From Roseimicrobium sp. ORNL1 (lineage in GTDB: Bacteria > Verrucomicrobiota > Verrucomicrobiia > Verrucomicrobiales > Verrucomicrobiaceae), in assembly GCF_011044495.1 (NCBI RefSeq), contig NZ_CP049143.1, positions 5,456,001 to 5,520,000 on the forward strand: 64,000 nt of DNA, read 5' to 3'. The number at the start of each line of letters is the position of its first letter. Position 1 is the stretch's first letter. This document shows positions 1 to 64,000 of the stretch, one piece after another. The notes beneath the pieces were generated by a model. The model saw only the letters and a list, made by a program, of their open reading frames with translations, made no database searches and was not told where the DNA came from. Both the position numbers and the translations under genes were made by a program.

Positions 1-2
1 TC

Positions 3-539
3 ATGCTGTCCGGCACTGCTGGCAGCAGCAAGGTGAACGACGCAGCAGCAGTCACGCTGCAGGATGGAAGCACCGTTGCCTTCGACGCAGGCTTGACCAA
101 CCACACGGAGACCATGGGCCAGCTCACACTCTCGGGGGACTCAATCGTCGACTTTGGCGTGGGCAGCTCGAACAACATCCTGCGCTTCGCGATTTCAGGT
201 GCGATCGATTGGACAGGCACGCTTTCGATTTACAACTACCAGCCAGGTCATCAGATCTACTTCGGTACGCAGGACAGCATCGTGAGCCTCACGCAGGAGC
301 AACTCGACTCGATCACGTTCTACAGCGGCGCGGGCACCGGACTGCTGGGTACCGGGCAATGGACAGGAAACAATTCCGGACAGGTGGTCGTGGGGTCGGG
401 AATCGGCGGAGAAATCGCCCCTGTGCCTGAGCCTGCGAGCGTGATGAGCGCGCTCCTGCTGCTGGGAGTGATCGGCTGGGGAGAACGCGGCTGGCTCAGT
501 CGCCGGGGTGCTGTACGTCGCAGACTGCAGACCGCCTGA
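3..539 (+). CDS. PEP-CTERM autotransporter-like beta-strand protein, C-terminal part (5' truncated by window)
   Basis: This is the last 178 residues of a secreted, surface-exposed beta-helical protein; the start lies outside the window and the first ATG is internal. The C-terminus has the PEP-CTERM layout: a VPEP motif near residue 141, a hydrophobic segment (SALLLLGVIGWG) and an Arg-rich end (SRRGAVRRR). In known PEP-CTERM systems exosortase cleaves this signal. The sequence aligns almost without gaps to the last part of the protein at 4628-6967 (shared SGTAGSSK, IYFGTQD, FYSGAGTG/FFSGAGTG and GQWTGNN), so the two are paralogues. Function beyond surface localisation is unknown. A following AT-richer gene group begins 125 bases downstream. 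Confidence 0.8.
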   Translation: MLSGTAGSSKVNDAAAVTLQDGSTVAFDAGLTNHTETMGQLTLSGDSIVDFGVGSSNNILRFAISGAIDWTGTLSIYNYQPGHQIYFGTQDSIVSLTQEQLDSITFYSGAGTGLLGTGQWTGNNSGQVVVGSGIGGEIAPVPEPASVMSALLLLGVIGWGERGWLSRRGAVRRRLQTA

Positions 540-664
540 TGATCGTCAGAAGCAAGACGAGACCGTCGGACTCAGAACTCTGGCAACCGAGGATTCTTCC
601 GCGGAGGCCAGGCAAAAGTCCGTTGAAGTAACGCATAACTATATCCAGCGCAGTTTCTAATATA

Positions 665-1195
665 ATGCATCCTCTTCTCAAATTGGTCGTCTCAGGTCCC
701 GTGGGCGCTGGTAAAACCACATTCATACGACTTCTTTCCGAAACAGAAGTAGTGGATACCGATGTGCCCTCTACTGAAGATATTGGAAAGCCCACTACCA
801 CGGTCGCCATGGACTTCGGTTCTCTGGTAATTGACGGCTACCCCATTCATCTTTTCGGCACACCGGGACAGGAACGATTCAATTTCATGTGGGACGTGCT
901 CTGCGAAGGAGCTCATGGAATGATGTTTCTCGTTGCTGGTGATCGCCCTCAAGACCTTCCAAATGCCCGTCTAATCCTCGACTATATCACAAGTCAAATC
1001 ACTATTCCTTTCATCGTAGGGGTGACACGACAGGATTTGGATCGAGTCTGGAGCCCCGGCGATGTCGCCGATTATTTAGACCTGCCGAAACACCTTGTGC
1101 TCGGTCTAAACGCTACTGATCACGGTGAGTGTATAGACATCCTCTACGAGCTCTTCGCGGCCATCAATGGTTCTGCGAAAAACATGCCGAACTAG
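665..1195 (+). CDS. Small Ras-like GTPase (COG2229/MglA-CvnD type)
   Basis: A 176-residue P-loop GTPase with no membrane segment, so cytoplasmic. The Walker A/G1 loop GPVGAGKTT is at residues 11-19, the G3 motif GTPGQERF at about 61-68, and the G4 position reads VTRQDL rather than the canonical NKxD. Switch-type GTPases of this family (MglA in Myxococcus, CvnD in Streptomyces) work with roadblock/LC7 proteins, and the next gene at 1320 encodes one. Together they suggest a nucleotide-switch module for polarity or signalling, but no target is visible. Base composition is clearly AT-richer than flanking genes (a sampled 60-base stretch is about 43% GC against about 60% for the window), which hints at transfer. 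The spacing of 124 bases to the roadblock gene allows co-transcription. Confidence 0.85.
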   Translation: MHPLLKLVVSGPVGAGKTTFIRLLSETEVVDTDVPSTEDIGKPTTTVAMDFGSLVIDGYPIHLFGTPGQERFNFMWDVLCEGAHGMMFLVAGDRPQDLPNARLILDYITSQITIPFIVGVTRQDLDRVWSPGDVADYLDLPKHLVLGLNATDHGECIDILYELFAAINGSAKNMPN

Positions 1196-1319
1196 GAGAA
1201 GCCGCAGCATCTCTGTGAAATTTTTTTTCGCCTGCCGACCGACAGGCTAAGAATCAGTCAACACGTCGAAACGTGCTGCTGAATAAATAAAGTTCGGTCA
1301 AACTAAGAAATAAATACAT

Positions 1320-1682
1320 ATGGCACTTAATGCTGAACTCGAAGGAGTCCTTCAAAGACTTCGTAGCGCTGTCCCTGAAATTCAGGGATCACTTGTAGCA
1401 TCAATAGATGGATTGGTAATTGCCAGTAATACGAAAGGGGACGCTAACCGCATGGCCGCAATGATTGCGACCGCGCTCGGCTTGGGGATGAGAATCTGCG
1501 ATACCTTCTCCGCCGGAGATCTCAGCGAAACCTCTGTGACGGGAAATTCTGGCCAGATTTACGTGTATTCGACCGGCCCCAAAGGGGTTCTGGCTGTTTA
1601 TGCAGTAACAGGAGCAAACGTCGGATTGATAAATCTCGAATGTCGTGACGCGGCTAAGAAAATTGCCGCCATATTCGGCTAA
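1320..1682 (+). CDS. Roadblock/LC7 domain protein (MglB-like GTPase partner)
   Basis: A 120-residue single-domain protein. Residues 8-118 fit the roadblock/LC7 fold: an N-terminal helix (LEGVLQRLRS), the strand-turn-strand SLVASIDGLVIAS, a long central helix (RMAAMIATALGLGMRICDTF), then beta strands ending in ANVGLINLECRDAAKKIAAIF. Such proteins form homodimers that bind Ras-like GTPases and in MglB act as the GTPase-activating protein. Its position directly after the GTPase gene supports that pairing. It shares the AT-rich composition of its neighbours. Which GTPase step it controls cannot be read from sequence. Confidence 0.85.
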   Translation: MALNAELEGVLQRLRSAVPEIQGSLVASIDGLVIASNTKGDANRMAAMIATALGLGMRICDTFSAGDLSETSVTGNSGQIYVYSTGPKGVLAVYAVTGANVGLINLECRDAAKKIAAIFG

Positions 1683-1788
1683 AGTAGAACGGACCAGTGG
1701 AATTGCGCTCGGGCGATGAACTCTACGAACTTGTTGCAAACAAGATTTAGCAAACTCTTAGCGCAAAAACTCAAAACAAAAACGCACT

Positions 1789-2253
1789 ATGAAATTACGC
1801 AAAAATTTGGATGACTTCATGAGCATCATTTGTTTCAGAGCCGCCATTGTTGGCATGGAGGATATCCTTGGAGCCGACGGTACCGCTGCTGCGCTGATCG
1901 CTGCGGGACGCAAGCGTGGAAAAGATGTTGCCGATTCACTGGGCCTCACCGGCAGTAATCCAGATGTTGGTAAGATGACCGAAACTTTGGATGAGGTCTT
2001 TGGCAAAAAAGGCACCAAACTCTGTTCAATCCTGGAAATGTCGGAGACACCGGAAGGTGGTTATCTTATCAAAACTGAAGATACTGTTTGCATGGCATCC
2101 GAGGCACCAGGGAGTACTCGACGCTGTACTTTCACTCTTGGCGCCGTGCTGGGAGCTGTAGAGGCTATGACGGGCAAAGCGCTCGCTGGAACACATGTTG
2201 CTAAAATCACAGATGGATCTCCCACCGACGACCTCTTGCTGAACCCGTACTAA
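1789..2253 (+). CDS. Hypothetical protein, third member of GTPase/roadblock cassette (possible V4R-like)
   Basis: A 154-residue soluble protein that I do not recognise with confidence. Visible features are an N-terminal stretch with FRAAIVGMEDILGADGTAAA, a middle region KGTKLCSILEMSE, and a C-terminal part with two Cys-containing motifs (EDTVCMASEA, STRRCTFTLGAVLGAVEAMTG). The pattern of a Cys, a conserved Gly-rich helix and a final beta strand loosely recalls V4R/hydrocarbon-binding domains found beside roadblock proteins, but that is a tentative resemblance. It follows the roadblock gene by 106 bases on the same strand and shares its lower GC, so it is probably part of the same cassette. 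No terminator is evident after it. Confidence 0.6.
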   Translation: MKLRKNLDDFMSIICFRAAIVGMEDILGADGTAAALIAAGRKRGKDVADSLGLTGSNPDVGKMTETLDEVFGKKGTKLCSILEMSETPEGGYLIKTEDTVCMASEAPGSTRRCTFTLGAVLGAVEAMTGKALAGTHVAKITDGSPTDDLLLNPY

Positions 2254-2494
2254 TAGGAAATCAATAGGTACTACATACGGTTGGGCTTCTTTTTGAACTC
2301 CGTCCAATTCGAAAAGAAGCCCAGCACAGTAACACGTGTGGTGTGAGCTCGCCGCCCACCCAGCAATACCTTCCGCCTTTGGTGACTGGTATGACAGCAA
2401 TCTGCGAAGCCGGCAGCGACCACGATGCCTGCGCCGGGATGGGTGGAGGACGCAAAGCATGGCGCATCGCGCCTTATGCCACCGGCTCCATCGC

Positions 2495-2623
2495 TGTTCG
2501 TCTCCGGATGAGACCAAGGTATTCTTCTTCGCGCAGAGCGATGAGGATGGGAACAAGACCTTCCGATTGCTGGATGTGAAGACGGGAAAAATCCGGGTGC
2601 TCGGTGAAGCGCCCGAGTCGTGA
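2495..2623 (+). pseudogene. Duplicated 3' tail of the secreted protein gene at 3111-4109
   Basis: Translation of this stretch gives 42 residues (from CSSPDETKVFFFAQSDEDG to VLGEAPES) that match the last 42 residues of the protein at 3111-4109 (CSSADESKVFFLTHSDEDG to VLGEAPGT) almost position by position, including the stop codon. The sequence upstream of 2495 in the same frame does not match the rest of that gene. It is therefore a remnant of a second copy, or a partial tandem duplication, and not a functional gene. Nothing else protein-like is seen between 2254 and 2494. Confidence 0.8.
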
Positions 2624-2760
2624 GGCGGCGTGGCGCAGTCCGCCGCAGACTCAAGGCGGCGTGATGCGCCCTCAACATGTGCGTCAGGTTATGGGATGGA
2701 GAATTGCGGGCACATCGAACATGACCTCGGTTCGCTTTCATCTGACACATGGAAAGAGCG

Positions 2761-2991
2761 CTTTGCGTCGTGGAGTGCGTGTGGCAAGCGTTAGCGCGAC
2801 ACCGCATTGAACGGAGAAGCGGAGCATCATGAAGCGGTATCACGGTCCAATCGCCAAGATACTTTCCGCTGAGGTTCTTCGGATGCTGGATTCCAATGAA
2901 TCCATCCAGAACTTCGGTACGTGACACCTCCGTTCAAAGCGGTGTCGCGGCCTCAAGGGAGGCCTATGCCACCGCACTCCACGACGCAAAG
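2761..2991. repeat. Long imperfect inverted-repeat element (about 230 bp)
   Basis: The left arm at 2761-2816 begins CTTTGCGTCGTGGAGTGCG and reappears in reverse complement at 2928-2991, which ends CGCACTCCACGACGCAAAG; inner parts CTCCGTTCAA/TTGAACGGAG and GGTGTCGCG/CGCGACACC also pair. The arms enclose about 110 bases without an ORF. The structure is that of a non-autonomous palindromic element or a large RNA hairpin. It sits between the pseudogene tail and the intact gene at 3111. The rest of 2624-3110 holds nothing else recognisable. Confidence 0.8.
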
Positions 2992-3110
2992 CGACTTGGA
3001 ACGTTGAGCTGATGTGCAGCGTCGCTTTCCCTGTTCGTCCCATCCCGGTTGTTTATCCTGACGCAACATTGATTTGACGCTCTTCCCGAGTTGCGCCACA
3101 GCGTGTCGCG

Positions 3111-4109
3111 ATGAGGCCCTTCGCTTCTCTGCTGTTGCTGGCGGCTGCTGTGTGCGGCCATGTCTTCACCTCTCCCCTCCACGCGGGCGAAGCCGCCTTC
3201 ACGGAGGATGGGAATACCGTCATCGCCCTGCCTCATGATGGCGCCAAGATCTGGTCCATTTCACTCGCGGACGGCAAGACCACCGTGGTCGATCTCGGCA
3301 AGCAAATTGAAGGGGAGGATTTGCACTCCATTTCCCCGGCGAAGGAAGGGCTATTCTGGCTGGCCACTTCGAAAAGACTCTTCCTTTGGAAACCAGGATA
3401 CGCGACTGCACGGAAGGTACTCACCCTGGAGCACGGTGAGTTCACCGACATCAACGCGGATCCTTCCTCCGGTGACCTGCTTGCGGAGACCTTCGGAGGT
3501 GAGTCTGAGACAGACAGTGCATTTCATCTTCGCGCCCTTCCCAAGGGCGAGATGGAACTGGTCGATGCGAAGGACGCGCCGGCCATGTTCTCCGCGGTCT
3601 ATGATGCTGAAGGCCGCTTCTTCTTTTCCAGCGACAGTGATCTCTGGGCGGGACTGACCAGCACAGTTGAGGAAGGACTCTCCCTCGACGTGTGGCGCGC
3701 CGCACCTCTCGCGGTGCTTCAATACGAAAGAAACAACCCAGGCTCCTCCTTCACCCTCATGGACATCGCCCCAGCGGGGAAATCGCTCGTGATGACGGTG
3801 GCCAATGAAGTGGAGGCCTTCCTCGTGCAGATACCCAAGCCCAGTGTGCACCTGGGACCAGAGGGGCCTCTTGAGAAGCTGCCCATCGGCGTGCCTGCGC
3901 GTTGGAAACAGGCAGCCACCGTCCTGCAATCGCTCAAGGTGATTCCCATCAAGGAATCGCTGGCCTCCATCTTCAATCTCTGCTCCTCGGCGGATGAGTC
4001 CAAGGTCTTCTTCCTCACGCACAGTGATGAGGACGGAAAGAAGACCTTCCGGTTGCTGGACGTGAAGACAGGAAAAATCCGCGTGCTCGGTGAAGCGCCC
4101 GGGACGTGA
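3111..4109 (+). CDS. Hypothetical secreted protein, probably beta-propeller-like
   Basis: A 332-residue protein with a typical Sec signal peptide (hydrophobic LLLLAAAVCG, likely cleavage after LHAG near residue 26). The mature part is rich in short beta-strand motifs of the type seen in YVTN/WD40-like propellers: GNTVIALPHDGAKIWSIS, LADGKTTVVDLG, LFWLATSKRLFLW, and a final LLDVKTGKIRVLGEA blade-like repeat. No catalytic motif is visible. Predicted location is the periplasm or cell surface. A degenerate copy of its 3' end lies at 2495-2623, and an inverted-repeat fragment begins right at its stop codon. Function is unknown. Confidence 0.75.
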   Translation: MRPFASLLLLAAAVCGHVFTSPLHAGEAAFTEDGNTVIALPHDGAKIWSISLADGKTTVVDLGKQIEGEDLHSISPAKEGLFWLATSKRLFLWKPGYATARKVLTLEHGEFTDINADPSSGDLLAETFGGESETDSAFHLRALPKGEMELVDAKDAPAMFSAVYDAEGRFFFSSDSDLWAGLTSTVEEGLSLDVWRAAPLAVLQYERNNPGSSFTLMDIAPAGKSLVMTVANEVEAFLVQIPKPSVHLGPEGPLEKLPIGVPARWKQAATVLQSLKVIPIKESLASIFNLCSSADESKVFFLTHSDEDGKKTFRLLDVKTGKIRVLGEAPGT

Positions 4110-4239
4110 GCGCAGCGACGTCCTCGATGTGGAAGGTACTGGTGACGCCTTTAGAGCAGATGGTGGAATGTGGCCTTGCCTGCCAGGTGAAAGGAGGTGG
4201 TGCGTCAGGGATAGCGGACAAGAGTGTCCGCGCTCCTTT
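4107..4239. repeat. Left-truncated copy of the 165-bp inverted-repeat element
   Basis: This segment matches the interior and right end of the complete copies at 7095-7260 and 35052-35216: shared TGTGGCCTTGCCTGCC, GTCAGGGATAGCGGACAAG and the right arm GCGGACAAGAGTGTCCGCGC at 4214-4233. The left arm is absent, the match starting at the stop codon of the preceding gene. It may contribute to the 3' end of that transcript. Confidence 0.75.
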
Positions 4240-4627
4240 AACTTGGCCTCACGCTTCACCTTTGGATTGAATGGCCCTCACGGGCCCTGAGCCCACCTCC
4301 TACAGCGACATTTAGCGCTTGGACTGGGCGGGGATCCCTCTGGGGCCTAAATCTGCACAGTCGACTCAGCGATGCGTAGCAGACGCAAAATTTAGCCTCA
4401 AGTTGTTGGCCTCCAACATTTAGTGAACAAGCTGTTCATCACGTAACACTCAGCGCAAGGCCTTCTTTGTAAGCCAAATCCTACGTTCCATTCATAAATT
4501 TTGTGTAGTCATGGCTAAAATTGAGGACTAAACCTTTGCTCAAGAATTGGGGTTTCTCCGCACGGGAACAAACAGCCCATTAAATATTATGAAGGGAAAT
4601 AATTTCAAATCGCAACCCGGAGGCCGG
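4240..4627. other. Non-coding region upstream of the PEP-CTERM gene
   Basis: No convincing gene is present. A short hairpin GGCCCTCACGGGCC lies near 4273. From about 4370 the sequence becomes AT-rich, which suits a promoter and leader for the gene starting at 4628, but no clean -35/-10 pair stands out. Confidence 0.5.
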
Positions 4628-6967
4628 ATGTGGACGAGAGGAACGGTTCAGGGCCTTGTCAGCGCGGCCACCCTTCTGCTCGCCATCGCAGCCCAAGGCC
4701 AGTCCGTGTGGAATTCTACCAACGGGACCTGGAACAGCAACGGCGCCGGCAATGAATGGACTCCCAACGGAGTCCCTACGTCGAGCACGGTCGTGCACTT
4801 TGGAAGTACCGCAGTGGTCCCAACGACGGTCACGGCGACCGTGAAAGGCAAAAGCGTAGTCTCCGCAAGCGCCATCATTGGCGTTGACTCGGGCAGGACG
4901 GCCACCGTGATTGTGGAGGATCAAGGAAGCCCCGGAGTTTGGACGGCCAGTGGGGATATCTACGTGGGCATGGCTGGCACCGGAACCCTGACGATTCACG
5001 ATGGCGGCGAAGTAGTTCAAAGCTCTGGCGGCGGGATCATCGGTCAATCAACTGGTAGCGTGGGCACGGTCAACGTCACAGGCGCCGGCGCCAAATGGAC
5101 CATTAGCAACGGTGGTCTGACCGTCGGAAACAGTGGCCAAGGCACCCTCAACATCACTGGCGGAGGCGAGGTAGCCGCCAACGGAGCGTCCGTCATGGGA
5201 TATGCCGCCGGTTCGAATGGAACGATACTCGTGTCAGGTGCTGGCTCGCTCTTGTCCAACACCTCCGGCATTGCCATTGGCAGAAGTGGCACCGCACAAC
5301 TCACCATCGAGAATGGCGGACGCTACCTGGGGACGACCGTGAACCTTTCCCTGGTTACGGGCTCAGGCACCCTGAACCTGAACGGCACCGCTGGTGCTCG
5401 CGGGGTACTCGAAGTGAATAGTATCGTGGGAGGACTCGGAACTGAAGCCTTCAATATCGATGGAGGCATCCTCAAAGCCCGCACGAATGGAGCTCTCATT
5501 GGCACTGGCTTCGAAGCTGGGGACATCCAAGTCCTCTCGGGCGGGGCCATCATCGAAGTCGGCTCCGGTATCTCCTCCAGCGTGTCCTCTTCCCTGGCGG
5601 GAGCTGGCGGAGTGACCAAGACGGGGACCGGTACACTGACCTTCAACGGCACTGATGCCAACTCCTACAACGGTGTGACGGTGGTGGAGAATGGTACACT
5701 CGTCTTGGACCGTGCTGCGGCAGACAGCGGCACCGTGAAGAATCTGGAAGTCGGAGACGGCACCGGCGCCTCAGGCAGCGCTGTCGTGCGATTGGATAAG
5801 AACGAACAGATCAACGATAACGCCTCCGTCACCATCAAGAGTGACGGCTCTTTCAACCTCAACGGGAAGAACGAAACCGTGGGCACCCTCGTGAACCAGG
5901 GCGGCACCTTCACCACAGGTGCTGGCAAACTGACGGGCACGGGAGCTTCCGTCACCTGGGCTGGCGGCACAAACACCATCAACTCCGGCGGCAGCGTGGA
6001 AGATGCGCACGTGGTGATCAGTGGTGGAACCAACACCGTGGAAGCCGGCGGCAACCTGGTCGTCCTCGCTGGTGGCGCTGGACTGGAAATCAACAACGCC
6101 TCCCTGACCCTGAACGCGAGCAACACCACCGCTGGCAACCTTACGCTTCGGAGTTCGGTGACCAGCACGGGCAACTCGAGCATTGCCACTGCGGGTGTGG
6201 GTACCAATGCAGGAACGGTCAACCTCGATGGCGGCACCCGTGACTTCAACGTGGCCTCTGGACAACTCTCCGTAAGCGCCAACATCACGAATGGCGGCCT
6301 GACCAAGCTGGGCACCGGCACCATGCTGGCTTCGGGCACCAGCACCTATGCGGGCGCCACCACGGTCTCGAATGGCACGCTCAATGTCTCGGGCTCCCTT
6401 TCCCAGACCTCCAGCGTTGTGGTCGCCAATGGTGGCACTCTCATGTTCTCCGGCACCGCCGGCAGCAGCAAGATCAACGACTCCGCGGCTATCACCCTGC
6501 AGGCCGGCAGCACGCTCGCCTTCGCCGCAGGCTTGAGCAATCACACGGAGACCTTGGGCGCGCTTACTCTCTCCGGAAACTCCATCATCGATTTGGGAAC
6601 CGGCAGCAACAACATCCTCCAGTTTGCCCTCTCCGGTGCGGCCAGCTGGAACGGGACCCTGTCCATCTACAACTATAACCTGGGAGACCGAATCTACTTC
6701 GGCACGCAAGACAACAACACGAGCCTCACTCTGGCTCAACTCAACTCGATTCAGTTCTTCAGCGGCGCTGGCACGGGACTGCTGGGCATTGGCCAGTGGA
6801 CGGGCAACAACACCGGCGAAGTGACCTTCGGTTCGGGAGAAATCGCTCCCGTACCTGAGCCTGCCACCGTGATGACCGCGCTCTTGCTCCTGGGCATCGT
6901 GGGCTGGAGCGAGCGCAGCTGGTTCACACGCCGGGGCGCTCTCCGCCTCAGGCAGCAAGCCGCGTAA
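4628..6967 (+). CDS. PEP-CTERM protein with autotransporter-associated beta-strand repeats
   Basis: A large secreted protein (779 residues from this ATG). Start chosen because GGAGG lies at 4619-4623 and the protein then opens with a clean signal peptide (MWTRGTVQGLVSAATLLLAI, cleavage near AQG). In-frame ATG 4589 and TTG 4547 are alternatives. The body is Gly/Thr/Asn-rich parallel beta-helix sequence; passenger-associated transport repeats are visible (GGVTKTGTGTLTFNG and VVENGTLVLD near residues 325-360; GGLTKLGTGTMLASG and VSNGTLNVSG near 556-590). The end carries VPEP, a hydrophobic helix and an Arg-rich tail, the PEP-CTERM sorting signal. The paralogue at the window start shares the C-terminal part of about 175 residues. 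Likely surface structural or adhesion role; ligand unknown. A strong terminator follows. Confidence 0.88.
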   Translation: MWTRGTVQGLVSAATLLLAIAAQGQSVWNSTNGTWNSNGAGNEWTPNGVPTSSTVVHFGSTAVVPTTVTATVKGKSVVSASAIIGVDSGRTATVIVEDQGSPGVWTASGDIYVGMAGTGTLTIHDGGEVVQSSGGGIIGQSTGSVGTVNVTGAGAKWTISNGGLTVGNSGQGTLNITGGGEVAANGASVMGYAAGSNGTILVSGAGSLLSNTSGIAIGRSGTAQLTIENGGRYLGTTVNLSLVTGSGTLNLNGTAGARGVLEVNSIVGGLGTEAFNIDGGILKARTNGALIGTGFEAGDIQVLSGGAIIEVGSGISSSVSSSLAGAGGVTKTGTGTLTFNGTDANSYNGVTVVENGTLVLDRAAADSGTVKNLEVGDGTGASGSAVVRLDKNEQINDNASVTIKSDGSFNLNGKNETVGTLVNQGGTFTTGAGKLTGTGASVTWAGGTNTINSGGSVEDAHVVISGGTNTVEAGGNLVVLAGGAGLEINNASLTLNASNTTAGNLTLRSSVTSTGNSSIATAGVGTNAGTVNLDGGTRDFNVASGQLSVSANITNGGLTKLGTGTMLASGTSTYAGATTVSNGTLNVSGSLSQTSSVVVANGGTLMFSGTAGSSKINDSAAITLQAGSTLAFAAGLSNHTETLGALTLSGNSIIDLGTGSNNILQFALSGAASWNGTLSIYNYNLGDRIYFGTQDNNTSLTLAQLNSIQFFSGAGTGLLGIGQWTGNNTGEVTFGSGEIAPVPEPATVMTALLLLGIVGWSERSWFTRRGALRLRQQAA

Positions 6968-7012
6968 AGACGTTTCGACAATTTAAAGCCCCCCAGGCTT
7001 CTAACCCTGCAA

Positions 7013-7041
7013 ACTCCGACCCGAAAGGGTCGGAGTTTTTT
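7013..7041 (+). terminator. Rho-independent terminator after PEP-CTERM gene
   Basis: A perfect 10-bp stem ACTCCGACCC/GGGTCGGAGT closed by a GAAA tetraloop is followed by a run of six T. It ends the transcript of the gene at 4628-6967. Confidence 0.93.
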
Positions 7042-7094
7042 GTGTGTAAAGCATGCAGTATTGGCTGCCTCGGTGCCAGGAGCGAAGCCTTGGG

Positions 7095-7260
7095 CAAGGA
7101 ACGTGGACACTCTTGTCCGCCGTTCTGTGCCGCTGCGACCTCCTTCACGTGGAAGCTACGAGCGACGCCTCTGGAGCAGCTGGTGAGGGATATGCCTTGC
7201 CTGCCGGATGAAAGAAGGTGGTACGTCAGGGATGGCGGACAAGAGTGTCCTCGCTCCTTT
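7095..7260. repeat. Complete copy of the 165-bp inverted-repeat (MITE-like) element
   Basis: The left arm (AAGGAACGTGGACACTCTTG, continuing TCCGC) pairs with the right arm GCGGACAAGAGTGTCC...CTCCTTT at 7236-7260. The interior resembles the copies at 35052-35216 and 4107-4239. No transposase ORF is inside. The remaining bases of the 6968-7360 gap contain only the terminator and no gene. Confidence 0.85.
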
Positions 7261-7360
7261 GAAGGGGGGAAGACATGTTGAAACTGCTCGCGTCTGCTGA
7301 ATCAAACCCTTCCATATTGACAGACGCCTCAATTTTCGAGCAAACTTCGCGCGCCCACGT

Positions 7361-7888
7361 ATGAGCGAGGAACCCCACCCTACCGAATATGAAACCGCAT
7401 CCGTCGTCCAACGAGTCGTTGCCCACGGCATTGACTCCGTGGTCGCGTCGGCGGTGATCTTTGCCTCAGGCAACTTGCTGAATTTGGAAAGCGTGGGCGG
7501 CATGCTTGTCTTTGTGATGGTGCTGGCGGTTGCGCTGGGTTACCGCATTTTCGGTGACTCCTACTTCGAGGGCCATGCCTTGGGGAAACGCCTCGTGGGC
7601 ATTCGAGTCTTCGACGCACGTCATCGCAGGCCCTGCACCCATATGCAGAGCGCTATTCGCAATTGCATCCTCTTCATTCCGCTGATGCCGATGATTGAAC
7701 TCGTGCTCCTGTGCATCGATGGACAGGAACGATGGGGAGACCGTCTGGCCCAGACCTACGTGATGCGTGACCACGCCCTACAGGCTCCGGTCCATGCGCC
7801 CGACCGCCCCTTGCATCTGGAGGGCCTGGAGACGACCTTGCACCACGGGTCCAGAACGGATTCACAACAACAGGGAGAAGCGGGCTAG
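7361..7888 (+). CDS. RDD family membrane protein
   Basis: A 175-residue integral membrane protein. The RDD signature is visible at about residues 18-25 (RVVAHGIDS) and again in the conserved FEGHALGKRLVGIRVFD motif at 69-85. Two to three hydrophobic segments are seen (VVASAVIFASG, MLVFVMVLAVALGY, CILFIPLMPMIELVLL), and the GQERWGDRLAQT motif typical of the family end follows. The C-terminal 40 residues are hydrophilic and not conserved in character. RDD proteins have been linked to ion or small-molecule transport, but the substrate here is unknown. The gene stands alone between repeat elements. Confidence 0.82.
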   Translation: MSEEPHPTEYETASVVQRVVAHGIDSVVASAVIFASGNLLNLESVGGMLVFVMVLAVALGYRIFGDSYFEGHALGKRLVGIRVFDARHRRPCTHMQSAIRNCILFIPLMPMIELVLLCIDGQERWGDRLAQTYVMRDHALQAPVHAPDRPLHLEGLETTLHHGSRTDSQQQGEAG

Positions 7889-7951
7889 TCGCGCTTCGAA
7901 CTACCTGGAGTGGTTCATGCGACAAGCGTATCCATGGAGCACGAACATGGC

Positions 7952-8114
7952 ACAGGCCCAAGGATCGGGAACGCCTCGTTCCCGTGGGTGACGGGCTTTA
8001 TGGCGTGTATCCGCCGAAGCACACTTTTGGAAACGCGGGAGGTGCTCGACATGCAAGATCACCAAGCATGGTGACCGCTGACGGGAACGAGGCGTTCCCG
8101 ATCCTTGGGCCTGT
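7952..8114. repeat. Element with perfect 34-bp inverted repeats
   Basis: Bases 7952-7985 (ACAGGCCCAAGGATCGGGAA, then CGCCTCGTTCCCGT) are the exact reverse complement of 8081-8114. Each arm contains its own small palindrome GGGAACG...CGTTCCC. The 95-base interior has no ORF. Perfect arm conservation suggests recent mobility or selection on an RNA hairpin. Nothing else is seen in the gap 7889-8194. Confidence 0.9.
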
Positions 8115-8194
8115 CGCAACGCACTGGGTAAGTTCGCCGCCCTTCAAGACCTGCCTTTAACTCGCCTCGTTCTCAACGCATGAGATGCAGGCAC

Positions 8195-8223
8195 AAAAAA
8201 ACCGGAGCGAACTCCGGTTTTTC
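8195..8223 (-). terminator. Terminator of the ssb transcript
   Basis: A hairpin ACCGGAG/CTCCGGT with a CGAA loop is flanked by A-rich and T-rich tracts on both sides, so it can act in either direction. It lies 29 bases after the ssb stop codon. Confidence 0.88.
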
Positions 8224-8251
8224 AAAAGGTATGTACTGATGTCTCAGCGCA

Positions 8252-8809
8252 TCAGAACGGAATGTCGTCGTCCTCGAGGCCATCGGTGATGGGTCCCTCG
8301 CCGTACTCGTCATTCGCAGGCTGGGACTGGCGTGCGGGCTGGCCTCCACGCTGGGGAGCGCTGCCACCACCGCCACCGCCGCCGCCGCTGCGGTACTGCT
8401 GCTGCGGGCGCTGCTGGTAGTTTCCACCACCGCCACCGCCGCTGCCACCACCACCCTGCTCGTCGCTGCCATCACGCTTGCCGCCAAGCATCTGCATGAT
8501 TTCACCGACGACACGCAGACGACTGCGCTTCTGGCCGGTCTGCTTGTCCTCCCATGAGTCCATCTGGAGACGACCTTCGATGAAGACGGGGCTGCCCTTG
8601 CGCAGATACTGGTTGGCAATCTCAGCCAGGCGCGCCCAGAGCACCACGTCCACATAGGTCACCTCTTCACGCTTTTCGCCGTTGTCCGCGGTGTACGAGC
8701 GGTTCACCGCAATGGCCAGATCGGCCACAGCGCTGCCCTTGGGTGTATACCGGACTTCGGGATCCCGCGTGAGATTCCCCATGAGCATCACTTTGTTGTA
8801 GGAGGCCAT
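8252..8809 (-). CDS. ssb: Single-stranded DNA-binding protein
   Basis: A 185-residue SSB that coats single-stranded DNA in replication, repair and recombination. The OB-fold occupies residues 1-105 with the family motifs NKVMLMGNLTRDPEVRYTP and a WEDKQTGQKR strand. A Gly/Gln-rich flexible linker follows (about 110-165), and the protein ends in the acidic tip DDDIPF, the standard docking peptide for partner proteins. Length and architecture match bacterial SSB. It is the last gene of the minus-strand operon rplY-pth-rpsF-ssb, 113 bases after rpsF, and is followed by a terminator. Confidence 0.97.
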   Translation of the reverse strand: MASYNKVMLMGNLTRDPEVRYTPKGSAVADLAIAVNRSYTADNGEKREEVTYVDVVLWARLAEIANQYLRKGSPVFIEGRLQMDSWEDKQTGQKRSRLRVVGEIMQMLGGKRDGSDEQGGGGSGGGGGGNYQQRPQQQYRSGGGGGGGGSAPQRGGQPARQSQPANDEYGEGPITDGLEDDDIPF

Positions 8810-8922
8810 AGCGGAGCGAGGTTAGAGGGAGTGAGTAAGGATGGCGAATTAATTTCGGCGACGGGCCGCAAAAACCCATCGCCGGAGAGATCCGCCGCGT
8901 GAATGCACAGAAACTTCAGGCC

Positions 8923-9207
8923 TTAGCGGCGCTGGAAGTACTGCATGTACACGTTGTCATTGAGCTTGAGACGGGCCTGCACCTTGTCCACGGCGGCCGG
9001 CTCAGCTTCGAAAAGGAAGTTGATGTAGTAACCGCTCTCCACGTGACGGGGAGCGAAGGGGAACTTCTTCTTGCCCAGGTTGTCCACCTGCTGAAGTTTC
9101 ACGCCGTTGGTTTCGAATTCCTTGCCGATCTGGCTCACCAGCGTTTCGACATTTTCTTCGCGTCCCTTCATGTCCAGGACGATCATCGCTTCATACTTGC
9201 GGCTCAT
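8923..9207 (-). CDS. rpsF: 30S ribosomal protein S6
   Basis: A 94-residue ribosomal protein of the small subunit. The opening MSRKYEAMIVLDMKGREE and the motif KKKFPFAPRHVESGYYINFLFEA are characteristic of S6, and the end LKLNDNVYMQYFQRR fits the last strand. Its ATG overlaps the pth stop by four bases (ATGA), indicating translational coupling. The pairing with ssb is the common bacterial arrangement; rpsR (S18) and rplI (L9), which often sit beside rpsF, are not in this operon. Confidence 0.96.
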   Translation of the reverse strand: MSRKYEAMIVLDMKGREENVETLVSQIGKEFETNGVKLQQVDNLGKKKFPFAPRHVESGYYINFLFEAEPAAVDKVQARLKLNDNVYMQYFQRR

Positions 9208-9833
9208 GGTTTTTCCGTAGTTTCGTTGTTGGATTGCTCTTTGCGGTTGAAAATGTTCATCGCGGCGGCGACGCCGGAGTGCAGGGCGGTGCGCACGGCA
9301 TCGGAAGCGCGGCCCAAGACTTGCGCGAGCGCGGGACGCTCCCCTTCCGTGAAGCGGCCCAGCACATGTCCCACCATGCGGTCACCTGCAGGACGACCGC
9401 CTTCCGGGGCGATGCCGACCTTCAGGCGGGGGAATTCCTCTCCTCCGAGATGGGAAATCAGGGAGCGCACGCCATTGTGCCCGGCCGCGCTGCCTTTCAG
9501 CCGCATGCGAAGGGAGCCCAGCGGGAGATCCACGTCGTCATACACGGCCAGCACCTCGCCGGGCTCAATTTTGTAGAATCGGCTCACGTCGGACACAGCC
9601 TCGCCACTGAGGTTCATGTAGGTGAGCGGCTTCAAGAGCCACCCACCGCGGAACTTGGCGAGCGCACAGTCCCAGCGCTTCTCGGACACCCATGAGGCAC
9701 CGAACTGGCTGGCAAGGGCGTCCACGACCATGAAACCGATATTATGCCGCGTATCTTCGTAGTCGCGTCCCGGATTGCCCAATCCCACGATCAAGCGTGG
9801 CTTCAGCGAAGGGAGAGGGCCGGAGCCGGACAC
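9204..9833 (-). CDS. pth: Peptidyl-tRNA hydrolase
   Basis: A 209-residue cytoplasmic enzyme that releases tRNA from prematurely dropped peptidyl-tRNAs. Family motifs are the start LIVGLGNPGRDYEDTRHNIG, which contains the catalytic His and Asn, then LLKPLTYMNLSGEAV, VYDDVDLPLGSLRMR with its Asp, and GSAAGHNGVRSL. The annotated start is GTG at 9833; the conserved region begins at residue 14, so an internal start is possible. It lies 26 bases after rplY and overlaps rpsF by four bases, within one translation operon. Confidence 0.96.
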   Translation of the reverse strand: MSGSGPLPSLKPRLIVGLGNPGRDYEDTRHNIGFMVVDALASQFGASWVSEKRWDCALAKFRGGWLLKPLTYMNLSGEAVSDVSRFYKIEPGEVLAVYDDVDLPLGSLRMRLKGSAAGHNGVRSLISHLGGEEFPRLKVGIAPEGGRPAGDRMVGHVLGRFTEGERPALAQVLGRASDAVRTALHSGVAAAMNIFNRKEQSNNETTEKP

Positions 9834-9859
9834 GTCCAGTCAGACGACGCGCAACAGGG

Positions 9860-10540
9860 TTACTTCTTCGCCGGAGCGGCCTTGGCGGCAGGAGCAGCAG
9901 CCTTCGCGTCCTTCGCAGGAGCAGCGGCAGGAGCGGCGCCAGCAGCAGGGGCAGCGGCGGGAGCGGGTTCTTCAGCCACGGTGGGCTCCTTCAGGATCGC
10001 CACGACCACGTCGCCTTCGATCTTGGTGGAAACGCCAGCAGGAAGCTTGAGGTCGCTCACGTGGATGGAGTCACCGATGTTGAGGGGCTCCACGTCCACT
10101 TCGAAGCTCTCGGGGAGATCCTTGGGAAGGCAATGCACTTCCAGGGCGTGAAGGATGAATTCAAGCTTGCCACCCTTCTTCTCAGCAGCATCAACGCCGG
10201 TGAGAATAATCGGCACGTTCGCATGGATGTCTTCATCCGCGGCGACGGCGTGGAAGTCGATGTGAAGCACGCCACCCTTGAGGTAGTCATGCTGCACTTC
10301 CTGCACCAGCGCGAGGGAGTCGGCGGATTCACCGGCGATCTTCAGGTTCACCAGGATGTTGTCCGAGACGCTGTGAGCCACGAGGCGGCTGAAGGTCTTG
10401 GCATCCACTTCAAGATTCTTGACGTCATGCTTCTTGCCGTAGATCACGGCGGGAATGCTACCTGCTTTGCGCAGACGGCGGACGGCTCCGTTGCCCACGG
10501 CAGTGCGGGTCTTGGCATCCAAATCGAGAATCTTGGCCAT
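9860..10540 (-). CDS. rplY: 50S ribosomal protein L25/general stress protein Ctc
   Basis: A 226-residue two-domain (TL5/Ctc-type) L25 that binds 5S rRNA. The N-terminal domain (about 1-90) shows VRRLRKAGSIPAVIYG, and the C-terminal beta domain (about 95-185) shows LHIDFHAVAADEDIHANVP and KDLPESFEVDVEPLNIGDSI. The last 40 residues form an Ala/Pro/Lys-rich tail of the kind seen in long L25 forms. It is the first gene of the rplY-pth-rpsF-ssb operon. In many bacteria prs precedes rplY-pth; here prs is about 6 kb away on the other strand. Confidence 0.95.
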   Translation of the reverse strand: MAKILDLDAKTRTAVGNGAVRRLRKAGSIPAVIYGKKHDVKNLEVDAKTFSRLVAHSVSDNILVNLKIAGESADSLALVQEVQHDYLKGGVLHIDFHAVAADEDIHANVPIILTGVDAAEKKGGKLEFILHALEVHCLPKDLPESFEVDVEPLNIGDSIHVSDLKLPAGVSTKIEGDVVVAILKEPTVAEEPAPAAAPAAGAAPAAAPAKDAKAAAPAAKAAPAKK

Positions 10541-10647
10541 GTACTTTGTCTCCTGAGGTTCGCTGGTTTACGGGGAAAGGGCGGAGAGGGTACCCGGCCC
10601 AGCACGTCTGTCAACTGGGAGATGGATTTCCTTCCGGCTGGGACTCT

Positions 10648-10688
10648 AAATAAAGAGGCGCCCGCAAGCTGGGCTCACGGGCGCCTTG
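10648..10688 (-). terminator. Terminator of the SGNH esterase gene
   Basis: Stem AGGCGCCCG/CGGGCGCCT (10656-10664 with 10678-10686) is followed on the minus strand by CTCTTTATTTAG. It lies 21 bases beyond the stop codon of the esterase gene. Confidence 0.85.
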
Positions 10689-10706
10689 GGTCGTCAAAAC
10701 GTGAGA

Positions 10707-12371
10707 TCAGGCCTTCTTGGGTGCCGCAGCGGTCTTGGGCTCAGCCGGCTTCGCCGGGGCTGCAGTGGGCTTCACGGGAGCAGCAGGCTTGGCGGGAGCG
10801 GGAGCCACGACGGCAGGCTTGGGCTTGGTAATCATCTCAAAATCATCGGTGCGGAACGGCGTGACGGGCAGGCCTTCCTTGGAGATGAGGTTGTGGACCG
10901 GATTGTCCGACCAGGCGAAACGCACGGCCTTGGGGGCCGCGACGGCGTCGTTCCAGACTTCCACCTTGTCATTGCCCACAATCTTCGCCTGCGCCCAGAC
11001 CCACTGCTTGTCCTCGCCGCAGATGGCGAAGCCCTTCACATCCGCCACGTCCAGGGTGCGGAGACCGGAGCCGAAGCAGTCGAGGGTGACGGTCACCTTG
11101 TTACCCTTGATTTCGTGGCTCTTCAGCTCGGGACTGTGGTAGGCAATCTTGATGCCGTAGTCCTTCGCGAGGGCCCAGCGCACGAGGCGCGCGGCGACGT
11201 CATACTTGTTCTTCGGGTGGATGTCGTTGGCCTCGCCGAGGTCCGTGATGATGCACTGGCCGCTGTTCGGCAGCTTCTGGCTCAGGGTCTGGGCCTCGCG
11301 GAGCTCTGCCCAGTCGCTGTCGCCCGGCTTGTCCTGGTACGCCTTGAAGTCAGCAAGCTGCACCCAGTAGAAGGGGAAATCTCCCTGCTTCCACTCCTTG
11401 CGCCACTCAGTGATCATGAAGGGGAAGAGGTCGCGATACTCCCAAGCACGGCTCGCATTGGACTCGCCTTGGTACCAGATGACTCCCTTGATGCCGTAGC
11501 CGAGGGTTGGGTGCATCATGCCTGCGAAGATGTTGCCGGGACGATGCTGGCCCGTCAGAGGATTCTGCGGCGCGCGAGGGGCCTGCGGCTCTGGCTTGCC
11601 AGCGGCCTTGGCAGCGGCCACGGCTTCCTTCCACTTGGCCGTCTGCGCGTCGAAGTCTGCCTTGACCTTCACAGGGTCGAAGCCCGCCTTCTCCGTGTTC
11701 TTCCAGCGCTCTACGAGGTCCTTGAAGCGCGGGTCGGACTCGATGGTCGAGCGGCGCACCCAAGCCTCGGCGGAAGAACCACCCCAGGCATTGTCAATCA
11801 AACCCACCGGCACGCCGAGCACCTCATGCAGGTAGCGGCCAAAGAAGAAACCCACGGCCGTGAAGGGCTTGGCGGTATCCGCGTTGGAGGCTTCCCACTT
11901 CGCGTCGATGTCCGTCTTCAAATCCTGCGTACCCACCATGGGCAGCGCGAAGAGGCGGAGGTTCGGGTGCTTCGAGGCCAGCGCTTCGAGGTCGCCCTTC
12001 CAGTCGCCACCGACGGTGAAGCCCATGTTGGACTGACCGGAGCACATCCACACTTCACCGATGAGAATGTCCTGCACGTCCTTGGCGGTGGTGCCCTTGA
12101 TGTTCATCACCTGCGGGCTGGCATTCGCCACCTGCGGGTCGAGCTTCACGGTCCACTTGCCGTCCTTGTCCGCGTCCGCCGTGTAGGTCTTCCCGGCGAA
12201 GGTGACGGACACCTTCGTACCCGGCGTGTCCCAACCCCAGATGGGATTGGTCTGCTTCTGCTGCAGGACCATGTGGTCCCCGATGACGGACGGCAGCTTC
12301 AACTCCGCGCTCGCCAGAGCCGGCGTCAGCGCCAGGGCGAGCAGGAGGGAATGGATGAGTTTGCGATGCAT
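10707..12371 (-). CDS. Secreted SGNH-type esterase, sialate O-acetylesterase family
   Basis: A 554-residue exported enzyme predicted to remove O-acetyl groups from sugars such as sialic acids or plant/algal glycans. Start placed at the ATG giving a clear signal peptide (MHRKLIHSLLLALAL, cleavage near ASA). An N-terminal beta domain (about 25-105) precedes the SGNH hydrolase part: GEVWMCSGQSNM carries the catalytic Ser, VIWYQGESNA the conserved Gly/Asn region, and DLGEANDIHPKNK the Asp-His pair. The last 50 residues are Ala/Pro/Lys-rich without recognisable fold. It stands as a single gene with its own terminator. Substrate specificity is inferred only from the family. Confidence 0.88.
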   Translation of the reverse strand: MHRKLIHSLLLALALTPALASAELKLPSVIGDHMVLQQKQTNPIWGWDTPGTKVSVTFAGKTYTADADKDGKWTVKLDPQVANASPQVMNIKGTTAKDVQDILIGEVWMCSGQSNMGFTVGGDWKGDLEALASKHPNLRLFALPMVGTQDLKTDIDAKWEASNADTAKPFTAVGFFFGRYLHEVLGVPVGLIDNAWGGSSAEAWVRRSTIESDPRFKDLVERWKNTEKAGFDPVKVKADFDAQTAKWKEAVAAAKAAGKPEPQAPRAPQNPLTGQHRPGNIFAGMMHPTLGYGIKGVIWYQGESNASRAWEYRDLFPFMITEWRKEWKQGDFPFYWVQLADFKAYQDKPGDSDWAELREAQTLSQKLPNSGQCIITDLGEANDIHPKNKYDVAARLVRWALAKDYGIKIAYHSPELKSHEIKGNKVTVTLDCFGSGLRTLDVADVKGFAICGEDKQWVWAQAKIVGNDKVEVWNDAVAAPKAVRFAWSDNPVHNLISKEGLPVTPFRTDDFEMITKPKPAVVAPAPAKPAAPVKPTAAPAKPAEPKTAAAPKKA

Positions 12372-12488
12372 GATGGTGGTGGCTGTTGGGAGTGGTCTTG
12401 AATTGAAAATGGAATTTCGAGACCCGGCTATACGGCTGCGAATCACGCGACTTTTCAACTTCTGCACGAGTCTCCTTCATGAGGGGCG

Positions 12489-12839
12489 TCAGCCAGTCAC
12501 GAGGAACGGATACATGACGGTGCCGCCAAAGTAGAGCGAAGCACCGAGGCCCAGTGTGGCAAGCGTGACGGCGAACGTGCGCCGCCTGCCAGGTGCGTCA
12601 TAGGAATAGAACAGCATCGCAAAAAGAAACAGCGAGATGATGCCCGACAACCCGACAAGCAGGGCCATGAGTTCCGGCCAATGGAACAACGCGGCTATCA
12701 TGCACCACGGCAGGAGGGCAGCGCCGAGCGCAACGGTGTTTGCCGGAGCATTCCGGAACCGGTCAATGACCATCGCGCCGATGGCAGCGGCGGAAGCGAC
12801 TCCGGCAGCGACGTAAATCTTGATGAGGTAGATATCCAT
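12489..12839 (-). CDS. Hypothetical four-helix membrane protein
   Basis: A 116-residue hydrophobic protein with about four predicted membrane segments: YVAAGVASAAAIGAMVI, TVALGAALLPWCMIAALF, MALLVGLSGIISLFLFAML and FAVTLATLGLGASLYFGG. Short basic loops (DRFRN, APGRRR) separate them. The ATG at 12839 was preferred over an upstream TTG. No family is recognised and neighbours give no functional clue. Confidence 0.6.
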   Translation of the reverse strand: MDIYLIKIYVAAGVASAAAIGAMVIDRFRNAPANTVALGAALLPWCMIAALFHWPELMALLVGLSGIISLFLFAMLFYSYDAPGRRRTFAVTLATLGLGASLYFGGTVMYPFLVTG

Positions 12840-12961
12840 GGCACCACGCGGCAACTGGCCTCATGCGAATATAGGCCTGCATAAGAATTCAGGCGATAGC
12901 GAAGTTAATTTTTCCCCTGCGCCATTGCAGCTCATCGATATGTTGAGTGCCTCCCTAAGGC

Positions 12962-13294
12962 ATGAAATGTTATAACCACCACCCTGTTGATGCAGTTGCG
13001 CTCTGTCGCTCATGCGGGCGCGCCATTTGTCCAGAATGCGTTGTTGAGGTCGAGATGTCCTGCGCATGTAGGAATCGCTGCGAGGCTCAGGTTGCCGTGT
13101 TACACACGATGATTGTCCGCAACCGCGCGGCCCAGCGGGTGAATCCATCCACCTCACTATTTGGCCTCTTGCTCGGTCTTGTTTTTTTGATTTGGGCCAT
13201 TGCTCATTCTTTTGAACCCTTTCTTCTGAGCATGGGCATCTTGTTCTTGCTTTGGGGCACCGCCTCCTTTGTCACCTACAGGAAGGGGAAATGA
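12962..13294 (+). CDS. Small B-box-type zinc-finger membrane protein
   Basis: A 110-residue protein with a short cytoplasmic metal-binding head and a membrane anchor. Residues 3-40 hold a B-box-like ligand pattern: CYNHH, then CRSCGRAICPEC, then CACRNRC, enough Cys/His to bind one or two zinc ions. Two hydrophobic helices follow (SLFGLLLGLVFLIWAIAH and LLSMGILFLLWGTASF), and the end is basic. Bacterial B-box proteins of this shape are common but uncharacterised. It is a single gene and the partner is unknown. Confidence 0.75.
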   Translation: MKCYNHHPVDAVALCRSCGRAICPECVVEVEMSCACRNRCEAQVAVLHTMIVRNRAAQRVNPSTSLFGLLLGLVFLIWAIAHSFEPFLLSMGILFLLWGTASFVTYRKGK

Positions 13295-13416
13295 AATGAT
13301 GACGCCTGACTGACCATGCACTGCAGCGGCCCAGCCCGTGAGTTGCGGTTGCCTTTGTGGCGTCCCTCAGTCCAGGACGCAGAGCACGGGTCGCTTGGCA
13401 TCCCCACCGTTTCGAC

Positions 13417-13635
13417 ATGAACGCAGAAATTGAAGATTTCAAAACAGGATGGTTCGGCGTGCAGATTGGAATCACTGACGCGGAGATTCCGATTCTGATT
13501 GAGCGATTGAGGCGGCTTCAGCAGACCCGGGATCACTTCCATCTGCGCAGCGATTTCACCGGCAGCGGAGGCGTTGGAGACGTGGAATTTTACTGGGAAG
13601 ACTCCCAGTCACCGCAGACTTTGAGTATTGAGTGA
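13417..13635 (+). CDS. Small hypothetical protein
   Basis: A 72-residue soluble acidic protein from the ATG at 13417 (an upstream in-frame ATG at 13357 adds a basic, unlikely extension). The sequence opens MNAEIEDFKTGWFGVQIGI, has a helix IPILIERLRRLQQTRDHFH, and ends in a beta-rich VGDVEFYWED segment. The compact alpha/beta character suggests a real small protein, possibly of the immunity-protein type, but no family is recognised and no toxin is adjacent. Confidence 0.5.
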   Translation: MNAEIEDFKTGWFGVQIGITDAEIPILIERLRRLQQTRDHFHLRSDFTGSGGVGDVEFYWEDSQSPQTLSIE

Positions 13636-13716
13636 GGGTGATGCAACACCTGAAGGACACACCAGGTGCCTGCCCCTTCAGCTCATCTCTGCGCTCCCGT
13701 GAGCGGCAAATTGTGA

Positions 13717-14097
13717 TTATAAAAAGTTGAAGAAGAAATCATAGACACACTCACCACTCGCTGCATACAGGCTCTTCCCTGCCGTAAGTTCCGAAACGAC
13801 GATCCACCCATGGAGATGAAGAACAAACTCCATCAAGTGGACGGACAGATAGGGTTGCTGAACAGGATGGATGAAGCAGAGATTCCCGAAACAGCTGAAC
13901 GTCACTCCCAGCACCCTCGGGTCGCCTAGCTCGCCCACGTACAACTCCGCGCTGAAATTGGCGTCATCTCCCGGCCCACCATAGCGAATGGGAACCGTAC
14001 ACAGATGCCGAATCCATTGATAAACCACCTCGTGACTCGCAGTGCTGGGCGTTTCCGCCAGTTTCAGCAACTCAGGCAGGGAAAAGGTTTGCGGCAT
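13717..14097 (-). CDS. Hypothetical protein
   Basis: A 126-residue soluble protein from the ATG at 14097. It opens with a helix (FSLPELLKLAETPSTASHEVVYQWIRHL) and continues with alternating beta strands (AELYVGELG, VLGVTFSCFGNLCFIHP, HLHGWIVVSEL). There is no signal peptide or membrane segment. The ending YDFFFNFL is unusually aromatic. No family is recognised. It lies 29 bases after a second unknown gene on the same strand (14127-14774), so the two may be co-transcribed. Confidence 0.55.
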   Translation of the reverse strand: MPQTFSLPELLKLAETPSTASHEVVYQWIRHLCTVPIRYGGPGDDANFSAELYVGELGDPRVLGVTFSCFGNLCFIHPVQQPYLSVHLMEFVLHLHGWIVVSELTAGKSLYAASGECVYDFFFNFL

Positions 14098-14126
14098 GCC
14101 CAAGATATCTTGAGTGAATGCTCACC

Positions 14127-14774
14127 TCACTTCTTCATCTCATACATCTCCCCGTTCGGTCCTGAAGGGGCGAAGATGATGAGGTAGTGGCCCTTCCCCA
14201 GCTTGTAGAGATGGCCCACGGAGTTGTGGTTGATTTGCTCTTCGGTGGGATTGTCCTTGGCGGCGTAGTATCTGCCGACGGGGTCACCTTCCACATAGGC
14301 GGCTCCGGTGAAGAGGTAGCGATTTTCGTCCACACGTACCAGGGTGCCTTTGCGGCGCTGGGAGCCGGTGGACTTGTGGAAAATGAGGTCCTTCCCCTCG
14401 GTGCTAATACCGCATTTAAAGTAGGGGTAGGTGTAGGCGCCGTACTGGCCGGTCTGCAGGCTGCGCACCTGCCAGCTGCCCTGGAGCTCCTCATCGGTGG
14501 CGATGGGCACCCTCGGCTTTGCCAGCACGGCGAGCATGTCCTCGGCAGCGGTCAGGCTCTCCTTGTCCTTCGTGGTCTTTTTGATTTCCTGGAGTTGGGA
14601 TTTCAGCGCTTCCTCGGCGGTGGCGAGGGCCTTCTGTTCCCTTTCGTGGAGGGTGGTCTCCTGGGCTTTGACGGCGCTCACGCCAATACCCTGAACCTGA
14701 ACCACCGATGATACGGTCACAAAGAACGGGACCAGCAGCAGTACCGGGAGATGAAGATTTCGGCAGAAATTCAT
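14127..14774 (-). CDS. Exported protein with DUF4893-like domain
   Basis: A 215-residue protein with a signal peptide (LHLPVLLLVPFFVTVSSVVQ). A charged helical segment follows (about 40-85, rich in Glu/Lys, with LHEREQKALATAEEAL). The second half matches the DUF4893 pattern: ELQGSWQVRSLQTGQYG, YPYFKCGIS, TGSQRRKGTLVR, RYLFTGAAYVEGDP, VGHLYKLGKGHYLIIFAP. Predicted location is periplasmic. The domain's function is not known. It may be transcribed together with the downstream gene ending at 13717. Confidence 0.72.
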   Translation of the reverse strand: MNFCRNLHLPVLLLVPFFVTVSSVVQVQGIGVSAVKAQETTLHEREQKALATAEEALKSQLQEIKKTTKDKESLTAAEDMLAVLAKPRVPIATDEELQGSWQVRSLQTGQYGAYTYPYFKCGISTEGKDLIFHKSTGSQRRKGTLVRVDENRYLFTGAAYVEGDPVGRYYAAKDNPTEEQINHNSVGHLYKLGKGHYLIIFAPSGPNGEMYEMKK

Positions 14775-14945
14775 GGGCTGGAAAATGCTCCCAGCGGCCG
14801 CGGATTTGAGCAACTAAATATCCCGGGCTGAATTTAATCTTAGTAATATCCCGCAAAAATGGGCTGAAGGCCTGATTTATCCCGTAAAAAATCAGAATTT
14901 CTCCAGCAAGGCTCAAACCTACATGTATATTTATAAGGCTTTTCC

Positions 14946-16142
14946 ATGACCCCCGGCCATCAGCGCGTCCTCATCATTGTCGAAAACTTGCCCGTGCCCC
15001 TCGACCGAAGGGTATGGCAGGAGGCCTGTGCCCTGAGGGACGCCGGACATGAGGTGACCGTCATCTGCCCGCAGATGCGCGGCTACACGGAGGCGGAGGA
15101 GGTGCTGGAGGGCATCCAGATCTACCGCCACCGCAGCCGTGGGGAGGCGAAGGGAATTTGTGGTTTCATCAGCAGGTACGCCACGGCGCTGTGGGGCGAG
15201 TTTCGGTGCGCCAGGAAGGCCTGGCAGCGAAAGGGGTTCGATGTGATCCACCTCTGCAATCCGCCGGACCTGCTCTTCCTGGTAGCCCTGCCCTTCAAGC
15301 TCTTCGCCCATGTGAAGGTAATCTTCGACGTGCATGGCCTGTGGCCGGAGATGTACGAGGCGAAGTTCGGCAGGCGCGGCCTGCTCTACCAGGTGGTGCG
15401 CTTTGCCGAGCGATGTACCCTGGCACTAGCGGATGTGGTCATCGCCACGAACGAGAGCGTGCTCGCCGCCGTGAAGCAGCGTGGCCGCAAAAAAGACCAG
15501 GATGTGTTCGTGGTCCGCACTGCACCGAACCAGTTGAACACACTGGTGGCTGCAGATCTTTCGCTGCGCAAGGGACGCAAGCACCTCGTCGGGTACGTCG
15601 GCGTCATGGGAAATGCGAATGGGGTGAACTACCTCATCGAAGCGGCGGCCCACATCGTGCACCGCCGCCGGCGCAATGATGTGCAATTCCTCCTCATGGG
15701 CACCGGTCCAGAGCATGCAGAGCTTGCGAAGTTGCGCGACGCCATGGCCCTGCAGGGATTCGTGGATATGCCGGGACGCGTGACGAATGAGTTCCTCTTC
15801 ACCGCGCTGAAGACGATGGACCTGGGCGTGGCATGTAATCCCATCAACGACTACAACGACCACTACACCATGAACAAGACGCTGGAGTACATGGCCTTCA
15901 GCCGGGCGCAGGTCATGTTTGGCACCAAGGAGGGACGCTACTCCGCAGGAGATGCCGCCCGGTATGTGACGGAGAACTCCGCCGAGAAGCTGGCCGATGC
16001 CATCCTGGAGATGATCGACAATCCTGAAGAATGCGAGCGCATGGGTTCTCTGGGGTATGAGCGGCTCACCCGCGAACTGAGCTGGAAACGCTCCGTCGCC
16101 TCACTGCTGGCGGCCTACGACAGGGCCTGTCACCGCTCCTGA
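14946..16142 (+). CDS. Glycosyltransferase family 4 protein (GT-B)
   Basis: A 398-residue sugar transferase, likely acting in surface polysaccharide or glycan synthesis at the inner membrane face. The N-terminal Rossmann domain opens VLIIVENLPVPLDRRVWQEA and contains VIHLCNPPDLLF and IFDVHGLWPEMYEAKFGRRG. The C-terminal nucleotide-sugar-binding domain shows VGYVGVMGNANGVNYLIEA, FLLMGTGPE and NPINDYNDHYTMNKTLEYMA, the donor-site region with the catalytic Glu position. The upstream 125 bases are strikingly AT-rich for this genome, which may mark the promoter. No other polysaccharide genes are adjacent, so it may be a stand-alone enzyme. Confidence 0.88.
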   Translation: MTPGHQRVLIIVENLPVPLDRRVWQEACALRDAGHEVTVICPQMRGYTEAEEVLEGIQIYRHRSRGEAKGICGFISRYATALWGEFRCARKAWQRKGFDVIHLCNPPDLLFLVALPFKLFAHVKVIFDVHGLWPEMYEAKFGRRGLLYQVVRFAERCTLALADVVIATNESVLAAVKQRGRKKDQDVFVVRTAPNQLNTLVAADLSLRKGRKHLVGYVGVMGNANGVNYLIEAAAHIVHRRRRNDVQFLLMGTGPEHAELAKLRDAMALQGFVDMPGRVTNEFLFTALKTMDLGVACNPINDYNDHYTMNKTLEYMAFSRAQVMFGTKEGRYSAGDAARYVTENSAEKLADAILEMIDNPEECERMGSLGYERLTRELSWKRSVASLLAAYDRACHRS

Positions 16143-16310
16143 GCGAGCCTTTTGCCATCCCCTGCCCTGCCGATTCCAGCCGGGCGCTAGCGAAGACGGT
16201 GGTGAAAGTAGAGGCGGGACCCTGCAAGGAAGCCCAATCCCTGACAGGAATGTCACGAATTGCGGTCCAGCAGTTGATTTTGGGCGGAATCTCCCTTCAC
16301 TGCGCGACCC

Positions 16311-17246
16311 ATGAAAAATCATCTCCGCGTCCTCAGTGGCACTGCTCACAACGGCCTTTCACAAGCCATTGCCGACAGCCTCGGAGTGCCGCTGGGATCT
16401 GCCACGGTGGAGACTTTCCCTGACGGTGAGACCTTTGTGCAGATTAATGAGAACATCCGCGGCCGCGATGTCTTCCTCGTGCAGCCCACCTGCCCGCCCG
16501 CGAACCAGAACCTCATGGAACTGCTCATCATGGTGGATGCCGTGCGCCGCGCCAGTGCCGAGCGCATCACCGCCGTGCTTCCATTCTTCGGCTACGCCCG
16601 ACAGGACCGCAAGGATCGCCCCCGTGTGCCCATCACGGCGAAGCTGGTAGCGAATCTCCTCGTGGCCGCTGGTGTGAACCGCGTGCTCACCATGGACCTG
16701 CACGCCGGTCAGATTCAGGGCTTCTTTGACATTCCCGTGGACCATCTCTACGCAGCGCCGGTGCTCATCAAGGCCATCCGCGAGCGCGGCATCGAGGACC
16801 TCGTGGTCGTCTCCCCGGACGTGGGCGGCATCAAGATGTGTCATTCCTATGCGAAGACCCTCGGCGTGCCCCTCGCCATCGTGGCGAAAAACCGCATCAG
16901 CGCGGAGGAAGTAGAAGCCCTCAGCGTCATCGGTGATGTAAAGGGCAAGAATGTGCTCATGGTGGATGACCTCACGGAGTCCGCCGGCACGCTCACCGCT
17001 GCGGCAAAACTGCTGAGCGAGAGCGGCGCCAAGAACATCTACGCCGGCGTCTCCCATGCCGTGCTGAGCGACAAGGGCCGCGAGCGGCTCGACAAGTCCC
17101 CCATCCTCGAAGTCTTCACCACGAACTCCGTCCCTCAGGCCCACGGCAGCAAGGTGACCGCGCTGAGCGTGGCACCACTCCTGAGCGAGGCCATCAAGCG
17201 CATCCACGACGACGAGTCGGTGACGTCGCTGTTTAATGTGGGTTGA
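16311..17246 (+). CDS. prs: Ribose-phosphate pyrophosphokinase
   Basis: A 311-residue cytoplasmic enzyme making PRPP from ribose 5-phosphate and ATP for nucleotide, His and Trp synthesis. Class I hallmarks are visible: FPDGETFVQINENIRGRDVF near the start, FFGYARQDRKDRPR flexible ATP loop region, the divalent-metal/PRPP signature DLHAGQIQGFFDIPVDHLYA, VVVSPDVGG, and the PRPP loop VLMVDDLTESAGTL. Length is standard. The gene is isolated, with 168 bases of unremarkable DNA upstream and an inverted-repeat element about 100 bases downstream. Confidence 0.97.
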   Translation: MKNHLRVLSGTAHNGLSQAIADSLGVPLGSATVETFPDGETFVQINENIRGRDVFLVQPTCPPANQNLMELLIMVDAVRRASAERITAVLPFFGYARQDRKDRPRVPITAKLVANLLVAAGVNRVLTMDLHAGQIQGFFDIPVDHLYAAPVLIKAIRERGIEDLVVVSPDVGGIKMCHSYAKTLGVPLAIVAKNRISAEEVEALSVIGDVKGKNVLMVDDLTESAGTLTAAAKLLSESGAKNIYAGVSHAVLSDKGRERLDKSPILEVFTTNSVPQAHGSKVTALSVAPLLSEAIKRIHDDESVTSLFNVG

Positions 17247-17348
17247 GAGGAGCGACTGCTTCCGAGTGCACCGTCGAAACGAACGCGCACACGAGCCCCT
17301 GAGGCACCATTCGCTCTGCACTTGAGCGTCCGTCCACACAAAGGGGAC

Positions 17349-17485
17349 GGTAGGGATGGGCTCCTGCGCGTCCGTAGATAGTGGGCGGAGGTGGAGGGAG
17401 ATGCCACGTGACAAGGCCGTTTGGTGCCGCACCTCCACACCGCTTCCACCCGCTATTTTCGGACGCGCAGGAGCGCATCCCTACC
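17349..17485. repeat. Inverted-repeat element, family with copy near 24331
   Basis: The left arm GGTAGGGATGGGCTCCTGCG CGTCCG (17349-17374, continuing to about 17394) pairs with the right arm CGGACGCGCAGGAGCGCATC CCTACC ending at 17485 with few mismatches. The interior of about 40 bases is non-coding. Part of the left arm recurs in reverse orientation at 24331-24376. The gap 17247-17646 contains no gene. Confidence 0.82.
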
Positions 17486-17646
17486 TCCATTTTTGGTGGA
17501 AGGACGTTTACCTGGAAGAGCATAGTTCGCGAGACCACTTCGACTGGGCATCATCGACCACCGCGAAAGGCATGCACTCACAAAACTAAGCCTGCTGCGC
17601 ACTCATTCATGCTCATGGCAGGAGAACCCGCTCCTCCCCAAACCAA

Positions 17647-17679
17647 CAAAAAAAGAGCAGCATCGCGAGATGCTGCTCC
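17647..17679 (-). terminator. Terminator of RNA-binding protein gene
   Basis: A 10-bp stem GAGCAGCATC/GATGCTGCTC with a GCGA loop is followed on the minus strand by a run of eight T. It lies 48 bases past the stop codon. Confidence 0.92.
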
Positions 17680-17726
17680 TCAAATTTTGAAATCAGACTC
17701 TGACTCTGCGCGAGAGTCGGAGAGAT

Positions 17727-18107
17727 TTAGTAGCGATCACGACGACCACCGCCGCCGCCACCGTAGCCACCGCCACCACCCTTGCGACCACCACCGCCGC
17801 CGCCGCCGTAGCCGCCGCCGCCACCACCGTAGCCACCGCCGCCGCCAGCGCGCTCTTCGCGAGGACGTGCTTCATTGATCTTCAGGGGGCGGCCCATCCA
17901 TTCGGAACCATCCAACGCCTTGATGGCGGCTTCCATGGCTTCCTTGGTGCCCATGGTCACGAAGGCAAAACCACGCGGGCGGCCCGTTTCACGGTCGGAA
18001 GGAAGATGAATGTCCGTCACATCGCCGTACTGCTCGAAGAGGGCACGGACATCGGTTTCAGTGGCGGTCCAGGACAGATTGCCCACGTACATTTTCGTAT
18101 TGCTCAT
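17727..18107 (-). CDS. Glycine-rich RRM RNA-binding protein
   Basis: A 126-residue single-RRM protein. RNP2 (MYVGNL, residues 6-11) and RNP1 (RGFAFVTM, about 45-52) are intact, and the RRM ends near residue 83 ([13 protein letters not shown]). The remaining 40 residues are Gly/Tyr/Arg-rich repeats ([10 protein letters not shown] type) that can promote RNA binding and condensation. This is the architecture of bacterial Rbp proteins found in cyanobacteria and verrucomicrobia, where some are cold-induced. A long leader upstream (18108-18314) without ORF would suit post-transcriptional control, but no element is recognised. It has its own terminator. Confidence 0.93.
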
Positions 18108-18314
18108 TTGGTCGTATCAGCTCGACGACTGCAACTTCTTCGACTGTGCCCGATCACCGGGTTCTCAAATCCCCACCGAATGCTCCCTTGTGCTGTTCCG
18201 TGGTGATTACCATGCCTTGAACTTAACAGATGTTTAGCCAGAAGCTCTCTGATACACCCTTTCGCTCCCCGGCGCAAGTTGTGTCGCCGGAAGTCTCCAG
18301 CATTGAATCAGGGA

Positions 18315-19511
18315 TTATGAGGCAAAGAGGTGCGTGACCAGCCTCCGCTTGCTCACCTGCACCGCGGGACCACCGCCAGGCGGCAAGGCGTGCACACCCC
18401 GGCCGTCCGAGTAGTACACCGTTCCATCCGAACCCAGAGCGTAGGCCATGACGCCTGAGGCGATGAGCTCGCCTGCGTCATCCAGCTTGCGACGGCGGCG
18501 CAGCTCCCAGGATTTCGGCACGGCAGACTTTGCCTCGTCTTCCGGCGCCTCACGAGCCATCTGCTCCATGTTCATCCAGCGCCCGTAGAGGAAGACAGCC
18601 TTGGGGTCCGGCCCTTCGCGCTTGGGCGCGCCAGCGGTGGTGAGAGATTTGCCACCGAACATCTTCGAAAAGACGTTCAGGAAACCGAAGATGGCCTGCA
18701 CGATCCGCACCGGAAAAAGCACGATGTCCTTCAGCGAAGTGATGAGGCTCGGCTTGCGAAAGGGCTGGTAGGGGCGCTGCAGGCAATACATTTCCCCGTC
18801 CTTGCCGCAGGCCGGGCACAGGTAATCCGTGTGCTCATCTTCCAGCAGGGTCTTCATGGATCCCTTGTCGAGGTCCACCATGTGCAGACCTGCCGGTCCG
18901 AGCCCGGCCCACATGCCATCGCGATTGCGGGCGATGCCGCTCGTCTGGTAGATGAAGCGACGCGCTTCACCGGGAATCCAGACGGGATAGGAATCAATGG
19001 AGTCGCCCTCGGTGATTTCGCGAACACCCCCACCGCGATGGGGTGTGAGGAGACCGATGCGGCTCGTCCCATCATCTGCCATCACCGCCAGCAGCCATTC
19101 CTCGCTGTCCTCGTCCTTTTTGCGAATGTCGATGGAGGCAAAGCGATGCTTCGGCCCATGCAGCATGCGTTGCTCGTGACTCTCTGCCTGATCATACGTG
19201 AAAAGACCGCGCACATCCCCGGCATCAATCGCATACACCAGTTTGCCATCGGCAGGATGAAACGCGCCCGAGGAGAACTCGGCACGAAAATGGTCCACCT
19301 CAAACGCACCCCCTCCCGTGGGCAATCCACCGCGCATGAACTGCGCGCCGCTTCCCATGCTTTTCCATTCATTCCGGTCCTTGATGCTCTGCAGGCGGCC
19401 GCGCAGTCCATCGACGAAGGAGGATGTGTGTGAGTCCTCCTTCCCCGCGCCGTCGCAGAGAAAGAGCTGCCCATCCGCCAGGAATCCGAGTCGTCGTTGT
19501 TCCGTGCTCAT
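18315..19511 (-). CDS. Hypothetical TolB/WD40-like propeller protein with Cys pair
   Basis: A 398-residue protein from the ATG at 19511. It has no signal peptide. Repeated beta-propeller-like stretches occur (RLGFLADGQLFLCDG, GAFHPADGKLVYAIDAGDV, SIDSYPVWIPGEARRFIYQT, GLHMVDLDKGSMKTLLEDE, GVMAYALGSDGTVYYSDG). A DYLCPACGKDGEMYCL segment near residue 235 contributes three Cys. It is followed by a hydrophobic amphipathic stretch (DIVLFPVRIVQAIFGFLNVF) that may contact the membrane and an insert before the last blades. Function is unknown. A hairpin CCGGCG/CGCCGG at 18269-18290 lies after its stop codon but lacks a T tract. Confidence 0.65.
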   Translation of the reverse strand: MSTEQRRLGFLADGQLFLCDGAGKEDSHTSSFVDGLRGRLQSIKDRNEWKSMGSGAQFMRGGLPTGGGAFEVDHFRAEFSSGAFHPADGKLVYAIDAGDVRGLFTYDQAESHEQRMLHGPKHRFASIDIRKKDEDSEEWLLAVMADDGTSRIGLLTPHRGGGVREITEGDSIDSYPVWIPGEARRFIYQTSGIARNRDGMWAGLGPAGLHMVDLDKGSMKTLLEDEHTDYLCPACGKDGEMYCLQRPYQPFRKPSLITSLKDIVLFPVRIVQAIFGFLNVFSKMFGGKSLTTAGAPKREGPDPKAVFLYGRWMNMEQMAREAPEDEAKSAVPKSWELRRRRKLDDAGELIASGVMAYALGSDGTVYYSDGRGVHALPPGGGPAVQVSKRRLVTHLFAS

Positions 19512-19631
19512 AGATGAATCGAAAGACACGACTCTGCCTCGCACGCCATGGCGGTCAACTCCCGCGTGCAGGCGGAAAGTTTTCCACTGGCATCATGTAC
19601 TCTCCCTGTACAGAATCCCTCTCTCTATTCT

Positions 19632-20399
19632 ATGAAAACGCGTATCGCACTTCTCCTCACCGCCCTGCTCTGCCAGGCCATCCCCGCATCCGCTGCGGAT
19701 GAATCCGGCTTTGTCTCCATCTTCGATGGCAAAACGCTCAAAGGCTGGCACGTCAGCGCCAAGTCCGGCCACAGCCGCACCAGCAAGAACACCAGCGGCG
19801 GCAAGTGGGAAGTCGTGGACGGCGCCATCACCGGCTCGCAGGACGTCCCCGGAAATGGCGGCCTCATCCTCACGGACGAGCTGTACAGCGAGTTCGAAGT
19901 CATCGTGGAAATGAAGAATGAATTCGGTCCGGACAGCGGCCTCTTCCTGCGCAGCACGGAAGATGGCAAGTGCTACCAGGGCCTCATCGACTTCCACAAG
20001 GATGGCAGCCTCATGGGCCTGTATGGCGAAGGCCTTGGCGGCAAGCCGCACTTCCGCTTCTTCAACTTCGGCGCGACCGACTCCGAAATCATCCTCACTC
20101 CCGATCGCACGCCTCCCGGCGCCGATGGCAAGCCCCAGGTGGTCGACATGACGCCCGAGAAGTGGAAGACTTTCTGGAAGTCCGGAGAGTGGAATGAATT
20201 CAAGATGCGCATCACCGGTGGTGACAAGCCCACCATCACCACCTGGATCAACGGCCTGAAGATCATGGAGTGGACCGAGACCGAAGCCCGCCTTCCCGCC
20301 AAGGGCAGCATCGCCCTGCAAGTGCATGGCGGCGGCGACTGGACGAAGAGCTTCGTGCGGTATCGCAACATCAAGGTGAAGGATTTGAGCAAGAAGTAA
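19632..20399 (+). CDS. Secreted DUF1080 (3-keto-disaccharide hydrolase-type) protein
   Basis: A 255-residue exported protein. The start is the ATG giving a signal peptide (MKTRIALLLTALLCQAIPAS, cleavage after ASA). The mature part is one DUF1080 concanavalin-like beta-sandwich: FVSIFDGKTLKGWHV at its start, GKWEVVDGAITGSQD, GGLILTDELYSEFEVIVEMK, SGLFLRSTEDGKCYQGLIDF, WNEFKMRITGGDKPTITTWI, and KGSIALQVHGGGDW near the end. The family is expanded in Planctomycetes and Verrucomicrobia and is tied to carbohydrate breakdown, including cleavage of 3-keto-disaccharides. The exact substrate is not visible. Two hairpins follow the stop codon. Confidence 0.88.
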   Translation: MKTRIALLLTALLCQAIPASAADESGFVSIFDGKTLKGWHVSAKSGHSRTSKNTSGGKWEVVDGAITGSQDVPGNGGLILTDELYSEFEVIVEMKNEFGPDSGLFLRSTEDGKCYQGLIDFHKDGSLMGLYGEGLGGKPHFRFFNFGATDSEIILTPDRTPPGADGKPQVVDMTPEKWKTFWKSGEWNEFKMRITGGDKPTITTWINGLKIMEWTETEARLPAKGSIALQVHGGGDWTKSFVRYRNIKVKDLSKK

Positions 20400-20436
20400 G
20401 CGCTCTCACAGCACGACATTCCGCATTCACTCCATG

Positions 20437-20502
20437 GAAAGCCCAAGGCAATCACCTTGGGCTTTCTCGTTCAGACAAGAAGGCTCCGCCTTCTTGTCTT
20501 TG
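20437..20502 (+). terminator. Double hairpin after the DUF1080 gene
   Basis: First hairpin: GAAAGCCCAAGG (20437-20448) with CCTTGGGCTTTC (20455-20466). Second: AGACAAGAAGGC (20473-20484) with GCCTTCTTGTCT (20488-20499), followed by a short T tract. Together they probably end the plus-strand transcript. Confidence 0.75.
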
Positions 20503-20562
20503 ATCGCCCCGTTGTACCACCATGCTGCGTTTGTCCTGCCGCCAAAGGCCCAAGCAACAACC

Positions 20563-20592
20563 AAAAGCCCGGAGCACACGCCCCGGGCTTTT
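20563..20592 (-). terminator. Terminator of superoxide dismutase gene
   Basis: Stem AAAAGCCCGG/CCGGGCTTTT (20563-20572 with 20583-20592), with T-rich sequence following on the minus strand, lies 48 bases after the sod stop codon. Confidence 0.85.
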
Positions 20593-20639
20593 CATTGGAA
20601 TCAATTGAGCAATGCTGAAGCAGAACCTCGCGACTCGAC

Positions 20640-21248
20640 TTACGCAGCGGCATACAGGTCGGCCACGGCCTTCCAGTTCACCACATTCCACCAGGCGGCG
20701 ATGTAGTCAGGGCGCTTGTTCTGGTACTTGAGGTAATAGGCGTGCTCCCAGACGTCGAGGCCGAGCAGCGGGGTGCCAGAGCCGTCCATGAGGGGATTGT
20801 CCTGATTCGGAGTGGAGGTGATGGCGAGCTTGCCATCCTTCTTCACCAGCCAGGCCCAGCCGGAGCCGAAACGGCCCACGCCAGCCTTGGCAAACGCTTC
20901 CTTGAAAGCATCGAAGCTGCCGAAGGCTTCGTCGATGGCCTTGGCAAGGTCACCCGTGGGAGCGCCACCGGCATTCGGGGCCATGATATTCCAGAAGAAG
21001 GTGTGGTTCCAGTGGCCACCACCGTTGTTGCGCACCGGGCCGGCGATGTCCTTGGGCACCTTGTCGAGATTCTTCACCAGTTCATCGATGCTCAGGGCTT
21101 CGAGATCGGCCTTGCCCGCAATGGCGTTGTTCAGGTTGGTCACATACGCGTTGTGATGCCGACCGTGGTGAATCTCCATGGTGGTGGCATCAATGTGCGG
21201 TTCCAGAGCCGCCTTGTCATAGGGAAGAGGAGGGAGGGTGTGTGCCAT
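20640..21248 (-). CDS. sodA: Superoxide dismutase, Fe/Mn family (Mn-like)
   Basis: A 202-residue enzyme converting superoxide to oxygen and hydrogen peroxide. All four metal ligands are visible: His in [13 protein letters not shown], His in [11 protein letters not shown], and Asp/His in [20 protein letters not shown]. The GGGHWNH context and spacing favour the Mn or cambialistic type over strict FeSOD, but that assignment is inferred. There is no signal peptide, so it is cytoplasmic. Single gene with its own terminator; about 300 bases of non-coding DNA separate it from the divergent permease gene. Confidence 0.95.
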
Positions 21249-21547
21249 ACAATGGATTGGTTACAGATTCTCGATTTTAGTATTGGGCTTCGCGAATACG
21301 AGCCACAGACTGGCAGAGGATACGCACGCGGGCAAGCGGTTGGTGGCATGGATCTCGCGCATCCTGCGAGAGTTGTGATTCGGCCGCGGTCTACGCACCT
21401 TACGCGGTGGGCGCCATGTGACGAATCTGTGGAAACTGCCGCAACCCGGGGCCTAAACCGGTACGTAACACGTCGGTTACCTCGCTGTGATGTCGCATTC
21501 CCTGCTTGAACCCGTGGGCGAAGCGCGTTTAGAGGGGCTCCCACGAA
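21249..21547. other. Intergenic region between sod and permease genes
   Basis: The 299 bases hold the divergent promoters of the two flanking genes. No ORF, strong hairpin or known operator could be recognised; an inverted GTAAC-type pair near 21464-21480 is weak. Confidence 0.4.
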
Positions 21548-22762
21548 ATGATCCTCGCAGCCACTGACCCCCAACAGCTTCTAGACGCCTCTCGTGACGT
21601 CTCATTCGCCTTCCTGAGCATCCTTTTTGAAGGGGCTCCCTACATCCTGGTCGGCACGCTCCTTTCAGGGTTCATTGACGCCTTCCTCCCGGCGAAGCTT
21701 CTGGACAAGATGCTGCCGAAGAACAAGATCTTCGCGACCCTCGCGGCGGGTTTCCTCGGTCTCATCTTTCCGGTGTGTGAGTGCGCCGTGGTGCCAGTGG
21801 TGCGGCGACTCGTGCAGAAGGGGCTGCCTCTTTCCTGTGCGCTGGCCTACCTGCTCTCCGCTCCGATTGTGAACCCGATTGTGATCGTGAGCACCCTGAC
21901 GGCGTTCAAGGAATTCCAGCATCAAGGACACGCCGCCGCCTATCAGGAAACACTGGCGGCGCGGACTGCGGACGGCCAGGCAGCAGGACTTGGGGACCAC
22001 GCAGCGGCCCTGCAAAATGCGCTGAGCCAGACAGGCATGACCTTTGCCCGACTTTCGCTGGGCTACGTAGTGGCGGTGCTCATCGGCCTGGTGCTGCTTC
22101 GCAAGAAGCCGGAAGATGTGCTCGCCCCCTCCGTGGTGGCGGGTATTGCAGGCGGCGGAGGTGGCGGTGGCCATGTGCACACCCCACCGGACGGCGTCGA
22201 CGCGAAGCTGACGCATGCCATGCGCACCACCATGCGGGACTTCCTGGACACCGCGATGTACTTCGCCATTGGCGTGACCATCACCAGTGTCTTCAACACC
22301 CAGGTGGACCAGACCCGCATCGAAGCGGTCTCCACCAACGAATTCCTCGCCATCCCGTCCATGATGGGTCTGGCCTTCATCCTGGCCCTCTGCAGCACCT
22401 CGGACGCCTTCATCGCCGCGCCCATGGCCATGCCGGACTCGGGTCTGCCCAGTGCGGCCAAGCTGGCCTTCCTGGTCTTCGGTCCCATGCTGGACGTGAA
22501 GCTGGTGTTCATGTACGCCTCCATCTTCCGCCGGAAGTTCCTCATCGGCCTGTGCATCGCGCTCTTCCTCATGGTGGCCTTGCTAAGCAAGCCGTGGGCG
22601 CGTATCTTTTTCCCGGAAGCACTGACCAAGAAAAACGCCACCGCTACGCAGACTGTGACGCCGCCCTCACCGGCTCCAGCTCCGGCTCCCGCCGCCCCAG
22701 CTACGACGCCACCAGCACCTGCATCTCCAGTTCCAGCTCCATCGCCCTCCCCAAAACCCTGA
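21548..22762 (+). CDS. DUF318-family permease (ArsP/YcgR type)
   Basis: A 404-residue inner-membrane permease with about eight hydrophobic segments. The family motif [20 protein letters not shown], with its Cys-x-Cys pair, follows the second segment near residues 77-96, and the paired SAPIVNPIV motif lies near 110. The second family repeat shows [14 protein letters not shown] near 282. A Gly-rich loop with HVHT (about 205-215) could touch metal. The last 40 residues are a Pro/Ala-rich tail. Characterised relatives export organoarsenicals (ArsP) or act with a DUF1980 partner (YcgR-YcgQ in Bacillus). The partner gene starts 13 bases downstream, so the two form an operon. The transported substrate is unknown; a metal or metalloid is the best guess. 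Confidence 0.85.
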
Positions 22763-22775
22763 CCCCCTTCGTGCC

Positions 22776-24212
22776 ATGACCTCCAAGCGCAACGGCATTC
22801 ACATTCTCAGCGTGTCCCTGCTCCTGCTGTGGGGTGGCATCATGCTGTACTTCTACTCCAGCGGCCGCATCTCCCACTACCTGCCCCCGGACGGCATCTT
22901 CCAGCCCATGGTTTTGTGGAGTAGCATCGGATTGATCGTAGTGGCGCTTTTCAATCTCGCCACCATGAAGGCCAAGGAGGCAGCCTGCTGCGCCGGAGAA
23001 GACGACGGCTGCGGGCATGACCACGATGAGCACGACCATCATCATGATCACGCCCACAAGCATGACCACGGACACGACCATGGTCATCATGCGCACGAGC
23101 ACAAGGACGGCTGCTGTGGTGGACATGGGCATGGCCACGAACACAAACATGAGCACGTGCATGGTCCCGGCTGCGGCCACGATCACGGCCATGAGCACAA
23201 GCATGAACCTGCTCATGCGCACAGCCACAAGGATGACTGCTGCGGAGGCCATGAACACGGGCATTCTCACGACCATGGCCACAAGCACGAGCACGAAAAA
23301 GAACACGTGCATGGCCCCGGCTGCGGCCACGATCATGGACATCATCACCACGACCATGCCCATGAAGGCTGCTGCGGGCATGACCACGGTCACGAGCATG
23401 AACATGCGCACAGCCACGCCGGCCATTCTCACGGCATTCTCGAGGAGAGCAGCGCGGTGTGGAGAGGGGTCGCCATCTTCATGCTGGTGGTGCCCATCAC
23501 GACCGCCGCAGTGCTGACCCAGGATGAATTCACCGCCAATGCGGTGATGAACAAAGGCGTGTACTCGCAGAACTTCGGAAAGGGTGCCCACGCCGACCAG
23601 TTCTCCCTCAAGCGCGAGCGTACCGATGCCGGCACCGGCACCGGCAACGGCAATGCAGTGACCGCCGCCATCACCAACCCAAACAGCCCTCCCGCCGCAA
23701 CCGCCGGCACCACACCGGGTGCGCAGGACGTGATGCCCAAGGTGAATGTGGCTGAAGTGCATAAACAGGCCGCCCAGGGAGCCGAGGCGAAGAGCTACGG
23801 TTCCTTCACCCTCGCAGACTTGGAAGCCCAGGTCCCGAGGAACAAGGAGACGGGCAACTTCATGCTCGAGGTCACGGAACTCTACTACACCGCCGGTGAC
23901 AAGGAGGTGCAGTCCGTGCTCGCCGGACAGCCGGTGGAAACCACGGGCCAGGTCCTTCCTGAAAAGGTGAACAACGAGAAGGGCAACCGCGTCCGCCTCT
24001 TCCGCATGCTGGTGCAGTGCTGCGCCGCCGATGCCCGCCCGTATTCCATCCCAGTGGAGTTCGCCACCACCGCACCTCAGTTCAAGGACATGACTTGGGT
24101 GAAGGTATCCGGCAAGATGGCCTTCCGCGAAGAAGGCGGCCAGACCGTCCCGGTGCTGGAAGCCCTCAAGATCGAGGAAACCGCGGCGCCGGAGAATCAG
24201 ATGATCTACTGA
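22776..24212 (+). CDS. DUF1980/TIGR03943-type (YcgQ-like) protein with giant His/Cys-rich insert
   Basis: A 478-residue membrane protein that partners the upstream permease. Two N-terminal helices (residues 8-27 and 44-63) are followed by a hydrophilic insert at about 81-220 with roughly 58 His plus CCGG and PGCG Cys motifs; the unit [12 protein letters not shown] occurs twice, with related HKDGCC/HKDDCC blocks, showing internal duplication. A third helix ([17 protein letters not shown]) precedes the conserved DUF1980 region in the last 120 residues: [30 protein letters not shown] and [10 protein letters not shown]. Family members usually have only a short linker here. The insert should bind many zinc, nickel or copper ions and may store, sense or deliver them. 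A strong terminator follows. Confidence 0.88.
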
Positions 24213-24246
24213 GGCTGCGAGTTTTTGTCGCAAGCAGACCATTTTA

Positions 24247-24274
24247 AAACCCGCCTGCTCAGGCGGGTTTTTTT
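24247..24274 (+). terminator. Terminator of permease-DUF1980 operon
   Basis: Stem AAACCCGCCT/AGGCGGGTTT with a GCTC loop is followed by seven T, 34 bases after the stop codon. Confidence 0.93.
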
Positions 24275-24330
24275 GTGACTGGGGGACGACAACACCGTCG
24301 AAGCGTTCCGCGGACTACGCCCTTCAAGGC

Positions 24331-24376
24331 ATCTCCCTCCGCCTCCGCCACGCTATCTACGGACGCGTCGGAGCCC
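24331..24376. repeat. Solo arm of the 17349-17485 inverted-repeat family
   Basis: Its reverse complement GGGCTCCGACGCGTCCGTAG (then ATAGCGTGGCGGAGG...) matches the left arm at 17358-17403 over about 45 bases with few differences. The second arm is not found nearby, so this is a decayed copy. Confidence 0.7.
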
Positions 24377-24428
24377 GAAAATTTCCCACAAATCGTACAA
24401 ATCTCACGGAAGAGCAGACGAAGCGACA

Positions 24429-24478
24429 GCCCAAGGATCGGGAGTCTCTTTGATGCTCGTGGGTCATGGTGAGCGCTC
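24429..24478. repeat. Degenerate relic of the 7952-8114 element family
   Basis: GCCCAAGGATCGGGA at 24429-24443 is identical to the arm at 7955-7969, and CATGGTGAGCGCT about 25 bases later resembles CATGGTGACCGCT inside the complete element. The other arm is lost. Confidence 0.55.
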
Positions 24479-24483
24479 CCCCC

Positions 24484-25614
24484 TCACTTCCCAAACCCAC
24501 CAAACAACGCAATGATATCGATGAGGAACATCAGCACGATGGCAGCCTCCAGGACCACCATCAGCCGGTGATTCTGCTCCTGCTTCAGCATCTCGTAGAG
24601 CTCGTCCAGCGTCTTCAGCTTGTCATCAATCGTGCGATGCCAGTCGCCGAGGTGGAAGCGGCGTGATACGGCGTCGTAGAGCCGGGCAAGGTGCCAGTCA
24701 CCGAAGAACTTGGTGATGTTCGAAAGCTCGTCGCTGAAGCGTGCAAGGTCGATACGGACCTCACGAAGGCGATTCATGAGCACATTTCTGCTGAGGTGCT
24801 TGGGAGGGCGCAGCAGGTCCGCATAAGCACGCTCCAAAGCGCCATCCAGAAGACGGTCGTAGGCGATGAGTTCCTCAAGCTGGAGATTCGCCAGCTCCAG
24901 CACATGCAGCGTTTCATCCATGTCCGCCGGCTGGTCCATGACCAGGGCGGCGTCCCAGTCCACCACCACGAGATCCGTACGGTAGTAAGAGAGGAACTGG
25001 CCGGTGGACTCCTCCGCCTCCTGTTGGGAGAGAAGGTTGCCGTCAGGCTCCTGGGTCAAGATGGCAGCGATGTGCCTGCGATTGGATTCAAACCATGCCT
25101 CCGCGTCGAAAGGCGTGGATACACCATCTTCCCTTGCCTTCGGAGTCTCCAGGCAGAAGACGGTGTACGCCTCCCCTTCCGGCAGCGCCGCAGCGGGCCT
25201 CACCGCATACGGTGCGAGTTCGTCATGGATGGATTTTGCAAGCGAAACCAGATGCTTGTGAATGACCTCCTGCGCAAAGGCAGGGCTGTCAAAAGCGCCA
25301 AGCTGCTCCAACTGCAAATGGGTGAAGGGCACCCGCAACATGATGCTCACCGCACCAATGGGCAACACCTTCGCCATCCGCTGCACCACCACCTCGCCGA
25401 AAGGTGAAGCCATCTTCACCGGCTCCAGCCGTGCCGCGCGCAGATGCTGGAAGAGGTGCTGCTTCGGACTGCGCTTCGCCGGCCCCACCTGATGCGGCAG
25501 TAGCGGCTGGCCGAGCAACGTTTCCGGAATGGGCCGCTTCAACTCATAAGCCACGTCCACGGCAAACAGATAAACCACTTCCCCGGTGAATGCCTGCGGT
25601 GTCGAAGTCGCCAT
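24484..25614 (-). CDS. DUF155/RMD1-like membrane-anchored protein
   Basis: A 376-residue protein from the ATG at 25614. The N-terminal half is alpha/beta (VVYLFAVDVAYELKRP, VLPIGAVSIMLRVPF, TDLVVVDWDAALV). The C-terminal half is helical: LEELIAYDRLLDGALERAY, LREVRIDLARFSDELSNITKF, a DKLKTLDELYEMLKQEQNHR coiled-coil-like helix, then one terminal membrane helix (LMVVLEAAIVLMFLIDIIALF). The long helix, NHR and closing membrane anchor is the layout of the DUF155 family (yeast RMD1/Sif2, bacterial YagE), whose molecular role is unclear. It is a single gene, with the terminus facing the permease operon. Confidence 0.6.
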   Translation of the reverse strand: MATSTPQAFTGEVVYLFAVDVAYELKRPIPETLLGQPLLPHQVGPAKRSPKQHLFQHLRAARLEPVKMASPFGEVVVQRMAKVLPIGAVSIMLRVPFTHLQLEQLGAFDSPAFAQEVIHKHLVSLAKSIHDELAPYAVRPAAALPEGEAYTVFCLETPKAREDGVSTPFDAEAWFESNRRHIAAILTQEPDGNLLSQQEAEESTGQFLSYYRTDLVVVDWDAALVMDQPADMDETLHVLELANLQLEELIAYDRLLDGALERAYADLLRPPKHLSRNVLMNRLREVRIDLARFSDELSNITKFFGDWHLARLYDAVSRRFHLGDWHRTIDDKLKTLDELYEMLKQEQNHRLMVVLEAAIVLMFLIDIIALFGGFGK

Positions 25615-25873
25615 GGCCTGCGTTGTGTCAGAAGGTTTACACGCAAAGCATAGCGCTCTCACGCGACGCTCCAAGCAAACTTTACGAGTCATTGCCCAAG
25701 ACTGAAGTTATCGATGGCTTCAAAACGCAACCGCCGCTCTGCAACCAATGAGTCACGCGAAGAAGCCGCTCACGGTGGCAGGAATGTCATTCTCTGCGCA
25801 TCGCGTGAAGTGTCCCTGATGCTTGAATAAGGGGCACTCGCAGTTCCCGCCCCTGCTCGTCCGGCATCACCGC

Positions 25874-28117
25874 ATGGTCCCCCTCCAAGCTCTCGATACC
25901 ACCCTCTTCCGCAGCATCAATCAAGGTCTGGCCAATCCGGTCTTCGACTCGGCCATTCCCTATGCGAGCGGCAATGCGCTCTTCTACCCGGTGCTGCTGG
26001 CGGCGGCAGTGTTCGTCATCTGGCGCTGGCAGCGGCGCGGCTGGGCCTTTGTCTTGCTGGCAATCCTTGCCGCGTTGGTAGCCAGCAACTGCGTGTGCGG
26101 ACCACTGAAGGATCTCATCGGAAGGCCAAGGCCCTTCGTCACCATGACTGATGTGCGGCTGCTGGCGGGGAATGGTTCCGGCTCCCATGCCATGCCCTCC
26201 TGCCACGCGGCGAACTGGGGCGCGCTGGTGGTGGTGACGTGGATGTTCTGGCGCCGCACATGGCGCTTCATGGTGCCGCTTGCACTGCTGGTCGGTTTCT
26301 CCCGCGTGTACACCGGCGTGCACTATCCCTCGGATGTGCTTGCGGGATTCCTCCTTGGTGGTGTTTCCACGTGGGTACTCATCCGCGCGCTGGAATGGCT
26401 GTGGCAGATGCTGGGGCACATCACCTTCCCCGCGCTCTGGGCGCGATGCCCTTCGCTGTATCGCGATGTCCCGGCGAGACCAGAATTGCTCACACCCGAG
26501 GCATCTCATGTGAGTTGGAGGAATGCCGCGTGGGTGCTGATGATTGGCTTGCTCATCGAACGCCTCATCTACATCGCGAGTGGCACCATTGAACTCAGCG
26601 AAGATGAAGCATACCAGTGGATGTGGAGTCAGCGGCTGGACTGGGCCTACTACAGCAAGCCACCCCTCATCGCGTGGCTGCAATGGCTCGGCACGAATCT
26701 CTGGGGAGACACCGCCTTCGGTGTGCGCTTCATGTCACCCGTGCTGGCGCTGATGTGCAATATGCTGGTGTGGTGCTTCGTGCGAAAGCGTACGGATGAA
26801 CGCACGGCCTTCTGGGTGGTAGCGGCGTTTGCGGTGACTCCCCTCTTCGCCGTCGGCGGTGTGCTGCTCACGGTGGATGCGCCCACGGTGCTCTTCTACA
26901 CCGCGGCAGCGATGGCCATGTGGAAGGCGATGGAGCAGGACAGCACGAAATGGTGGGCACTCGCGGGCGTGACTGCGGCACTCGGCTTCTTGAGCAAGTT
27001 CTTCTCGCCCTTCCTCTGGGCGGGACTGTTCCTCTTCCTCGCATTCAACCGCACGTATCGGCATCAGCTTCGCAGGCCCGGCCCGTGGCTGGCGCTGGCC
27101 ATGAACATCGCCGCGGCCTTCCCCGTGCTCTATTGGAACATCACGCATGACTGGGTGACGGTGACACATCTCAAGGAGCGCGGCGGCCTGGATGGCTCTT
27201 CGCATCTGAACTTCGCCACGCTGGGTGAGTTCGCGGTCTCGGTGACTGGCTTGCTGAATCCCGTGTTCTTCCTCGCAGCAGCATTTGCCGTGTGGGGCTG
27301 GTGCCGCATGAAGGAGAAGCCTGCGCTGCTTTCCTTCCTCGTTTGCATGAGCGCGCCAGTGTTCCTGGTCTACCTCGCCCTGTCCGTGCAGGCGAAGGCC
27401 CAGCCGAACTGGATCGCGCCCGCAGCCCCGATGTTATTCCTCGCCGCGGCGACCTGGTGGCACCTTCGTGCTAAGAACGGCGCGCGCCTGCCTGCACGCT
27501 GGCTGGCCGCGGGATTCGTGATTGGATTGCCCGCAGTGATCTTCATCCATGACACGGACCTCATGAAAAAGGCCGTGCGCATCGACCTGAAGCCGGGCGC
27601 GGATCCGCTCTCCCGCGTGCGTGGTGGCAGCGATCTCGCGCGCGTGATGGAAGAGCAGCGGCTCAAGCTGGAAACACAAACCGGCGTGCCCACCTTCCTG
27701 CTCGCGGATCACTACGGGCGTGCCAGCCTGATGAATTTCTACAATCCCACCGCCCGCGAGATGCTTCCTGCGAATCAGCTCTCCTTCGTGCTGAGCGCGG
27801 ACAAGCCGCAGAATCAATACTGGTTCTGGCCGACCTACACCTCGCGCATTGGGGAGAATGCCATCTTCGTGCGCCAGGGCGCCGTGGAGAAGGGCGCACC
27901 GAAGCGCCTGCGCCAGGAGTTCGAGAAGGTCGAGAGCCTCGGCATCTTCAAAATCCGACATGAGGGCGCGGTGTGCCAGCAGGTCCAGATCTTCGCCTGT
28001 AGATGCCTGCGTCCCCTACCGGGCACAAGTCCGGTGCAGGCCGCAGCCGGAACGTTGCAGGCGTCCGTACACACCGACGCGGACGCCTCATCTGCTGCCG
28101 CTACACCAGCCCCTTAA
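25874..28117 (+). CDS. Fusion of PAP2 lipid phosphatase and GT39-type glycosyltransferase
   Basis: A polytopic inner-membrane protein of 747 residues. Residues 1-200 form a PAP2 phosphatase with the full three-part signature: KDLIGRPRP, PSCHAAN (PSGH class) and SRVYTGVHYPSD. Residues about 215-735 form an ArnT/dolichyl-P-mannose-like (PMT_2) glycosyltransferase: SEDEAYQWMWSQRLDWAYYS with the conserved acidic pair in the first loop, KPPLIAWL, then around ten further membrane helices and a soluble end. The fusion suggests that one protein both dephosphorylates a polyprenyl diphosphate carrier and transfers a sugar from polyprenyl phosphate to an acceptor such as lipid A. ATG at 25874 was preferred over TTG at 25823. 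The last 40 residues run through a GC-rich hairpin and overlap the convergent gene by 17 bases. Confidence 0.88.
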   Translation: MVPLQALDTTLFRSINQGLANPVFDSAIPYASGNALFYPVLLAAAVFVIWRWQRRGWAFVLLAILAALVASNCVCGPLKDLIGRPRPFVTMTDVRLLAGNGSGSHAMPSCHAANWGALVVVTWMFWRRTWRFMVPLALLVGFSRVYTGVHYPSDVLAGFLLGGVSTWVLIRALEWLWQMLGHITFPALWARCPSLYRDVPARPELLTPEASHVSWRNAAWVLMIGLLIERLIYIASGTIELSEDEAYQWMWSQRLDWAYYSKPPLIAWLQWLGTNLWGDTAFGVRFMSPVLALMCNMLVWCFVRKRTDERTAFWVVAAFAVTPLFAVGGVLLTVDAPTVLFYTAAAMAMWKAMEQDSTKWWALAGVTAALGFLSKFFSPFLWAGLFLFLAFNRTYRHQLRRPGPWLALAMNIAAAFPVLYWNITHDWVTVTHLKERGGLDGSSHLNFATLGEFAVSVTGLLNPVFFLAAAFAVWGWCRMKEKPALLSFLVCMSAPVFLVYLALSVQAKAQPNWIAPAAPMLFLAAATWWHLRAKNGARLPARWLAAGFVIGLPAVIFIHDTDLMKKAVRIDLKPGADPLSRVRGGSDLARVMEEQRLKLETQTGVPTFLLADHYGRASLMNFYNPTAREMLPANQLSFVLSADKPQNQYWFWPTYTSRIGENAIFVRQGAVEKGAPKRLRQEFEKVESLGIFKIRHEGAVCQQVQIFACRCLRPLPGTSPVQAAAGTLQASVHTDADASSAAATPAP

Positions 28118-29387
28118 TGTCGATGAGGTACATCTGACGTCCGTTGCCACCGTGCACGGAGTCGACGACCACCTTGCGTCCATCGTTGCTCGCGCGTGGA
28201 TGGAGGTCGCAGCGGAACTCGCCCTTGTACTCACGAGGTTCGAAGAAGGAACCGATGGGCACCTTCTTGTCCGTGGGGATGTGGTACAGGAAGGGCACCT
28301 GCATGCGACGCACAGGATCTGGATAGGTATCCATGAGCAGCCATTCGTTGTTCGTGCGCGGCACATAGGTCATGTGGCCATCCACGGGAATCTTCTCCTC
28401 GCCAATCTTCGTGTATTCGCGGGTCTGATCCTTGTAGACAATGACGTGCGACTTCTCCTCGGCATCCGGCTTGGCCCAGGCCACCAGGGTCTGCCCATCG
28501 CGCCAGATGAAGTGACTCACAACGCCACTCGGCTCCAGCACATAGGGATCAGAGCCATCGAGATTCACCGTGAACATGCGCGTGGTGAAGCCTCCCGCCT
28601 TCTGCTCACGCGGAATGTCCACACGATCCCGCCAGCGATGCAGGAAGATGAGTCGCTTCCCATCCGGAGAAATCAGGAGGTGATTGAACCAGTTCCACTT
28701 CTCCGTGAGGTCAATCGTGGGATGCTTCACACCTACCGCTTGGGCGATGGAGAAGATGAGCTGCGTCTCTCCTGTCTCAATGTTCATGCGCCACACACCG
28801 CTCTTGTCCGGCACCTTGTCATTCTTACAAGGGTCCTCGATGCCCGGGTAGCCGTAGCCACTGCGACAGTAATCGATTCGCGCGAAGTCCGGGGTGACTG
28901 CCCACTTGCCATCGGGACTGATGGAATAGACGGGCATCGGCAAAGTGCGCTTCTCACCCGTCTTCACGTCCAGCAGGCGGCTCACGTACTTGCCATTCTC
29001 GCGGTCGTTCCAGATGACCTTGCTCTGGCTGCCGGGCAACCACTGGAGCATGCACCCCTGCTGCCATCCCCATGCGGTGCTGGTGCCGAGCTCTGTCCAC
29101 TTGTCACCATCACCCGTATCGATCATGCCCACGCGGAGCGTGTCATTCTCCGTCGGCGGGCGTCCTTCAAAGTCCAACTGATTGGAAAGGATGTAGCGGT
29201 CCGTGGGATCGAACTCCAGTTTGTCGTAGTAGCCGAACCAGTGAAACTTCGGTCCCTTGGTCAGGGCACGCACCGGGGGGAAGTTTTCAGCCGGGGCCTC
29301 CTGGGCGCGAAGCACGGAAGGAAGCAATGGAAGGCCGGCGGAAGCGGCTGCGGTACGGAGAAAGGAGCGTCGCTGCATGGGGTGCAT
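28101..29387 (-). CDS. Tat-exported beta-propeller-like protein
   Basis: A 428-residue protein with a twin-arginine signal (QRRSFLRTAAASAG, cleavage near LRAQE). The mature region is propeller-like: KFHWFGYYDKLEFDPTDRYIL, STAWGWQQGCMLQWLPG, RLLDVKTGEKRTL, HLLISPDGKRLIFLHRW and FRCDLHPRASNDGRKVVVDS. The SPDGKRL and DVKTGE repeats recall WD40/TolB and oligogalacturonate lyase-like families. Such proteins are common in Verrucomicrobia and Planctomycetes beside carbohydrate genes, but their activities are mostly unknown. The ATG at 29387 was chosen for the Tat signal; 29378 is nearly equivalent. Confidence 0.72.
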   Translation of the reverse strand: MHPMQRRSFLRTAAASAGLPLLPSVLRAQEAPAENFPPVRALTKGPKFHWFGYYDKLEFDPTDRYILSNQLDFEGRPPTENDTLRVGMIDTGDGDKWTELGTSTAWGWQQGCMLQWLPGSQSKVIWNDRENGKYVSRLLDVKTGEKRTLPMPVYSISPDGKWAVTPDFARIDYCRSGYGYPGIEDPCKNDKVPDKSGVWRMNIETGETQLIFSIAQAVGVKHPTIDLTEKWNWFNHLLISPDGKRLIFLHRWRDRVDIPREQKAGGFTTRMFTVNLDGSDPYVLEPSGVVSHFIWRDGQTLVAWAKPDAEEKSHVIVYKDQTREYTKIGEEKIPVDGHMTYVPRTNNEWLLMDTYPDPVRRMQVPFLYHIPTDKKVPIGSFFEPREYKGEFRCDLHPRASNDGRKVVVDSVHGGNGRQMYLIDIKGLV

Positions 29388-29464
29388 GAAAGCACTCGCC
29401 CGCCCGACGCTCAAGCAGGGACGACGGCCTGCCCTTGCAGTTTGCCGTTTGAGCAGCCGATTGA

Positions 29465-30184
29465 CTACTGCTTGGCCTTTTCCATCTGCCGTTTCAGCGC
29501 TTCATGCTTGAGCTGGTCTCCGTTTTCACGCATCCACGCCAAGCGTCCCTTAGCGAGAACGATGCCGAGGGAGATCTCCTTGATGCGACCGCTCGCTTCC
29601 GTGCTGAAGTACAGATAGTCGTAGTAGGGCAGATGTCCGATGACCACCGGTGCATGCGGCCCTTCGATTTTGTCATTCGGCTCGGGGTTGAGGGCCTTGA
29701 GAGCCTGGCGCACCTCCTGGGCCTGGAACTGGCCCGCGGCATTCCGCTGTACATCGATGCCCTCCATGGACAATCTCCCCACAAAAGCCTCCATCGGGAG
29801 GTCCTTCCCCTCGCGCAGGGACAGGAGCACATTCACCACCTCCGCATCATCATTGCCTCGATCATGGTACAAGGTGATGCCCAGCCGGGAGAACATGTAG
29901 AAGTCCCGCTTGGGGTCGGACCACTTGGAGGGCGCGCTGCCGTTGATGGCCTCGATCTGCTTCACGAACGACGAAGGTGTTTGCAGGTCCGTGACCACCG
30001 TTCCATCCACCGAAAGCCTCCCATCTGCCCCCATGCTCACCGTGACCGGATCGGGCAGGGCTGAAGCGGTGAAGGGGAACAGCATGCTGCACGCCGCAAG
30101 CAGAGCCAAGCCCAGGGCACGCCTTCCCGGCTTCGGCTGACGCACTCCTTGAATTTGAGCCGCTGGGCGGGCGCTGATTGTCAT
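29465..30184 (-). CDS. Hypothetical exported protein
   Basis: A 239-residue protein from the ATG at 30184, with a basic head and hydrophobic core (LGLALLAACSMLFPFTASA) giving signal peptide cleavage near SALP. The mature part starts with VTVSMGADGRLSVDGTVV and contains FYMFSRLGITLYHDR and IGHLPYYDYLYFS; it ends in a charged helix (RQMEKAKQ). A repeated beta-strand/loop character is visible but no family is certain. It shares orientation with the Tat-exported gene downstream (77 bases), so the two may be co-transcribed. Confidence 0.6.
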   Translation of the reverse strand: MTISARPAAQIQGVRQPKPGRRALGLALLAACSMLFPFTASALPDPVTVSMGADGRLSVDGTVVTDLQTPSSFVKQIEAINGSAPSKWSDPKRDFYMFSRLGITLYHDRGNDDAEVVNVLLSLREGKDLPMEAFVGRLSMEGIDVQRNAAGQFQAQEVRQALKALNPEPNDKIEGPHAPVVIGHLPYYDYLYFSTEASGRIKEISLGIVLAKGRLAWMRENGDQLKHEALKRQMEKAKQ

Positions 30185-30262
30185 GCCGACAGAACAGCAG
30201 AGATCAGGGAATCCTCCAGTGGAAATCACGTCAACATTCATGACACTACTCAAGGTTCCGCC

Positions 30263-31549
30263 TCAGACCTTCAGCGGTTGAGCATTCAGCCACTTCTCCC
30301 GCCACTCCGCGCGCGAAATCTTCCCTCTACCATTCGGGGCCAGTTCCGGGCAGAGCCAGTACTTCCGCGGAAGCTGCCACGTTTGCAGGCGCTCGCCAAG
30401 CCAGGAGGAGAGATTGGCGGGAGTGAGTCCTTCCGCCGCATTCACACAGGCAATGGTGTCCTCGCACCGCGCCGGGTCCGCACTGGCCACGCCGAAGACC
30501 ACGCAATGCCGCACACCTTCGCATGAGAGCAATGCGGCTTCGACATCGGCGGGATTGAGCTTTCGACCGGCGATGTTGATGGCGTCACTCACACGGCCAC
30601 GCATGAGCACGCGGCCCTCCAGAATCTCCACCAGGTCGCTCGTGAAAAACGTTCCGCCGCCGAGCGCATCATCGCCCATCGGCCAGTAGCCCTCGCCTGC
30701 AGCGGCGCTTTCCACCACGAGACGACTGCCTTCACCCAGGCTCAACTTCACGCCGTCCATCGCGGTACCGGCCAAGGCAGCATCTTCACGCGGCGCTGTG
30801 GTGCAGTCATAGGCGATGCCTCCACATTCGCTGCTGCCAAGGAAGTTGTGAATCTTGATACCCGTCTCTTCAAACACACCGCGCTCCACTTCCAGTGGCA
30901 ACGGGGCGCCCGCCGAGATCGCCAGCGCAATGGGCATCTCCTTAATCAGCCCGCTCTTCCACCACGCGCGCCACATCGCCGGCACTGCGGGAAGGGTCAC
31001 ACGGTGTCCCACCGCACACGCAGCACGCAGGGAGGACGGGAGTGCATCCGGCACCGTCACCAGCGGATGCCCCTGCAACAACAGAGGCAGCACGAGATTG
31101 GAGAAGCCGTAGCTGTGCGCCACGCTGATAACCGCGACATTCGGACACGTGCGATCCAGACCCATGGTCGTGCGGATGTTCTCCGCATCTGCCGCGAGCT
31201 GCTCTCCGCGGAACATCACCGTGCGCGGTTCCCCCGTGCTTCCGGAGGTCATCTTCAAATGAGCGATGCCCGCAGGCATGCCACGCACATCCGGCACGCG
31301 CCCGCCTTCGCGTTCCATGGGGCAAAGCACCGCGCCATCCCGCCAGGCCCAGAGTGTCTGTATCACAAACGCCAACACGCCGTCCGCCATCGAGGCGACA
31401 TGCAGCGCTCCCGCCGCGAGAGCCGGCAGGGAATCCAGCGAATGCTGCAGCGCGGCAAAGGTCCACGTCGCACCGGTAACAGCATCCATCACCGCGACCT
31501 CGTCGCGATGCAGGGAGAGCGTTTGTTGCCAGCGGGCATACAGCATCAT
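30263..31549 (-). CDS. AMP-dependent acyl/aryl ligase (acyl-CoA or acyl-ACP synthetase type)
   Basis: A 428-residue adenylate-forming enzyme, short for the family. Motifs are A3 KMTSGSTGEPRTVMF near residue 100, A5-like HNFLGSSECGGIAYD near 235, a YWPMGDDA region, A8 LMRGRVSDAINIAGRKLNPADVE near 320-340, and the catalytic Lys region NGRGKISR near the C-terminus. It should activate a carboxylic acid as an acyl-adenylate and load it onto CoA or an ACP. It diverges from a ketosynthase-reductase-ACP gene set starting at 31656, the 106-base gap serving both promoters, so it probably supplies the starter unit. The nature of the acid is unknown. Confidence 0.82.
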   Translation of the reverse strand: MMLYARWQQTLSLHRDEVAVMDAVTGATWTFAALQHSLDSLPALAAGALHVASMADGVLAFVIQTLWAWRDGAVLCPMEREGGRVPDVRGMPAGIAHLKMTSGSTGEPRTVMFRGEQLAADAENIRTTMGLDRTCPNVAVISVAHSYGFSNLVLPLLLQGHPLVTVPDALPSSLRAACAVGHRVTLPAVPAMWRAWWKSGLIKEMPIALAISAGAPLPLEVERGVFEETGIKIHNFLGSSECGGIAYDCTTAPREDAALAGTAMDGVKLSLGEGSRLVVESAAAGEGYWPMGDDALGGGTFFTSDLVEILEGRVLMRGRVSDAINIAGRKLNPADVEAALLSCEGVRHCVVFGVASADPARCEDTIACVNAAEGLTPANLSSWLGERLQTWQLPRKYWLCPELAPNGRGKISRAEWREKWLNAQPLKV

Positions 31550-31655
31550 TGTCCTCTAGACCACGCTGCGGGCCGCGCAAGCGGGGAGTCCTTCTGGCCG
31601 ATTGCACGGTGAAGTATCATTTGCCAGGGAGCGCTGCGCTGCGCTACACCATTTC

Positions 31656-32912
31656 ATGCCGTATCGTGCAGGGCAGACTCATGAGGCTGGTACGCACCGG
31701 GTGGTCATCACCGGCGCGGGCATCATCACGAGCATGGGAAATGACTGGCGCGAAAACGCCGCAGGATTCCGCGCCGGACGGCTGGCCTTTCGTGACATCA
31801 CCGTGTTCGACGCGAGCCGCCAGCGGGTGCAGCGCGCGGGCGAGGTGGCCTTTCCTGAGACCTTCCCCAAGACGCGTCTCACCAGCCGCCAGTTGAAGCG
31901 ACTCGACCGCGCCTCCCGACTGCTCATTCACGCCGGGGTGGAAGCGATGGCACAGAGCGGATGGAATGCCGACGCGCTCGCAGACCAGCAAATCCCCCTC
32001 TGCCTGGGCACCAGCGCCGGGGCCATGGCCACTGGTGAAGCCTACTACCTGGCCAAGACAGCCACTCCGGCTGCGAAAGCTTCGCTGGCGGAAAAGGTCA
32101 TCCAGTACCTTCCGCATACCCAGGCGCAGCACCTGCAAAGTGCGCTCGGCTTGCAGGGCCCGCTCACGATCATCGCAAACGCCTGTGCGTCCGGGGCGAA
32201 TGCCATCGGGCAGGCCTTCCGGTTGGTGAAGACGGGCCGTGCCAGACGCGCTCTCGCCGGTGGGTATGATGCGCTGGCGCACATGGTCTTTGCCGGGTTT
32301 GACTCGCTCCAGGCTCTCAGCACCACCCTGCCACGTCCCTTTGATGCGCATCGCGATGGCCTCGCGCTGGGTGAAGGCGCGGCGCTGGTGACGCTGGAAC
32401 GCCTCGACGATGCCCTCGCCCGTGGGGCGAACATTCTCGCCGAGATCTCCGGTTACGGTGCGAGCACGGATCTGCATCACCTCACCCAGCCTCATCCACA
32501 GGGAGATGCTGCGCTACTCAGCATGACCCGCGCGAGCGCCGAGGCCGGGGTGACACCGGACATGATACAGTATATCAATTCCCATGGCACCGGAACCCCG
32601 CTCAATGATGCCGCGGAGGGCGCGGCCATCCAGCGCTGGGCGGGTGTGGATGTCGGCAGGATCATGGTGAGCAGCACCAAGTCCGCTATCGGCCACCTCC
32701 TCGGAGGCGCGGGTGCCGTGGAGGCAGTGATCTGCCTGCTGGCCATGCGCGAAGGTTTCGTTCCCGCGAGCTGCAACATCGAGACACTGGATCCCATCTG
32801 CACCTTCGACCTCGTGCGCCAGCCGCGTGAGGCGCAGTTGGACTACACGCTCACGAATTCCTTCGGCTTCGGTGGCGCGAATGCCACGCTCATCTTCAGG
32901 AAAGCGGCATGA
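31656..32912 (+). CDS. Beta-ketoacyl-ACP synthase (KAS II-like)
   Basis: A 418-residue thiolase-fold condensing enzyme that extends acyl chains using malonyl-ACP. Complete catalytic triad: Cys in ANACASGANAIG (about residue 175), His in INSHGTGTPLND (about 310), and Lys/His in STKSAIGHLLGGAG (about 346-353). Other family motifs are VVITGAGIITSMG at the start and the closing NSFGFGGANATLIF. ATG at 31656 is preferred to one at 31602. The stop codon overlaps the start of a second ketosynthase-like gene by four bases, indicating coupled translation. The context (paired inactive homologue, reductase, ACP, ligase) points to a secondary lipid or polyketide pathway separate from housekeeping FAS. Confidence 0.92.
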   Translation: MPYRAGQTHEAGTHRVVITGAGIITSMGNDWRENAAGFRAGRLAFRDITVFDASRQRVQRAGEVAFPETFPKTRLTSRQLKRLDRASRLLIHAGVEAMAQSGWNADALADQQIPLCLGTSAGAMATGEAYYLAKTATPAAKASLAEKVIQYLPHTQAQHLQSALGLQGPLTIIANACASGANAIGQAFRLVKTGRARRALAGGYDALAHMVFAGFDSLQALSTTLPRPFDAHRDGLALGEGAALVTLERLDDALARGANILAEISGYGASTDLHHLTQPHPQGDAALLSMTRASAEAGVTPDMIQYINSHGTGTPLNDAAEGAAIQRWAGVDVGRIMVSSTKSAIGHLLGGAGAVEAVICLLAMREGFVPASCNIETLDPICTFDLVRQPREAQLDYTLTNSFGFGGANATLIFRKAA

Positions 32913-33943
32913 GCGGAGGCATTTACATCACGGGCTGGGGCGCGGTATCGCCCGCAGGATGGGGCGCTGGTGCTTTGTACGAAGCCGTGAAAGCAGGAAC
33001 ACCCCTCCCCTACTCCACCACAAAGCGCACGGAGGACGCCCCGGAATATCGCACCCGGAAGGTGCCCGCGCCTTCGCCCGTTCCCGACTGGATGAAGCAC
33101 AACCGCATGCGCCGCACCACCGCCGCCGCGCGCCATGCCGTGGGCGCTGCCATCGAAGCACTGGGACCGGAACGCCTCGCCTCAGCACAGCAGGGTGCAT
33201 GGAAAGGCGGAGTCGTCTTCTGCACCACGAATGGCTGCGTGCAGTTCAGCCGGCGATTCTTTGCCGAGGCCCTGAGCAACCCCGCCCTGGCCAGCCCCAT
33301 TCTCTTCCCCGAGACCGTTTACAACGCGCCTGCAAGCCACATCGCCGCGCTAGCAGGTTCGCCGGAGTTGAATTGCACCCTCGTGGGAGATTCCAGCCAG
33401 TTCCTTCGCGGCATGGATCTCGCCGCGCAATGGCTGGAGGATGGCGAAGTGGAATCCGTGCTCGTGGTCGCTGCGGAAGAACTCGACTGGCTCACGGATG
33501 AAGCACTGCTCTTCTTTGATCGAGATGGCATCACCGCAGAAGGCGCAGCGGCGGTAGTGTTGGAGAAGGCAAAAGGCATCGAGCTACTCGGCGTGACCGG
33601 GGCATGGACCTACGGCACGACCATGAGTCTAGCCAACGCAGCCGCGGGCATGCGCAAGGAGGTGGCAGAACTGCTCACGCAAAGCGAAGTCGATGTGCTC
33701 CTGTGCGACGGACTCGGTGCCGCACCTCGCGCCGATACGGCAGAGCAGGCCGCGTGGAGAGGATGGCAAGGCAAGCAACTTCACCTTCGTCCTGTCTTGG
33801 GCGAGGCATACGGATGCATCGCTGGATGGCAGACTGTGGCCGCCTGTGAGTCCATCGCGCGGGGTGAGAGTTCCCAAGTCGCCATCAGCGCCGTGGGCCT
33901 CACCGAGCAGGCCGTGGGCGCCGTGCTGGGTGGCATCGCCTGA
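32909..33943 (+). CDS. Catalytically degenerate ketosynthase-like protein (chain-length-factor type)
   Basis: A 344-residue thiolase-fold protein, shorter than KAS II. The start GIYITGWGAVSPAGWGAG aligns with the ketosynthase opening, and VESVLVVAAEELDWLTDEAL matches the region after the active site. At the active-site position it reads NCTLVGDSSQFLRGMDLA, so the nucleophilic Cys is missing, and the HGTGT and GH motifs are replaced by DGLGAAPRADTAEQAA and LGEAYGCIAG. It is therefore predicted to be non-condensing and to pair with the upstream enzyme as a heterodimer partner, like chain-length factors of type II polyketide and aryl polyene systems. Overlap of four bases with both the upstream stop codon and coupling supports a 1:1 complex. 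Confidence 0.82.
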   Translation: MSGGIYITGWGAVSPAGWGAGALYEAVKAGTPLPYSTTKRTEDAPEYRTRKVPAPSPVPDWMKHNRMRRTTAAARHAVGAAIEALGPERLASAQQGAWKGGVVFCTTNGCVQFSRRFFAEALSNPALASPILFPETVYNAPASHIAALAGSPELNCTLVGDSSQFLRGMDLAAQWLEDGEVESVLVVAAEELDWLTDEALLFFDRDGITAEGAAAVVLEKAKGIELLGVTGAWTYGTTMSLANAAAGMRKEVAELLTQSEVDVLLCDGLGAAPRADTAEQAAWRGWQGKQLHLRPVLGEAYGCIAGWQTVAACESIARGESSQVAISAVGLTEQAVGAVLGGIA

Positions 33944-33997
33944 CACGAAGCAAGGCAGACTTGTGCTGGCCCGCATCACCGCCATGTTTCATGCCTC

Positions 33998-34735
33998 ATG
34001 GCAGGAGCAGCAGCATCGATACTCATCACCGGCGGGAATGGCGGACTTGGTCTCGCCTTGGGTGAAGCCTTTCTGAAAGCAGATGAAGGAAATCGTGTGT
34101 GGCTCGGCGTGCGTTCACGAAAGGACAAAGCCGAAGCCCTCGCTGCCGGCCACGCCGACCGCTGCCACATCGTACCGCTGGACGTGACCAGCAACGAGCA
34201 GTGGACCGCCGCTGTCGAGACCATCACCCAGGCCAGCGGCAGGCTCGATGTGCTGGTAAACAACGCCGGCCACCATGAAGATGCCCTGCTCGCCACGATG
34301 ACGGATGCGCAATGGAACGAGGTGCTGCAGAGCAATCTCACCGGCACCTTCCTCGGCTGCCGGGCCGTCACGCGCACCATGATGGGCCAGCGATTCGGCC
34401 GCATCGTCAACATCTCCTCTCTCAGCGCCCTGATGTCCCCCGCAGGCCAGGCCAACTACGCCGCCGCCAAGGCCGGCATGGTGGGCCTCACGCAGAGCTA
34501 TGCCAAGGAAGTGGCGCGCGCCGGCATCACGGTGAATGCCGTCTGCCCGGGCTACATCGACACCGAGGCACTCTCCGGCATGGATGAGGAACAGAAGCGC
34601 GCCGCCATCCAGCGGATTCCCATGCGCCGCCTCGGGAAGCCGGAAGAGGTGGCTGCGGCCGTGCTTTTCCTTGCATCGGCGCAGGCTTCGTATATCACCG
34701 GGGCCACTCTCAAAATCGACGGCGGCATCCTCTAG
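33998..34735 (+). CDS. fabG: 3-oxoacyl-ACP reductase (FabG-like SDR)
   Basis: A 245-residue short-chain dehydrogenase that reduces 3-ketoacyl-ACP with NADPH. The Rossmann motif TGGNGGLGLALGEAF is at residues 9-23, the NNAG motif at about 86-89 (VNNAGHHEDA), and the catalytic Ser-Tyr-Lys set in NISSLSALMSPAGQANYAAAKAG near 135-157. The PGYIDTEAL and TGATLKIDGGIL segments are typical of FabG. It lies 54 bases after the ketosynthase-like gene and 34 before the ACP gene, in the same direction, so it should act on the ketoacyl chains made by that pair. Confidence 0.88.
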   Translation: MAGAAASILITGGNGGLGLALGEAFLKADEGNRVWLGVRSRKDKAEALAAGHADRCHIVPLDVTSNEQWTAAVETITQASGRLDVLVNNAGHHEDALLATMTDAQWNEVLQSNLTGTFLGCRAVTRTMMGQRFGRIVNISSLSALMSPAGQANYAAAKAGMVGLTQSYAKEVARAGITVNAVCPGYIDTEALSGMDEEQKRAAIQRIPMRRLGKPEEVAAAVLFLASAQASYITGATLKIDGGIL

Positions 34736-34769
34736 GGCCGCACCAACCCTTTCATTCGAATATCCCAGC

Positions 34770-35030
34770 ATGGCAGACCTCGACGCGATCAAGTTGCAGA
34801 TCAAACAAGCGATGGTGGAAGAGTTGATGCTCCCCCAGTCCGCCGAGGAGATTACCGATGACGCGCTCATCTTCAGCCCCCAAGGTCTGGGACTCGATAG
34901 CGTGGACGCCCTGCAACTCGTCGTGGCCCTGGAAAAGCGCTTCGGCCTGAAGCTCCCGGACGCCGCAGCAGCGCGTGAAACACTGCGCTCCGTGGAGACC
35001 ATCGCGGAAGCGGTGGCGGCGAAGGCTTGA
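34770..35030 (+). CDS. Acyl carrier protein
   Basis: An 86-residue acidic helical carrier protein. The phosphopantetheine attachment site is GLGLDSVDALQL, with the modified Ser in DSVD at about residue 43. Flanking helices (DAIKLQIKQAMVEELML, ALEKRFGLKLPD, TLRSVETIAEAVAAKA) match the ACP fold. It closes the ketosynthase gene set and is presumably its dedicated carrier; no phosphopantetheinyl transferase, dehydratase or thioesterase is encoded next to it, so these would have to come from elsewhere. Confidence 0.9.
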   Translation: MADLDAIKLQIKQAMVEELMLPQSAEEITDDALIFSPQGLGLDSVDALQLVVALEKRFGLKLPDAAAARETLRSVETIAEAVAAKA

Positions 35031-35051
35031 GCAGGGAGCGTGGTTCTGGGC

Positions 35052-35216
35052 AAAGGAGCGTGGACACTCTTGTCCGCCGTTCTGTTACGTAGCGACCTCC
35101 ACCATCGAGAAGCGACTGGTGACGCTTCTGGAACAGTTGGTGTGATGTGGCCTTGCCTGCCGGATGAAAGAGGGTGGCACGTCAGGGATAGCGGACAAGA
35201 GTGTCCGCGCTCCTTT
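35052..35216. repeat. Complete 165-bp inverted-repeat (MITE-like) element
   Basis: Terminal arms of 26 bp (AAAGGAGCGTGGACACTCTT, then GTCCGC, at 35052-35077; complement at 35191-35216) differ at one position. The interior shares long stretches with 7095-7260 and 4107-4239. It lies between the ACP and dinG stop codons, where the folded arms could terminate both convergent transcripts. Confidence 0.88.
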
Positions 35217-35245
35217 GAAATGCCCGGCGCTTCACCTTGGGATTG

Positions 35246-37252
35246 TCATCCCACCACTTCCACAGGGCACTGCGGAAGCGCGCTCAGGAAGGTGCGCCCG
35301 TACGGCTTCGTGAGCACTCGGTTGTCGAGGATCGCACAGATGCCGCTGTCCCTCTTCGAGCGGATGAGTCGGCCGATGCCCTGGCGCAGTTTCAAAATCG
35401 CCTCAGGCACGGAGTACTCCATGAAGGAGTTGCCGCCGTTCTCCTCGATGTGCTCCAGTCGCGCTGCGGTCAGCGGGTGATCTGGCACGGCGAAGGGCAA
35501 CTTCGTGATGATGACATTGCTCAGCGCTTCACCGGGCACGTCCACGCCGGTCCAGAAACTCTCCGTGCCAAAGAGCACGCTGTGGGTGTCCTTGCGGAAC
35601 TCCTCCAGCAGTTTTGAGCGGGAGAGCAGCTTGCCCTGCACAAGCAGGGTCCAGCCGCGGTCCTCGAAGTACTCCTCCATCTCCTCCGCCACACGGGTCA
35701 TCTGGGCGAAGCTGGTGAAGAGCACAAACGCGCGCCCCTTGGAGATGTCCAGGAAATGGCTGATCCACTTTGGCAGAGCCGCCTCGTGATCCTTGGATCC
35801 GGGAGGCGGGATGCTCTTCACGAGGTAGAGCTTCATCTGCTTCTCGAAGTCGAAGGGACTCGCAATGCTCACGCCCACCGTGGTGTCCGCACCCACGCGT
35901 TTCTTGAAATACTCGAGCCCATCTTTCCCACCCGTGCCCAAGGTAGCGCTGGTAAGAATGCACGGCCGGTCCCCGCGGAAGAAGAGCGTGCCGAGCTGCC
36001 GGCTCACGTCGATGGGCGCGCTCCGCAATGTCATGGAGTGACGCACGTCCCCCTGATTCCGCTCCACCCAGTACACGTGGTCTTCTTCGCTCTGATCCAG
36101 GAAGGTTGCGATGCTCTGGCGCAGCGCGATGAGACGGCGTGCGAGGTCGTGCAGTTCCAGCCGTGAATTCTCGCTGGAGGCGGCATCTCCCGCAGCACGA
36201 GCACGCTCCATCACGCGATGCAGCGGCACACTCAGCGAGTCCTCCACCAGGCCGGGCTCGCGCACGCGGAACTCACGCGCTTGCTGGTGCGTGAACACAC
36301 TCGACGCCTCCACCGCACGGAAGAAAATGTCCGCCGCATCCATCGCATCCGTCACCGCACGCGAGCCGACGGAGTCACCCTGATGCGGGAAGTAACCCTT
36401 GCGCGTCTTGGGATTGTAGAGGCGCTGCAGTTCGAAGCGGATGTTGCTCTCGGAAACCGCCAGTCCATAGGCACGAGACGCGACATTCTCGATCGTGTGC
36501 GCTTCATCCACGATGAGGAAGTCATTCGGGAAAAGGAAGTTCGCATCCTCCGGCAATGTCTCCTCAGCTGAAGACAGCATGGAGAAGAAGAGCGAGTGAT
36601 TCATCACGAGCACATCCGCCTCTCCCATGCGACGCCGCACGGCCTGATAAAAGCAGCGCGAGGATCCACAGCGCCTCGGTGTGCACACATGCGCCTCACT
36701 GCACACGAGCGACCACACCTTCGGCGTGGGCGTGAACGTGAGATCGCTGAGGCTGCCATCCTGCGTCTTCTGGCTCCACTCCCAGATGAGCTGGAGTTCC
36801 GCCTGCTCGCTGCTGGTGAAGAGATCCGGCGCGCCCTTGAGGGAACGCTCCAGGCGCTGCGGGCACAAATAGTTTCCCCTGCCCTTCAGCAGCTCCGCAC
36901 GGAAGCTGCGTGGCGCCAGCTTCTGCACGATAGGCAGGTCTTTCTGGATGAGCTGCTCCTGCAGGTTGATCGTGTGGGTGGTGATGATGGCCTTGCGCTT
37001 GTTCTCCAGGGCGAAGATCACGGAAGGCAGCAGATACGCGAGCGACTTGCCTACGCCCGTGGCTGCCTCGATGACCACCGCGCGTGTCGTTTCGAGCGCC
37101 TTCCCCACAATCTTCGCCATGCGCTGCTGCTGCGGGCGGTATTCGAAGTCCGGCGACTTGGCGAGCACGCCTTCCTGTGAAAACGCCTGCGCCATACGGT
37201 CCAGCAGTGTCTGGCTGGGGGTGCTTTCAGCGTCCGAGGCGAGGTGAATCAT
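35246..37252 (-). CDS. dinG: DinG/XPD-family ATP-dependent DNA helicase
   Basis: A 668-residue superfamily 2 helicase, cytoplasmic, likely unwinding damaged or R-loop DNA. Motif I EAATGVGKSLAYLLP is near residue 63-77, motif Ia ITTHTINLQEQL follows, and the DEAH box is in FLIVDEAHTIENVASR. Four Cys between motifs I and II (LCPQRL, CSEAHVCTPRRCGSSRC) match the iron-sulphur cluster domain of DinG/XPD. C-terminal motifs include VLFTSFAQM, SVLFGTESFWTGVDVPGEAL, and RQGIGRLIRS (motif VI). The true start is the ATG at 37252; the longer upstream reading frame is antisense to the NfeD gene. It diverges from that gene with 130 bases between. Confidence 0.9.
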   Translation of the reverse strand: MIHLASDAESTPSQTLLDRMAQAFSQEGVLAKSPDFEYRPQQQRMAKIVGKALETTRAVVIEAATGVGKSLAYLLPSVIFALENKRKAIITTHTINLQEQLIQKDLPIVQKLAPRSFRAELLKGRGNYLCPQRLERSLKGAPDLFTSSEQAELQLIWEWSQKTQDGSLSDLTFTPTPKVWSLVCSEAHVCTPRRCGSSRCFYQAVRRRMGEADVLVMNHSLFFSMLSSAEETLPEDANFLFPNDFLIVDEAHTIENVASRAYGLAVSESNIRFELQRLYNPKTRKGYFPHQGDSVGSRAVTDAMDAADIFFRAVEASSVFTHQQAREFRVREPGLVEDSLSVPLHRVMERARAAGDAASSENSRLELHDLARRLIALRQSIATFLDQSEEDHVYWVERNQGDVRHSMTLRSAPIDVSRQLGTLFFRGDRPCILTSATLGTGGKDGLEYFKKRVGADTTVGVSIASPFDFEKQMKLYLVKSIPPPGSKDHEAALPKWISHFLDISKGRAFVLFTSFAQMTRVAEEMEEYFEDRGWTLLVQGKLLSRSKLLEEFRKDTHSVLFGTESFWTGVDVPGEALSNVIITKLPFAVPDHPLTAARLEHIEENGGNSFMEYSVPEAILKLRQGIGRLIRSKRDSGICAILDNRVLTKPYGRTFLSALPQCPVEVVG

Positions 37253-37382
37253 GAAGGGGGAGCACTTCAGATACCTGCGGAATGGGCCGCATGCAAGCCG
37301 GTGACCGAGCTTACGCGACCGGTGCAGGTTGCATCCCGCCACATTCTGCGGAATCGTAGGTATAACACGCTGGATTCCTACT

Positions 37383-39119
37383 ATGAATGCGCTTCCCCGC
37401 CGCTTCCGTCCGCTTCTTCTCCTGTGGGTTCCCGTCCTCGCGAGCGCCGCTCTCTCGCTGATGCTCAAGGCGCAATCGCCAGAGCCCGCTCCCGCCCCGC
37501 CGACACCTGCGGCAACGACACCTGCCAAGCCGGAATCGACTCCCGCCGAAGCTCCGAAGCCGACCGAGCCTGCCAAAGCTGAGCCCAAGCCCACGGCCAA
37601 AACGGAGTCGCCCGCGACGGCAAAACCCGCGGACACGCCGAACCCCACGGCAACAACTACTGCGGCCCCTGCCGCTCCAGAAGCCCAAAAAACAGAGAAA
37701 GACAAAGCGCCGGTCGCTGTCACCCCACCGCGACCCGCTCCCACTGGACCCGCCAAGCCGACCTCGCTGCCGGAAGACGGTCCGTACAAGGGCAAGATTG
37801 TCGTCATCCCTGTAGGAAAAGAAGACCTCATCAATCCGGCGAGATTTGAGTTCATGACCCGCACCTTGAAGCGCGCCACGGATCAGCGTGCCGAGGCCGT
37901 CATCTTCAACCTCGATACTCCGGGAGGACTGGCCTGGGATACCGCTACTCTCATTATGGGGGATCTGCAGAAACTGGGCTGCCGCAGTGCTGCCTTCGTG
38001 AACCCACGCGCCATCTCCGCCGGTGCCCTGATCGCTCTCGCCACGGACTCCATCTACATGAGCCCGCGCAGCGCTATTGGCGCAGCCACTCCTGTCAACG
38101 GTGGAGGACAGGAAATGGGCGAAGCGGAACGTGCCAAGATGAACTCCGCCTTCATGGCCATGGCACGCTCCGCTGCCGTGGCAAAGGGATACAATCCCGG
38201 TGTAGTCGACGCGATGATCGACAAGGACGTGGGCCTGAAAATCGGTGACAAGGAAGTCTGGCCGAAGGGCTCCATCATGACCCTCGACCAGTATCAGGCG
38301 ACGGCGGTCTATGATGGCAAGCCCCTGCTCGCGAAGGGCATTGTGAATGACATCAATGAAGTGATCGCCAGGGAAGGGCTGAAGGGAGAAGTGGTCACCG
38401 CGGAGCCGAAGGGCTTTGAACTCATCGCCATCTGGATCACGCAGTACGCTGCCATCCTCCTGCTCATCGGCCTCGCCGCGGGGTATCTGGAGATGCAGAG
38501 CCCGGGGCTCGGCATTCCTGCGGTGATTGCCACCATCGCCTTCGGTCTCTTTTTCTTCGGTCACTTCGTGGCGGGCAGCCTGGTCGGATATGAGACCGTG
38601 GTGGTGTTTGTCATCGGCGTAGCGTTGATTGTCGTCGAACTCTTCGTATTCCCCGGGCACATCCTGCCTGGGTTACTGGGACTCGCGTGCCTCTTTGGCG
38701 CGCTCATCTACACCATGGCCGGATGGGACATCACCGTTCCTGACGGCAAGACCTTCCCCGTGAGGTTCGACGACTACGCAGCCGCGCTGTGGAACCTCGC
38801 CGTCGCGTTTGGCGGAGCGATTGCCATCATCCTTTTGCTCATGCGTTTCTTCCCCACCTCTGGTCCCTTCGCATGGCTCGTGTTGAAATCCGCCGTGGGT
38901 GGCGAACAGGTGGCCATCGAAGGCCAAGGCCAGGTCAAAGCCTCCGCCATCAGCCCCGGCATGACGGGTACGGCGCGCAGCGCCCTGCGTCCCTATGGCC
39001 ATGTGGATTTCAATGGCACCCAACTCGAAGCCATGGTGGTGGGAGACTACCTGCCCTTTGGCACCGAAGTGCGCGTGCTCGAGATCCAGGGTGGGAAGAT
39101 TGTGGTGGAGCGGGTGTGA
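37383..39119 (+). CDS. NfeD-family membrane-bound ClpP-class serine protease
   Basis: A 578-residue inner-membrane protein. After a signal anchor (LLLLWVPVLASAALSLML), a Pro/Ala/Lys-rich linker spans about 30-125. A ClpP/crotonase-like periplasmic protease domain follows (130-330): VIFNLDTPGGLAWDT and NPRAISAGALIALATDSIYM, where the Ser of ISAGA is the probable nucleophile. Five or so membrane helices lie at about 355-525 (AAILLLIGLAAGYLEM, VIATIAFGLFFFGHF, VVFVIGVALIVVELFVFPGHILPG). A C-terminal OB-fold is seen (GMTGTARSALRPYGHVDFNG). Relatives partner with SPFH/stomatin proteins in membrane quality control, but no such gene is adjacent. Confidence 0.9.
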   Translation: MNALPRRFRPLLLLWVPVLASAALSLMLKAQSPEPAPAPPTPAATTPAKPESTPAEAPKPTEPAKAEPKPTAKTESPATAKPADTPNPTATTTAAPAAPEAQKTEKDKAPVAVTPPRPAPTGPAKPTSLPEDGPYKGKIVVIPVGKEDLINPARFEFMTRTLKRATDQRAEAVIFNLDTPGGLAWDTATLIMGDLQKLGCRSAAFVNPRAISAGALIALATDSIYMSPRSAIGAATPVNGGGQEMGEAERAKMNSAFMAMARSAAVAKGYNPGVVDAMIDKDVGLKIGDKEVWPKGSIMTLDQYQATAVYDGKPLLAKGIVNDINEVIAREGLKGEVVTAEPKGFELIAIWITQYAAILLLIGLAAGYLEMQSPGLGIPAVIATIAFGLFFFGHFVAGSLVGYETVVVFVIGVALIVVELFVFPGHILPGLLGLACLFGALIYTMAGWDITVPDGKTFPVRFDDYAAALWNLAVAFGGAIAIILLLMRFFPTSGPFAWLVLKSAVGGEQVAIEGQGQVKASAISPGMTGTARSALRPYGHVDFNGTQLEAMVVGDYLPFGTEVRVLEIQGGKIVVERV

Positions 39120-39284
39120 GCTGAAGAAGCTCCTCGGTGTACTGATGTCTCCTCCAAGGGAGGGTGACATCCTGCGCCGTTTCGTTGCGCGGGGCCGTAC
39201 CCCGCCTCGCCCGGCTACGGAACTCAGAATCCGTGGAAAAATCTCGCCAGTCCGGAGGGGACATGGCATCCTCTCCGCCTCGCC

Positions 39285-39782
39285 ATGGTTGAAGCTTCCG
39301 CTCTTCCTCTCCTTTTCAAGGACGCCTTGGAGTCTCTTGGAATGAAATCCGTCGATGAATGGTGGTTGGGGCTGCGCGAAAGCGAGCAGGAGGGAATGCT
39401 GGATCTGTGGTCTGACTGCCAGACGCCAGGTGTCACCTCCAGCCCTCGAAGCGGCCAGCGTATGGTCGCAAGGTTTGAAGGGTACTTCGAAGACGACAAT
39501 GATGGCCAACCCGTCTTCTGGCACAACGATTTCTATGAGTTCCTGGTGAATCACGAGGAGTACGTCTTTCGTGAGATACCCTTCCACGTCTGCTTCCGGC
39601 AGCCCGAGGCGCTGGCTGCCATCAAGGCCGGTGAAATCCGTCCTGACTTCCGGTGTCCTCTGCACGATACCGGCTGTCCCATGATGCAGTCGCCAGCCAT
39701 CACGAGGGGCAGTTCCATGAAATTCACGTTGAGATTCGTTCCTGCAGACAAACCCACCGCATCACGCGACCTCACCCCATGA
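39285..39782 (+). CDS. Hypothetical protein upstream of VOC gene
   Basis: A 165-residue soluble protein opening MVEASALPLLFKDALESLG. It has a helical first third (DEWWLGLRESEQEGMLDLW), then a mixed region with YFEDDNDGQPVFWHNDFYEF and REIPFHVCFRQ, and a Cys-containing RCPLHDTGCPMMQ segment that could bind metal. No family is recognised. The stop codon overlaps the ATG of the VOC gene by four bases, indicating a two-gene operon. Confidence 0.6.
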   Translation: MVEASALPLLFKDALESLGMKSVDEWWLGLRESEQEGMLDLWSDCQTPGVTSSPRSGQRMVARFEGYFEDDNDGQPVFWHNDFYEFLVNHEEYVFREIPFHVCFRQPEALAAIKAGEIRPDFRCPLHDTGCPMMQSPAITRGSSMKFTLRFVPADKPTASRDLTP

Positions 39783-40162
39783 GCTCTTACAAACCGGAAT
39801 CCTACAACTCCGTCTCCCCTTATCTCATCGTCTCGGGAGCAGCGCAAACGCTCCAGTTCCTGACCGACGTCTTCGGCGCCGAGGAGATTCGCCGCTTCCC
39901 CACTCCGGATGGTAGGATCATGCACTCCGAGATTCGTCTGGATGACACGGTGATCATGATTGCCGATCCCGCGGAGAACTGGCCTCCGATGCCTACTCAT
40001 GTGCACGTGTATGTACCCGATGTGGATGCCGTCTATCAGAAAGCGCTCAAGGCCGGAGCGGAATCTGTCCAGGAGCCGATGAAGAAGCAGGATGCCGACA
40101 AGCGCGGTGGCTTCAAGGATGCCGGCGGCACCACGTGGTGGATTGCGACGAAGGTGGAGTGA
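39779..40162 (+). CDS. VOC (glyoxalase/bleomycin resistance-like) family protein
   Basis: A 127-residue single-domain protein of the vicinal oxygen chelate superfamily. The paired beta-alpha-beta-beta-beta modules are visible: SVSPYLIVSGAAQTLQFLTDVFGAEE, then RIMHSEIRLDDTVIMIADP, THVHVYVPDVDAVYQKALKAGAE, and GGFKDAGGTTWWIATKVE. It resembles the PhnB/YbgJ-type subgroup with SP.L.V at the start. The specific reaction is not deducible. ATG chosen at the four-base overlap with the upstream gene, since the longer frame adds unrelated sequence. Confidence 0.85.
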   Translation: MSSYKPESYNSVSPYLIVSGAAQTLQFLTDVFGAEEIRRFPTPDGRIMHSEIRLDDTVIMIADPAENWPPMPTHVHVYVPDVDAVYQKALKAGAESVQEPMKKQDADKRGGFKDAGGTTWWIATKVE

Positions 40163-40166
40163 GCCA

Positions 40167-40250
40167 ACAAAGCAGCTTCGCCTTCAGCCGAATGAGTGCG
40201 TCAATACGCGCTATCACGTGACTTTTCGGCTGAAGCCGAATCTACTTTGT
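40167..40250. repeat. Imperfect 26-bp inverted repeat (REP-like)
   Basis: ACAAAGCAGCTTCGCCTTCA (then GCCGAA) at 40167-40192 pairs with the reverse complement at 40225-40250 with three mismatches. The TTCGGCTGAAGCCGAA core is itself palindromic. It occupies the whole gap between two convergent genes and may serve as a bidirectional transcript end. Confidence 0.75.
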
Positions 40251-41707
40251 CACTTCGCCTTCACGCGCAGCAGCGGCGGCATGTTGCTGCCGTTTTCCTT
40301 CGTCGCGAAGGCATGCACGAGGCCATCCTTCGTGGTCTCATCCGTTTCGCGGCAGATGATGAAGGTCACCATGCCATTGGTGTCCTGCTTCACGAAATCC
40401 AACAATGCCTGACCACGAATAGAGCGCGAGCCACGGCTCACACCCTGGTCCACCTGGAACTTGCCCAGCAGCACGGCGCGTGAGGTGTCTGGCAGGTGAC
40501 GGTCTGCTTGATCGGGATTGTGCGCCGGAGCTTCCTTCCAGGTGATTTCGTGTTCATCCCAGTCATCACTGGATTCGTCCGTGACGCCGTACACCGCGAA
40601 GGTGCTGTCCGGCACCAACGTGGCAAAACCGAGATCGCTGGGCTCAATGCTCAGCACCAGCTCCACGTCTTCGATCTGCGTTCCCGAGAACTTGCTCAGG
40701 TCAAAGGCCACGTAGCCCTTGCGGTTCAGTTCCGGCGCGAGGCTGGAGTGCTTCACACGGAAGAAGGCATCGTCTCCGAAGTTACGGCTCTTGGGATTGC
40801 TCTGGATGTAGGCGTCCTTGCCACGACCATACGCCGTGGAGAGCACCTTCCAGCCACCTCCCGCATCGAGAATGGTCTGTGGCTGCCAGCGCGAAGGTTC
40901 CTGGCCGGGTTGCTGCGGGCGAAGCTGGCTGGCACGCACACCGGTATCCACCTTCTCCCCTGCTCTCAGCTTCTGGGGTTCATTCGTCGTCTTCGGACTC
41001 ACTTCCACAAGCCCCTCCAGCACCTGCACGAGGTACTTGCCATCTTCACCGGCGCTCACACCGAAGCGCGTACCGAAGTCCACCACCTTGGCATCCGGCG
41101 TATCGACAGAAAATCCAATCGCGCTCGGCGGCACATCGGCCACAAGCGTCCCCTTCACCAGACGGCAGGACATCGCATTCACGAGGTCCAGCGTGGCCGG
41201 CGCTTCCATCACGACTTCCGCACCGCTATCGAACTTCACCGTGGCAATGCCCTCCACGAGCTCAAGCGTACCGGGGGTGACTCGCGATCCTTCGGCAGTG
41301 GGCAGCGTGCTGCCTGCCCACTTGCAGCCACGTGCTTTTACGACGGTGGCGATGGTCGCGGGACCATGCTGCACTGGCGGCTGGGACTGGTTATCCAGCA
41401 GTTTCCATGCGACCAGTCCCAGAGCAACGATGGCAGCCGCTGCCGCAGCGGGATACCACAACGAAGATTTGCGTGTCGCAGACACAGGCATCGCCGCGGC
41501 AGACGACTCCGGCTGCGCCAGATCACGCGTGAGACGTTCATCCGAGCGCAGCGTGGCATGCTGATGCATCGCCTCGGCAAAGAGTTTGCGTGCCTCGGCA
41601 TTCTCGCGCAGCAGCGCGTTCAGCTCGGGGCGTTCGCTTTCAGAGAGTGCCCCAGCGAGTGCCTTCTCCACCAACTCCAGCAAATGCCAGTTCTCCTGCG
41701 GGTTCAT
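40250..41707 (-). CDS. FecR-domain, DNRLRE-type membrane protein (ECF sigma partner)
   Basis: A 485-residue protein encoded eight bases after the ECF sigma gene, so probably its membrane-associated regulator. Residues 1-75 are helical and acidic (LLELVEKALAGALSESERPEL), one membrane helix follows (YPAAAAAAIVALGLVAWKL, about 90-108), then a FecR-like periplasmic domain (GTLELVEGIATVKFDSGAEVVMEAPA, DFGTRFGVSAGEDGKYLVQVLEG). The last 200 residues form a DNRLRE/CBM96-like domain: GKDAYIQSNPKSRNFGDDAFFRVKHS, KGYVAFDLSKFSG and a closing LLRVKAK. The design suggests sensing of an extracellular carbohydrate or cell-surface ligand. ATG at 41707 was preferred to upstream frames. Confidence 0.8.
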   Translation of the reverse strand: MNPQENWHLLELVEKALAGALSESERPELNALLRENAEARKLFAEAMHQHATLRSDERLTRDLAQPESSAAAMPVSATRKSSLWYPAAAAAAIVALGLVAWKLLDNQSQPPVQHGPATIATVVKARGCKWAGSTLPTAEGSRVTPGTLELVEGIATVKFDSGAEVVMEAPATLDLVNAMSCRLVKGTLVADVPPSAIGFSVDTPDAKVVDFGTRFGVSAGEDGKYLVQVLEGLVEVSPKTTNEPQKLRAGEKVDTGVRASQLRPQQPGQEPSRWQPQTILDAGGGWKVLSTAYGRGKDAYIQSNPKSRNFGDDAFFRVKHSSLAPELNRKGYVAFDLSKFSGTQIEDVELVLSIEPSDLGFATLVPDSTFAVYGVTDESSDDWDEHEITWKEAPAHNPDQADRHLPDTSRAVLLGKFQVDQGVSRGSRSIRGQALLDFVKQDTNGMVTFIICRETDETTKDGLVHAFATKENGSNMPPLLRVKAK

Positions 41708-41715
41708 GCTCGCGC

Positions 41716-42243
41716 TCACGCGGCACCTCCCTTCGCGAGTTCCTTTTCCACGCAATCCATCAACGTGTATCTCACACGGCTCAATGCACGATACACCGCA
41801 CCAGCAGTGCTGCGGATGCGCTCCGCCACCTGGTCGATGTCCAGATCTTCGTAATAACGCAGCAGCACGAGCTGGCGATGTTCCGTGGGGAGCTTGTGCA
41901 GGCAGGCCTGCAGCGCCTCGCGGCGATCGTCATGCGTGTCGGAAAGGCGGGAGACCTCGTGGTGCAGGGCCTCCAGCACGTCTTCATCCAGCGGCAGGTG
42001 CTCCTTCTTCTTCGTGCGGCGGTACGTCAGAATCTGGTGGAAAGCGATCTTGCGTGCCCAAGCGAGGAAATTGGTGCCTATCTCGAAATTTCCAAACTCG
42101 CGCCACATCACCAGCTTGGTCTGCTGAAGGATGTCATCGGCATCCGCGCTGGATTGGACCAGAGCACCCACGTACCCGCCCAAGGCACGGTCGTGCTGGG
42201 TCAGCAGGGTGAGGAATTCGGTGGTGCGGTCAGGTTCGGACAT
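41716..42243 (-). CDS. ECF-type RNA polymerase sigma factor
   Basis: A 175-residue sigma-70 family factor that directs RNA polymerase to a small regulon. Region 2 spans about 10-80 (LLTQHDRALGGYVGALVQSSADADDILQQTKLVMWR, then FLAWARKIAFHQILTYRR). Region 4 lies at about 115-165 (LPTEHRQLVLLRYYEDLDIDQVAERIRSTAGAVYRALSRVR). The pattern is that of the Rhodopirellula/Verrucomicrobium group of ECF factors. Downstream is the FecR-type membrane partner; upstream, in the opposite direction, is the PSD1/DUF1501 operon, which makes that operon the likely target. The 107-base intergenic gap holds both promoters. Confidence 0.9.
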   Translation of the reverse strand: MSEPDRTTEFLTLLTQHDRALGGYVGALVQSSADADDILQQTKLVMWREFGNFEIGTNFLAWARKIAFHQILTYRRTKKKEHLPLDEDVLEALHHEVSRLSDTHDDRREALQACLHKLPTEHRQLVLLRYYEDLDIDQVAERIRSTAGAVYRALSRVRYTLMDCVEKELAKGGAA

Positions 42244-42350
42244 GGGAGGCGAGAAGCCGGATTACGCCCTAGAGGCGGTTCAGGGAGAATTTCGGACAGA
42301 AAACTTTTTATGTCCAACCCGTACCCCCTTTTGCCCTCTAGGCGCAACTC

Positions 42351-45300
42351 ATGGATTTCCGGCATCACTCCTCCCGTTTCCAGACTGCCTCCGCCCGCTT
42401 CGGGGCGGTGGCCTCCTGCCTGCTCGCCGCCACCTTGGCCGCGCACGGCGCCACCGCCGCAGAAGCGCCCGACCCCGCGGCGCTGAAGTTCTTCGAAACC
42501 AAGATTCGCCCCATCCTGGTGAATCACTGCACCGAATGCCACGGCGAGAAGAAGCAAAAGCACAACCTGCGCCTCGACAACCTCACCTACATGCTCCAGG
42601 GCGGTGACAGCGGCCCCGCCGTGGTACCGAACGATGCGGATGCCTCCCTGCTGCTGAAGGCTGTGTCTTACGAAGACCAGGACATGCAGATGCCCCCGGA
42701 TGGCAAGCTGGAGGACGAACAAATCGCCGACCTGAAGAAGTGGGTCGAGATGGGCGCTCCTTGGCCGGAGCACGAGGTGAAATCCGCCAAGGTGGAAAAG
42801 CCCGGTGAATTCTCCGCAGAAGACCGCGCCTGGTGGGCTTTCCAGCCATTGAAGCCCGTCACACCTCCCGCGCTCTCCAATCAAAAATCATCAATCAAAA
42901 ATCAAAAATCGGGTTCCCTCAGCCCCATCGATCTCTTCGTCCGCGCCCGCCTGGAAAAAGAAGGCATGCCCGCCTCCGCTCCCGCGGACCGGTATGAACT
43001 CGTGCGCCGTGTCTATTTTGACCTGCATGGCCTCCCGCCGACACCAGAGCAGGTGAAGGCCTTCGTGGAGGACAAGCGCCCAGACGCGTATGAAAAGCTC
43101 ATCGAGTCCCTGCTGAATCATCCCCGCTATGGCGAGCGCTGGGCGCAGCACTGGCTGGATCTCACGCGTTATGCAGAGAGCGACGGCTATCGTCAGGATG
43201 CCTACCGTCCCGATGCCTGGCCGTATCGCGACTACGTCATCCGTTCGTTCAACAATGACAAGCCGTACGACCAGTTCGTGCGCGAGCAGCTTGCCGGAGA
43301 TGAGATCGATCCCTCGAATCCGGATGTGCTCATCGCCACCGCGTATCTGCGCAACGGCATCTATGAATACAACCAGCGTGACGCCGAAGGCCAGCGCACC
43401 GTCATTCTCAATGAACTCACCGATGTGAGCGGCGAGCTCTTCCTGGGCCTCAGCTTCGGTTGCGCGCGCTGCCATGATCACAAGTTCGACCCCATCCTGC
43501 AGAAGGACTACTTCCGCCTGCAGGCCTTCTTCGCGCCAGTAGTGTGGCGGGACGATCTCTCCCTCGCGAGCAAGGAAGAACAGGCCGCCCATGCAGAGAA
43601 GCAGAAGGCATGGGAGGAGATGACAGCCGAGGTGCGCAAGCCATACGATGCCTTGATCGCTGCGAAGAAGGCAGGCATGCACAAGAATGCCGTGGAGAAG
43701 TTCCCGGATGAAGTGCAGGTCATGATGAACCGGCCTGAGGCGGAGAAAAAGCCCTACGACAGGATCATCAGCTACCTCGTGGAGCGTCAGATCATCGAGG
43801 AGTACAACAAGCTTACGCCATCGAAGCAGAAGGGTGACTTGAAGGCGAAGCTGGAGGCACTCCTGGAACCGCTGAAGCCCTTCGAAGAATTCAAGCCGAA
43901 GCCTCTTCAGGTCGCCTTCTCTGCGTCCGACGTGGGCACCGAAGCTCCGCCCACCGTCATGAAGACGCGCCGTGGGTCCGAGGAAGTGCAGCCCGGATTT
44001 CTGACGATTCTCGATCCCAGCGAGCCGAAGATCGCCCCGCTGAAGGAGCGCAACACCACCGGTCGTCGCTCGGCCCTGGCAAACTGGATCACGCGTCCTG
44101 ACAATCCCCTCAGCACCCGTGTCATTGTGAACCGCGTGTGGCAGTACCACTTTGGTCGTGGCCTCGCGGGGAGCACCAGTGACTTCGGCCGCTTGGGTGA
44201 AAAGCCCACGCATCCCGAGTTGCTGGACTACCTGGCCCAGGAGTTCGTGAAACATGGCTGGAGCCTGAAGTGGCTGCACAAGGAAATCCTCATGTCCGCT
44301 TCCTATCAGCAGACGGCCCGCCTAAGCGCGTCAGCCAAGGACAGCAAGGGCCGCTCCATCATGAACGTGGACCCGGAAAATCGCCTCCTGTGGCGCATGA
44401 ATCCGATTCGCCTCGATGCCGAACAGGCACGCGACGCGGTGCTAGCCATCAGCGGCGAACTCAAGCCCGACATGGGCGGCAAGAGCGAGGAATCCGCCCA
44501 ACCGCGCCGCACCATCTACACTCGCAAGGTGCGCAACTCGCAGGACGACTTCCTGCGCAGCTTCGATGCGCCTCCTGGGTTCGCCAGCGTGGCCCGTCGC
44601 GACAGCACCACCACCGCCCTGCAAAGCCTGTTGCTCATCAATGGTGACTGGCCACTGAACCGCGCCCGCGCCATGGCCGCCAAGCTCCTGAAGGCACCTG
44701 ACGCCACCACCGAACAGCAGGTACAGCGCGCCTATGAGCTCGCCTTCTCCCGCCCTCCCACGAAGACGGAGATGAAGGCGGCCTCCACCTTTATTAATCA
44801 GCAAAAGAAGATGCTCGACAAGGAGCTGCCGCCGGAGCCCGTCCTCGCCGGACCGCTGGTGGATTCGAAGTCGCTCTTCGGCACGCATCCGCTGGCTGGC
44901 ACGAAGACGGTGGCCTTCAAGCCCGGCACCGCGTTCGAGAAGATGCGTGTGCAGACCCTCGACAACGAAAGCGACGAGTTCACCGTGGAAGCCGTGGTGT
45001 ATCTGGATTCCCTATATCCTGATGCCTCCGTGCGCACCATCGCCGCCCGCTGGAACAATGATAAGGCGAGCAAGGGCTGGGCCTTCGGCGTGACCTGTGA
45101 GAAATCCAAATACCAGCCGAACAACCTCATCCTCCAGCTCTGCGGCGATGACTTCCAGGGCTCGGTCATCTACGAAGTGGTCGCCTCCGGCCTTCGCATC
45201 CCCGTGAAGACGCCTTACTACGTGGCAGCCGTGCTCTCGCACAAGCTGGCCCCGGATCAGAAGTTCGGCGGCACCGTGACCTTCTACACCCGCAACCTCG

Positions 45301-45680
45301 CGGATCCAAATGCACCACTGGAAAAGGTGACCATCCAGCACCCCGTCGTGGGCGGCTACGCCAATCCCGAGCGCCAGCTTACGATTGGTGGTCGCGAGCG
45401 TGATGCCCGCAGTCTCTGGGACGGCGCCATCAGCCGCGTGGTGATGACCAATCAACTGCTCGAAGACAAGCAACTCCTCATCGGTGGTGTGCAGAGCGCG
45501 CCACGTTGCCTCTTCGATGCCCAGGCGGAAACGCTGACCAACACCAGCGAGCCCAAGTTCGTGTGGGAGAAGCAGCCCGTGAAGTCCCCCACCGGTGCCA
45601 CCATCTCTCCACGGCTCGAAGCCCTCGCCGACTTCTGCCACGCCCTGATCAATTCGAACGAGTTCCTCTACCTCCAATGA
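42351..45680 (+). CDS. PSD1 (planctomycete cytochrome c, DUF1549/DUF1553) surface protein with LamG-like C-terminus
   Basis: An 1109-residue exported protein. The signal peptide covers residues 1-36 ([16 protein letters not shown]). A cytochrome-c-like module follows with the heme-binding CTECHG motif near residue 62 and [22 protein letters not shown] near 105-127. DUF1549 follows at about 185-390 ([20 protein letters not shown]) and DUF1553 at about 560-830 ([33 protein letters not shown]). A LamG-like jelly-roll domain is inserted near 870-1050. The protein ends in [15 protein letters not shown]. In Planctomycetes and Verrucomicrobia such genes pair with DUF1501 genes and are linked to polysaccharide handling; the biochemical role is unproven. 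The stop overlaps the DUF1501 start by four bases. Confidence 0.92.
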   Translation: [1109 protein letters not shown]

Positions 45681-47122
45681 ACCTGGTCCCCCATCACGAA
45701 ATCCTCACAAACCGTCGTGACTTCCTCCGTCGTGGAGGTGCCGGCTTTGGTGCCATGGCGCTGGCTTCGCTCATGGGTGACAGCCCGCTCATGGCCGCGC
45801 TCGGAGACGCTGGCGGTACTCCGGCCAATCCCATGTCGGACAAGGTGCCGCACGTCGCAGGCCGCGCGAAGAACGTGATCTTCCTCTTCATGGAAGGCGG
45901 TCCCAGCCACCTGGACATTTGCGATCCCAAGCCCCTGCTGAACAAGCTCGCGGGCCAGCCCATCCCGGACAGCTTTGGCAAGGTCATCACCGCCATGGGC
46001 GAAGCGAATGCTCCCCTGCTCGAATCCAAGCGTACCTGGAAACAGCATGGCGAAAGCGGCCTGTGGTTCTCCGATTGGATTCCCAACATGGCGGAACTCG
46101 CCGATGACTGGTGCGTGGTCCGCTCGTGCATGAGCGATGGCATCAACCACGCCGGCGGTGTGTGCCAGATGAACACCGGCGCCATCTTCGGTGGACGTCC
46201 GTCCCTTGGGAGCTGGGTCAGCTACGGTCTCGGCACGGAAAACCAGAACATGCCCGCCTTCGTCGTGATGAAGGACAGCGAAGACAATGTGGTGAACGGC
46301 GTGCGCAACTGGAGCGCGGGCTTCATGCCTGCGGTGTATCAGGGTGTGCTTTTTGATGATGGCCCGCAGCCCATCGCCAACCTTTACACGCCCAAGGGTA
46401 TCAAGGAGGATCGCCAGCGCGGCAAGCTGTCCTTCCTGAACTCACTGAACCACCAGCACGCCATGAGCCGCCAGGAGAACTCCGAGCTTGATGCGCGCAT
46501 CCGCAGCTACGAGCTGGCCTTCCGCATGCAGGCCGAGGCACCAGGCGCGGTGGATCTCAGCCAGGAATCTGAAGCAACGAAGCAGCTCTACGGCATGGAC
46601 GTGCCGGAGACGGAAAACTTTGGCCGCATGTGCCTGCAAGCCCGCCGCCTCGTGGAACGCGGGGTGCGCTTTGTGCAGCTCTACCACGGCGCCGGCAGCA
46701 AGTGGGATGCCCACGACAAGATCGAAGCGAACCACACCAAGTACTGCGGCCAGATGGACAAGCCGGTGGCCGGTCTCATCCGCGACCTGAAGCAGCGCGG
46801 TTTGCTGGAGGAAACACTCGTGATCTGGGGCGGTGAATTCGGCCGCACGCCGATGTCCGAGAAGGGCGATGGTCGCGACCACAACCCCACCGGCTTCAGC
46901 ATGATGATGGCCGGCGGTGGTGTGAAGGGCGGCTCCGTAGTGGGCGAGACTGATGAACTCGGCCTGCACGCCATCAAGGACAAGGTGCACGTGCACGACT
47001 TCCACGCGACCATCATGAACCTGCTGGGCGTGGACCACACCCGCATGATCTACCATCACAAAGGTCGCCCCGAGCGCATCGACCAGAACGAAGGCAAGTT
47101 CATGCGGAAGGTCCTCGGCTGA
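45677..47122 (+). CDS. DUF1501 sulfatase-like protein, Tat-exported
   Basis: A 481-residue protein with a twin-arginine signal (TNRRDFLRRGGAGFGAMAL). It has the alkaline phosphatase/sulfatase-like fold of DUF1501: NVIFLFMEGGPSHLDICDPKP with the metal Asp, QPIPDSFGKV, HGESGLWFSDWIPNMAELADD, a WDAHDKIEANHTKYC His cluster, and VIWGGEFGRTPMSEKGDGRDHNPTGFSMMMAGGG with conserved Glu, Arg and His. It ends with VDHTRMIYHHKGRPERI. It is translationally coupled to the PSD1 gene. The partner arrangement is family-wide, implying a joint surface function that is not yet defined. Confidence 0.93.
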   Translation: MNLVPHHEILTNRRDFLRRGGAGFGAMALASLMGDSPLMAALGDAGGTPANPMSDKVPHVAGRAKNVIFLFMEGGPSHLDICDPKPLLNKLAGQPIPDSFGKVITAMGEANAPLLESKRTWKQHGESGLWFSDWIPNMAELADDWCVVRSCMSDGINHAGGVCQMNTGAIFGGRPSLGSWVSYGLGTENQNMPAFVVMKDSEDNVVNGVRNWSAGFMPAVYQGVLFDDGPQPIANLYTPKGIKEDRQRGKLSFLNSLNHQHAMSRQENSELDARIRSYELAFRMQAEAPGAVDLSQESEATKQLYGMDVPETENFGRMCLQARRLVERGVRFVQLYHGAGSKWDAHDKIEANHTKYCGQMDKPVAGLIRDLKQRGLLEETLVIWGGEFGRTPMSEKGDGRDHNPTGFSMMMAGGGVKGGSVVGETDELGLHAIKDKVHVHDFHATIMNLLGVDHTRMIYHHKGRPERIDQNEGKFMRKVLG

Positions 47123-47139
47123 GCAAGCAATCTCGATGG

Positions 47140-47880
47140 TCAAGCCGGAGGCGTGGCGGCTGCCGCCACGCTGTAGGCCGCCTTGAGCTGCGGATCCGTC
47201 TGGGTATGCGAACCGCGATACACCAGCAGCAGTCCGAGTCGCGGATGCTCGCTCGTGTTCGGTGCGGAATGATGAATCGTCTGGCACTGATGGATGAGCG
47301 CATCCCCCGGCTCCAGCAGTCCGCAGAACTGTTCTGAAAGCGGAACGTCCGGTGCCTCAGCCAGGCCGATGGAGTTTCCTTTCACACCCGAGAGCTTGGT
47401 GGGCAACATGCCTTCCTTATGCGAGCCACGGATGTAGTACACGGGACCATTCTCCAGCGTGACCGGATCCATCGCGATCCAGATGGTCAGCATGTCCGGT
47501 GGCGTCTGGCAGAAATAGGCGTTGTCCTGATGGTAGGGCACACCTGAGCCGACCCGTGCGGGCTTGTTGAAAGTCTCCACCGCCATGAGGATCGGCTCGC
47601 CGTGCACGAGCTGGCCGGCCAGCGCCACGATCTGCTCATTCTCGACCATCTTGGAGAACTCCGGATGGTGCAGCTCCATGCGCCAGAGATTGCGAACAGT
47701 CACCCCGTCGGGCTCCAGCGTGCGTGCATCTGGAGGCTTCTCACTTAGGTCCTCACGGATGTACCTCTCGATTTCCGCGCGAAATGCAGCCACCTCGTCG
47801 CGATTGAAGAGTCCTGGCACACGAACGACGCCATCGCGTTCGTATTCCTCCACGATGCTCTGGGTATTCAAGGCAGGCAT
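47140..47880 (-). CDS. Phytanoyl-CoA dioxygenase (PhyH) family oxygenase
   Basis: A 246-residue Fe(II)/2-oxoglutarate-dependent dioxygenase of the PhyH family. The iron-binding HxD is visible in VPYHQDNAYFCQTP (about residues 120-133) and the second His in ALIHQCQTIHHSAPN near 200-213; the 2-oxoglutarate Arg is in HPRLGLLLVYRG. GPVYYIRGSHKEG is characteristic of the family. No signal peptide. It converges on the DUF1501 gene with a gap of 17 bases and may share a leader with the EamA gene behind it. The substrate is unknown. Confidence 0.88.
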   Translation of the reverse strand: MPALNTQSIVEEYERDGVVRVPGLFNRDEVAAFRAEIERYIREDLSEKPPDARTLEPDGVTVRNLWRMELHHPEFSKMVENEQIVALAGQLVHGEPILMAVETFNKPARVGSGVPYHQDNAYFCQTPPDMLTIWIAMDPVTLENGPVYYIRGSHKEGMLPTKLSGVKGNSIGLAEAPDVPLSEQFCGLLEPGDALIHQCQTIHHSAPNTSEHPRLGLLLVYRGSHTQTDPQLKAAYSVAAAATPPA

Positions 47881-47927
47881 GGGAAACCCAACGCCCCCAA
47901 CTCCCGCCTTGTTTCAGGCGCAGGGTC

Positions 47928-48818
47928 TCACTTGTTAATCACCAGCACAATCGCTGTCAGCATCAAGGCCGCGCCAAACAAGCGCCAGCGCATCACGCGA
48001 GCGCCGAGATGCTGTTCCTCGTTGGCGAACCAATGGCCCACCAGCCAGACCATGACCACGCTGAGCAGACCGCGCGAGGAGTAAATGACATTCGCCGCTG
48101 TGGCCTGACCGTGCAGGGCAATCGCACTCACGAAGATGATGCTCTGGGTGCCCAGCAGCGCCGAGCCCATGAGGAGCCAAAGCCAGGCCTCCTTCGCCAC
48201 CTGACGCAGCGGCGCCTTGAACATGAAGATGAGCGAGAAGGAGAACAACCCGTTGATCCAGAAAATCAGCGGCAGCAACCGTCCCACGCCCCAGCTCGGG
48301 CCCCAGTTCATCACGAGCACATCAAACAAAGCGAAAAAAATCGCCCCCGCCCCACCCGCGAGCAGCGTGATGCCGACATTGCGCGGCGGCGTATTCCCAT
48401 CCTTCCGATTCAGGAAAGCCACTCCCAGCACGCTCAGCAGCGCGGCGGACCACAGTTTGATGCCCACGTCACCGCCTCCCAGTAGTGGTGTGAAGAACGC
48501 GATGAGCACCACCTTGAGACCAAACACCGGCACTGCGAGGGACACGTCCCCTTTTTCAATCGCGAGAAACTGGCTGATCTGCCCGAAGAACAAGCAGCCC
48601 GCGATGATGGCGGGCTGCCAGAGCAGTCCCATCTGCACGTCCTTGCCCCCCAGCAGCCAGAGCAGGGAGAACAGTCCTGCCACCACGATATTTGCCACGA
48701 ACGTTGTCCGCCACAGCCCAACTCCCAGCTGGCTGGAGCGTTTCAGCAGGAGGGCACTGAAGGTGTAGATGACAGCCGCGAGGGAGGGATAGAGAATGAC
48801 GGGGAGCGTGACGGGCAT
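47928..48818 (-). CDS. EamA/DMT superfamily transporter
   Basis: A 296-residue inner-membrane protein with about ten hydrophobic segments in two EamA-type halves: LYPSLAAVIYTFSALLL, TTFVANIVVAGLFSLLWLL, AIIAGCLFFGQISQFLAIEKGDVSLAVPVFGLKVVLIAFFTPLL, then GITLLAGGAGAIFFALFDVLV, IFWINGLFSFSLIFMF, LLMGSALLGTQSIIF and VIYSSRGLLSVVMVWLVGHW. The SLAVPVFGLKVV and YSSRG regions match the conserved parts of the fold. Members export amino acids or metabolites; the substrate is unknown. ATG at 48818 was chosen because the longer frame adds non-membrane sequence antisense to the peroxiredoxin upstream region. Confidence 0.82.
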   Translation of the reverse strand: MPVTLPVILYPSLAAVIYTFSALLLKRSSQLGVGLWRTTFVANIVVAGLFSLLWLLGGKDVQMGLLWQPAIIAGCLFFGQISQFLAIEKGDVSLAVPVFGLKVVLIAFFTPLLGGGDVGIKLWSAALLSVLGVAFLNRKDGNTPPRNVGITLLAGGAGAIFFALFDVLVMNWGPSWGVGRLLPLIFWINGLFSFSLIFMFKAPLRQVAKEAWLWLLMGSALLGTQSIIFVSAIALHGQATAANVIYSSRGLLSVVMVWLVGHWFANEEQHLGARVMRWRLFGAALMLTAIVLVINK

Positions 48819-48924
48819 TGAGGTGAGGTGAGCCTTCACCCTTAGCACGAAAGCCGGGGCAAGCGAGCAGGGGGCCGTTTCTTTCCCGCTAGACTGCCGC
48901 GGAAGGCTGCGTTCTTGTCGTCCC

Positions 48925-49446
48925 ATGAAACTGCTCTTTTCCGCTCTTACCCTCGCTATGCTCGCCACCAGCTCCGTTTTCGCCGGCCAGGGCGCCAAGG
49001 TAAATCCTCCGTACGACGCTCCCGCCGTGGAAAGCATCGACCAGGACGGCAAGGCCGTGAAGCTCGACGAAGTCTACAAGGCCAGCCCCTTTGTCGTGGT
49101 CTACTTCTACCCGAAGGCCGACACCCCCGGCTGCACCAAGCAGGGCTGCTCCCTCCGTGACGCCAATGCGGACCTCACCAAGGAAGGCGTGAAGATCATC
49201 GGCGTGAGCACCGACACCGTGGAAGCCCAGAAGAAGTTCGCAGACGGCCAGAAGTTCCCTTTCACCCTTCTCGCCGACAAGGAAGGCAAAGTGGTAGATG
49301 CCTTCAAGGTGCAGAAGAACGCCAAGGGCATGGCCACCCGCCAGTGCTTCATCATCAAGAACGGCAAGGTCGTGTGGCATGACCCGAAAGGCGCCACCGA
49401 AACCCAGGCGGATGAAGTGAAGGCCGCGCTGAAGGAGCTGAAGTAA
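48925..49446 (+). CDS. Exported peroxiredoxin (Bcp/AhpC-TSA type)
   Basis: A 173-residue thiol peroxidase reducing hydrogen peroxide and alkyl hydroperoxides. A Sec signal peptide (MKLLFSALTLAMLATSSVFA) places it outside the cytoplasm, unlike typical Bcp. The catalytic motif is FYPKADTPGCTKQGCSLRD, with the peroxidatic Cys in PGCTKQ and a second Cys five residues on, the Bcp resolving position. The thioredoxin-fold motifs VYFYPKAD and FIIKNGKVVWHDP are present. It stands alone with a terminator after it. Confidence 0.93.
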   Translation: MKLLFSALTLAMLATSSVFAGQGAKVNPPYDAPAVESIDQDGKAVKLDEVYKASPFVVVYFYPKADTPGCTKQGCSLRDANADLTKEGVKIIGVSTDTVEAQKKFADGQKFPFTLLADKEGKVVDAFKVQKNAKGMATRQCFIIKNGKVVWHDPKGATETQADEVKAALKELK

Positions 49447-49474
49447 GCCTCGCCCTTCCACTTCGATTCGACTC

Positions 49475-49509
49475 AAACCGGATGCCCCGCTGAGGGGCAT
49501 CCGGTTTTT
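49475..49509 (+). terminator. Terminator after peroxiredoxin gene
   Basis: Stem AAACCGGATGCCCC/GGGGCATCCGGTTT with a short GCTGA loop is followed by a T-rich run, 29 bases after the stop codon. Confidence 0.93.
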
Positions 49510-49559
49510 CTTTTGTTTGGGGATCCGTTCGTTTCGCGGCATATTGTGCGCTCATCCCC

Positions 49560-49967
49560 ATGGCCTTCCCCATCGAAGACGAATCCCTGCTCAAGCGCAT
49601 GGCCAAGATTGGCCTGCGGGATGAGGACATCGAGGAGTCGTTCATTCGTGGCACCGGCGCCGGCGGACAGAAGATCAACAAGACCAGCAGCACCGTGGTG
49701 CTCGTGCATGTGCCAACAGGCGTGGAAGTACGCTGCCAACGCGAGCGCAGCCAGAGCGTGAATCGTCTCGTGGCCCGAGAGGAACTCTGCGCCAAGCTGG
49801 AGCAGAAGCTGCAGGCCGTGCGCCAGGAAAAGCGCGATGCCGTGGAGAAGAAGAAGCGGCAGAACCGCAAACGCCCCCGGGGTGTGAAGGAGCGCATCCT
49901 CAAGAGCAAGCACAAACGCAGCGATGTGAAGAAGCAGCGCTCGAAGGTGCGTGGCGGGCAGGATTAA
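49560..49967 (+). CDS. Peptide chain release factor-like ribosome rescue protein
   Basis: A 135-residue protein carrying the class-I release factor catalytic domain without codon-recognition domains. The GGQ motif is in FIRGTGAGGQKINKTSS (about residues 29-45), followed by VVLVHVPTGVEVRCQRERSQS and a strongly basic helical tail (EKKKRQNRKRPRGVKERILKSK and onward to KKQRSKVRGG). The layout equals ArfB/ICT1 and C12orf65-type rescue factors, which insert a basic tail into the empty mRNA channel and hydrolyse peptidyl-tRNA on stalled ribosomes. Isolated gene. Confidence 0.88.
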   Translation: MAFPIEDESLLKRMAKIGLRDEDIEESFIRGTGAGGQKINKTSSTVVLVHVPTGVEVRCQRERSQSVNRLVAREELCAKLEQKLQAVRQEKRDAVEKKKRQNRKRPRGVKERILKSKHKRSDVKKQRSKVRGGQD

Positions 49968-50073
49968 GAAATAGAAACCGGGCGGGGAGGGCAACCAAGG
50001 CGGACACATGAGCCGTCTTGATAGAAGAAAGAACCCGAACCTTCATCTTCCCTAAAGGTAGAAAGCTCGAACT

Positions 50074-51522
50074 ATGGGCGTGATTCATCATTTGCCTCCC
50101 ACACAGCGGATTAGCCATCTCTGGTCCTTCCGAGCACTCGGGCTGTCTGCATTGTTGGGATTGTCTTCCTGCTCGGGCATTGGCGGCCCCCTTCAAACCC
50201 CAGAGGGAGACCTGGCCCCCAAGAGCTGGAAGGCCGCAAAGGGCAACACCACCAAACCGCTTGACACTGCCGCCCTCCCCCAGTGGTGGGAACGTTTTGG
50301 TGACTCAGTGATGAGCCAGGTGATTGCCGTGGCGCTGCGGTCCAGCCCAGACATCCGGAGCGCCCTCTCGAAGATTGCCGAGGCCAGAGGCGCTCGCGGC
50401 GTGGAGAGAGCCCAGCTGTTTCCGCAGCTTGATGCCGGCCTGAGCGGACAAGCCCGCCGCGAAGACAGGCGGGGAAGCCCGGCTGAGACAACCCAGAACT
50501 ACGGCGCGTCCCTGGATGCAAGCTGGGAGGTCGATCTGTTCGGCAAGCAGCGCCAGAACGTGCGCGCTGCTACTGCCGACCTTGCCCAGACACAGGAGAA
50601 TTTTTACGCCGCCCAAGTGTCCCTCGCTGCTGAAACGGCCTCCGCCTACCTGGATCTCCGCACCGCTGAAGCCCAACTGGCCGTGCTGGAAAACAGCATC
50701 ACCACCCGTGAGGAAACGCTTCAACTCACCCGCTGGAGGGAACAGGCCGGCCAGGGCAACGCTTTGGAAACCCAGCAGGCCCTCACCAGTCTGGAGCAGG
50801 CACGCACCGCCGTGCCTCCTCTGAAGCAGACCATCAGCCAGACCAGGAACCAGCTCGCCCTGCTCGCAGGCAAGACTCCGGGCGCTCTTGACAAGCTGCT
50901 GACAAAGGCACGCCCTGTGCCTGCCCCACCCCAAAAAATCGCACTGGGCATTCCCGCGGAAACCCTGCGCCAGCGTCCTGACGTGAGAGCCGCAGAGCAT
51001 GCCGTGGCAGCAGCCTACTTCCGTACCAAATCCGCCGAGGCGGAGCGCTATCCATCGCTGAATCTCACAGGCTCCATCGGAGTAGAGGCACTGAAAGCCG
51101 GACGCATCTTCTCTCCTGAAAGCACCGCCGCCTCCATTCTTGGCAGCTTGACGGCTCCCATCTTCGACGCGGGACGTATCAGGGAGAACATTGTCATTCA
51201 AAACGAGCGCCAGCGGCAGGCGCTCATCAGCTACGAAAGCACGGTGCTGAAGTCTCTCTCCGAAGTCGAAAATGCCCTCATCGCCATTCAACGTTCCTCA
51301 GAAACGCTGGAGGTGGTGACCCGGGCAGTAACGGCGGCACGCGAGGCAGCCAAACTGGCTGCACTCCGCTACGAGGCCGGAGACGTGGACCTGCTCGATG
51401 TCCTCGATGCCCAGCGCACCCTTCTGAGTCTTGAGGAGCAGCAAGTCACCAATGCGAGGAATCGTGCCGCCGCTCATGTCCAGCTCTACCAGGCCCTCGG
51501 AGGAGGCTGGAGCTCCCGCTAA
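50074..51522 (+). CDS. Outer-membrane efflux lipoprotein (TolC/NodT family)
   Basis: A 482-residue outer-membrane channel. The N-terminus has a lipoprotein signal with lipobox LSSC near residue 30 (LGLSALLGLSSCSG). The two OEP repeats of coiled helices are visible: WWERFGDSVMSQVIAVALRSSPDIRSALSKIAEAR, NYGASLDASWEVDLFGKQRQNVRAA (the NodT family signature), TASAYLDLRTAEAQLA, RQRPDVRAAEHAVAAAYFRTKSAEAERYPSLNLTGSIG, and LRYEAGDVDLLDVLDAQRTLLSLEEQ. It begins a six-gene operon with membrane fusion protein, ABC transporter and two-component regulators, forming the outer duct of a tripartite pump. Confidence 0.93.
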   Translation: MGVIHHLPPTQRISHLWSFRALGLSALLGLSSCSGIGGPLQTPEGDLAPKSWKAAKGNTTKPLDTAALPQWWERFGDSVMSQVIAVALRSSPDIRSALSKIAEARGARGVERAQLFPQLDAGLSGQARREDRRGSPAETTQNYGASLDASWEVDLFGKQRQNVRAATADLAQTQENFYAAQVSLAAETASAYLDLRTAEAQLAVLENSITTREETLQLTRWREQAGQGNALETQQALTSLEQARTAVPPLKQTISQTRNQLALLAGKTPGALDKLLTKARPVPAPPQKIALGIPAETLRQRPDVRAAEHAVAAAYFRTKSAEAERYPSLNLTGSIGVEALKAGRIFSPESTAASILGSLTAPIFDAGRIRENIVIQNERQRQALISYESTVLKSLSEVENALIAIQRSSETLEVVTRAVTAAREAAKLAALRYEAGDVDLLDVLDAQRTLLSLEEQQVTNARNRAAAHVQLYQALGGGWSSR

Positions 51523-51544
51523 TGCTCACCCCCATCTACCCTGA

Positions 51545-52891
51545 ATGAAAACAATCGCTGCTCCAGCGGACCTTGCTGAAACCATCCGGCTCGGCAGCTC
51601 CCGGAAATCCCGGTGGCTCCGCTATACCCTCCTGCTGGCACTGGTGGCAGCGGGCATCGTGAGCTGGGTCTTGTGGACCCGTCACGTGGAGGCGCAACAG
51701 CACCTCAATCCCTTCGTCACCGAACCGCTCCAGCAGGGCAGCATCAGCGTGGCCGTCACCGCCACAGGCAATCTTGAACCGACGAATGAGGTCACCATCG
51801 GCAGTGAACTCTCCGGCACCGTTCAGGAGGTCCTTGTGGACATCAATGACCGCGTCAAAAAAGGCCAGGCCCTCGCCAAGCTGGACACCAGCAAACTCGA
51901 ACAGACGACGGCAAGTTCACGCGCCTCATTGACCGCTGCCAAGGCCAAGGTGCTCCAGGCGGAAGCCACGGTGCGCGAGAGTGAATCCACACTCGCACGC
52001 CAGCAGGAGCTTCATCGCATCAGCGGAGGCAAGATGCCTTCCAAGTCCGAATTGGACACGGCAACGGCTACCGTCGACCGCGCGAAGGCCGACCTGGAAA
52101 GCGCCAAGGCATCGGTCCTTCAATCCGAAGCCCAGCTCAAATCCAATGAAACCGATCTAGGGAAGGCGGTCATCAAATCACCCATCGACGGCATCGTTCT
52201 GACACGCAGCGTAGAACCCGGTCAAACCGTGGCAGCCAGCTTCACCGCGCCGGAGTTGTTTATTCTCGCCGAAAACTTGGAGCAGATGGAACTGAAGGTA
52301 TCGGTGGCTGAGATGGACATCGGCCGCGTGCAACCGGGTCAGACAGCGACCTTCACTGTGGACGCCTGGCCGGATCGCTCCTTCACAGCCAAGGTCGAAA
52401 TGGTGGCCTTTGGTTCTGCCGTGGTGGACAACGTGGTCACCTACGAAACGCGACTGGAAGTAGCCAACACCGACCTGAGCCTGCGCCCCGGGATGACCGC
52501 CGTGGCTGACATCCAGGTGGCGGAAGCATCGGATGTATTCCTCGTACCAAACACGGCGTTGCGGTTCGATCCCGAAGCGGCAGTGGCCCAAGGCCCGCCC
52601 GGTGGCCCCGGTGGAAACAAGACCTTTGTCCAGAGCCTCATGCCCGGGCCTCCACGCGGCATGGGAAGCCGGCGCTCCAGTTCTGGCTCTGGCTCTGCGT
52701 CAGGTAGCACACCCAAGGCCTCTCACCACGGCAAGACTGGAGAATCGCGTATCTGGATCCTGCAGGATGGCAAACCGGTGGCAGTTCCCGTGAAGACTGG
52801 ACTTACCGACGGTCGGAAGACCCAGGTATCTGGTGAAGGCCTTCATAGGGACATGGAAGTGATCACTCGCGCCAACACGCCTGCTTCATGA
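51545..52891 (+). CDS. Efflux membrane fusion protein (MacA/HlyD family)
   Basis: A 448-residue periplasmic adaptor anchored by one N-terminal helix (LLLALVAAGIVSWVLW, about 28-43). Lipoyl and hairpin regions follow: ISVAVTATGNLEPTNEVTIGSELSG, VLVDINDRVKKGQALAKLD, a long coiled-coil hairpin (about 120-205, rich in Ala/Glu/Lys), TVIKSPIDGIVLTRSVEPGQTV-type barrel sequence and GQTATFTVDAWPDRSFTA. A Ser/Gly-rich low-complexity segment (about 375-395) interrupts the C-terminal membrane-proximal domain, which then continues RIWILQDGKPVAVPVKTG. It links the TolC-like gene product upstream with the ABC transporter downstream; stop and next start overlap by four bases. Confidence 0.92.
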   Translation: MKTIAAPADLAETIRLGSSRKSRWLRYTLLLALVAAGIVSWVLWTRHVEAQQHLNPFVTEPLQQGSISVAVTATGNLEPTNEVTIGSELSGTVQEVLVDINDRVKKGQALAKLDTSKLEQTTASSRASLTAAKAKVLQAEATVRESESTLARQQELHRISGGKMPSKSELDTATATVDRAKADLESAKASVLQSEAQLKSNETDLGKAVIKSPIDGIVLTRSVEPGQTVAASFTAPELFILAENLEQMELKVSVAEMDIGRVQPGQTATFTVDAWPDRSFTAKVEMVAFGSAVVDNVVTYETRLEVANTDLSLRPGMTAVADIQVAEASDVFLVPNTALRFDPEAAVAQGPPGGPGGNKTFVQSLMPGPPRGMGSRRSSSGSGSASGSTPKASHHGKTGESRIWILQDGKPVAVPVKTGLTDGRKTQVSGEGLHRDMEVITRANTPAS

Positions 52892-53607
52892 GTGCCCGCC
52901 CACAGAACTCGCTCATCGAGCTCAAGGCGCTGACCAAGACCTACGGTCGCGGCGATACCGAGTTTCAGGCACTGCGTGGCGTGGATCTGACCATTCGTCA
53001 GGGAGAGTTCGTGGCCATCATGGGACCCAGCGGTTCGGGGAAATCCACGTTGATGAACCTCCTCGGCTGCCTGGACACCCCAACGACGGGCAGCTACAAG
53101 TATGAGAACATTGCCGTGGAATCGCTGACTGCGGACCAGCGCTCTCTCCTGCGTCGTCACGCACTGGGGTTTGTCTTTCAGGGGTTCAATCTCCTCGCCC
53201 GTACCAGTGCCTTGGAGAATGTGGAACTGCCGCTTCTGTATCGCGGCATCTCCAGGCAACAGCGACATGCCATGGCCAGGCAGGCGCTGGCCTCAGTCGG
53301 TCTGCCAGGGAAAGAGCGCAACACGCCGGCGGAACTGTCCGGAGGCCAGCAACAGCGTGTTGCCATCGCCAGAGCAATCGTGACGGAACCAAGCACTCTG
53401 TTCGCGGACGAACCCACGGGTAATCTTGACTCGCACACCACAGAAGAGGTCATGGAGTTGCTGACCCGTCTCAACGAAGAACGTGGCATCACCATCCTGC
53501 TAGTCACCCATGAGGATGATGTCGCCACCTATGCCCAGCGGGTCGTGCGTGTGAGGGACGGACTCATCGAATCGGACATCCTGAACCCCGCGAAAAAGAG
53601 GCCATGA
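52888..53607 (+). CDS. ABC transporter ATP-binding protein (MacB/LolD type)
   Basis: A 239-residue cytoplasmic ATPase. Walker A is IMGPSGSGKSTLMNLLGCLD at about 44-63, the Q-loop at VFQGFNLL, the signature LSGGQQQRVAIARAI at about 150-164, Walker B TLFADEPTGNLD and the H-loop LVTHEDDVATYAQR. It is of the type working with MacB-like permeases, where ATP hydrolysis drives mechanical transmission across the periplasm rather than transport through the membrane. It overlaps both neighbours by four bases (coupled translation). In E. coli MacB the ATPase and permease are fused; here they are separate proteins. Confidence 0.95.
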   Translation: MSARPQNSLIELKALTKTYGRGDTEFQALRGVDLTIRQGEFVAIMGPSGSGKSTLMNLLGCLDTPTTGSYKYENIAVESLTADQRSLLRRHALGFVFQGFNLLARTSALENVELPLLYRGISRQQRHAMARQALASVGLPGKERNTPAELSGGQQQRVAIARAIVTEPSTLFADEPTGNLDSHTTEEVMELLTRLNEERGITILLVTHEDDVATYAQRVVRVRDGLIESDILNPAKKRP

Positions 53608-54827
53608 TGACGATGCTCTGGAACACCTTTTCCATCGCGCTGCGGGAGATTCGCAGGAACCTCACGCGTTCCTTTCTGACCGTGCTCGGCATCATCATCG
53701 GCGTGGCCGCGGTGATTACCATGGTCACCCTTGGGCAGGCAACGACCCAGGCGGTGAAAAGCCAGATTTCCAACCTTGGCTCCAACCTGATCATGATGCG
53801 ACCGGGGAGTGGCTTTGGTCCCCGCTCGACTTCTGCCGGGGTACCGAACTTCACCATCACCGACGCCACCGCCATCGCGGACCAAGTGCCAGGCATCGCC
53901 GCCGTCGCCCCGGTGCGCACGATGAGCCTCAGCACCATTTACTTTGAGAATGCCCGGAGCACTTCCATCACCGGCAGCACAGCGGACTATTTCTACATCA
54001 ACAAATGGACCCTGGCAGAAGGACGGCTCTTCACGGAGGCGGACTATCGTTCCGCGAAGGCCGTGGCGGTCATTGGAGCCACCGTGCGGCGAGAGCTCTT
54101 TGGCAACGCCGATCCCATCGGTCAAAAGATTCGTGTCGGGAAAGCCTCTGTTGAAGTGATTGGACTGCTGGCTGCCAAGGGGCAGATGGGCATGGGCGAT
54201 CAGGATGACACGATCATCATTCCCCTTTCGAGCCTGCAACGTCGCCTGCTTGGGCGCACCTCTTCCAGGGACATCACCCAGATTTTGATCTCAGCAGAGG
54301 ACAATACCGACAGCAATACCATCATCGCCGCCATCACCTCGCTCATGCGTGAACGCCGCAATCTTCAGCCGAACGAGAACGACAATTTCTCCGTCATGGA
54401 TACCCGGCAGATTGCCGAAACCTTGAGCGCCTCCACCAAGATGATGACCACGCTTTTGGCGGCGGTGGCCGGTGTGAGTCTCCTTGTGGGCGGCATTGGG
54501 ATCATGAACATCATGCTCGTGTCCGTGACCGAACGCACACGGGAGATTGGCGTGCGCATGGCCATCGGCGCCCGCGCGCGCGAGGTACTGCTCCAGTTCT
54601 TGGTGGAGGCCATCACCCTGTCTTCCATTGGCGGGATCGTGGGAATTCTCCTGGCGCTGGGTCTCTGCTATGCCCTCGCCCAGGTCATTCAAGTCCCCTT
54701 CTCGTTCAACACGCAGATCAACGTCATCGCATTCCTGTTCTCGGCAGCCGTGGGTATCCTCTTTGGATTCACACCGGCCAGACGGGCAGCGAAGCTCAAT
54801 CCCATCGACGCCCTGCGGCATGAGTAG
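53604..54827 (+). CDS. MacB-like ABC transporter permease (FtsX/MacB fold)
   Basis: A 407-residue permease with four membrane helices: one near residue 25-45 (SFLTVLGIIIGVAAVITMV), a large periplasmic MacB_PCD domain (about 50-255, with GQATTQAVKSQISNLGSNLIMM and MSLSTIYFENARSTSITGSTADY), then three helices (TTLLAAVAGVSLLVGGIGIMNIMLVSV, ITLSSIGGIVGILLALGLCYAL, NVIAFLFSAAVGILFGFTPARRA). The motif VSVTERTREIGVRMAIGAR is diagnostic of the family. It completes the pump with the upstream ATPase, adaptor and outer-membrane channel. Confidence 0.95.
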   Translation: MMTMLWNTFSIALREIRRNLTRSFLTVLGIIIGVAAVITMVTLGQATTQAVKSQISNLGSNLIMMRPGSGFGPRSTSAGVPNFTITDATAIADQVPGIAAVAPVRTMSLSTIYFENARSTSITGSTADYFYINKWTLAEGRLFTEADYRSAKAVAVIGATVRRELFGNADPIGQKIRVGKASVEVIGLLAAKGQMGMGDQDDTIIIPLSSLQRRLLGRTSSRDITQILISAEDNTDSNTIIAAITSLMRERRNLQPNENDNFSVMDTRQIAETLSASTKMMTTLLAAVAGVSLLVGGIGIMNIMLVSVTERTREIGVRMAIGARAREVLLQFLVEAITLSSIGGIVGILLALGLCYALAQVIQVPFSFNTQINVIAFLFSAAVGILFGFTPARRAAKLNPIDALRHE

Positions 54828-54841
54828 CCTGACTCCACACC

Positions 54842-55492
54842 ATGAGAGTTCTCGTTGTCGAAGATGAGCCAGCCTTACAGCGCAGCCTAGCCGCTACGCT
54901 GCGGGAGGAGAACTACGCCGTGGACGTGGCTTCCGATGGCGAAGAAGGTCTCTTTAAAGCAGAGAACAGCGCCTACGATGCCATCGTGCTCGATGTGATG
55001 ATTCCCAAAATCGACGGCTGGGCAGTGCTGGAGCGTCTTCGCACCAGAAAGAATACACCGGTACTCATGCTGACAGCCCGCGATGCCGTGCGGGATCGGG
55101 TCAAGGGTCTCGATGGCGGTGCCGACGACTACCTGACCAAGCCCTTTAACATCGAAGAACTCCTGGCCCGCCTTCGCTCCTTGATACGGCGCGCTGCGGG
55201 ACAGGCCAACGCCATGCTGGAGATCGGGCCTCTGACCCTCAACACCGCGGCCCGCGAAGCAGAAATCTCGGGTCAGAAGGTATCCCTCACCGCCCGGGAG
55301 TACGCCCTCCTCGAGTACCTTGCGCTGCACCGCGGTGAAGTCGTGACGCGCACCACGTTGTACGAACACCTGTTCGACGAAGAGGACAGCACTCTCTCGA
55401 ACCTGCTTGATGTGCATGTTTCGAATCTCCGGCGCAAGCTTGGCCATGAGATGATCGTCACTCGCCGGGGACACGGTTATTCCATTCCATGA
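54842..55492 (+). CDS. Response regulator, OmpR/PhoB family
   Basis: A 216-residue DNA-binding regulator. The receiver domain (1-115) shows the acidic pair VVEDEPA, the phospho-acceptor Asp in VLDVMIPKIDGW (about residue 51) and the Lys in DYLTKPFNIEELLARL. The winged-helix output domain (about 125-215) contains VSLTAREYALLEYLALHRGEVVTRTTLYEHLF and LDVHVSNLRRKLG. Its gene lies 14 bases after the permease and overlaps the kinase gene by four bases, so it most likely regulates the efflux operon in response to the kinase. Confidence 0.95.
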   Translation: MRVLVVEDEPALQRSLAATLREENYAVDVASDGEEGLFKAENSAYDAIVLDVMIPKIDGWAVLERLRTRKNTPVLMLTARDAVRDRVKGLDGGADDYLTKPFNIEELLARLRSLIRRAAGQANAMLEIGPLTLNTAAREAEISGQKVSLTAREYALLEYLALHRGEVVTRTTLYEHLFDEEDSTLSNLLDVHVSNLRRKLGHEMIVTRRGHGYSIP

Positions 55493-56931
55493 AGCTGCCG
55501 TTCAAATCCATCCGCTGGCAGTTGCAGGCCTGGCATGGGCTGGTGCTGCTGCTGGTAGCCGTGGGATTTTGCGCGCCCGCTTACCGGCTCGCTTCAGACA
55601 ATCAACTGCAGCGCATCGACAAGGAACTTTCCGTGCTGGAGCGCACGCTGGTTCGGTCTCTCATGGAGACCCTGCACCCTGAAGAGAAGGGATTGCCCCT
55701 CGCGGAACGCAAGCCCCCTTCATTCCTTGAGTTCATCCAAAAGTTGAAGACCACCCCGCTCACGCTGCCTCCGACCGTGGAGGAACGGTTCGCGGGCACC
55801 AGCGCGGGATTTGCCTACTTCAGCATCTGGGACGGCGACGGCAGAGTACTGCTGCAAAGCCCGAACGCACCGGACATTTCCAGACCTCCACCTCCGAAAG
55901 GTGAAGAAATCACGGAGCAAACGCGCACCGTTGAGCAGCGGCGTGAGTTGATCCGCAGCAGCCCTCTGGGCATCAGCATTCTGGTCGGACGGGACATCTC
56001 ACCGGATAAGGATGAGTTGCGCAGGATGACCGTGAACGTGCTGCTGACAGTAGCCGGTGTCTGGCTACTGGGCTGGCTGGGAGGCTGGTGGCTGGCGGGA
56101 CGGGCACTGCGCCCCATCGATGCCATCAGCCATACTGCGGCACGCATATCGGAAGGAAACCTCAAGGAGCGCATCAATGTCACGGACACCGCGAACGAAC
56201 TGGGAGGACTTTGTGGCGTGCTGAACCAGACTTTCGAGCGGCTCGATACCGCGTTCGAGAGACAGAGGCAATTCACCTCGGACGCCTCTCACGAGTTGCG
56301 CACTCCACTGGCGATTCTGATCGCCGAGACCCAACGCATCCTCAAGCGCGACAGGACGCCGGAAGAATACAAGGACGTGATCCAGACCTGCCAGAGCGCT
56401 GCCACCAGCATGTCCGAGCTTGTCGAGTCCCTTCTCCTTCTGGCGCGGCAGGACTCCGAAGGAGCAGAGAAACACCACGAGCCCTGTGATCTGGCGCCCT
56501 TGTCACTCGGGGTGGTCACCACACATGCACCCCTGGCTGCAGGGAAGAATATTGAGCTCGTCTGTTCCTTGCAGAGTGCGCCCTGCTTGGGCGATCCCGT
56601 GGGCCTGAGGATTCTTATTTCCAACCTCGTGGCCAATGCGATCCAACATCATCAAGGTGGAGGTCATGTCTGGCTGGAAAGCGGCATCAAGGATGGAGAC
56701 GCATTTCTCATCGTGCGAGACGACGGCCCGGGCATTCCCGAAGACGACCTGCCTCGCATCTTTGAGCGCTTCTATCGCGTGGACAAAGCCCGCTCCCGGA
56801 CCGAAGGCCACAGCGGACTGGGCCTCTCCATCGTGAAGGCCATCGCGGACAATCATGGAGCACAGATCGAAGCCACCGCGGAGCCCGGCAAAGGGACGAC
56901 GTTTGAGGTGAGAGTGGCAAGTACGAAGTAG
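55489..56931 (+). CDS. Sensor histidine kinase (HAMP/HisKA/HATPase)
   Basis: A 480-residue membrane sensor. Two membrane helices (about 10-33, GLVLLLVAVGFCAPAYRLA, and about 180-205, VLLTVAGVWLLGWLGGWWLAG) bracket a periplasmic sensing domain of about 150 residues. A HAMP linker follows (RALRPIDAISHTAARISEGNLKERI), then HisKA with the phosphorylated His in SDASHELRTPLA, and HATPase with NLVANAIQHH (N box), DDGPGIPEDDLPRIFERFYRVDKA and GLGLSIVKAIADNHGA (G boxes). It overlaps the regulator gene upstream and ends the efflux operon. The signal is unknown, plausibly a drug, peptide or metal exported by the pump. Confidence 0.95.
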   Translation: MKLPFKSIRWQLQAWHGLVLLLVAVGFCAPAYRLASDNQLQRIDKELSVLERTLVRSLMETLHPEEKGLPLAERKPPSFLEFIQKLKTTPLTLPPTVEERFAGTSAGFAYFSIWDGDGRVLLQSPNAPDISRPPPPKGEEITEQTRTVEQRRELIRSSPLGISILVGRDISPDKDELRRMTVNVLLTVAGVWLLGWLGGWWLAGRALRPIDAISHTAARISEGNLKERINVTDTANELGGLCGVLNQTFERLDTAFERQRQFTSDASHELRTPLAILIAETQRILKRDRTPEEYKDVIQTCQSAATSMSELVESLLLLARQDSEGAEKHHEPCDLAPLSLGVVTTHAPLAAGKNIELVCSLQSAPCLGDPVGLRILISNLVANAIQHHQGGGHVWLESGIKDGDAFLIVRDDGPGIPEDDLPRIFERFYRVDKARSRTEGHSGLGLSIVKAIADNHGAQIEATAEPGKGTTFEVRVASTK

Positions 56932-57049
56932 ATGCCCCCATAAAGTGGTCCTCCGAGCGGAGCCGCTCATGGACTGAAGCGCTCTCGAGGGGGAGGCCCT
57001 CAAGATTCTCCAGATGCATCAGGCGTCGGTTGGTGCCATAATCCCGAGG

Positions 57050-57595
57050 ATGAAAGGCACAGAAACATTGGCCGCACGAATGGGCACTACAGTGCACCGT
57101 TCGCTGTTGCTTCACAAACTGTGTCGGCTGGGCCTTAAGGATGCCGATGCCATATCCAGCGAAGCAAAGCAACGTGGCCTGGACTATTACTTGCCCCACA
57201 CAGGATTACAGCAAACTCCACAGGCTACAGCGCGCGGAATTACATCCGAAGAATTGGTGGTAGCGTTGGTGCATCCCGGCCTGCCGTGGGACCCACAACG
57301 CTTTCGGCTTGCAGCCGCGCTCATGGCGGATTCTGGGGTTAATGCCAGACGTCTGGCGACTTTGGCCATACAGGAACGTACCGTCGCAACCATAGGAGCG
57401 ATCGCCACCGAAGGACAAAACGCAGAACCTTCGGAGCCCTTCTGGAAGGAGCTTCTGATGCACCTTCCGCAGTCTGCTCCAGTGCCTGCCGGCGTCATGC
57501 CTCATCCCTCCCGTTACATGGTCATCCCCGGGAAAATTCGCCCTGGACGTGTGGGGAAATCGCACTGGGTCCGTCCCCGCATGCTTTCCGAATGA
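57050..57595 (+). CDS. Hypothetical protein, first gene of a nucleotidyltransferase-like pair
   Basis: A 181-residue soluble protein from the ATG at 57050; an earlier in-frame ATG at 57014 adds 12 residues. The N-terminal half is helical (TETLAARMGTTVHRSLLLHKL and DADAISSEAKQRGLDYYLP) and may form a winged-helix-like or DNA-contacting region, but no clear helix-turn-helix is provable. The middle has ALVHPGLPWDPQRFRLAAALMADSGVNARRLATLAIQE, and the end is basic (HWVRPRMLSE). Its stop overlaps the start of the next gene by four bases. It may be the regulatory or antitoxin partner of that gene. No known family recognised. Confidence 0.6.
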   Translation: MKGTETLAARMGTTVHRSLLLHKLCRLGLKDADAISSEAKQRGLDYYLPHTGLQQTPQATARGITSEELVVALVHPGLPWDPQRFRLAAALMADSGVNARRLATLAIQERTVATIGAIATEGQNAEPSEPFWKELLMHLPQSAPVPAGVMPHPSRYMVIPGKIRPGRVGKSHWVRPRMLSE

Positions 57596-58146
57596 GCAAC
57601 GCCTCGACGATTCTCAGCGCCCTCGACAAACACCTGAGAAGGCGCACACCATTGATCCTGTATGGGCGTGCTGCTTTGGTTTTGGGATTTGCTGACTCAC
57701 CCTCAGATGCATCCCTTTCAGTGGACGTCGATGTGATCCTGACGGCCGAGCAGTCTGCGATTCTGGATGAGGACGAGGACTTTTGGACTGCTTTGGAAGC
57801 TACCAACTCTGAACTGGCACCCTTGGGACTTTATGTGACGCACCTTTTCGAAGAGAGCCAGGTGGCCTTGCGTCCTGACTGGAAACAGCATCTCGTGCCT
57901 ATTGGGATGCCCGAATTCAAATGGCTCGACCTTTCACGCCCACACGCTTTGGACCTGCTGCTTACCAAGATGATGCGCGGAGCTGATCCTCAGGACATGA
58001 TGGATGCGAACTTCATCATCAAGTCACAAAGCCTGAAAAAAGCGGCTATTGAGAACGCGATCGCGGTCGCACGAGTGCCGGATATCGAAGAAATCCGCGA
58101 CGCATTTCGTTCGGCTATCCCGAAAGTCCTAGCCATGGTCGACTGA
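57592..58146 (+). CDS. Nucleotidyltransferase-like protein (DUF6036/AbiEii-type)
   Basis: A 184-residue soluble protein. The region LILYGRAALVLGFADSP followed by SVDVDVILT (about residues 20-50) has the layout of a nucleotidyltransferase active site: a Gly-containing helix start and a DxD pair. The later HALDLLLTKMMRGADPQDMMDANFII segment (about 120-145) matches the helical Lys/Asp region conserved in DUF6036 and AbiEii-like proteins, many of which are toxins or tRNA/protein nucleotidyltransferases in toxin-antitoxin and anti-phage systems. The GR in place of the usual GG/GS is atypical. It forms an overlapping pair with the upstream gene, and its GC is a little lower than neighbours. Confidence 0.65.
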   Translation: MSNASTILSALDKHLRRRTPLILYGRAALVLGFADSPSDASLSVDVDVILTAEQSAILDEDEDFWTALEATNSELAPLGLYVTHLFEESQVALRPDWKQHLVPIGMPEFKWLDLSRPHALDLLLTKMMRGADPQDMMDANFIIKSQSLKKAAIENAIAVARVPDIEEIRDAFRSAIPKVLAMVD

Positions 58147-58176
58147 TCAAGGTCTGGTCTGCCTCCACACTGCACC

Positions 58177-58210
58177 ACAAAAAAGCGCGAAGGATTTCTC
58201 CTTCGCGCTT
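58177..58210 (-). terminator. Terminator of rpoA-rplQ operon
   Basis: Stem AAGCGCGAAGGA/TCCTTCGCGCTT (58183-58194 with 58199-58210) is followed on the minus strand by TTTTTTG, 31 bases after the rplQ stop codon. Confidence 0.93.
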
Positions 58211-58240
58211 CCAGGATGTTTAGGTAAAAACCTGAGAAAC

Positions 58241-58777
58241 TTATTCCTCGGACTCAGCCTTTTTGGCGGCCTTCTTCGAGGCCTTCTTGGCAGGCTTCTC
58301 TTCGGTCGCTTCGGCGGAAGCAGCAGCCTTCTTGGACTTGCTAGCCTTGGCGGGCTTTTCTTCCGTCGCGGCTTCTTCGGCCACGGCAGGAGCAGCTTCA
58401 GCAGCGGCGCCGGCGGGCACGAAGTAGTCCACCCACTCGATGAAGGCCATCGGAGCGGAATCGCTCATGCGCTGGCCAAGCTTCGTGATGCGGGTGTAAC
58501 CACCCTTGCGATCAGCGGAGGCCACGGCGATTTCATCGAACAGCTTCTTCACGAGGGTCTCGCTACGAAGCTTCGCAAACGCGAGGCGGCGGCTGTGCAG
58601 GGTGTTCTTCTTGCCGAGCGTGAGCAGCTTTTCAGCCACCGGGCGCAGCGCCTTGGCCTTGGCCAAGGTGGTCTTGATGCGGCGGTGCTCGATCAGGCTC
58701 TTGCAGAGGTTCTTGAGCAACGCTTCGCGATGGGGCTTTTTGCGCTGCAGCTTGACGGTCTTGTTCCGGTGTCTCAT
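58241..58777 (-). CDS. rplQ: 50S ribosomal protein L17 with C-terminal extension
   Basis: A 178-residue large-subunit protein. The L17 core occupies residues 1-125 (MRHRNKTVKLQRKKPHREALLKNLCKSLIEH and RIKTTLAKAKALRPVAEKLLT). Standard L17 ends near residue 120; here a tail of about 50 residues of Ala, Glu and Lys-rich repeats follows (EEKPAKASKSKKAAAS type), ending KKAEESE-like. The tail may be flexible on the ribosome. The gene lies 52 bases after rpoA in the usual rpoA-rplQ order, with a strong terminator. Confidence 0.96.
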   Translation of the reverse strand: MRHRNKTVKLQRKKPHREALLKNLCKSLIEHRRIKTTLAKAKALRPVAEKLLTLGKKNTLHSRRLAFAKLRSETLVKKLFDEIAVASADRKGGYTRITKLGQRMSDSAPMAFIEWVDYFVPAGAAAEAAPAVAEEAATEEKPAKASKSKKAAASAEATEEKPAKKASKKAAKKAESEE

Positions 58778-58829
58778 TTCTCAGGTTTCCTGTTAAATTC
58801 GTTCAGTGGTGCTTGGCTGATGAGGAGGT

Positions 58830-59951
58830 TTATTCCTCGTCCTCATCGTCGTCACCGCCGAGGTTGGCGCTGATCAGGCGGGAGAAGCTGTCGGCATCGG
58901 CGTCCTCATCGTCCTCACGGCGGAAGCCACCCTGACGGATCATGGAGATGCCGCCGGGAAGGGGTTCAAGCAGCGAGGGGTCGAGCTTCATGCCAAGAGT
59001 GAGGCCAAGCTCGCCGAGCTTTTCGCGAATCTCGGTGAGGGACTTCTTGCCGAAGTTGCGGTAGCGCAGCATTTCGGCCTCCGTCTTCTGGGCAAGCTGG
59101 CCCACCGTGGTGATGTTCGCGTTGTTGAGGCAGTTCGCCGCACGGACGGACAGCTCGATTTCGTTGACGGACATGTTGAGCAGCTTGCGCAGCTCGAGGT
59201 TTTCTTCGCTCTGGGCTTCGGGAGCCGCGTCGAATTCGACCTGGCTGTCGTCGTAGTTCACAAAGACATCAAGGTGGCGGCGCAGGATGGCGGAAGCCTG
59301 CAGGAGGGCGTCCTGCGGGGCGATGCGGCCGTCCGTCCAGATGTCGAGGATAAGCTTGTCGTAGTCCGTGTTTTGGCCCACGCGGGTGGCTTCCACAGCG
59401 TACTTCACGCGGGTCACCGGGGAGAAGATGGAGTCGATCGGAATGACACCGATGGACATGTCAGGACGCTTGTTGTCCTCGTTGGTGGCGAAGCCGCGGC
59501 CCACCTTGACTTCGATTTCGATTTCGAGCTTGCCCTTGCGGTCGAGGGTGCAGATGACCTGGTCCTTGTTGATGACCTGATAGTGCTGGTCGTCCTTGAT
59601 GTCGCCGGCGGTGACAAGACCTTCCTTGTCGGCGTTGAGGAAAAGGGTGCGGGACTCCTTGTTTTCGAAGTGCTGGAACTTCACCTTCTTCAGGTTCAGC
59701 ACGATCTGGGTCACGTCTTCCACCACTCCGGGGAGGGTCTGGAACTCGTGCTCAGCGCCCTTGATGCGGACACTCGTGATGGAAGCGCCTTCCAAGGAGG
59801 AAAGCAGCACGCGACGGAGGCTGTTGCCGATGGTGTGGCCATAACCACGGTCGAAGGGTTCGGCGACGAACTGCGCGAAGGTTTCGGTGGCCGTCGCATC
59901 GTTCTTCACGAGGCGGTTCGGCATTTCAAAACGGGCAAGACGGATGGACAT
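58830..59951 (-). CDS. rpoA: DNA-directed RNA polymerase subunit alpha
   Basis: A 373-residue subunit that dimerises to start RNA polymerase assembly. The start is the ATG at 59951 (MSIRLARFEMPNRLVKND); the longer frame adds unrelated residues. The N-terminal domain (about 1-235) contains FVAEPFDRGYGHTIGNSLRRVLLSSLEGASITSVRIKG. The C-terminal domain (about 265-345) contains VNEIELSVRAANCLNNANITTVGQLAQKTEAEMLRYRNFGKKSLTEI. An acidic tail (DDDEDEE) ends the protein. Upstream is a divergent amidase gene, not rpsD/rpsK, so this rpoA is separated from the S13-S11-S4 block. The 257-base leader contains no recognised element. Confidence 0.97.
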   Translation of the reverse strand: MSIRLARFEMPNRLVKNDATATETFAQFVAEPFDRGYGHTIGNSLRRVLLSSLEGASITSVRIKGAEHEFQTLPGVVEDVTQIVLNLKKVKFQHFENKESRTLFLNADKEGLVTAGDIKDDQHYQVINKDQVICTLDRKGKLEIEIEVKVGRGFATNEDNKRPDMSIGVIPIDSIFSPVTRVKYAVEATRVGQNTDYDKLILDIWTDGRIAPQDALLQASAILRRHLDVFVNYDDSQVEFDAAPEAQSEENLELRKLLNMSVNEIELSVRAANCLNNANITTVGQLAQKTEAEMLRYRNFGKKSLTEIREKLGELGLTLGMKLDPSLLEPLPGGISMIRQGGFRREDDEDADADSFSRLISANLGGDDDEDEE

Positions 59952-60208
59952 GTATTCTGTGGGTGGCCGGGTTGCCTTCGGGGCGAGCGGTTCTGCCTCG
60001 GAAGAGGCGGACCCGAAGACCAACGGCGATTGAAGGGCTCGCAGGGGGCGGAGACAATGCACGGCTGCGAAAGAGAGGCAAGGGATTTTTCAGGCCAAGG
60101 CGGAGCTCCCCGGATCCCAACCCGGCTGCGGCACCAGCCCCTAACGCCGGTGAATCCCCTGATACACGATTAAGGGTGCCCGATGATGCGATTCCATAAG
60201 AAAAAACG

Positions 60209-61507
60209 ATGCAGTCAAAACCCTCTCCCCTCCGTCGCAGTGTCGCCGCCCTGACCGCTGTCAGCCTGCTGACCGGCTGCACTACCTCCCTGCCCAGCTT
60301 TTCAAACCCCTTCCCCAAGCTGCGGGGTGACAAGGCCTTCATCCGGTACTGGCCCCCACCCAAGGACAGCACCCAGCTCCGCGTGGCGGTGAAGGACAAC
60401 ATCGACATGAAGGGCGTGGTCACCGCCGCCGGCTCCGAGTACCTGCTGAAGACCAATCCCCCGGCCGAGAAGGACGCTCCCTGCCTGGCCCCCGTCCGCG
60501 CCAGTGGAGCGCACATCGTCGGTCGGACGAATCTGAACGAACTCGCCCTCGGCGCCACTGGGATCAATGGCTACTTCGGCACCCCGAGGAACCGCATGGG
60601 TGACTCCAAGCGGCTCATGCCCGGGGGCTCCTCCAGCGGCTCAGCGGTTGCGGTTTTGAACGGAAGGGCGGACGTGGCCATCGGTACGGATACCGCCGGC
60701 TCCATCCGCACGCCGGCCGCCTGCTGCGGGGTATACGGGCTGAAGACCACCTTCGGCCTCATCCCCACCAAGGGCATCCACCCCATCTCACCCCGGCATC
60801 TGGACACGGTGGGCCCCCTTGCCAAGGACATCCCCCACCTCGTGGACGGCATGGACCTGCTGAAGCCGGGTTTCAGCGGCCAGTACGCGAATGCCAAGGC
60901 GGCCAAGCCCGGCCCCAGGAGCATCACCGTGGGGCGGCTCTACATTGAAAACACCGACCCCAAGATCGACCAGGCCATCGATGACGCCCTCGCCGCCGCG
61001 AATGTGAAAGTGGTGCGTCTTCCCCAATGGTTTGCCGAAGCATGGAAGGAAGCCATGAAACACGGCAACACCATCGCCGTGGCCGATGGCTATGTGACCG
61101 ACAAGGAGCTCTTAAAAGTCCGTGGAGTAACTTCCACCACCAAAGCAGCCATCCTTCTGGGAGACCTCAAGTACGACAGCAAGGAATACCGCGAGGCCCT
61201 GGCCATGAAAAAGGTGTGGCAGAAGCAGCTGGACCGCATCTTCCAGAAGGTGGATTTCATCGCTCTACCCACGCTGCGGCACCATCCCATGAAGGTCCCC
61301 ATCTTCAGCCGCTTCATCCTTTTTGAAGCCGAGGCCCTGGCGTTGCAAAATACGGTTTCCGTGAATTATGCAGGCAACCCCGCCCTCGCCATGCCCGTAC
61401 CTATGAATGACGAAAAGATTCCACTAACCAGTCTCCAGCTTGTCGGGCCAAAACTCAGCGAAGCAAAACTTTTGAACGCCGCGAGGATCATCGCGTCGAA
61501 GGAGTAA
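60209..61507 (+). CDS. Amidase-signature lipoprotein
   Basis: A 432-residue enzyme of the amidase signature family. A lipoprotein signal is present (AALTAVSLLTGC, lipobox LTGC near residue 27), placing it in the periplasm on a membrane. Catalytic elements are the Lys in VAVKDNIDMKG, the first Ser in the GGSSSGSAVAV motif, and the nucleophilic Ser in GTDTAGSIRTPAACCGVYGLK. Downstream are GPLAKDIPHLVDGM and PTLRHHPMKVP. Members hydrolyse amides (for example 6-aminohexanoate oligomers, Asn/Gln side chains); the substrate here is unknown. Its stop codon overlaps the next ATG by one base, so the two genes are coupled. Confidence 0.88.
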   Translation: MQSKPSPLRRSVAALTAVSLLTGCTTSLPSFSNPFPKLRGDKAFIRYWPPPKDSTQLRVAVKDNIDMKGVVTAAGSEYLLKTNPPAEKDAPCLAPVRASGAHIVGRTNLNELALGATGINGYFGTPRNRMGDSKRLMPGGSSSGSAVAVLNGRADVAIGTDTAGSIRTPAACCGVYGLKTTFGLIPTKGIHPISPRHLDTVGPLAKDIPHLVDGMDLLKPGFSGQYANAKAAKPGPRSITVGRLYIENTDPKIDQAIDDALAAANVKVVRLPQWFAEAWKEAMKHGNTIAVADGYVTDKELLKVRGVTSTTKAAILLGDLKYDSKEYREALAMKKVWQKQLDRIFQKVDFIALPTLRHHPMKVPIFSRFILFEAEALALQNTVSVNYAGNPALAMPVPMNDEKIPLTSLQLVGPKLSEAKLLNAARIIASKE

Positions 61508-62313
61508 TGTTTTGCCCGAAAACCCTCCGCCTTCGTGCTTCGGCCAAGGCCTTCCTAGCTGCTGTGGCGCTGTGTATAACCAGCGCCGGTGTCCGTGGTC
61601 AAGCTCCAGCTCACACCCCGGAAGAACTGCTCTTGTTCCAAAAGGCAGACGCCCTTGACGTAAAGCTCGAAGCCAAGGAGGCGCTCCAAGTTTATCTGGA
61701 ACTCGAGAAACTCCACCCTGACAACGCCGACGTGCTGGTCCGCATTGCCCGACAGTACCGGCACCTCATGGCGGATGCCTCTTCCAACGAGGAAAAGCTG
61801 AAGCTCGGAAACACGGCCCTCCAGTACGGCAAGCGCGCCGCAGCTGCGGATCCCCAGAACTCCGATGCCCAGCTCTCCTGCGCCATCAGCTACGGGAAGA
61901 TGGTCCCCTTCATGAGCAACAAGGAACAGGTCGCCTGCTCCAAGGCCATCAAGGCCGGTGCTGAGAAGGCCGTGAAGCTGAACTCCTCCAATGACCTGGC
62001 CTGGCACATCCTCGGCCGCTGGCATCGGAATGTGGCCAGCGTGGGTGGCGTGAAAAAGATGCTCGCCTCCATGATCTACGACAAGCTGCCGGAGGCCTCT
62101 AATGATGAAGCGGTTAGCTGCCTGGAGAAAGCGGTGAAACTCAATCCCACCCGCCTCATGCACTACGTGGAACTGGGTCGCGTGTACGCCCAGGTCGGCC
62201 GCAACTCCGAAGCGTGCAAGTACCTGCAGAAAGGTCTCTCCATGCCCAGCATTGAGAAAGACGATCCGGACGCGAAAGCCGCCGCGAGGGAACTGCTCGC
62301 CAGCCTGAAGTAA
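61507..62313 (+). CDS. Exported TPR-like protein
   Basis: A 268-residue protein with a signal peptide (AFLAAVALCITSAGVRG, cleavage near GQA). The rest is helical with TPR-like repeats: DALDVKLEAKEALQVYLELEKLHPDNADVLVRIARQY, then GKRAAAADPQNSDAQLSCAISYGKM, GAEKAVKLNSSNDLAWHILGRWHRNV, and EAVSCLEKAVKLNPTRLMHYVELGRVYAQVG. The HILGRWHRNVA motif recalls the RMD (regulator of microtubule dynamics) family of TPR proteins. It is translationally coupled to the amidase lipoprotein gene and is probably its periplasmic partner. A strong bidirectional terminator follows. Confidence 0.82.
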   Translation: MFCPKTLRLRASAKAFLAAVALCITSAGVRGQAPAHTPEELLLFQKADALDVKLEAKEALQVYLELEKLHPDNADVLVRIARQYRHLMADASSNEEKLKLGNTALQYGKRAAAADPQNSDAQLSCAISYGKMVPFMSNKEQVACSKAIKAGAEKAVKLNSSNDLAWHILGRWHRNVASVGGVKKMLASMIYDKLPEASNDEAVSCLEKAVKLNPTRLMHYVELGRVYAQVGRNSEACKYLQKGLSMPSIEKDDPDAKAAARELLASLK

Positions 62314-62344
62314 GTTGGGTTTTGTACTTTAGCTGAATTTTAGA

Positions 62345-62390
62345 ACAAAAACGCCGCGTGACCCACCTGTGGTCACGCGGCGCTTTTGTT
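62345..62390. terminator. Bidirectional terminator
   Basis: A long GC-rich stem, GCCGCGTGACC/GGTCACGCGGC with flanking A and T tracts, lies between the convergent TPR and asparagine synthetase genes and should end both transcripts. Confidence 0.92.
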
Positions 62391-62409
62391 TCTAAAACTC
62401 TTTCGCTCG

Positions 62410-64000
62410 TCAGGCAACGATGGCCGTCTGCGGACTCCCGCTTTCCACGGAAGGCAACTCGCACAGGGAGCTATCAATGTACAAGTGGTGCCAGAGCTGG
62501 GTCGCCACCACAGCCGCGAGGCCCAATTCGATCGAAAGGCGCGGCAGGGACCCGGCTCTCAGGCTGGTGTAGGCCTTTCTCCAGTGGCGCACTGCCTGCG
62601 GATCGAAGTACCCCGTGCGGCGCAGCGACTCCTCGCTGAGAAGCTGGGCGACAAACTTGGGCTCGGGCTCAAGATGGAAGCTGTCCAGGGGGGCACGGAA
62701 GATAACCTTGCCTCTCTTATACACGAAAGGCGGCACCCAGCGTTCGGCGAGCAGGCGGAGGATGTGCTTGTCCCGGAAACCGCGCAGCTTCCACCGCGGA
62801 TGGATTTTCGCCGTGAAGTCGAAAACATCCTCATCCAGAAACGGATAACGCACCTCGACAGAGGAATGCATGGCCACGCGATCGCCTTTCGCCTGCAGGA
62901 GGTGGCCCGCCAGATTCACGCGACCTGCCATCCACACACCACGATTCAGTGGGTGCCACTTGGTCGCCCGGTCGAGATCCATGTCCAGCATGGACCAGGG
63001 CGCGGTAGTGTCGATTTGCGCCAGCATGTCCGGGCTGTAGAACCGCAGCTTGGAGACGCATAGGACCCCGTAGGAATCGATCCACGGATTATTGCCGCCG
63101 ATGACTTTTTCGATATCCCTCCGAACTTGCGCGGGGAAGTTCGGCACATTGCTTATCTTCAGGAAGGCGCGCCGGACATTGTCGCTGATTTCCACGCCCG
63201 GGATCAGGTCGAGGTATCCCAGGGCCTTGGAGATTTTGTACCACGGGTAGCCAATCAGCCACTCGTCCGCCCCCTCCCCCGTCAGCACGACTTTCTGGCC
63301 GTTGGTGTGCACCCGGTGCGCCAGTTGTAGAAGAGAGGCGCAGGAGGTGTCGATAACCGGACACTCCGCCGCACGAATGAGGCTGGGATAAGTATTGAGC
63401 GCGTCCTCGGTGCGGAACTTCTGCACAATCGGAGGCGCGACGCCCACGTGCTTGGCGACCATGCTGGCGGCATCCAGTTCATCCAACCCAGGCTCATCTA
63501 CCTGCACGGTATAAGTATGGATGTCCTTGCCCTTCACATGGCTGGCCAGCGCCAGAATCATGCTGGAGTCCACCCCGCCGGAGAGGTAGGAACCCACCGG
63601 CACATCGGCGCGCAGGCGTTTCTCCACGGCCTTGAGTATCAACTGCTCAAACTCATCCACCAATGTCTTCGCATCACCATCCACCTCCTGGCCCGCATCC
63701 GGGAAGTCCATCTTCCAGTAGGCCCGCTCCTGGATGGTGACATTATCGCCACGATTTCCTTTGGTGATCTGGAGAAACCTCGCCGGGGGAAGGCAATTCA
63801 CCCCCTCGAAGCAAGTCACCGGACCCGGCATGGCGGAGAAGGTGAAGACATGGTCGATGCCCCGGCGGTCAGGCCGCGCCGGCACCATGCCGGAGGCCAG
63901 CAACCCCTTGATCTCCGAGGCAAAAAGCAGCCAATCGCCCTGCCTCGTCCAGTAGAGCGGAGCGATGCCGAAGCGGTCCCGCCCGAGGGTAAGCTGCTTC
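62410..64000 (-). CDS. asnB: Asparagine synthetase (glutamine-hydrolysing), 5' part beyond window
   Basis: At least 529 residues are visible; the start lies outside the window, and the frame stays open to base 64000. The glutaminase-domain end reads RDRFGIAPLYW and FASEIKGLLASG. The synthetase domain has the ATP pyrophosphatase loop SYLSGGVDSSMILALAS, then VVLTGEGADEWLIGYPWY, and YPFLDEDVFDFTAKIHPRWKLRG. The enzyme makes asparagine, or amidates another substrate, from glutamine and ATP. The N-terminal catalytic Cys is not in view, so glutaminase function cannot be confirmed. Residues are GC-rich and native in composition. Confidence 0.93.
   Translation of the reverse strand, partial: KQLTLGRDRFGIAPLYWTRQGDWLLFASEIKGLLASGMVPARPDRRGIDHVFTFSAMPGPVTCFEGVNCLPPARFLQITKGNRGDNVTIQERAYWKMDFPDAGQEVDGDAKTLVDEFEQLILKAVEKRLRADVPVGSYLSGGVDSSMILALASHVKGKDIHTYTVQVDEPGLDELDAASMVAKHVGVAPPIVQKFRTEDALNTYPSLIRAAECPVIDTSCASLLQLAHRVHTNGQKVVLTGEGADEWLIGYPWYKISKALGYLDLIPGVEISDNVRRAFLKISNVPNFPAQVRRDIEKVIGGNNPWIDSYGVLCVSKLRFYSPDMLAQIDTTAPWSMLDMDLDRATKWHPLNRGVWMAGRVNLAGHLLQAKGDRVAMHSSVEVRYPFLDEDVFDFTAKIHPRWKLRGFRDKHILRLLAERWVPPFVYKRGKVIFRAPLDSFHLEPEPKFVAQLLSEESLRRTGYFDPQAVRHWRKAYTSLRAGSLPRLSIELGLAAVVATQLWHHLYIDSSLCELPSVESGSPQTAIVA

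What the first reader, a model, noticed from the sequence alone, without database searches (positions are those of the whole stretch)
21548..24212. Permease pair with a 140-residue His/Cys-rich insert
The DUF1980-type partner carries about 58 His plus repeated CCGG and PGCG Cys motifs between its membrane helices, far beyond the short linker usual for the family, with a visible internal duplication of the [12 protein letters not shown] unit. The partner permease has a Cys-x-Cys motif and a His-containing loop. The pair looks like a dedicated metal or metalloid storage/export device with a built-in metal sponge.
Basis: partly seen in the sequence, partly recalled or inferred. Interest (0 to 1): 0.62.

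Follow-up and report, generated by a model that had tools for sequence, protein, structure and literature searches.

The report
Likely zinc permease with histidine-rich loop
A bacterial two-gene membrane transporter, probably for zinc, carries a very long histidine- and cysteine-rich loop that its relatives share in varying length, which gives a poorly understood transporter family a testable metal-handling role.

Summary
In detail: an ArsP_1 permease (21548-22762) and a DUF1980 partner (22776-24212) whose TM2-TM3 linker has 58 His and 11 Cys in 152 residues. The "duplication" is one exact 12-residue unit, not a recent large copy. The expanded loop is not peculiar to this genome: all 33 own-family pairs examined carry it (41-179 aa, median 109; window 165), while family f2 has 21-25 aa. 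Between congeners 54 of 57 aligned loop His are kept, 31 through a synonymous codon change. (1) A promoter-like element, GCTTGAA-N15-CGTTTA, sits upstream of the permease: exact in 24 of 33 own-family pairs, once exact in the 7.96-Mb genome. (2) In 3 of 6 distinct plasmid-borne homologous pairs, Zur-like boxes (recalled consensus) lie upstream. Published EMSA shows B. anthracis Zur binding a region that such a permease shares with yciC. Best reading: a zinc transporter or allocator of the unsolved YcgRQ/ScfAB kind whose short Cys/His linker became a multi-site metal tether. Metal, direction and membrane side are not shown; "export/storage" is unproven.

The parts
21504..21531 (+). Promoter-like element GCTTGAA-N15-CGTTTA upstream of the permease, resembling an ECF-sigma promoter (resemblance recalled)
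   Evidence: One exact site in the genome; exact in 24 of 33 own-family loci, 0-4 mismatches in all 33, only at spacing 15; exact in 46 of 59 family genomes, 51 matches against 9 for the reversed control; permease downstream in 28 of 30 fetched matches
21548..22762 (+). ArsP_1 permease, 404 aa, conserved CxC at residues 77-79
   Evidence: PF03773 180.5 bits; conservation over 46 permeases
22776..24212 (+). DUF1980/TIGR03943-type partner, 478 aa, three predicted helices and a C-terminal OB-like domain
   Evidence: PF21537 50.8 bits; model with 49 sequences; OB folds
22986..23441 (+). His/Cys-rich linker, residues 71-222 of the partner (58 His, 11 Cys), between helices 2 and 3; low-confidence (probably disordered) in the model
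23838..24209 (+). C-terminal domain, about residues 355-478, with the CCAAD motif (C415, C416)
   Evidence: Alignments A2 and A3; structure
24253..24274 (+). Terminator-like hairpin and T run after the pair
   Evidence: 3 such sites found against a mean of 2.4 in shuffles, so not above chance by itself

Best explanation
The two genes encode the subunits of a YcgR-YcgQ/ScfA-ScfB-type membrane transporter: an ArsP_1 permease and a three-helix DUF1980 partner with a C-terminal OB-like domain. The likeliest substrate is zinc. In most distant homologues seen here the TM2-TM3 linker of the partner is a short His/Cys-bearing stretch; in the window's family it has been stretched into a disordered multi-site metal-binding tether. 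Proposed working: the tether captures and concentrates metal at the mouth of the permease and passes it to or from the CxC motif, as the His-rich loops of ZnT/ZIP zinc transporters are thought to do (recalled). The operon has its own conserved promoter-like element of ECF-sigma type. SHOWN: anatomy, family-wide loop of variable length, conservation of loop His through codon change, one promoter-like site in the genome, Zur-like boxes at some homologous pairs. INFERRED: metal binding by the loop (very likely), zinc as substrate (likely), sigma-factor control, direction and side of the membrane (open; weak lean to import/allocation and a cytosolic loop).
For: Linker survey: 33 of 33 own-family pairs 41-179 aa, 4-63 His; foreign linkers CECGHNH, CDCGCGHSH, CGCGGEHHNHNH, CGCSDHDHSH, CNCGADH, and a His-only one in Rhodococcus. 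Selection: 54 of 57 aligned loop His shared with the congener, 31 with another codon. Zinc link: Zur-like boxes upstream of 3 of 6 distinct foreign pairs, none of 300 resamplings as good; four boxes with 2-3 mismatches in the 12.3-kb L178, one before a CobW GTPase. PMC6336718 (passages): B. anthracis Zur shifts the promoter fragment of an ArsP_1 permease operon. Priestia pairs beside HMA2 proteins and a P-type ATPase, in L174 also CopC and YcnI. Profile search of the PDB: best sequence match zinc transporter 7 (E 0.0057), over the His-rich part, then SlyD; composition-driven.
Against: No Zur-like box at the thresholds used in any of 46 Verrucomicrobial upstream regions, the window's included, nor at 3 of 6 foreign pairs. 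In PMC6336718 the Table 1 primer pair for the permease probe is the same as for yciC, so binding cannot be assigned to the permease alone, and the authors infer positive control of it. SO_0444 in the same superfamily is proposed as a Cu/Zn exporter. Positive-inside charges place the linker outside in 32 of 39 Verrucomicrobial partners tested and in L176 and L177, but inside in four distinct Bacillota proteins and the window protein. Four distant Verrucomicrobial linkers have no His. The genome has three ZnuA-family proteins, so it need not depend on this pair for zinc uptake. No metal was measured.
Confidence: 0.5

Rival explanations
1. Metal efflux/detoxification device with a built-in sponge: the loop binds excess cytosolic metal and feeds it to the permease for export.
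For: SO_0444 (ArsP_1) is needed under Zn or Cu stress and proposed as an efflux protein (PMC3219624, passages); an SO_0444-family gene is induced by Cd and Cu in Nitratiruptor (PMC10092412, passages). The ECF-like promoter suggests a stress response. Authors of PMC6336718 infer positive control by Zur for the permease operon. Copper-type genes near the Priestia pair.
Against: The window permease is far below the SO_0444 equivalog cut-off (75.2 against 300). Homologous pairs share Zur-like boxes with a CobW gene, a zinc-limitation association (recalled and PMC6336718). No exporter regulator (ArsR, MerR) recurs beside the pair in the 47 loci clustered (genes of 4 or more loci listed).
Confidence: 0.27
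2. The pair handles another metal (copper, nickel, cobalt) rather than zinc; the loop is a generic His/Cys chelator.
For: His/Cys tracts bind several d-block metals (general chemistry); CopC, YcnI and HMA2 genes near Priestia pairs; SO_0444 acts on Cu as well as Zn.
Against: Zur-like boxes at 3 of 6 foreign pairs point to zinc.
Confidence: 0.15
3. The loop is a functionally idle low-complexity tract that grows and shrinks by indels; the permease pair works without it.
For: Length ranges from 41 to 179 aa within the family; between congeners the loop has 28 gapped positions against 9 in the rest, and 76% (120/158) against 80% (247/307) of aligned residues identical.
Against: 54 of 57 aligned loop His are kept, 31 by synonymous change; 33 of 33 family members keep a His-bearing loop; in 40 loops of 60 aa or more His is 30% +/- 5% and Cys 6% +/- 1.5% (this set includes the permease-less L070).
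Confidence: 0.08

Closest known systems
YcgR-YcgQ (B. subtilis) / ScfA-ScfB (S. pyogenes) / SMU.746-747 (S. mutans) permease pairs (ArsP_1 + DUF1980/TIGR03943)
   Same: Gene pair, order in the foreign loci seen here, three-helix partner with CCAAD-bearing C-terminal domain; B. subtilis genes reported under ECF sigma control (PMC5584981, passage), matching the ECF-like element here.
   Different: Linker about 23-35 aa in the foreign pairs examined against about 165 here; 24 aligned foreign/window C-terminal identities only 22-25%. The YcgRQ and ScfAB sequences themselves were not compared here.
SO_0444-family Cu/Zn efflux transporters (NF033936)
   Same: ArsP_1 superfamily permease.
   Different: 75.2 bits against a cut-off of 300.
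ZnT (e.g. ZnT7) and ZIP zinc transporters with His-rich loops
   Same: Works-like analogy: long His-rich loop on a membrane metal transporter; ZnT7 was the best sequence match in the PDB profile search, E 0.0057.
   Different: No evidence of homology; the match is to the His-rich tract and the folds are different families.
DUF3299 protein PA4066 of P. aeruginosa (4hsp)
   Same: Second Foldseek match of the model, over the C-terminal OB-like domain, E 1.5e-4. That PA4063-4066 is a zinc-limitation operon is recalled.
   Different: OB folds are common (many replication proteins rank with it); TM-score to the target only 0.40; not found by sequence profile.

Membership tests
DUF1980/TIGR03943 partner | DUF1980_C (PF21537) over its gathering score | tested here: met
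   50.8 against 25.9 bits
DUF1980/TIGR03943 partner | DUF1980 N-terminal domain (PF09323) | tested here: inconclusive
   Not reported for the window protein at E up to 1, while Priestia proteins match it; the long loop splits the domain. L177 with a short linker also misses it.
DUF1980/TIGR03943 partner | TIGR03943 equivalog score cut-off | tested here: not met
   78 against 88.8 bits; so I call it DUF1980-type, not a TIGR03943 equivalog
DUF1980/TIGR03943 partner | Adjacent ArsP_1 permease and CC(x)AD motif shared with foreign members | tested here: met
ArsP_1 permease (PF03773) | Score over the gathering cut-off | tested here: met
   180.5 against 32.3 bits
SO_0444 Cu/Zn efflux transporter (NF033936) | Equivalog score cut-off | tested here: not met
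   75.2 against 300 bits
SaoE efflux transporter (NF040736) | Equivalog score cut-off | tested here: not met
   55.3 against 325 bits
Zur regulon member | Zur box upstream of the window pair | tested here: inconclusive
   None at the thresholds used with three recalled consensus strings; the Verrucomicrobial Zur box is not known to me
ECF-sigma-dependent operon | Promoter recognised by an ECF sigma factor | tested here: inconclusive
   Conserved two-part element of that type; no cognate sigma identified, no transcript data
Zinc transporter (function) | Measured zinc binding or transport | not testable with these tools
   Needs experiment

The most novel reading that the evidence does not exclude
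In this family an obscure, widespread transporter pair has become a membrane-tethered metal reservoir: a transporter subunit with tens of metal sites, sized differently in every species, switched on from a promoter of which this genome holds a single exact copy, i.e. a nearly one-operon sigma regulon. It would act as buffer, donor and transporter in one complex.
Probability: 0.2. Interest if true: 0.7.

Novelty: new variant of a known kind. Interest (0 to 1): 0.5.

Why it matters
The ArsP_1/DUF1980 pair is part of the core genome of group A Streptococcus, where it matters in infection, and its function was unknown to the authors of the 2017 paper (PMC5584981, abstract and passages). The version here exaggerates the one feature, a Cys/His linker, that points to a metal. 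With Zur-like boxes at some distant homologues it turns 'unknown permease' into a concrete zinc hypothesis that can be tested in B. subtilis 168 or a Verrucomicrobium. The conserved single-site promoter-like element is a handle on when the system is used.

Tried and rejected
Recent large internal duplication: rejected. A one-off insert in this genome: rejected (33 of 33 own-family pairs). SO_0444 or SaoE equivalog: scores far below cut-off. Anti-phage role: no PADLOC match for the two proteins. RNA element: no Rfam match at gathering scores in the window. Conserved palindromic operator upstream: none seen by eye in the 19 upstream regions printed. MerR-type control: unlikely, as the spacer between the half-elements has almost no conserved bases. 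Operator shared with the genome's ZnuA-family genes: none seen by eye in the palindromes printed. Relatives of the whole window protein on plasmids: none at 1e-5; the foreign set came from the C-terminal query L079 (19 records, of which I opened 6: H1, H2, H4, H6, H18, H19). Single-sequence fold: poor (mean pLDDT 40.8). Positive-inside topology: contradictory. Conserved neighbours: apart from the pair, only the SOD gene recurred, in 8 of 47 loci; the other clusters had 4 loci each. Literature in the open-licence library: 'COG3689 zur', 'TIGR03943' and 'Zur COG0523 COG0701' gave no papers; 'DUF1980 zinc' gave one, a lipoprotein table; 'ycgQ ycgR zinc' gave one; any three of COG0701/DUF318/ArsP_1/zinc/Zur gave only PMC6336718. 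So I have not seen this loop or this promoter-like element in print, within those searches. VIA-align tested in effect only residues 355-473 (OB folds).

Rows dropped or incomplete: L077 was left out of the N- and C-terminal alignments because its helices were mis-set but is counted in the loop survey; L070 (no permease nearby) is left out of the loop-survey groups and the upstream set; L211 and six contig-end loci had no N-terminal domain match; L062 gave only 140 nt of upstream. The topology count used 39 of 47 proteins with three helices starting near the N-terminus. The named scan kept 80 of 228 confirmed relatives, all with Verrucomicrobial titles, so it says nothing about other phyla. 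In the element survey, 39 of 85 upstream regions were exact, but many of these loci are the same genomes as, so I do not add them. The family name Verrucomicrobiaceae is inferred from titles of named records that match G contigs in length (e.g. L093/G002, L135/G024).

Full report
OBSERVATION. The two ORFs are as stated. The first is an ArsP_1 permease (PF03773, 180.5 bits); the second has a DUF1980 C-terminal domain (PF21537, 50.8 bits) and scores 78 bits against TIGR03943, whose cut-off is 88.8. Between the second and third helices of the partner (residues 71-222) lie 58 His and 11 Cys. The 12-residue unit [12 protein letters not shown] occurs twice exactly, but the wider DNA around the copies is 88/150 identical and the best long offset is 39% identical: a repeated motif, not a fresh duplication.

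THE INSERT IS A FAMILY TRAIT. Of 57 related genomes (the window's included), 46 have a DUF1980_C match. I fetched the 46 other loci and measured the linker with profile models of the flanking domains. In the window's own family all 33 permease-linked partners have linkers of 41-179 aa (median 109) with 4-63 His; 32 have 15 or more. The window (165 aa by this measure, 58 His) is third; its congener L043 has 179 aa and 63 His. In 13 loci of other families of the order: 17-104 aa, 0-37 His. In nine loci of family f2: 21-25 aa, 3-7 His, often CGHDHG..HDHES. Three loci further out: 7-30 aa, 0-4 His. Four of these loci have no His at all (L069, L078, L216, L217). A phylum sample gave the domain in 20 of 288 genomes. 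Six distinct plasmid-borne pairs from Priestia (two kinds), Pontibacillus, Pseudalkalibacillus, Rhodococcus and Magnetococcus, from 6 of 19 hit records opened, have linkers of about 23-35 aa with His and, in five of six, Cys. So a short His/Cys-bearing linker is usual, not universal, and the window's lineage stretched it.

SELECTION. Between window and congener 57 loop His are aligned; 54 are His in both and 31 of those use different codons. In 40 linkers of 60 aa or more (one of them the permease-less L070) His is 30% +/- 5% and Cys 6% +/- 1.5%. The loop has 28 gapped positions against 9 in the rest, and 120/158 against 247/307 identical residues. The tract turns over by indels but its chemistry is held, as expected of a metal-binding tether.

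PROMOTER-LIKE ELEMENT. The upstream regions showed an asymmetric two-part element, GCTTGAA-N15-CGTTTA, 39-84 nt before the chosen start codons. Over 46 upstream regions it is exact in 24 and within one mismatch in 27, only at spacing 15; all 33 own-family loci have it there with 0-4 mismatches, while the 13 loci of other families have only chance-like best matches (4-7 mismatches at scattered places). In mononucleotide shuffles one mismatch or better came up in 0.0004 of regions. The window genome has one exact site and one 1-mismatch site elsewhere; the reversed control had seven matches at the same tolerance, so the 1-mismatch site is chance-like. At 2 mismatches the window alone gives one match against 0.71 expected, so only the exactness and the conservation carry weight. 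In 59 family genomes, 46 have an exact match, 51 matches in all against 9 for the control; of the 30 fetched (L181-L210), 28 have the permease just downstream, L191 and L206 do not. The spacer carries almost no information, as in promoters rather than repressor sites; GAAC with CGTT resembles ECF-sigma promoters (recalled). No sigma-70-type site was found in 21200-24500. B. subtilis ycgRQ is reported under ECF sigma control (PMC5584981, passage). No cognate sigma factor was identified.

ZINC. Upstream of the foreign permeases, Zur-like boxes (recalled consensus) stand at L173 and L174 (4 and 3 mismatches of 22; near-identical loci, counted once), L178 (3 of 22) and L177 (1 of 17), with none of 300 resamplings as good; the second pair of L174, L175 and L176 have none. 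L178 holds four boxes with 2-3 mismatches in 12.3 kb, one before a CobW GTPase. A published study shows by EMSA that B. anthracis Zur binds the region upstream of an ArsP_1 permease operon, BAS1632 (PMC6336718, passages). Two cautions: its Table 1 gives the same primer pair for the permease and the neighbouring yciC probe, so the binding may serve yciC; and the authors infer positive control from box position. The Priestia pairs neighbour HMA2 proteins and a P-type ATPase, and in L174 CopC and YcnI; the Pontibacillus and Rhodococcus pairs have no evident metal neighbour. No Zur-like box was found in the 46 Verrucomicrobial upstream regions. The window genome has three FUR-family and three ZnuA-family genes.

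STRUCTURE. With 49 sequences the model (mean pLDDT 64.7, pTM 0.40) gives helices 2-28, 42-62 and 227-247, a low-confidence loop, and a mostly well-predicted C-terminal domain with five strands. Foldseek and VIA-align match OB folds (Ten1 Z 11.2, 101 residues, 3.2 A; archaeal MCM Z 10.5). The second Foldseek hit is the DUF3299 protein PA4066 (E 1.5e-4); its zinc-operon context is recalled, and the sequence profile search did not find it. Positive charges place the linker inside for four distinct Bacillota proteins and for the window protein, but outside for 32 of 39 Verrucomicrobial partners (4 inside, 3 tied) and for L176 and L177: the side is undecided. A Staphylococcus DUF1980 protein is listed among lipoproteins (PMC5020093, passage), which would put its C-terminal domain outside.

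INTERPRETATION. The best reading is a zinc-type transporter complex with a metal-binding tether that feeds or receives metal at the permease. Export with a sponge remains a strong rival, because SO_0444 is a proposed exporter (PMC3219624, passages) and the promoter-like element looks stress-related. What is new, within the searches made, is the extreme family-wide tether and the conserved single-site promoter-like element on an otherwise known transporter kind.

Noticed in passing
20640-21248 (- strand): An Fe/Mn superoxide dismutase gene is divergent from the pair; the same arrangement occurs in 8 of 47 loci, including the distant L078.
   Followed up: partly
L070:6237-7322: A second DUF1980-type gene in genome G012, with no permease found nearby and only 4 His in its linker.
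   Followed up: no
L071:4952-6322: In this locus the permease itself carries a His-rich central loop (19 His between residues 120 and 235).
   Followed up: no
L178:2507-6407: Four Zur-like boxes in one plasmid stretch of Pseudalkalibacillus, before a CobW GTPase, the permease pair and a gene for an NAD(P)-binding protein: looks like a zinc-limitation island.
   Followed up: partly
25856-28117 (+ strand): A fused PAP2 phosphatase and PMT-type mannosyltransferase ORF.
   Followed up: no
L227:1369-1388 (own genome, about 7.84 Mb): A ZnuA-family gene has a near-perfect palindrome AAGTTAGTCTGGACTAACTC just upstream, possibly an operator of a neighbouring regulator; not tested.
   Followed up: no
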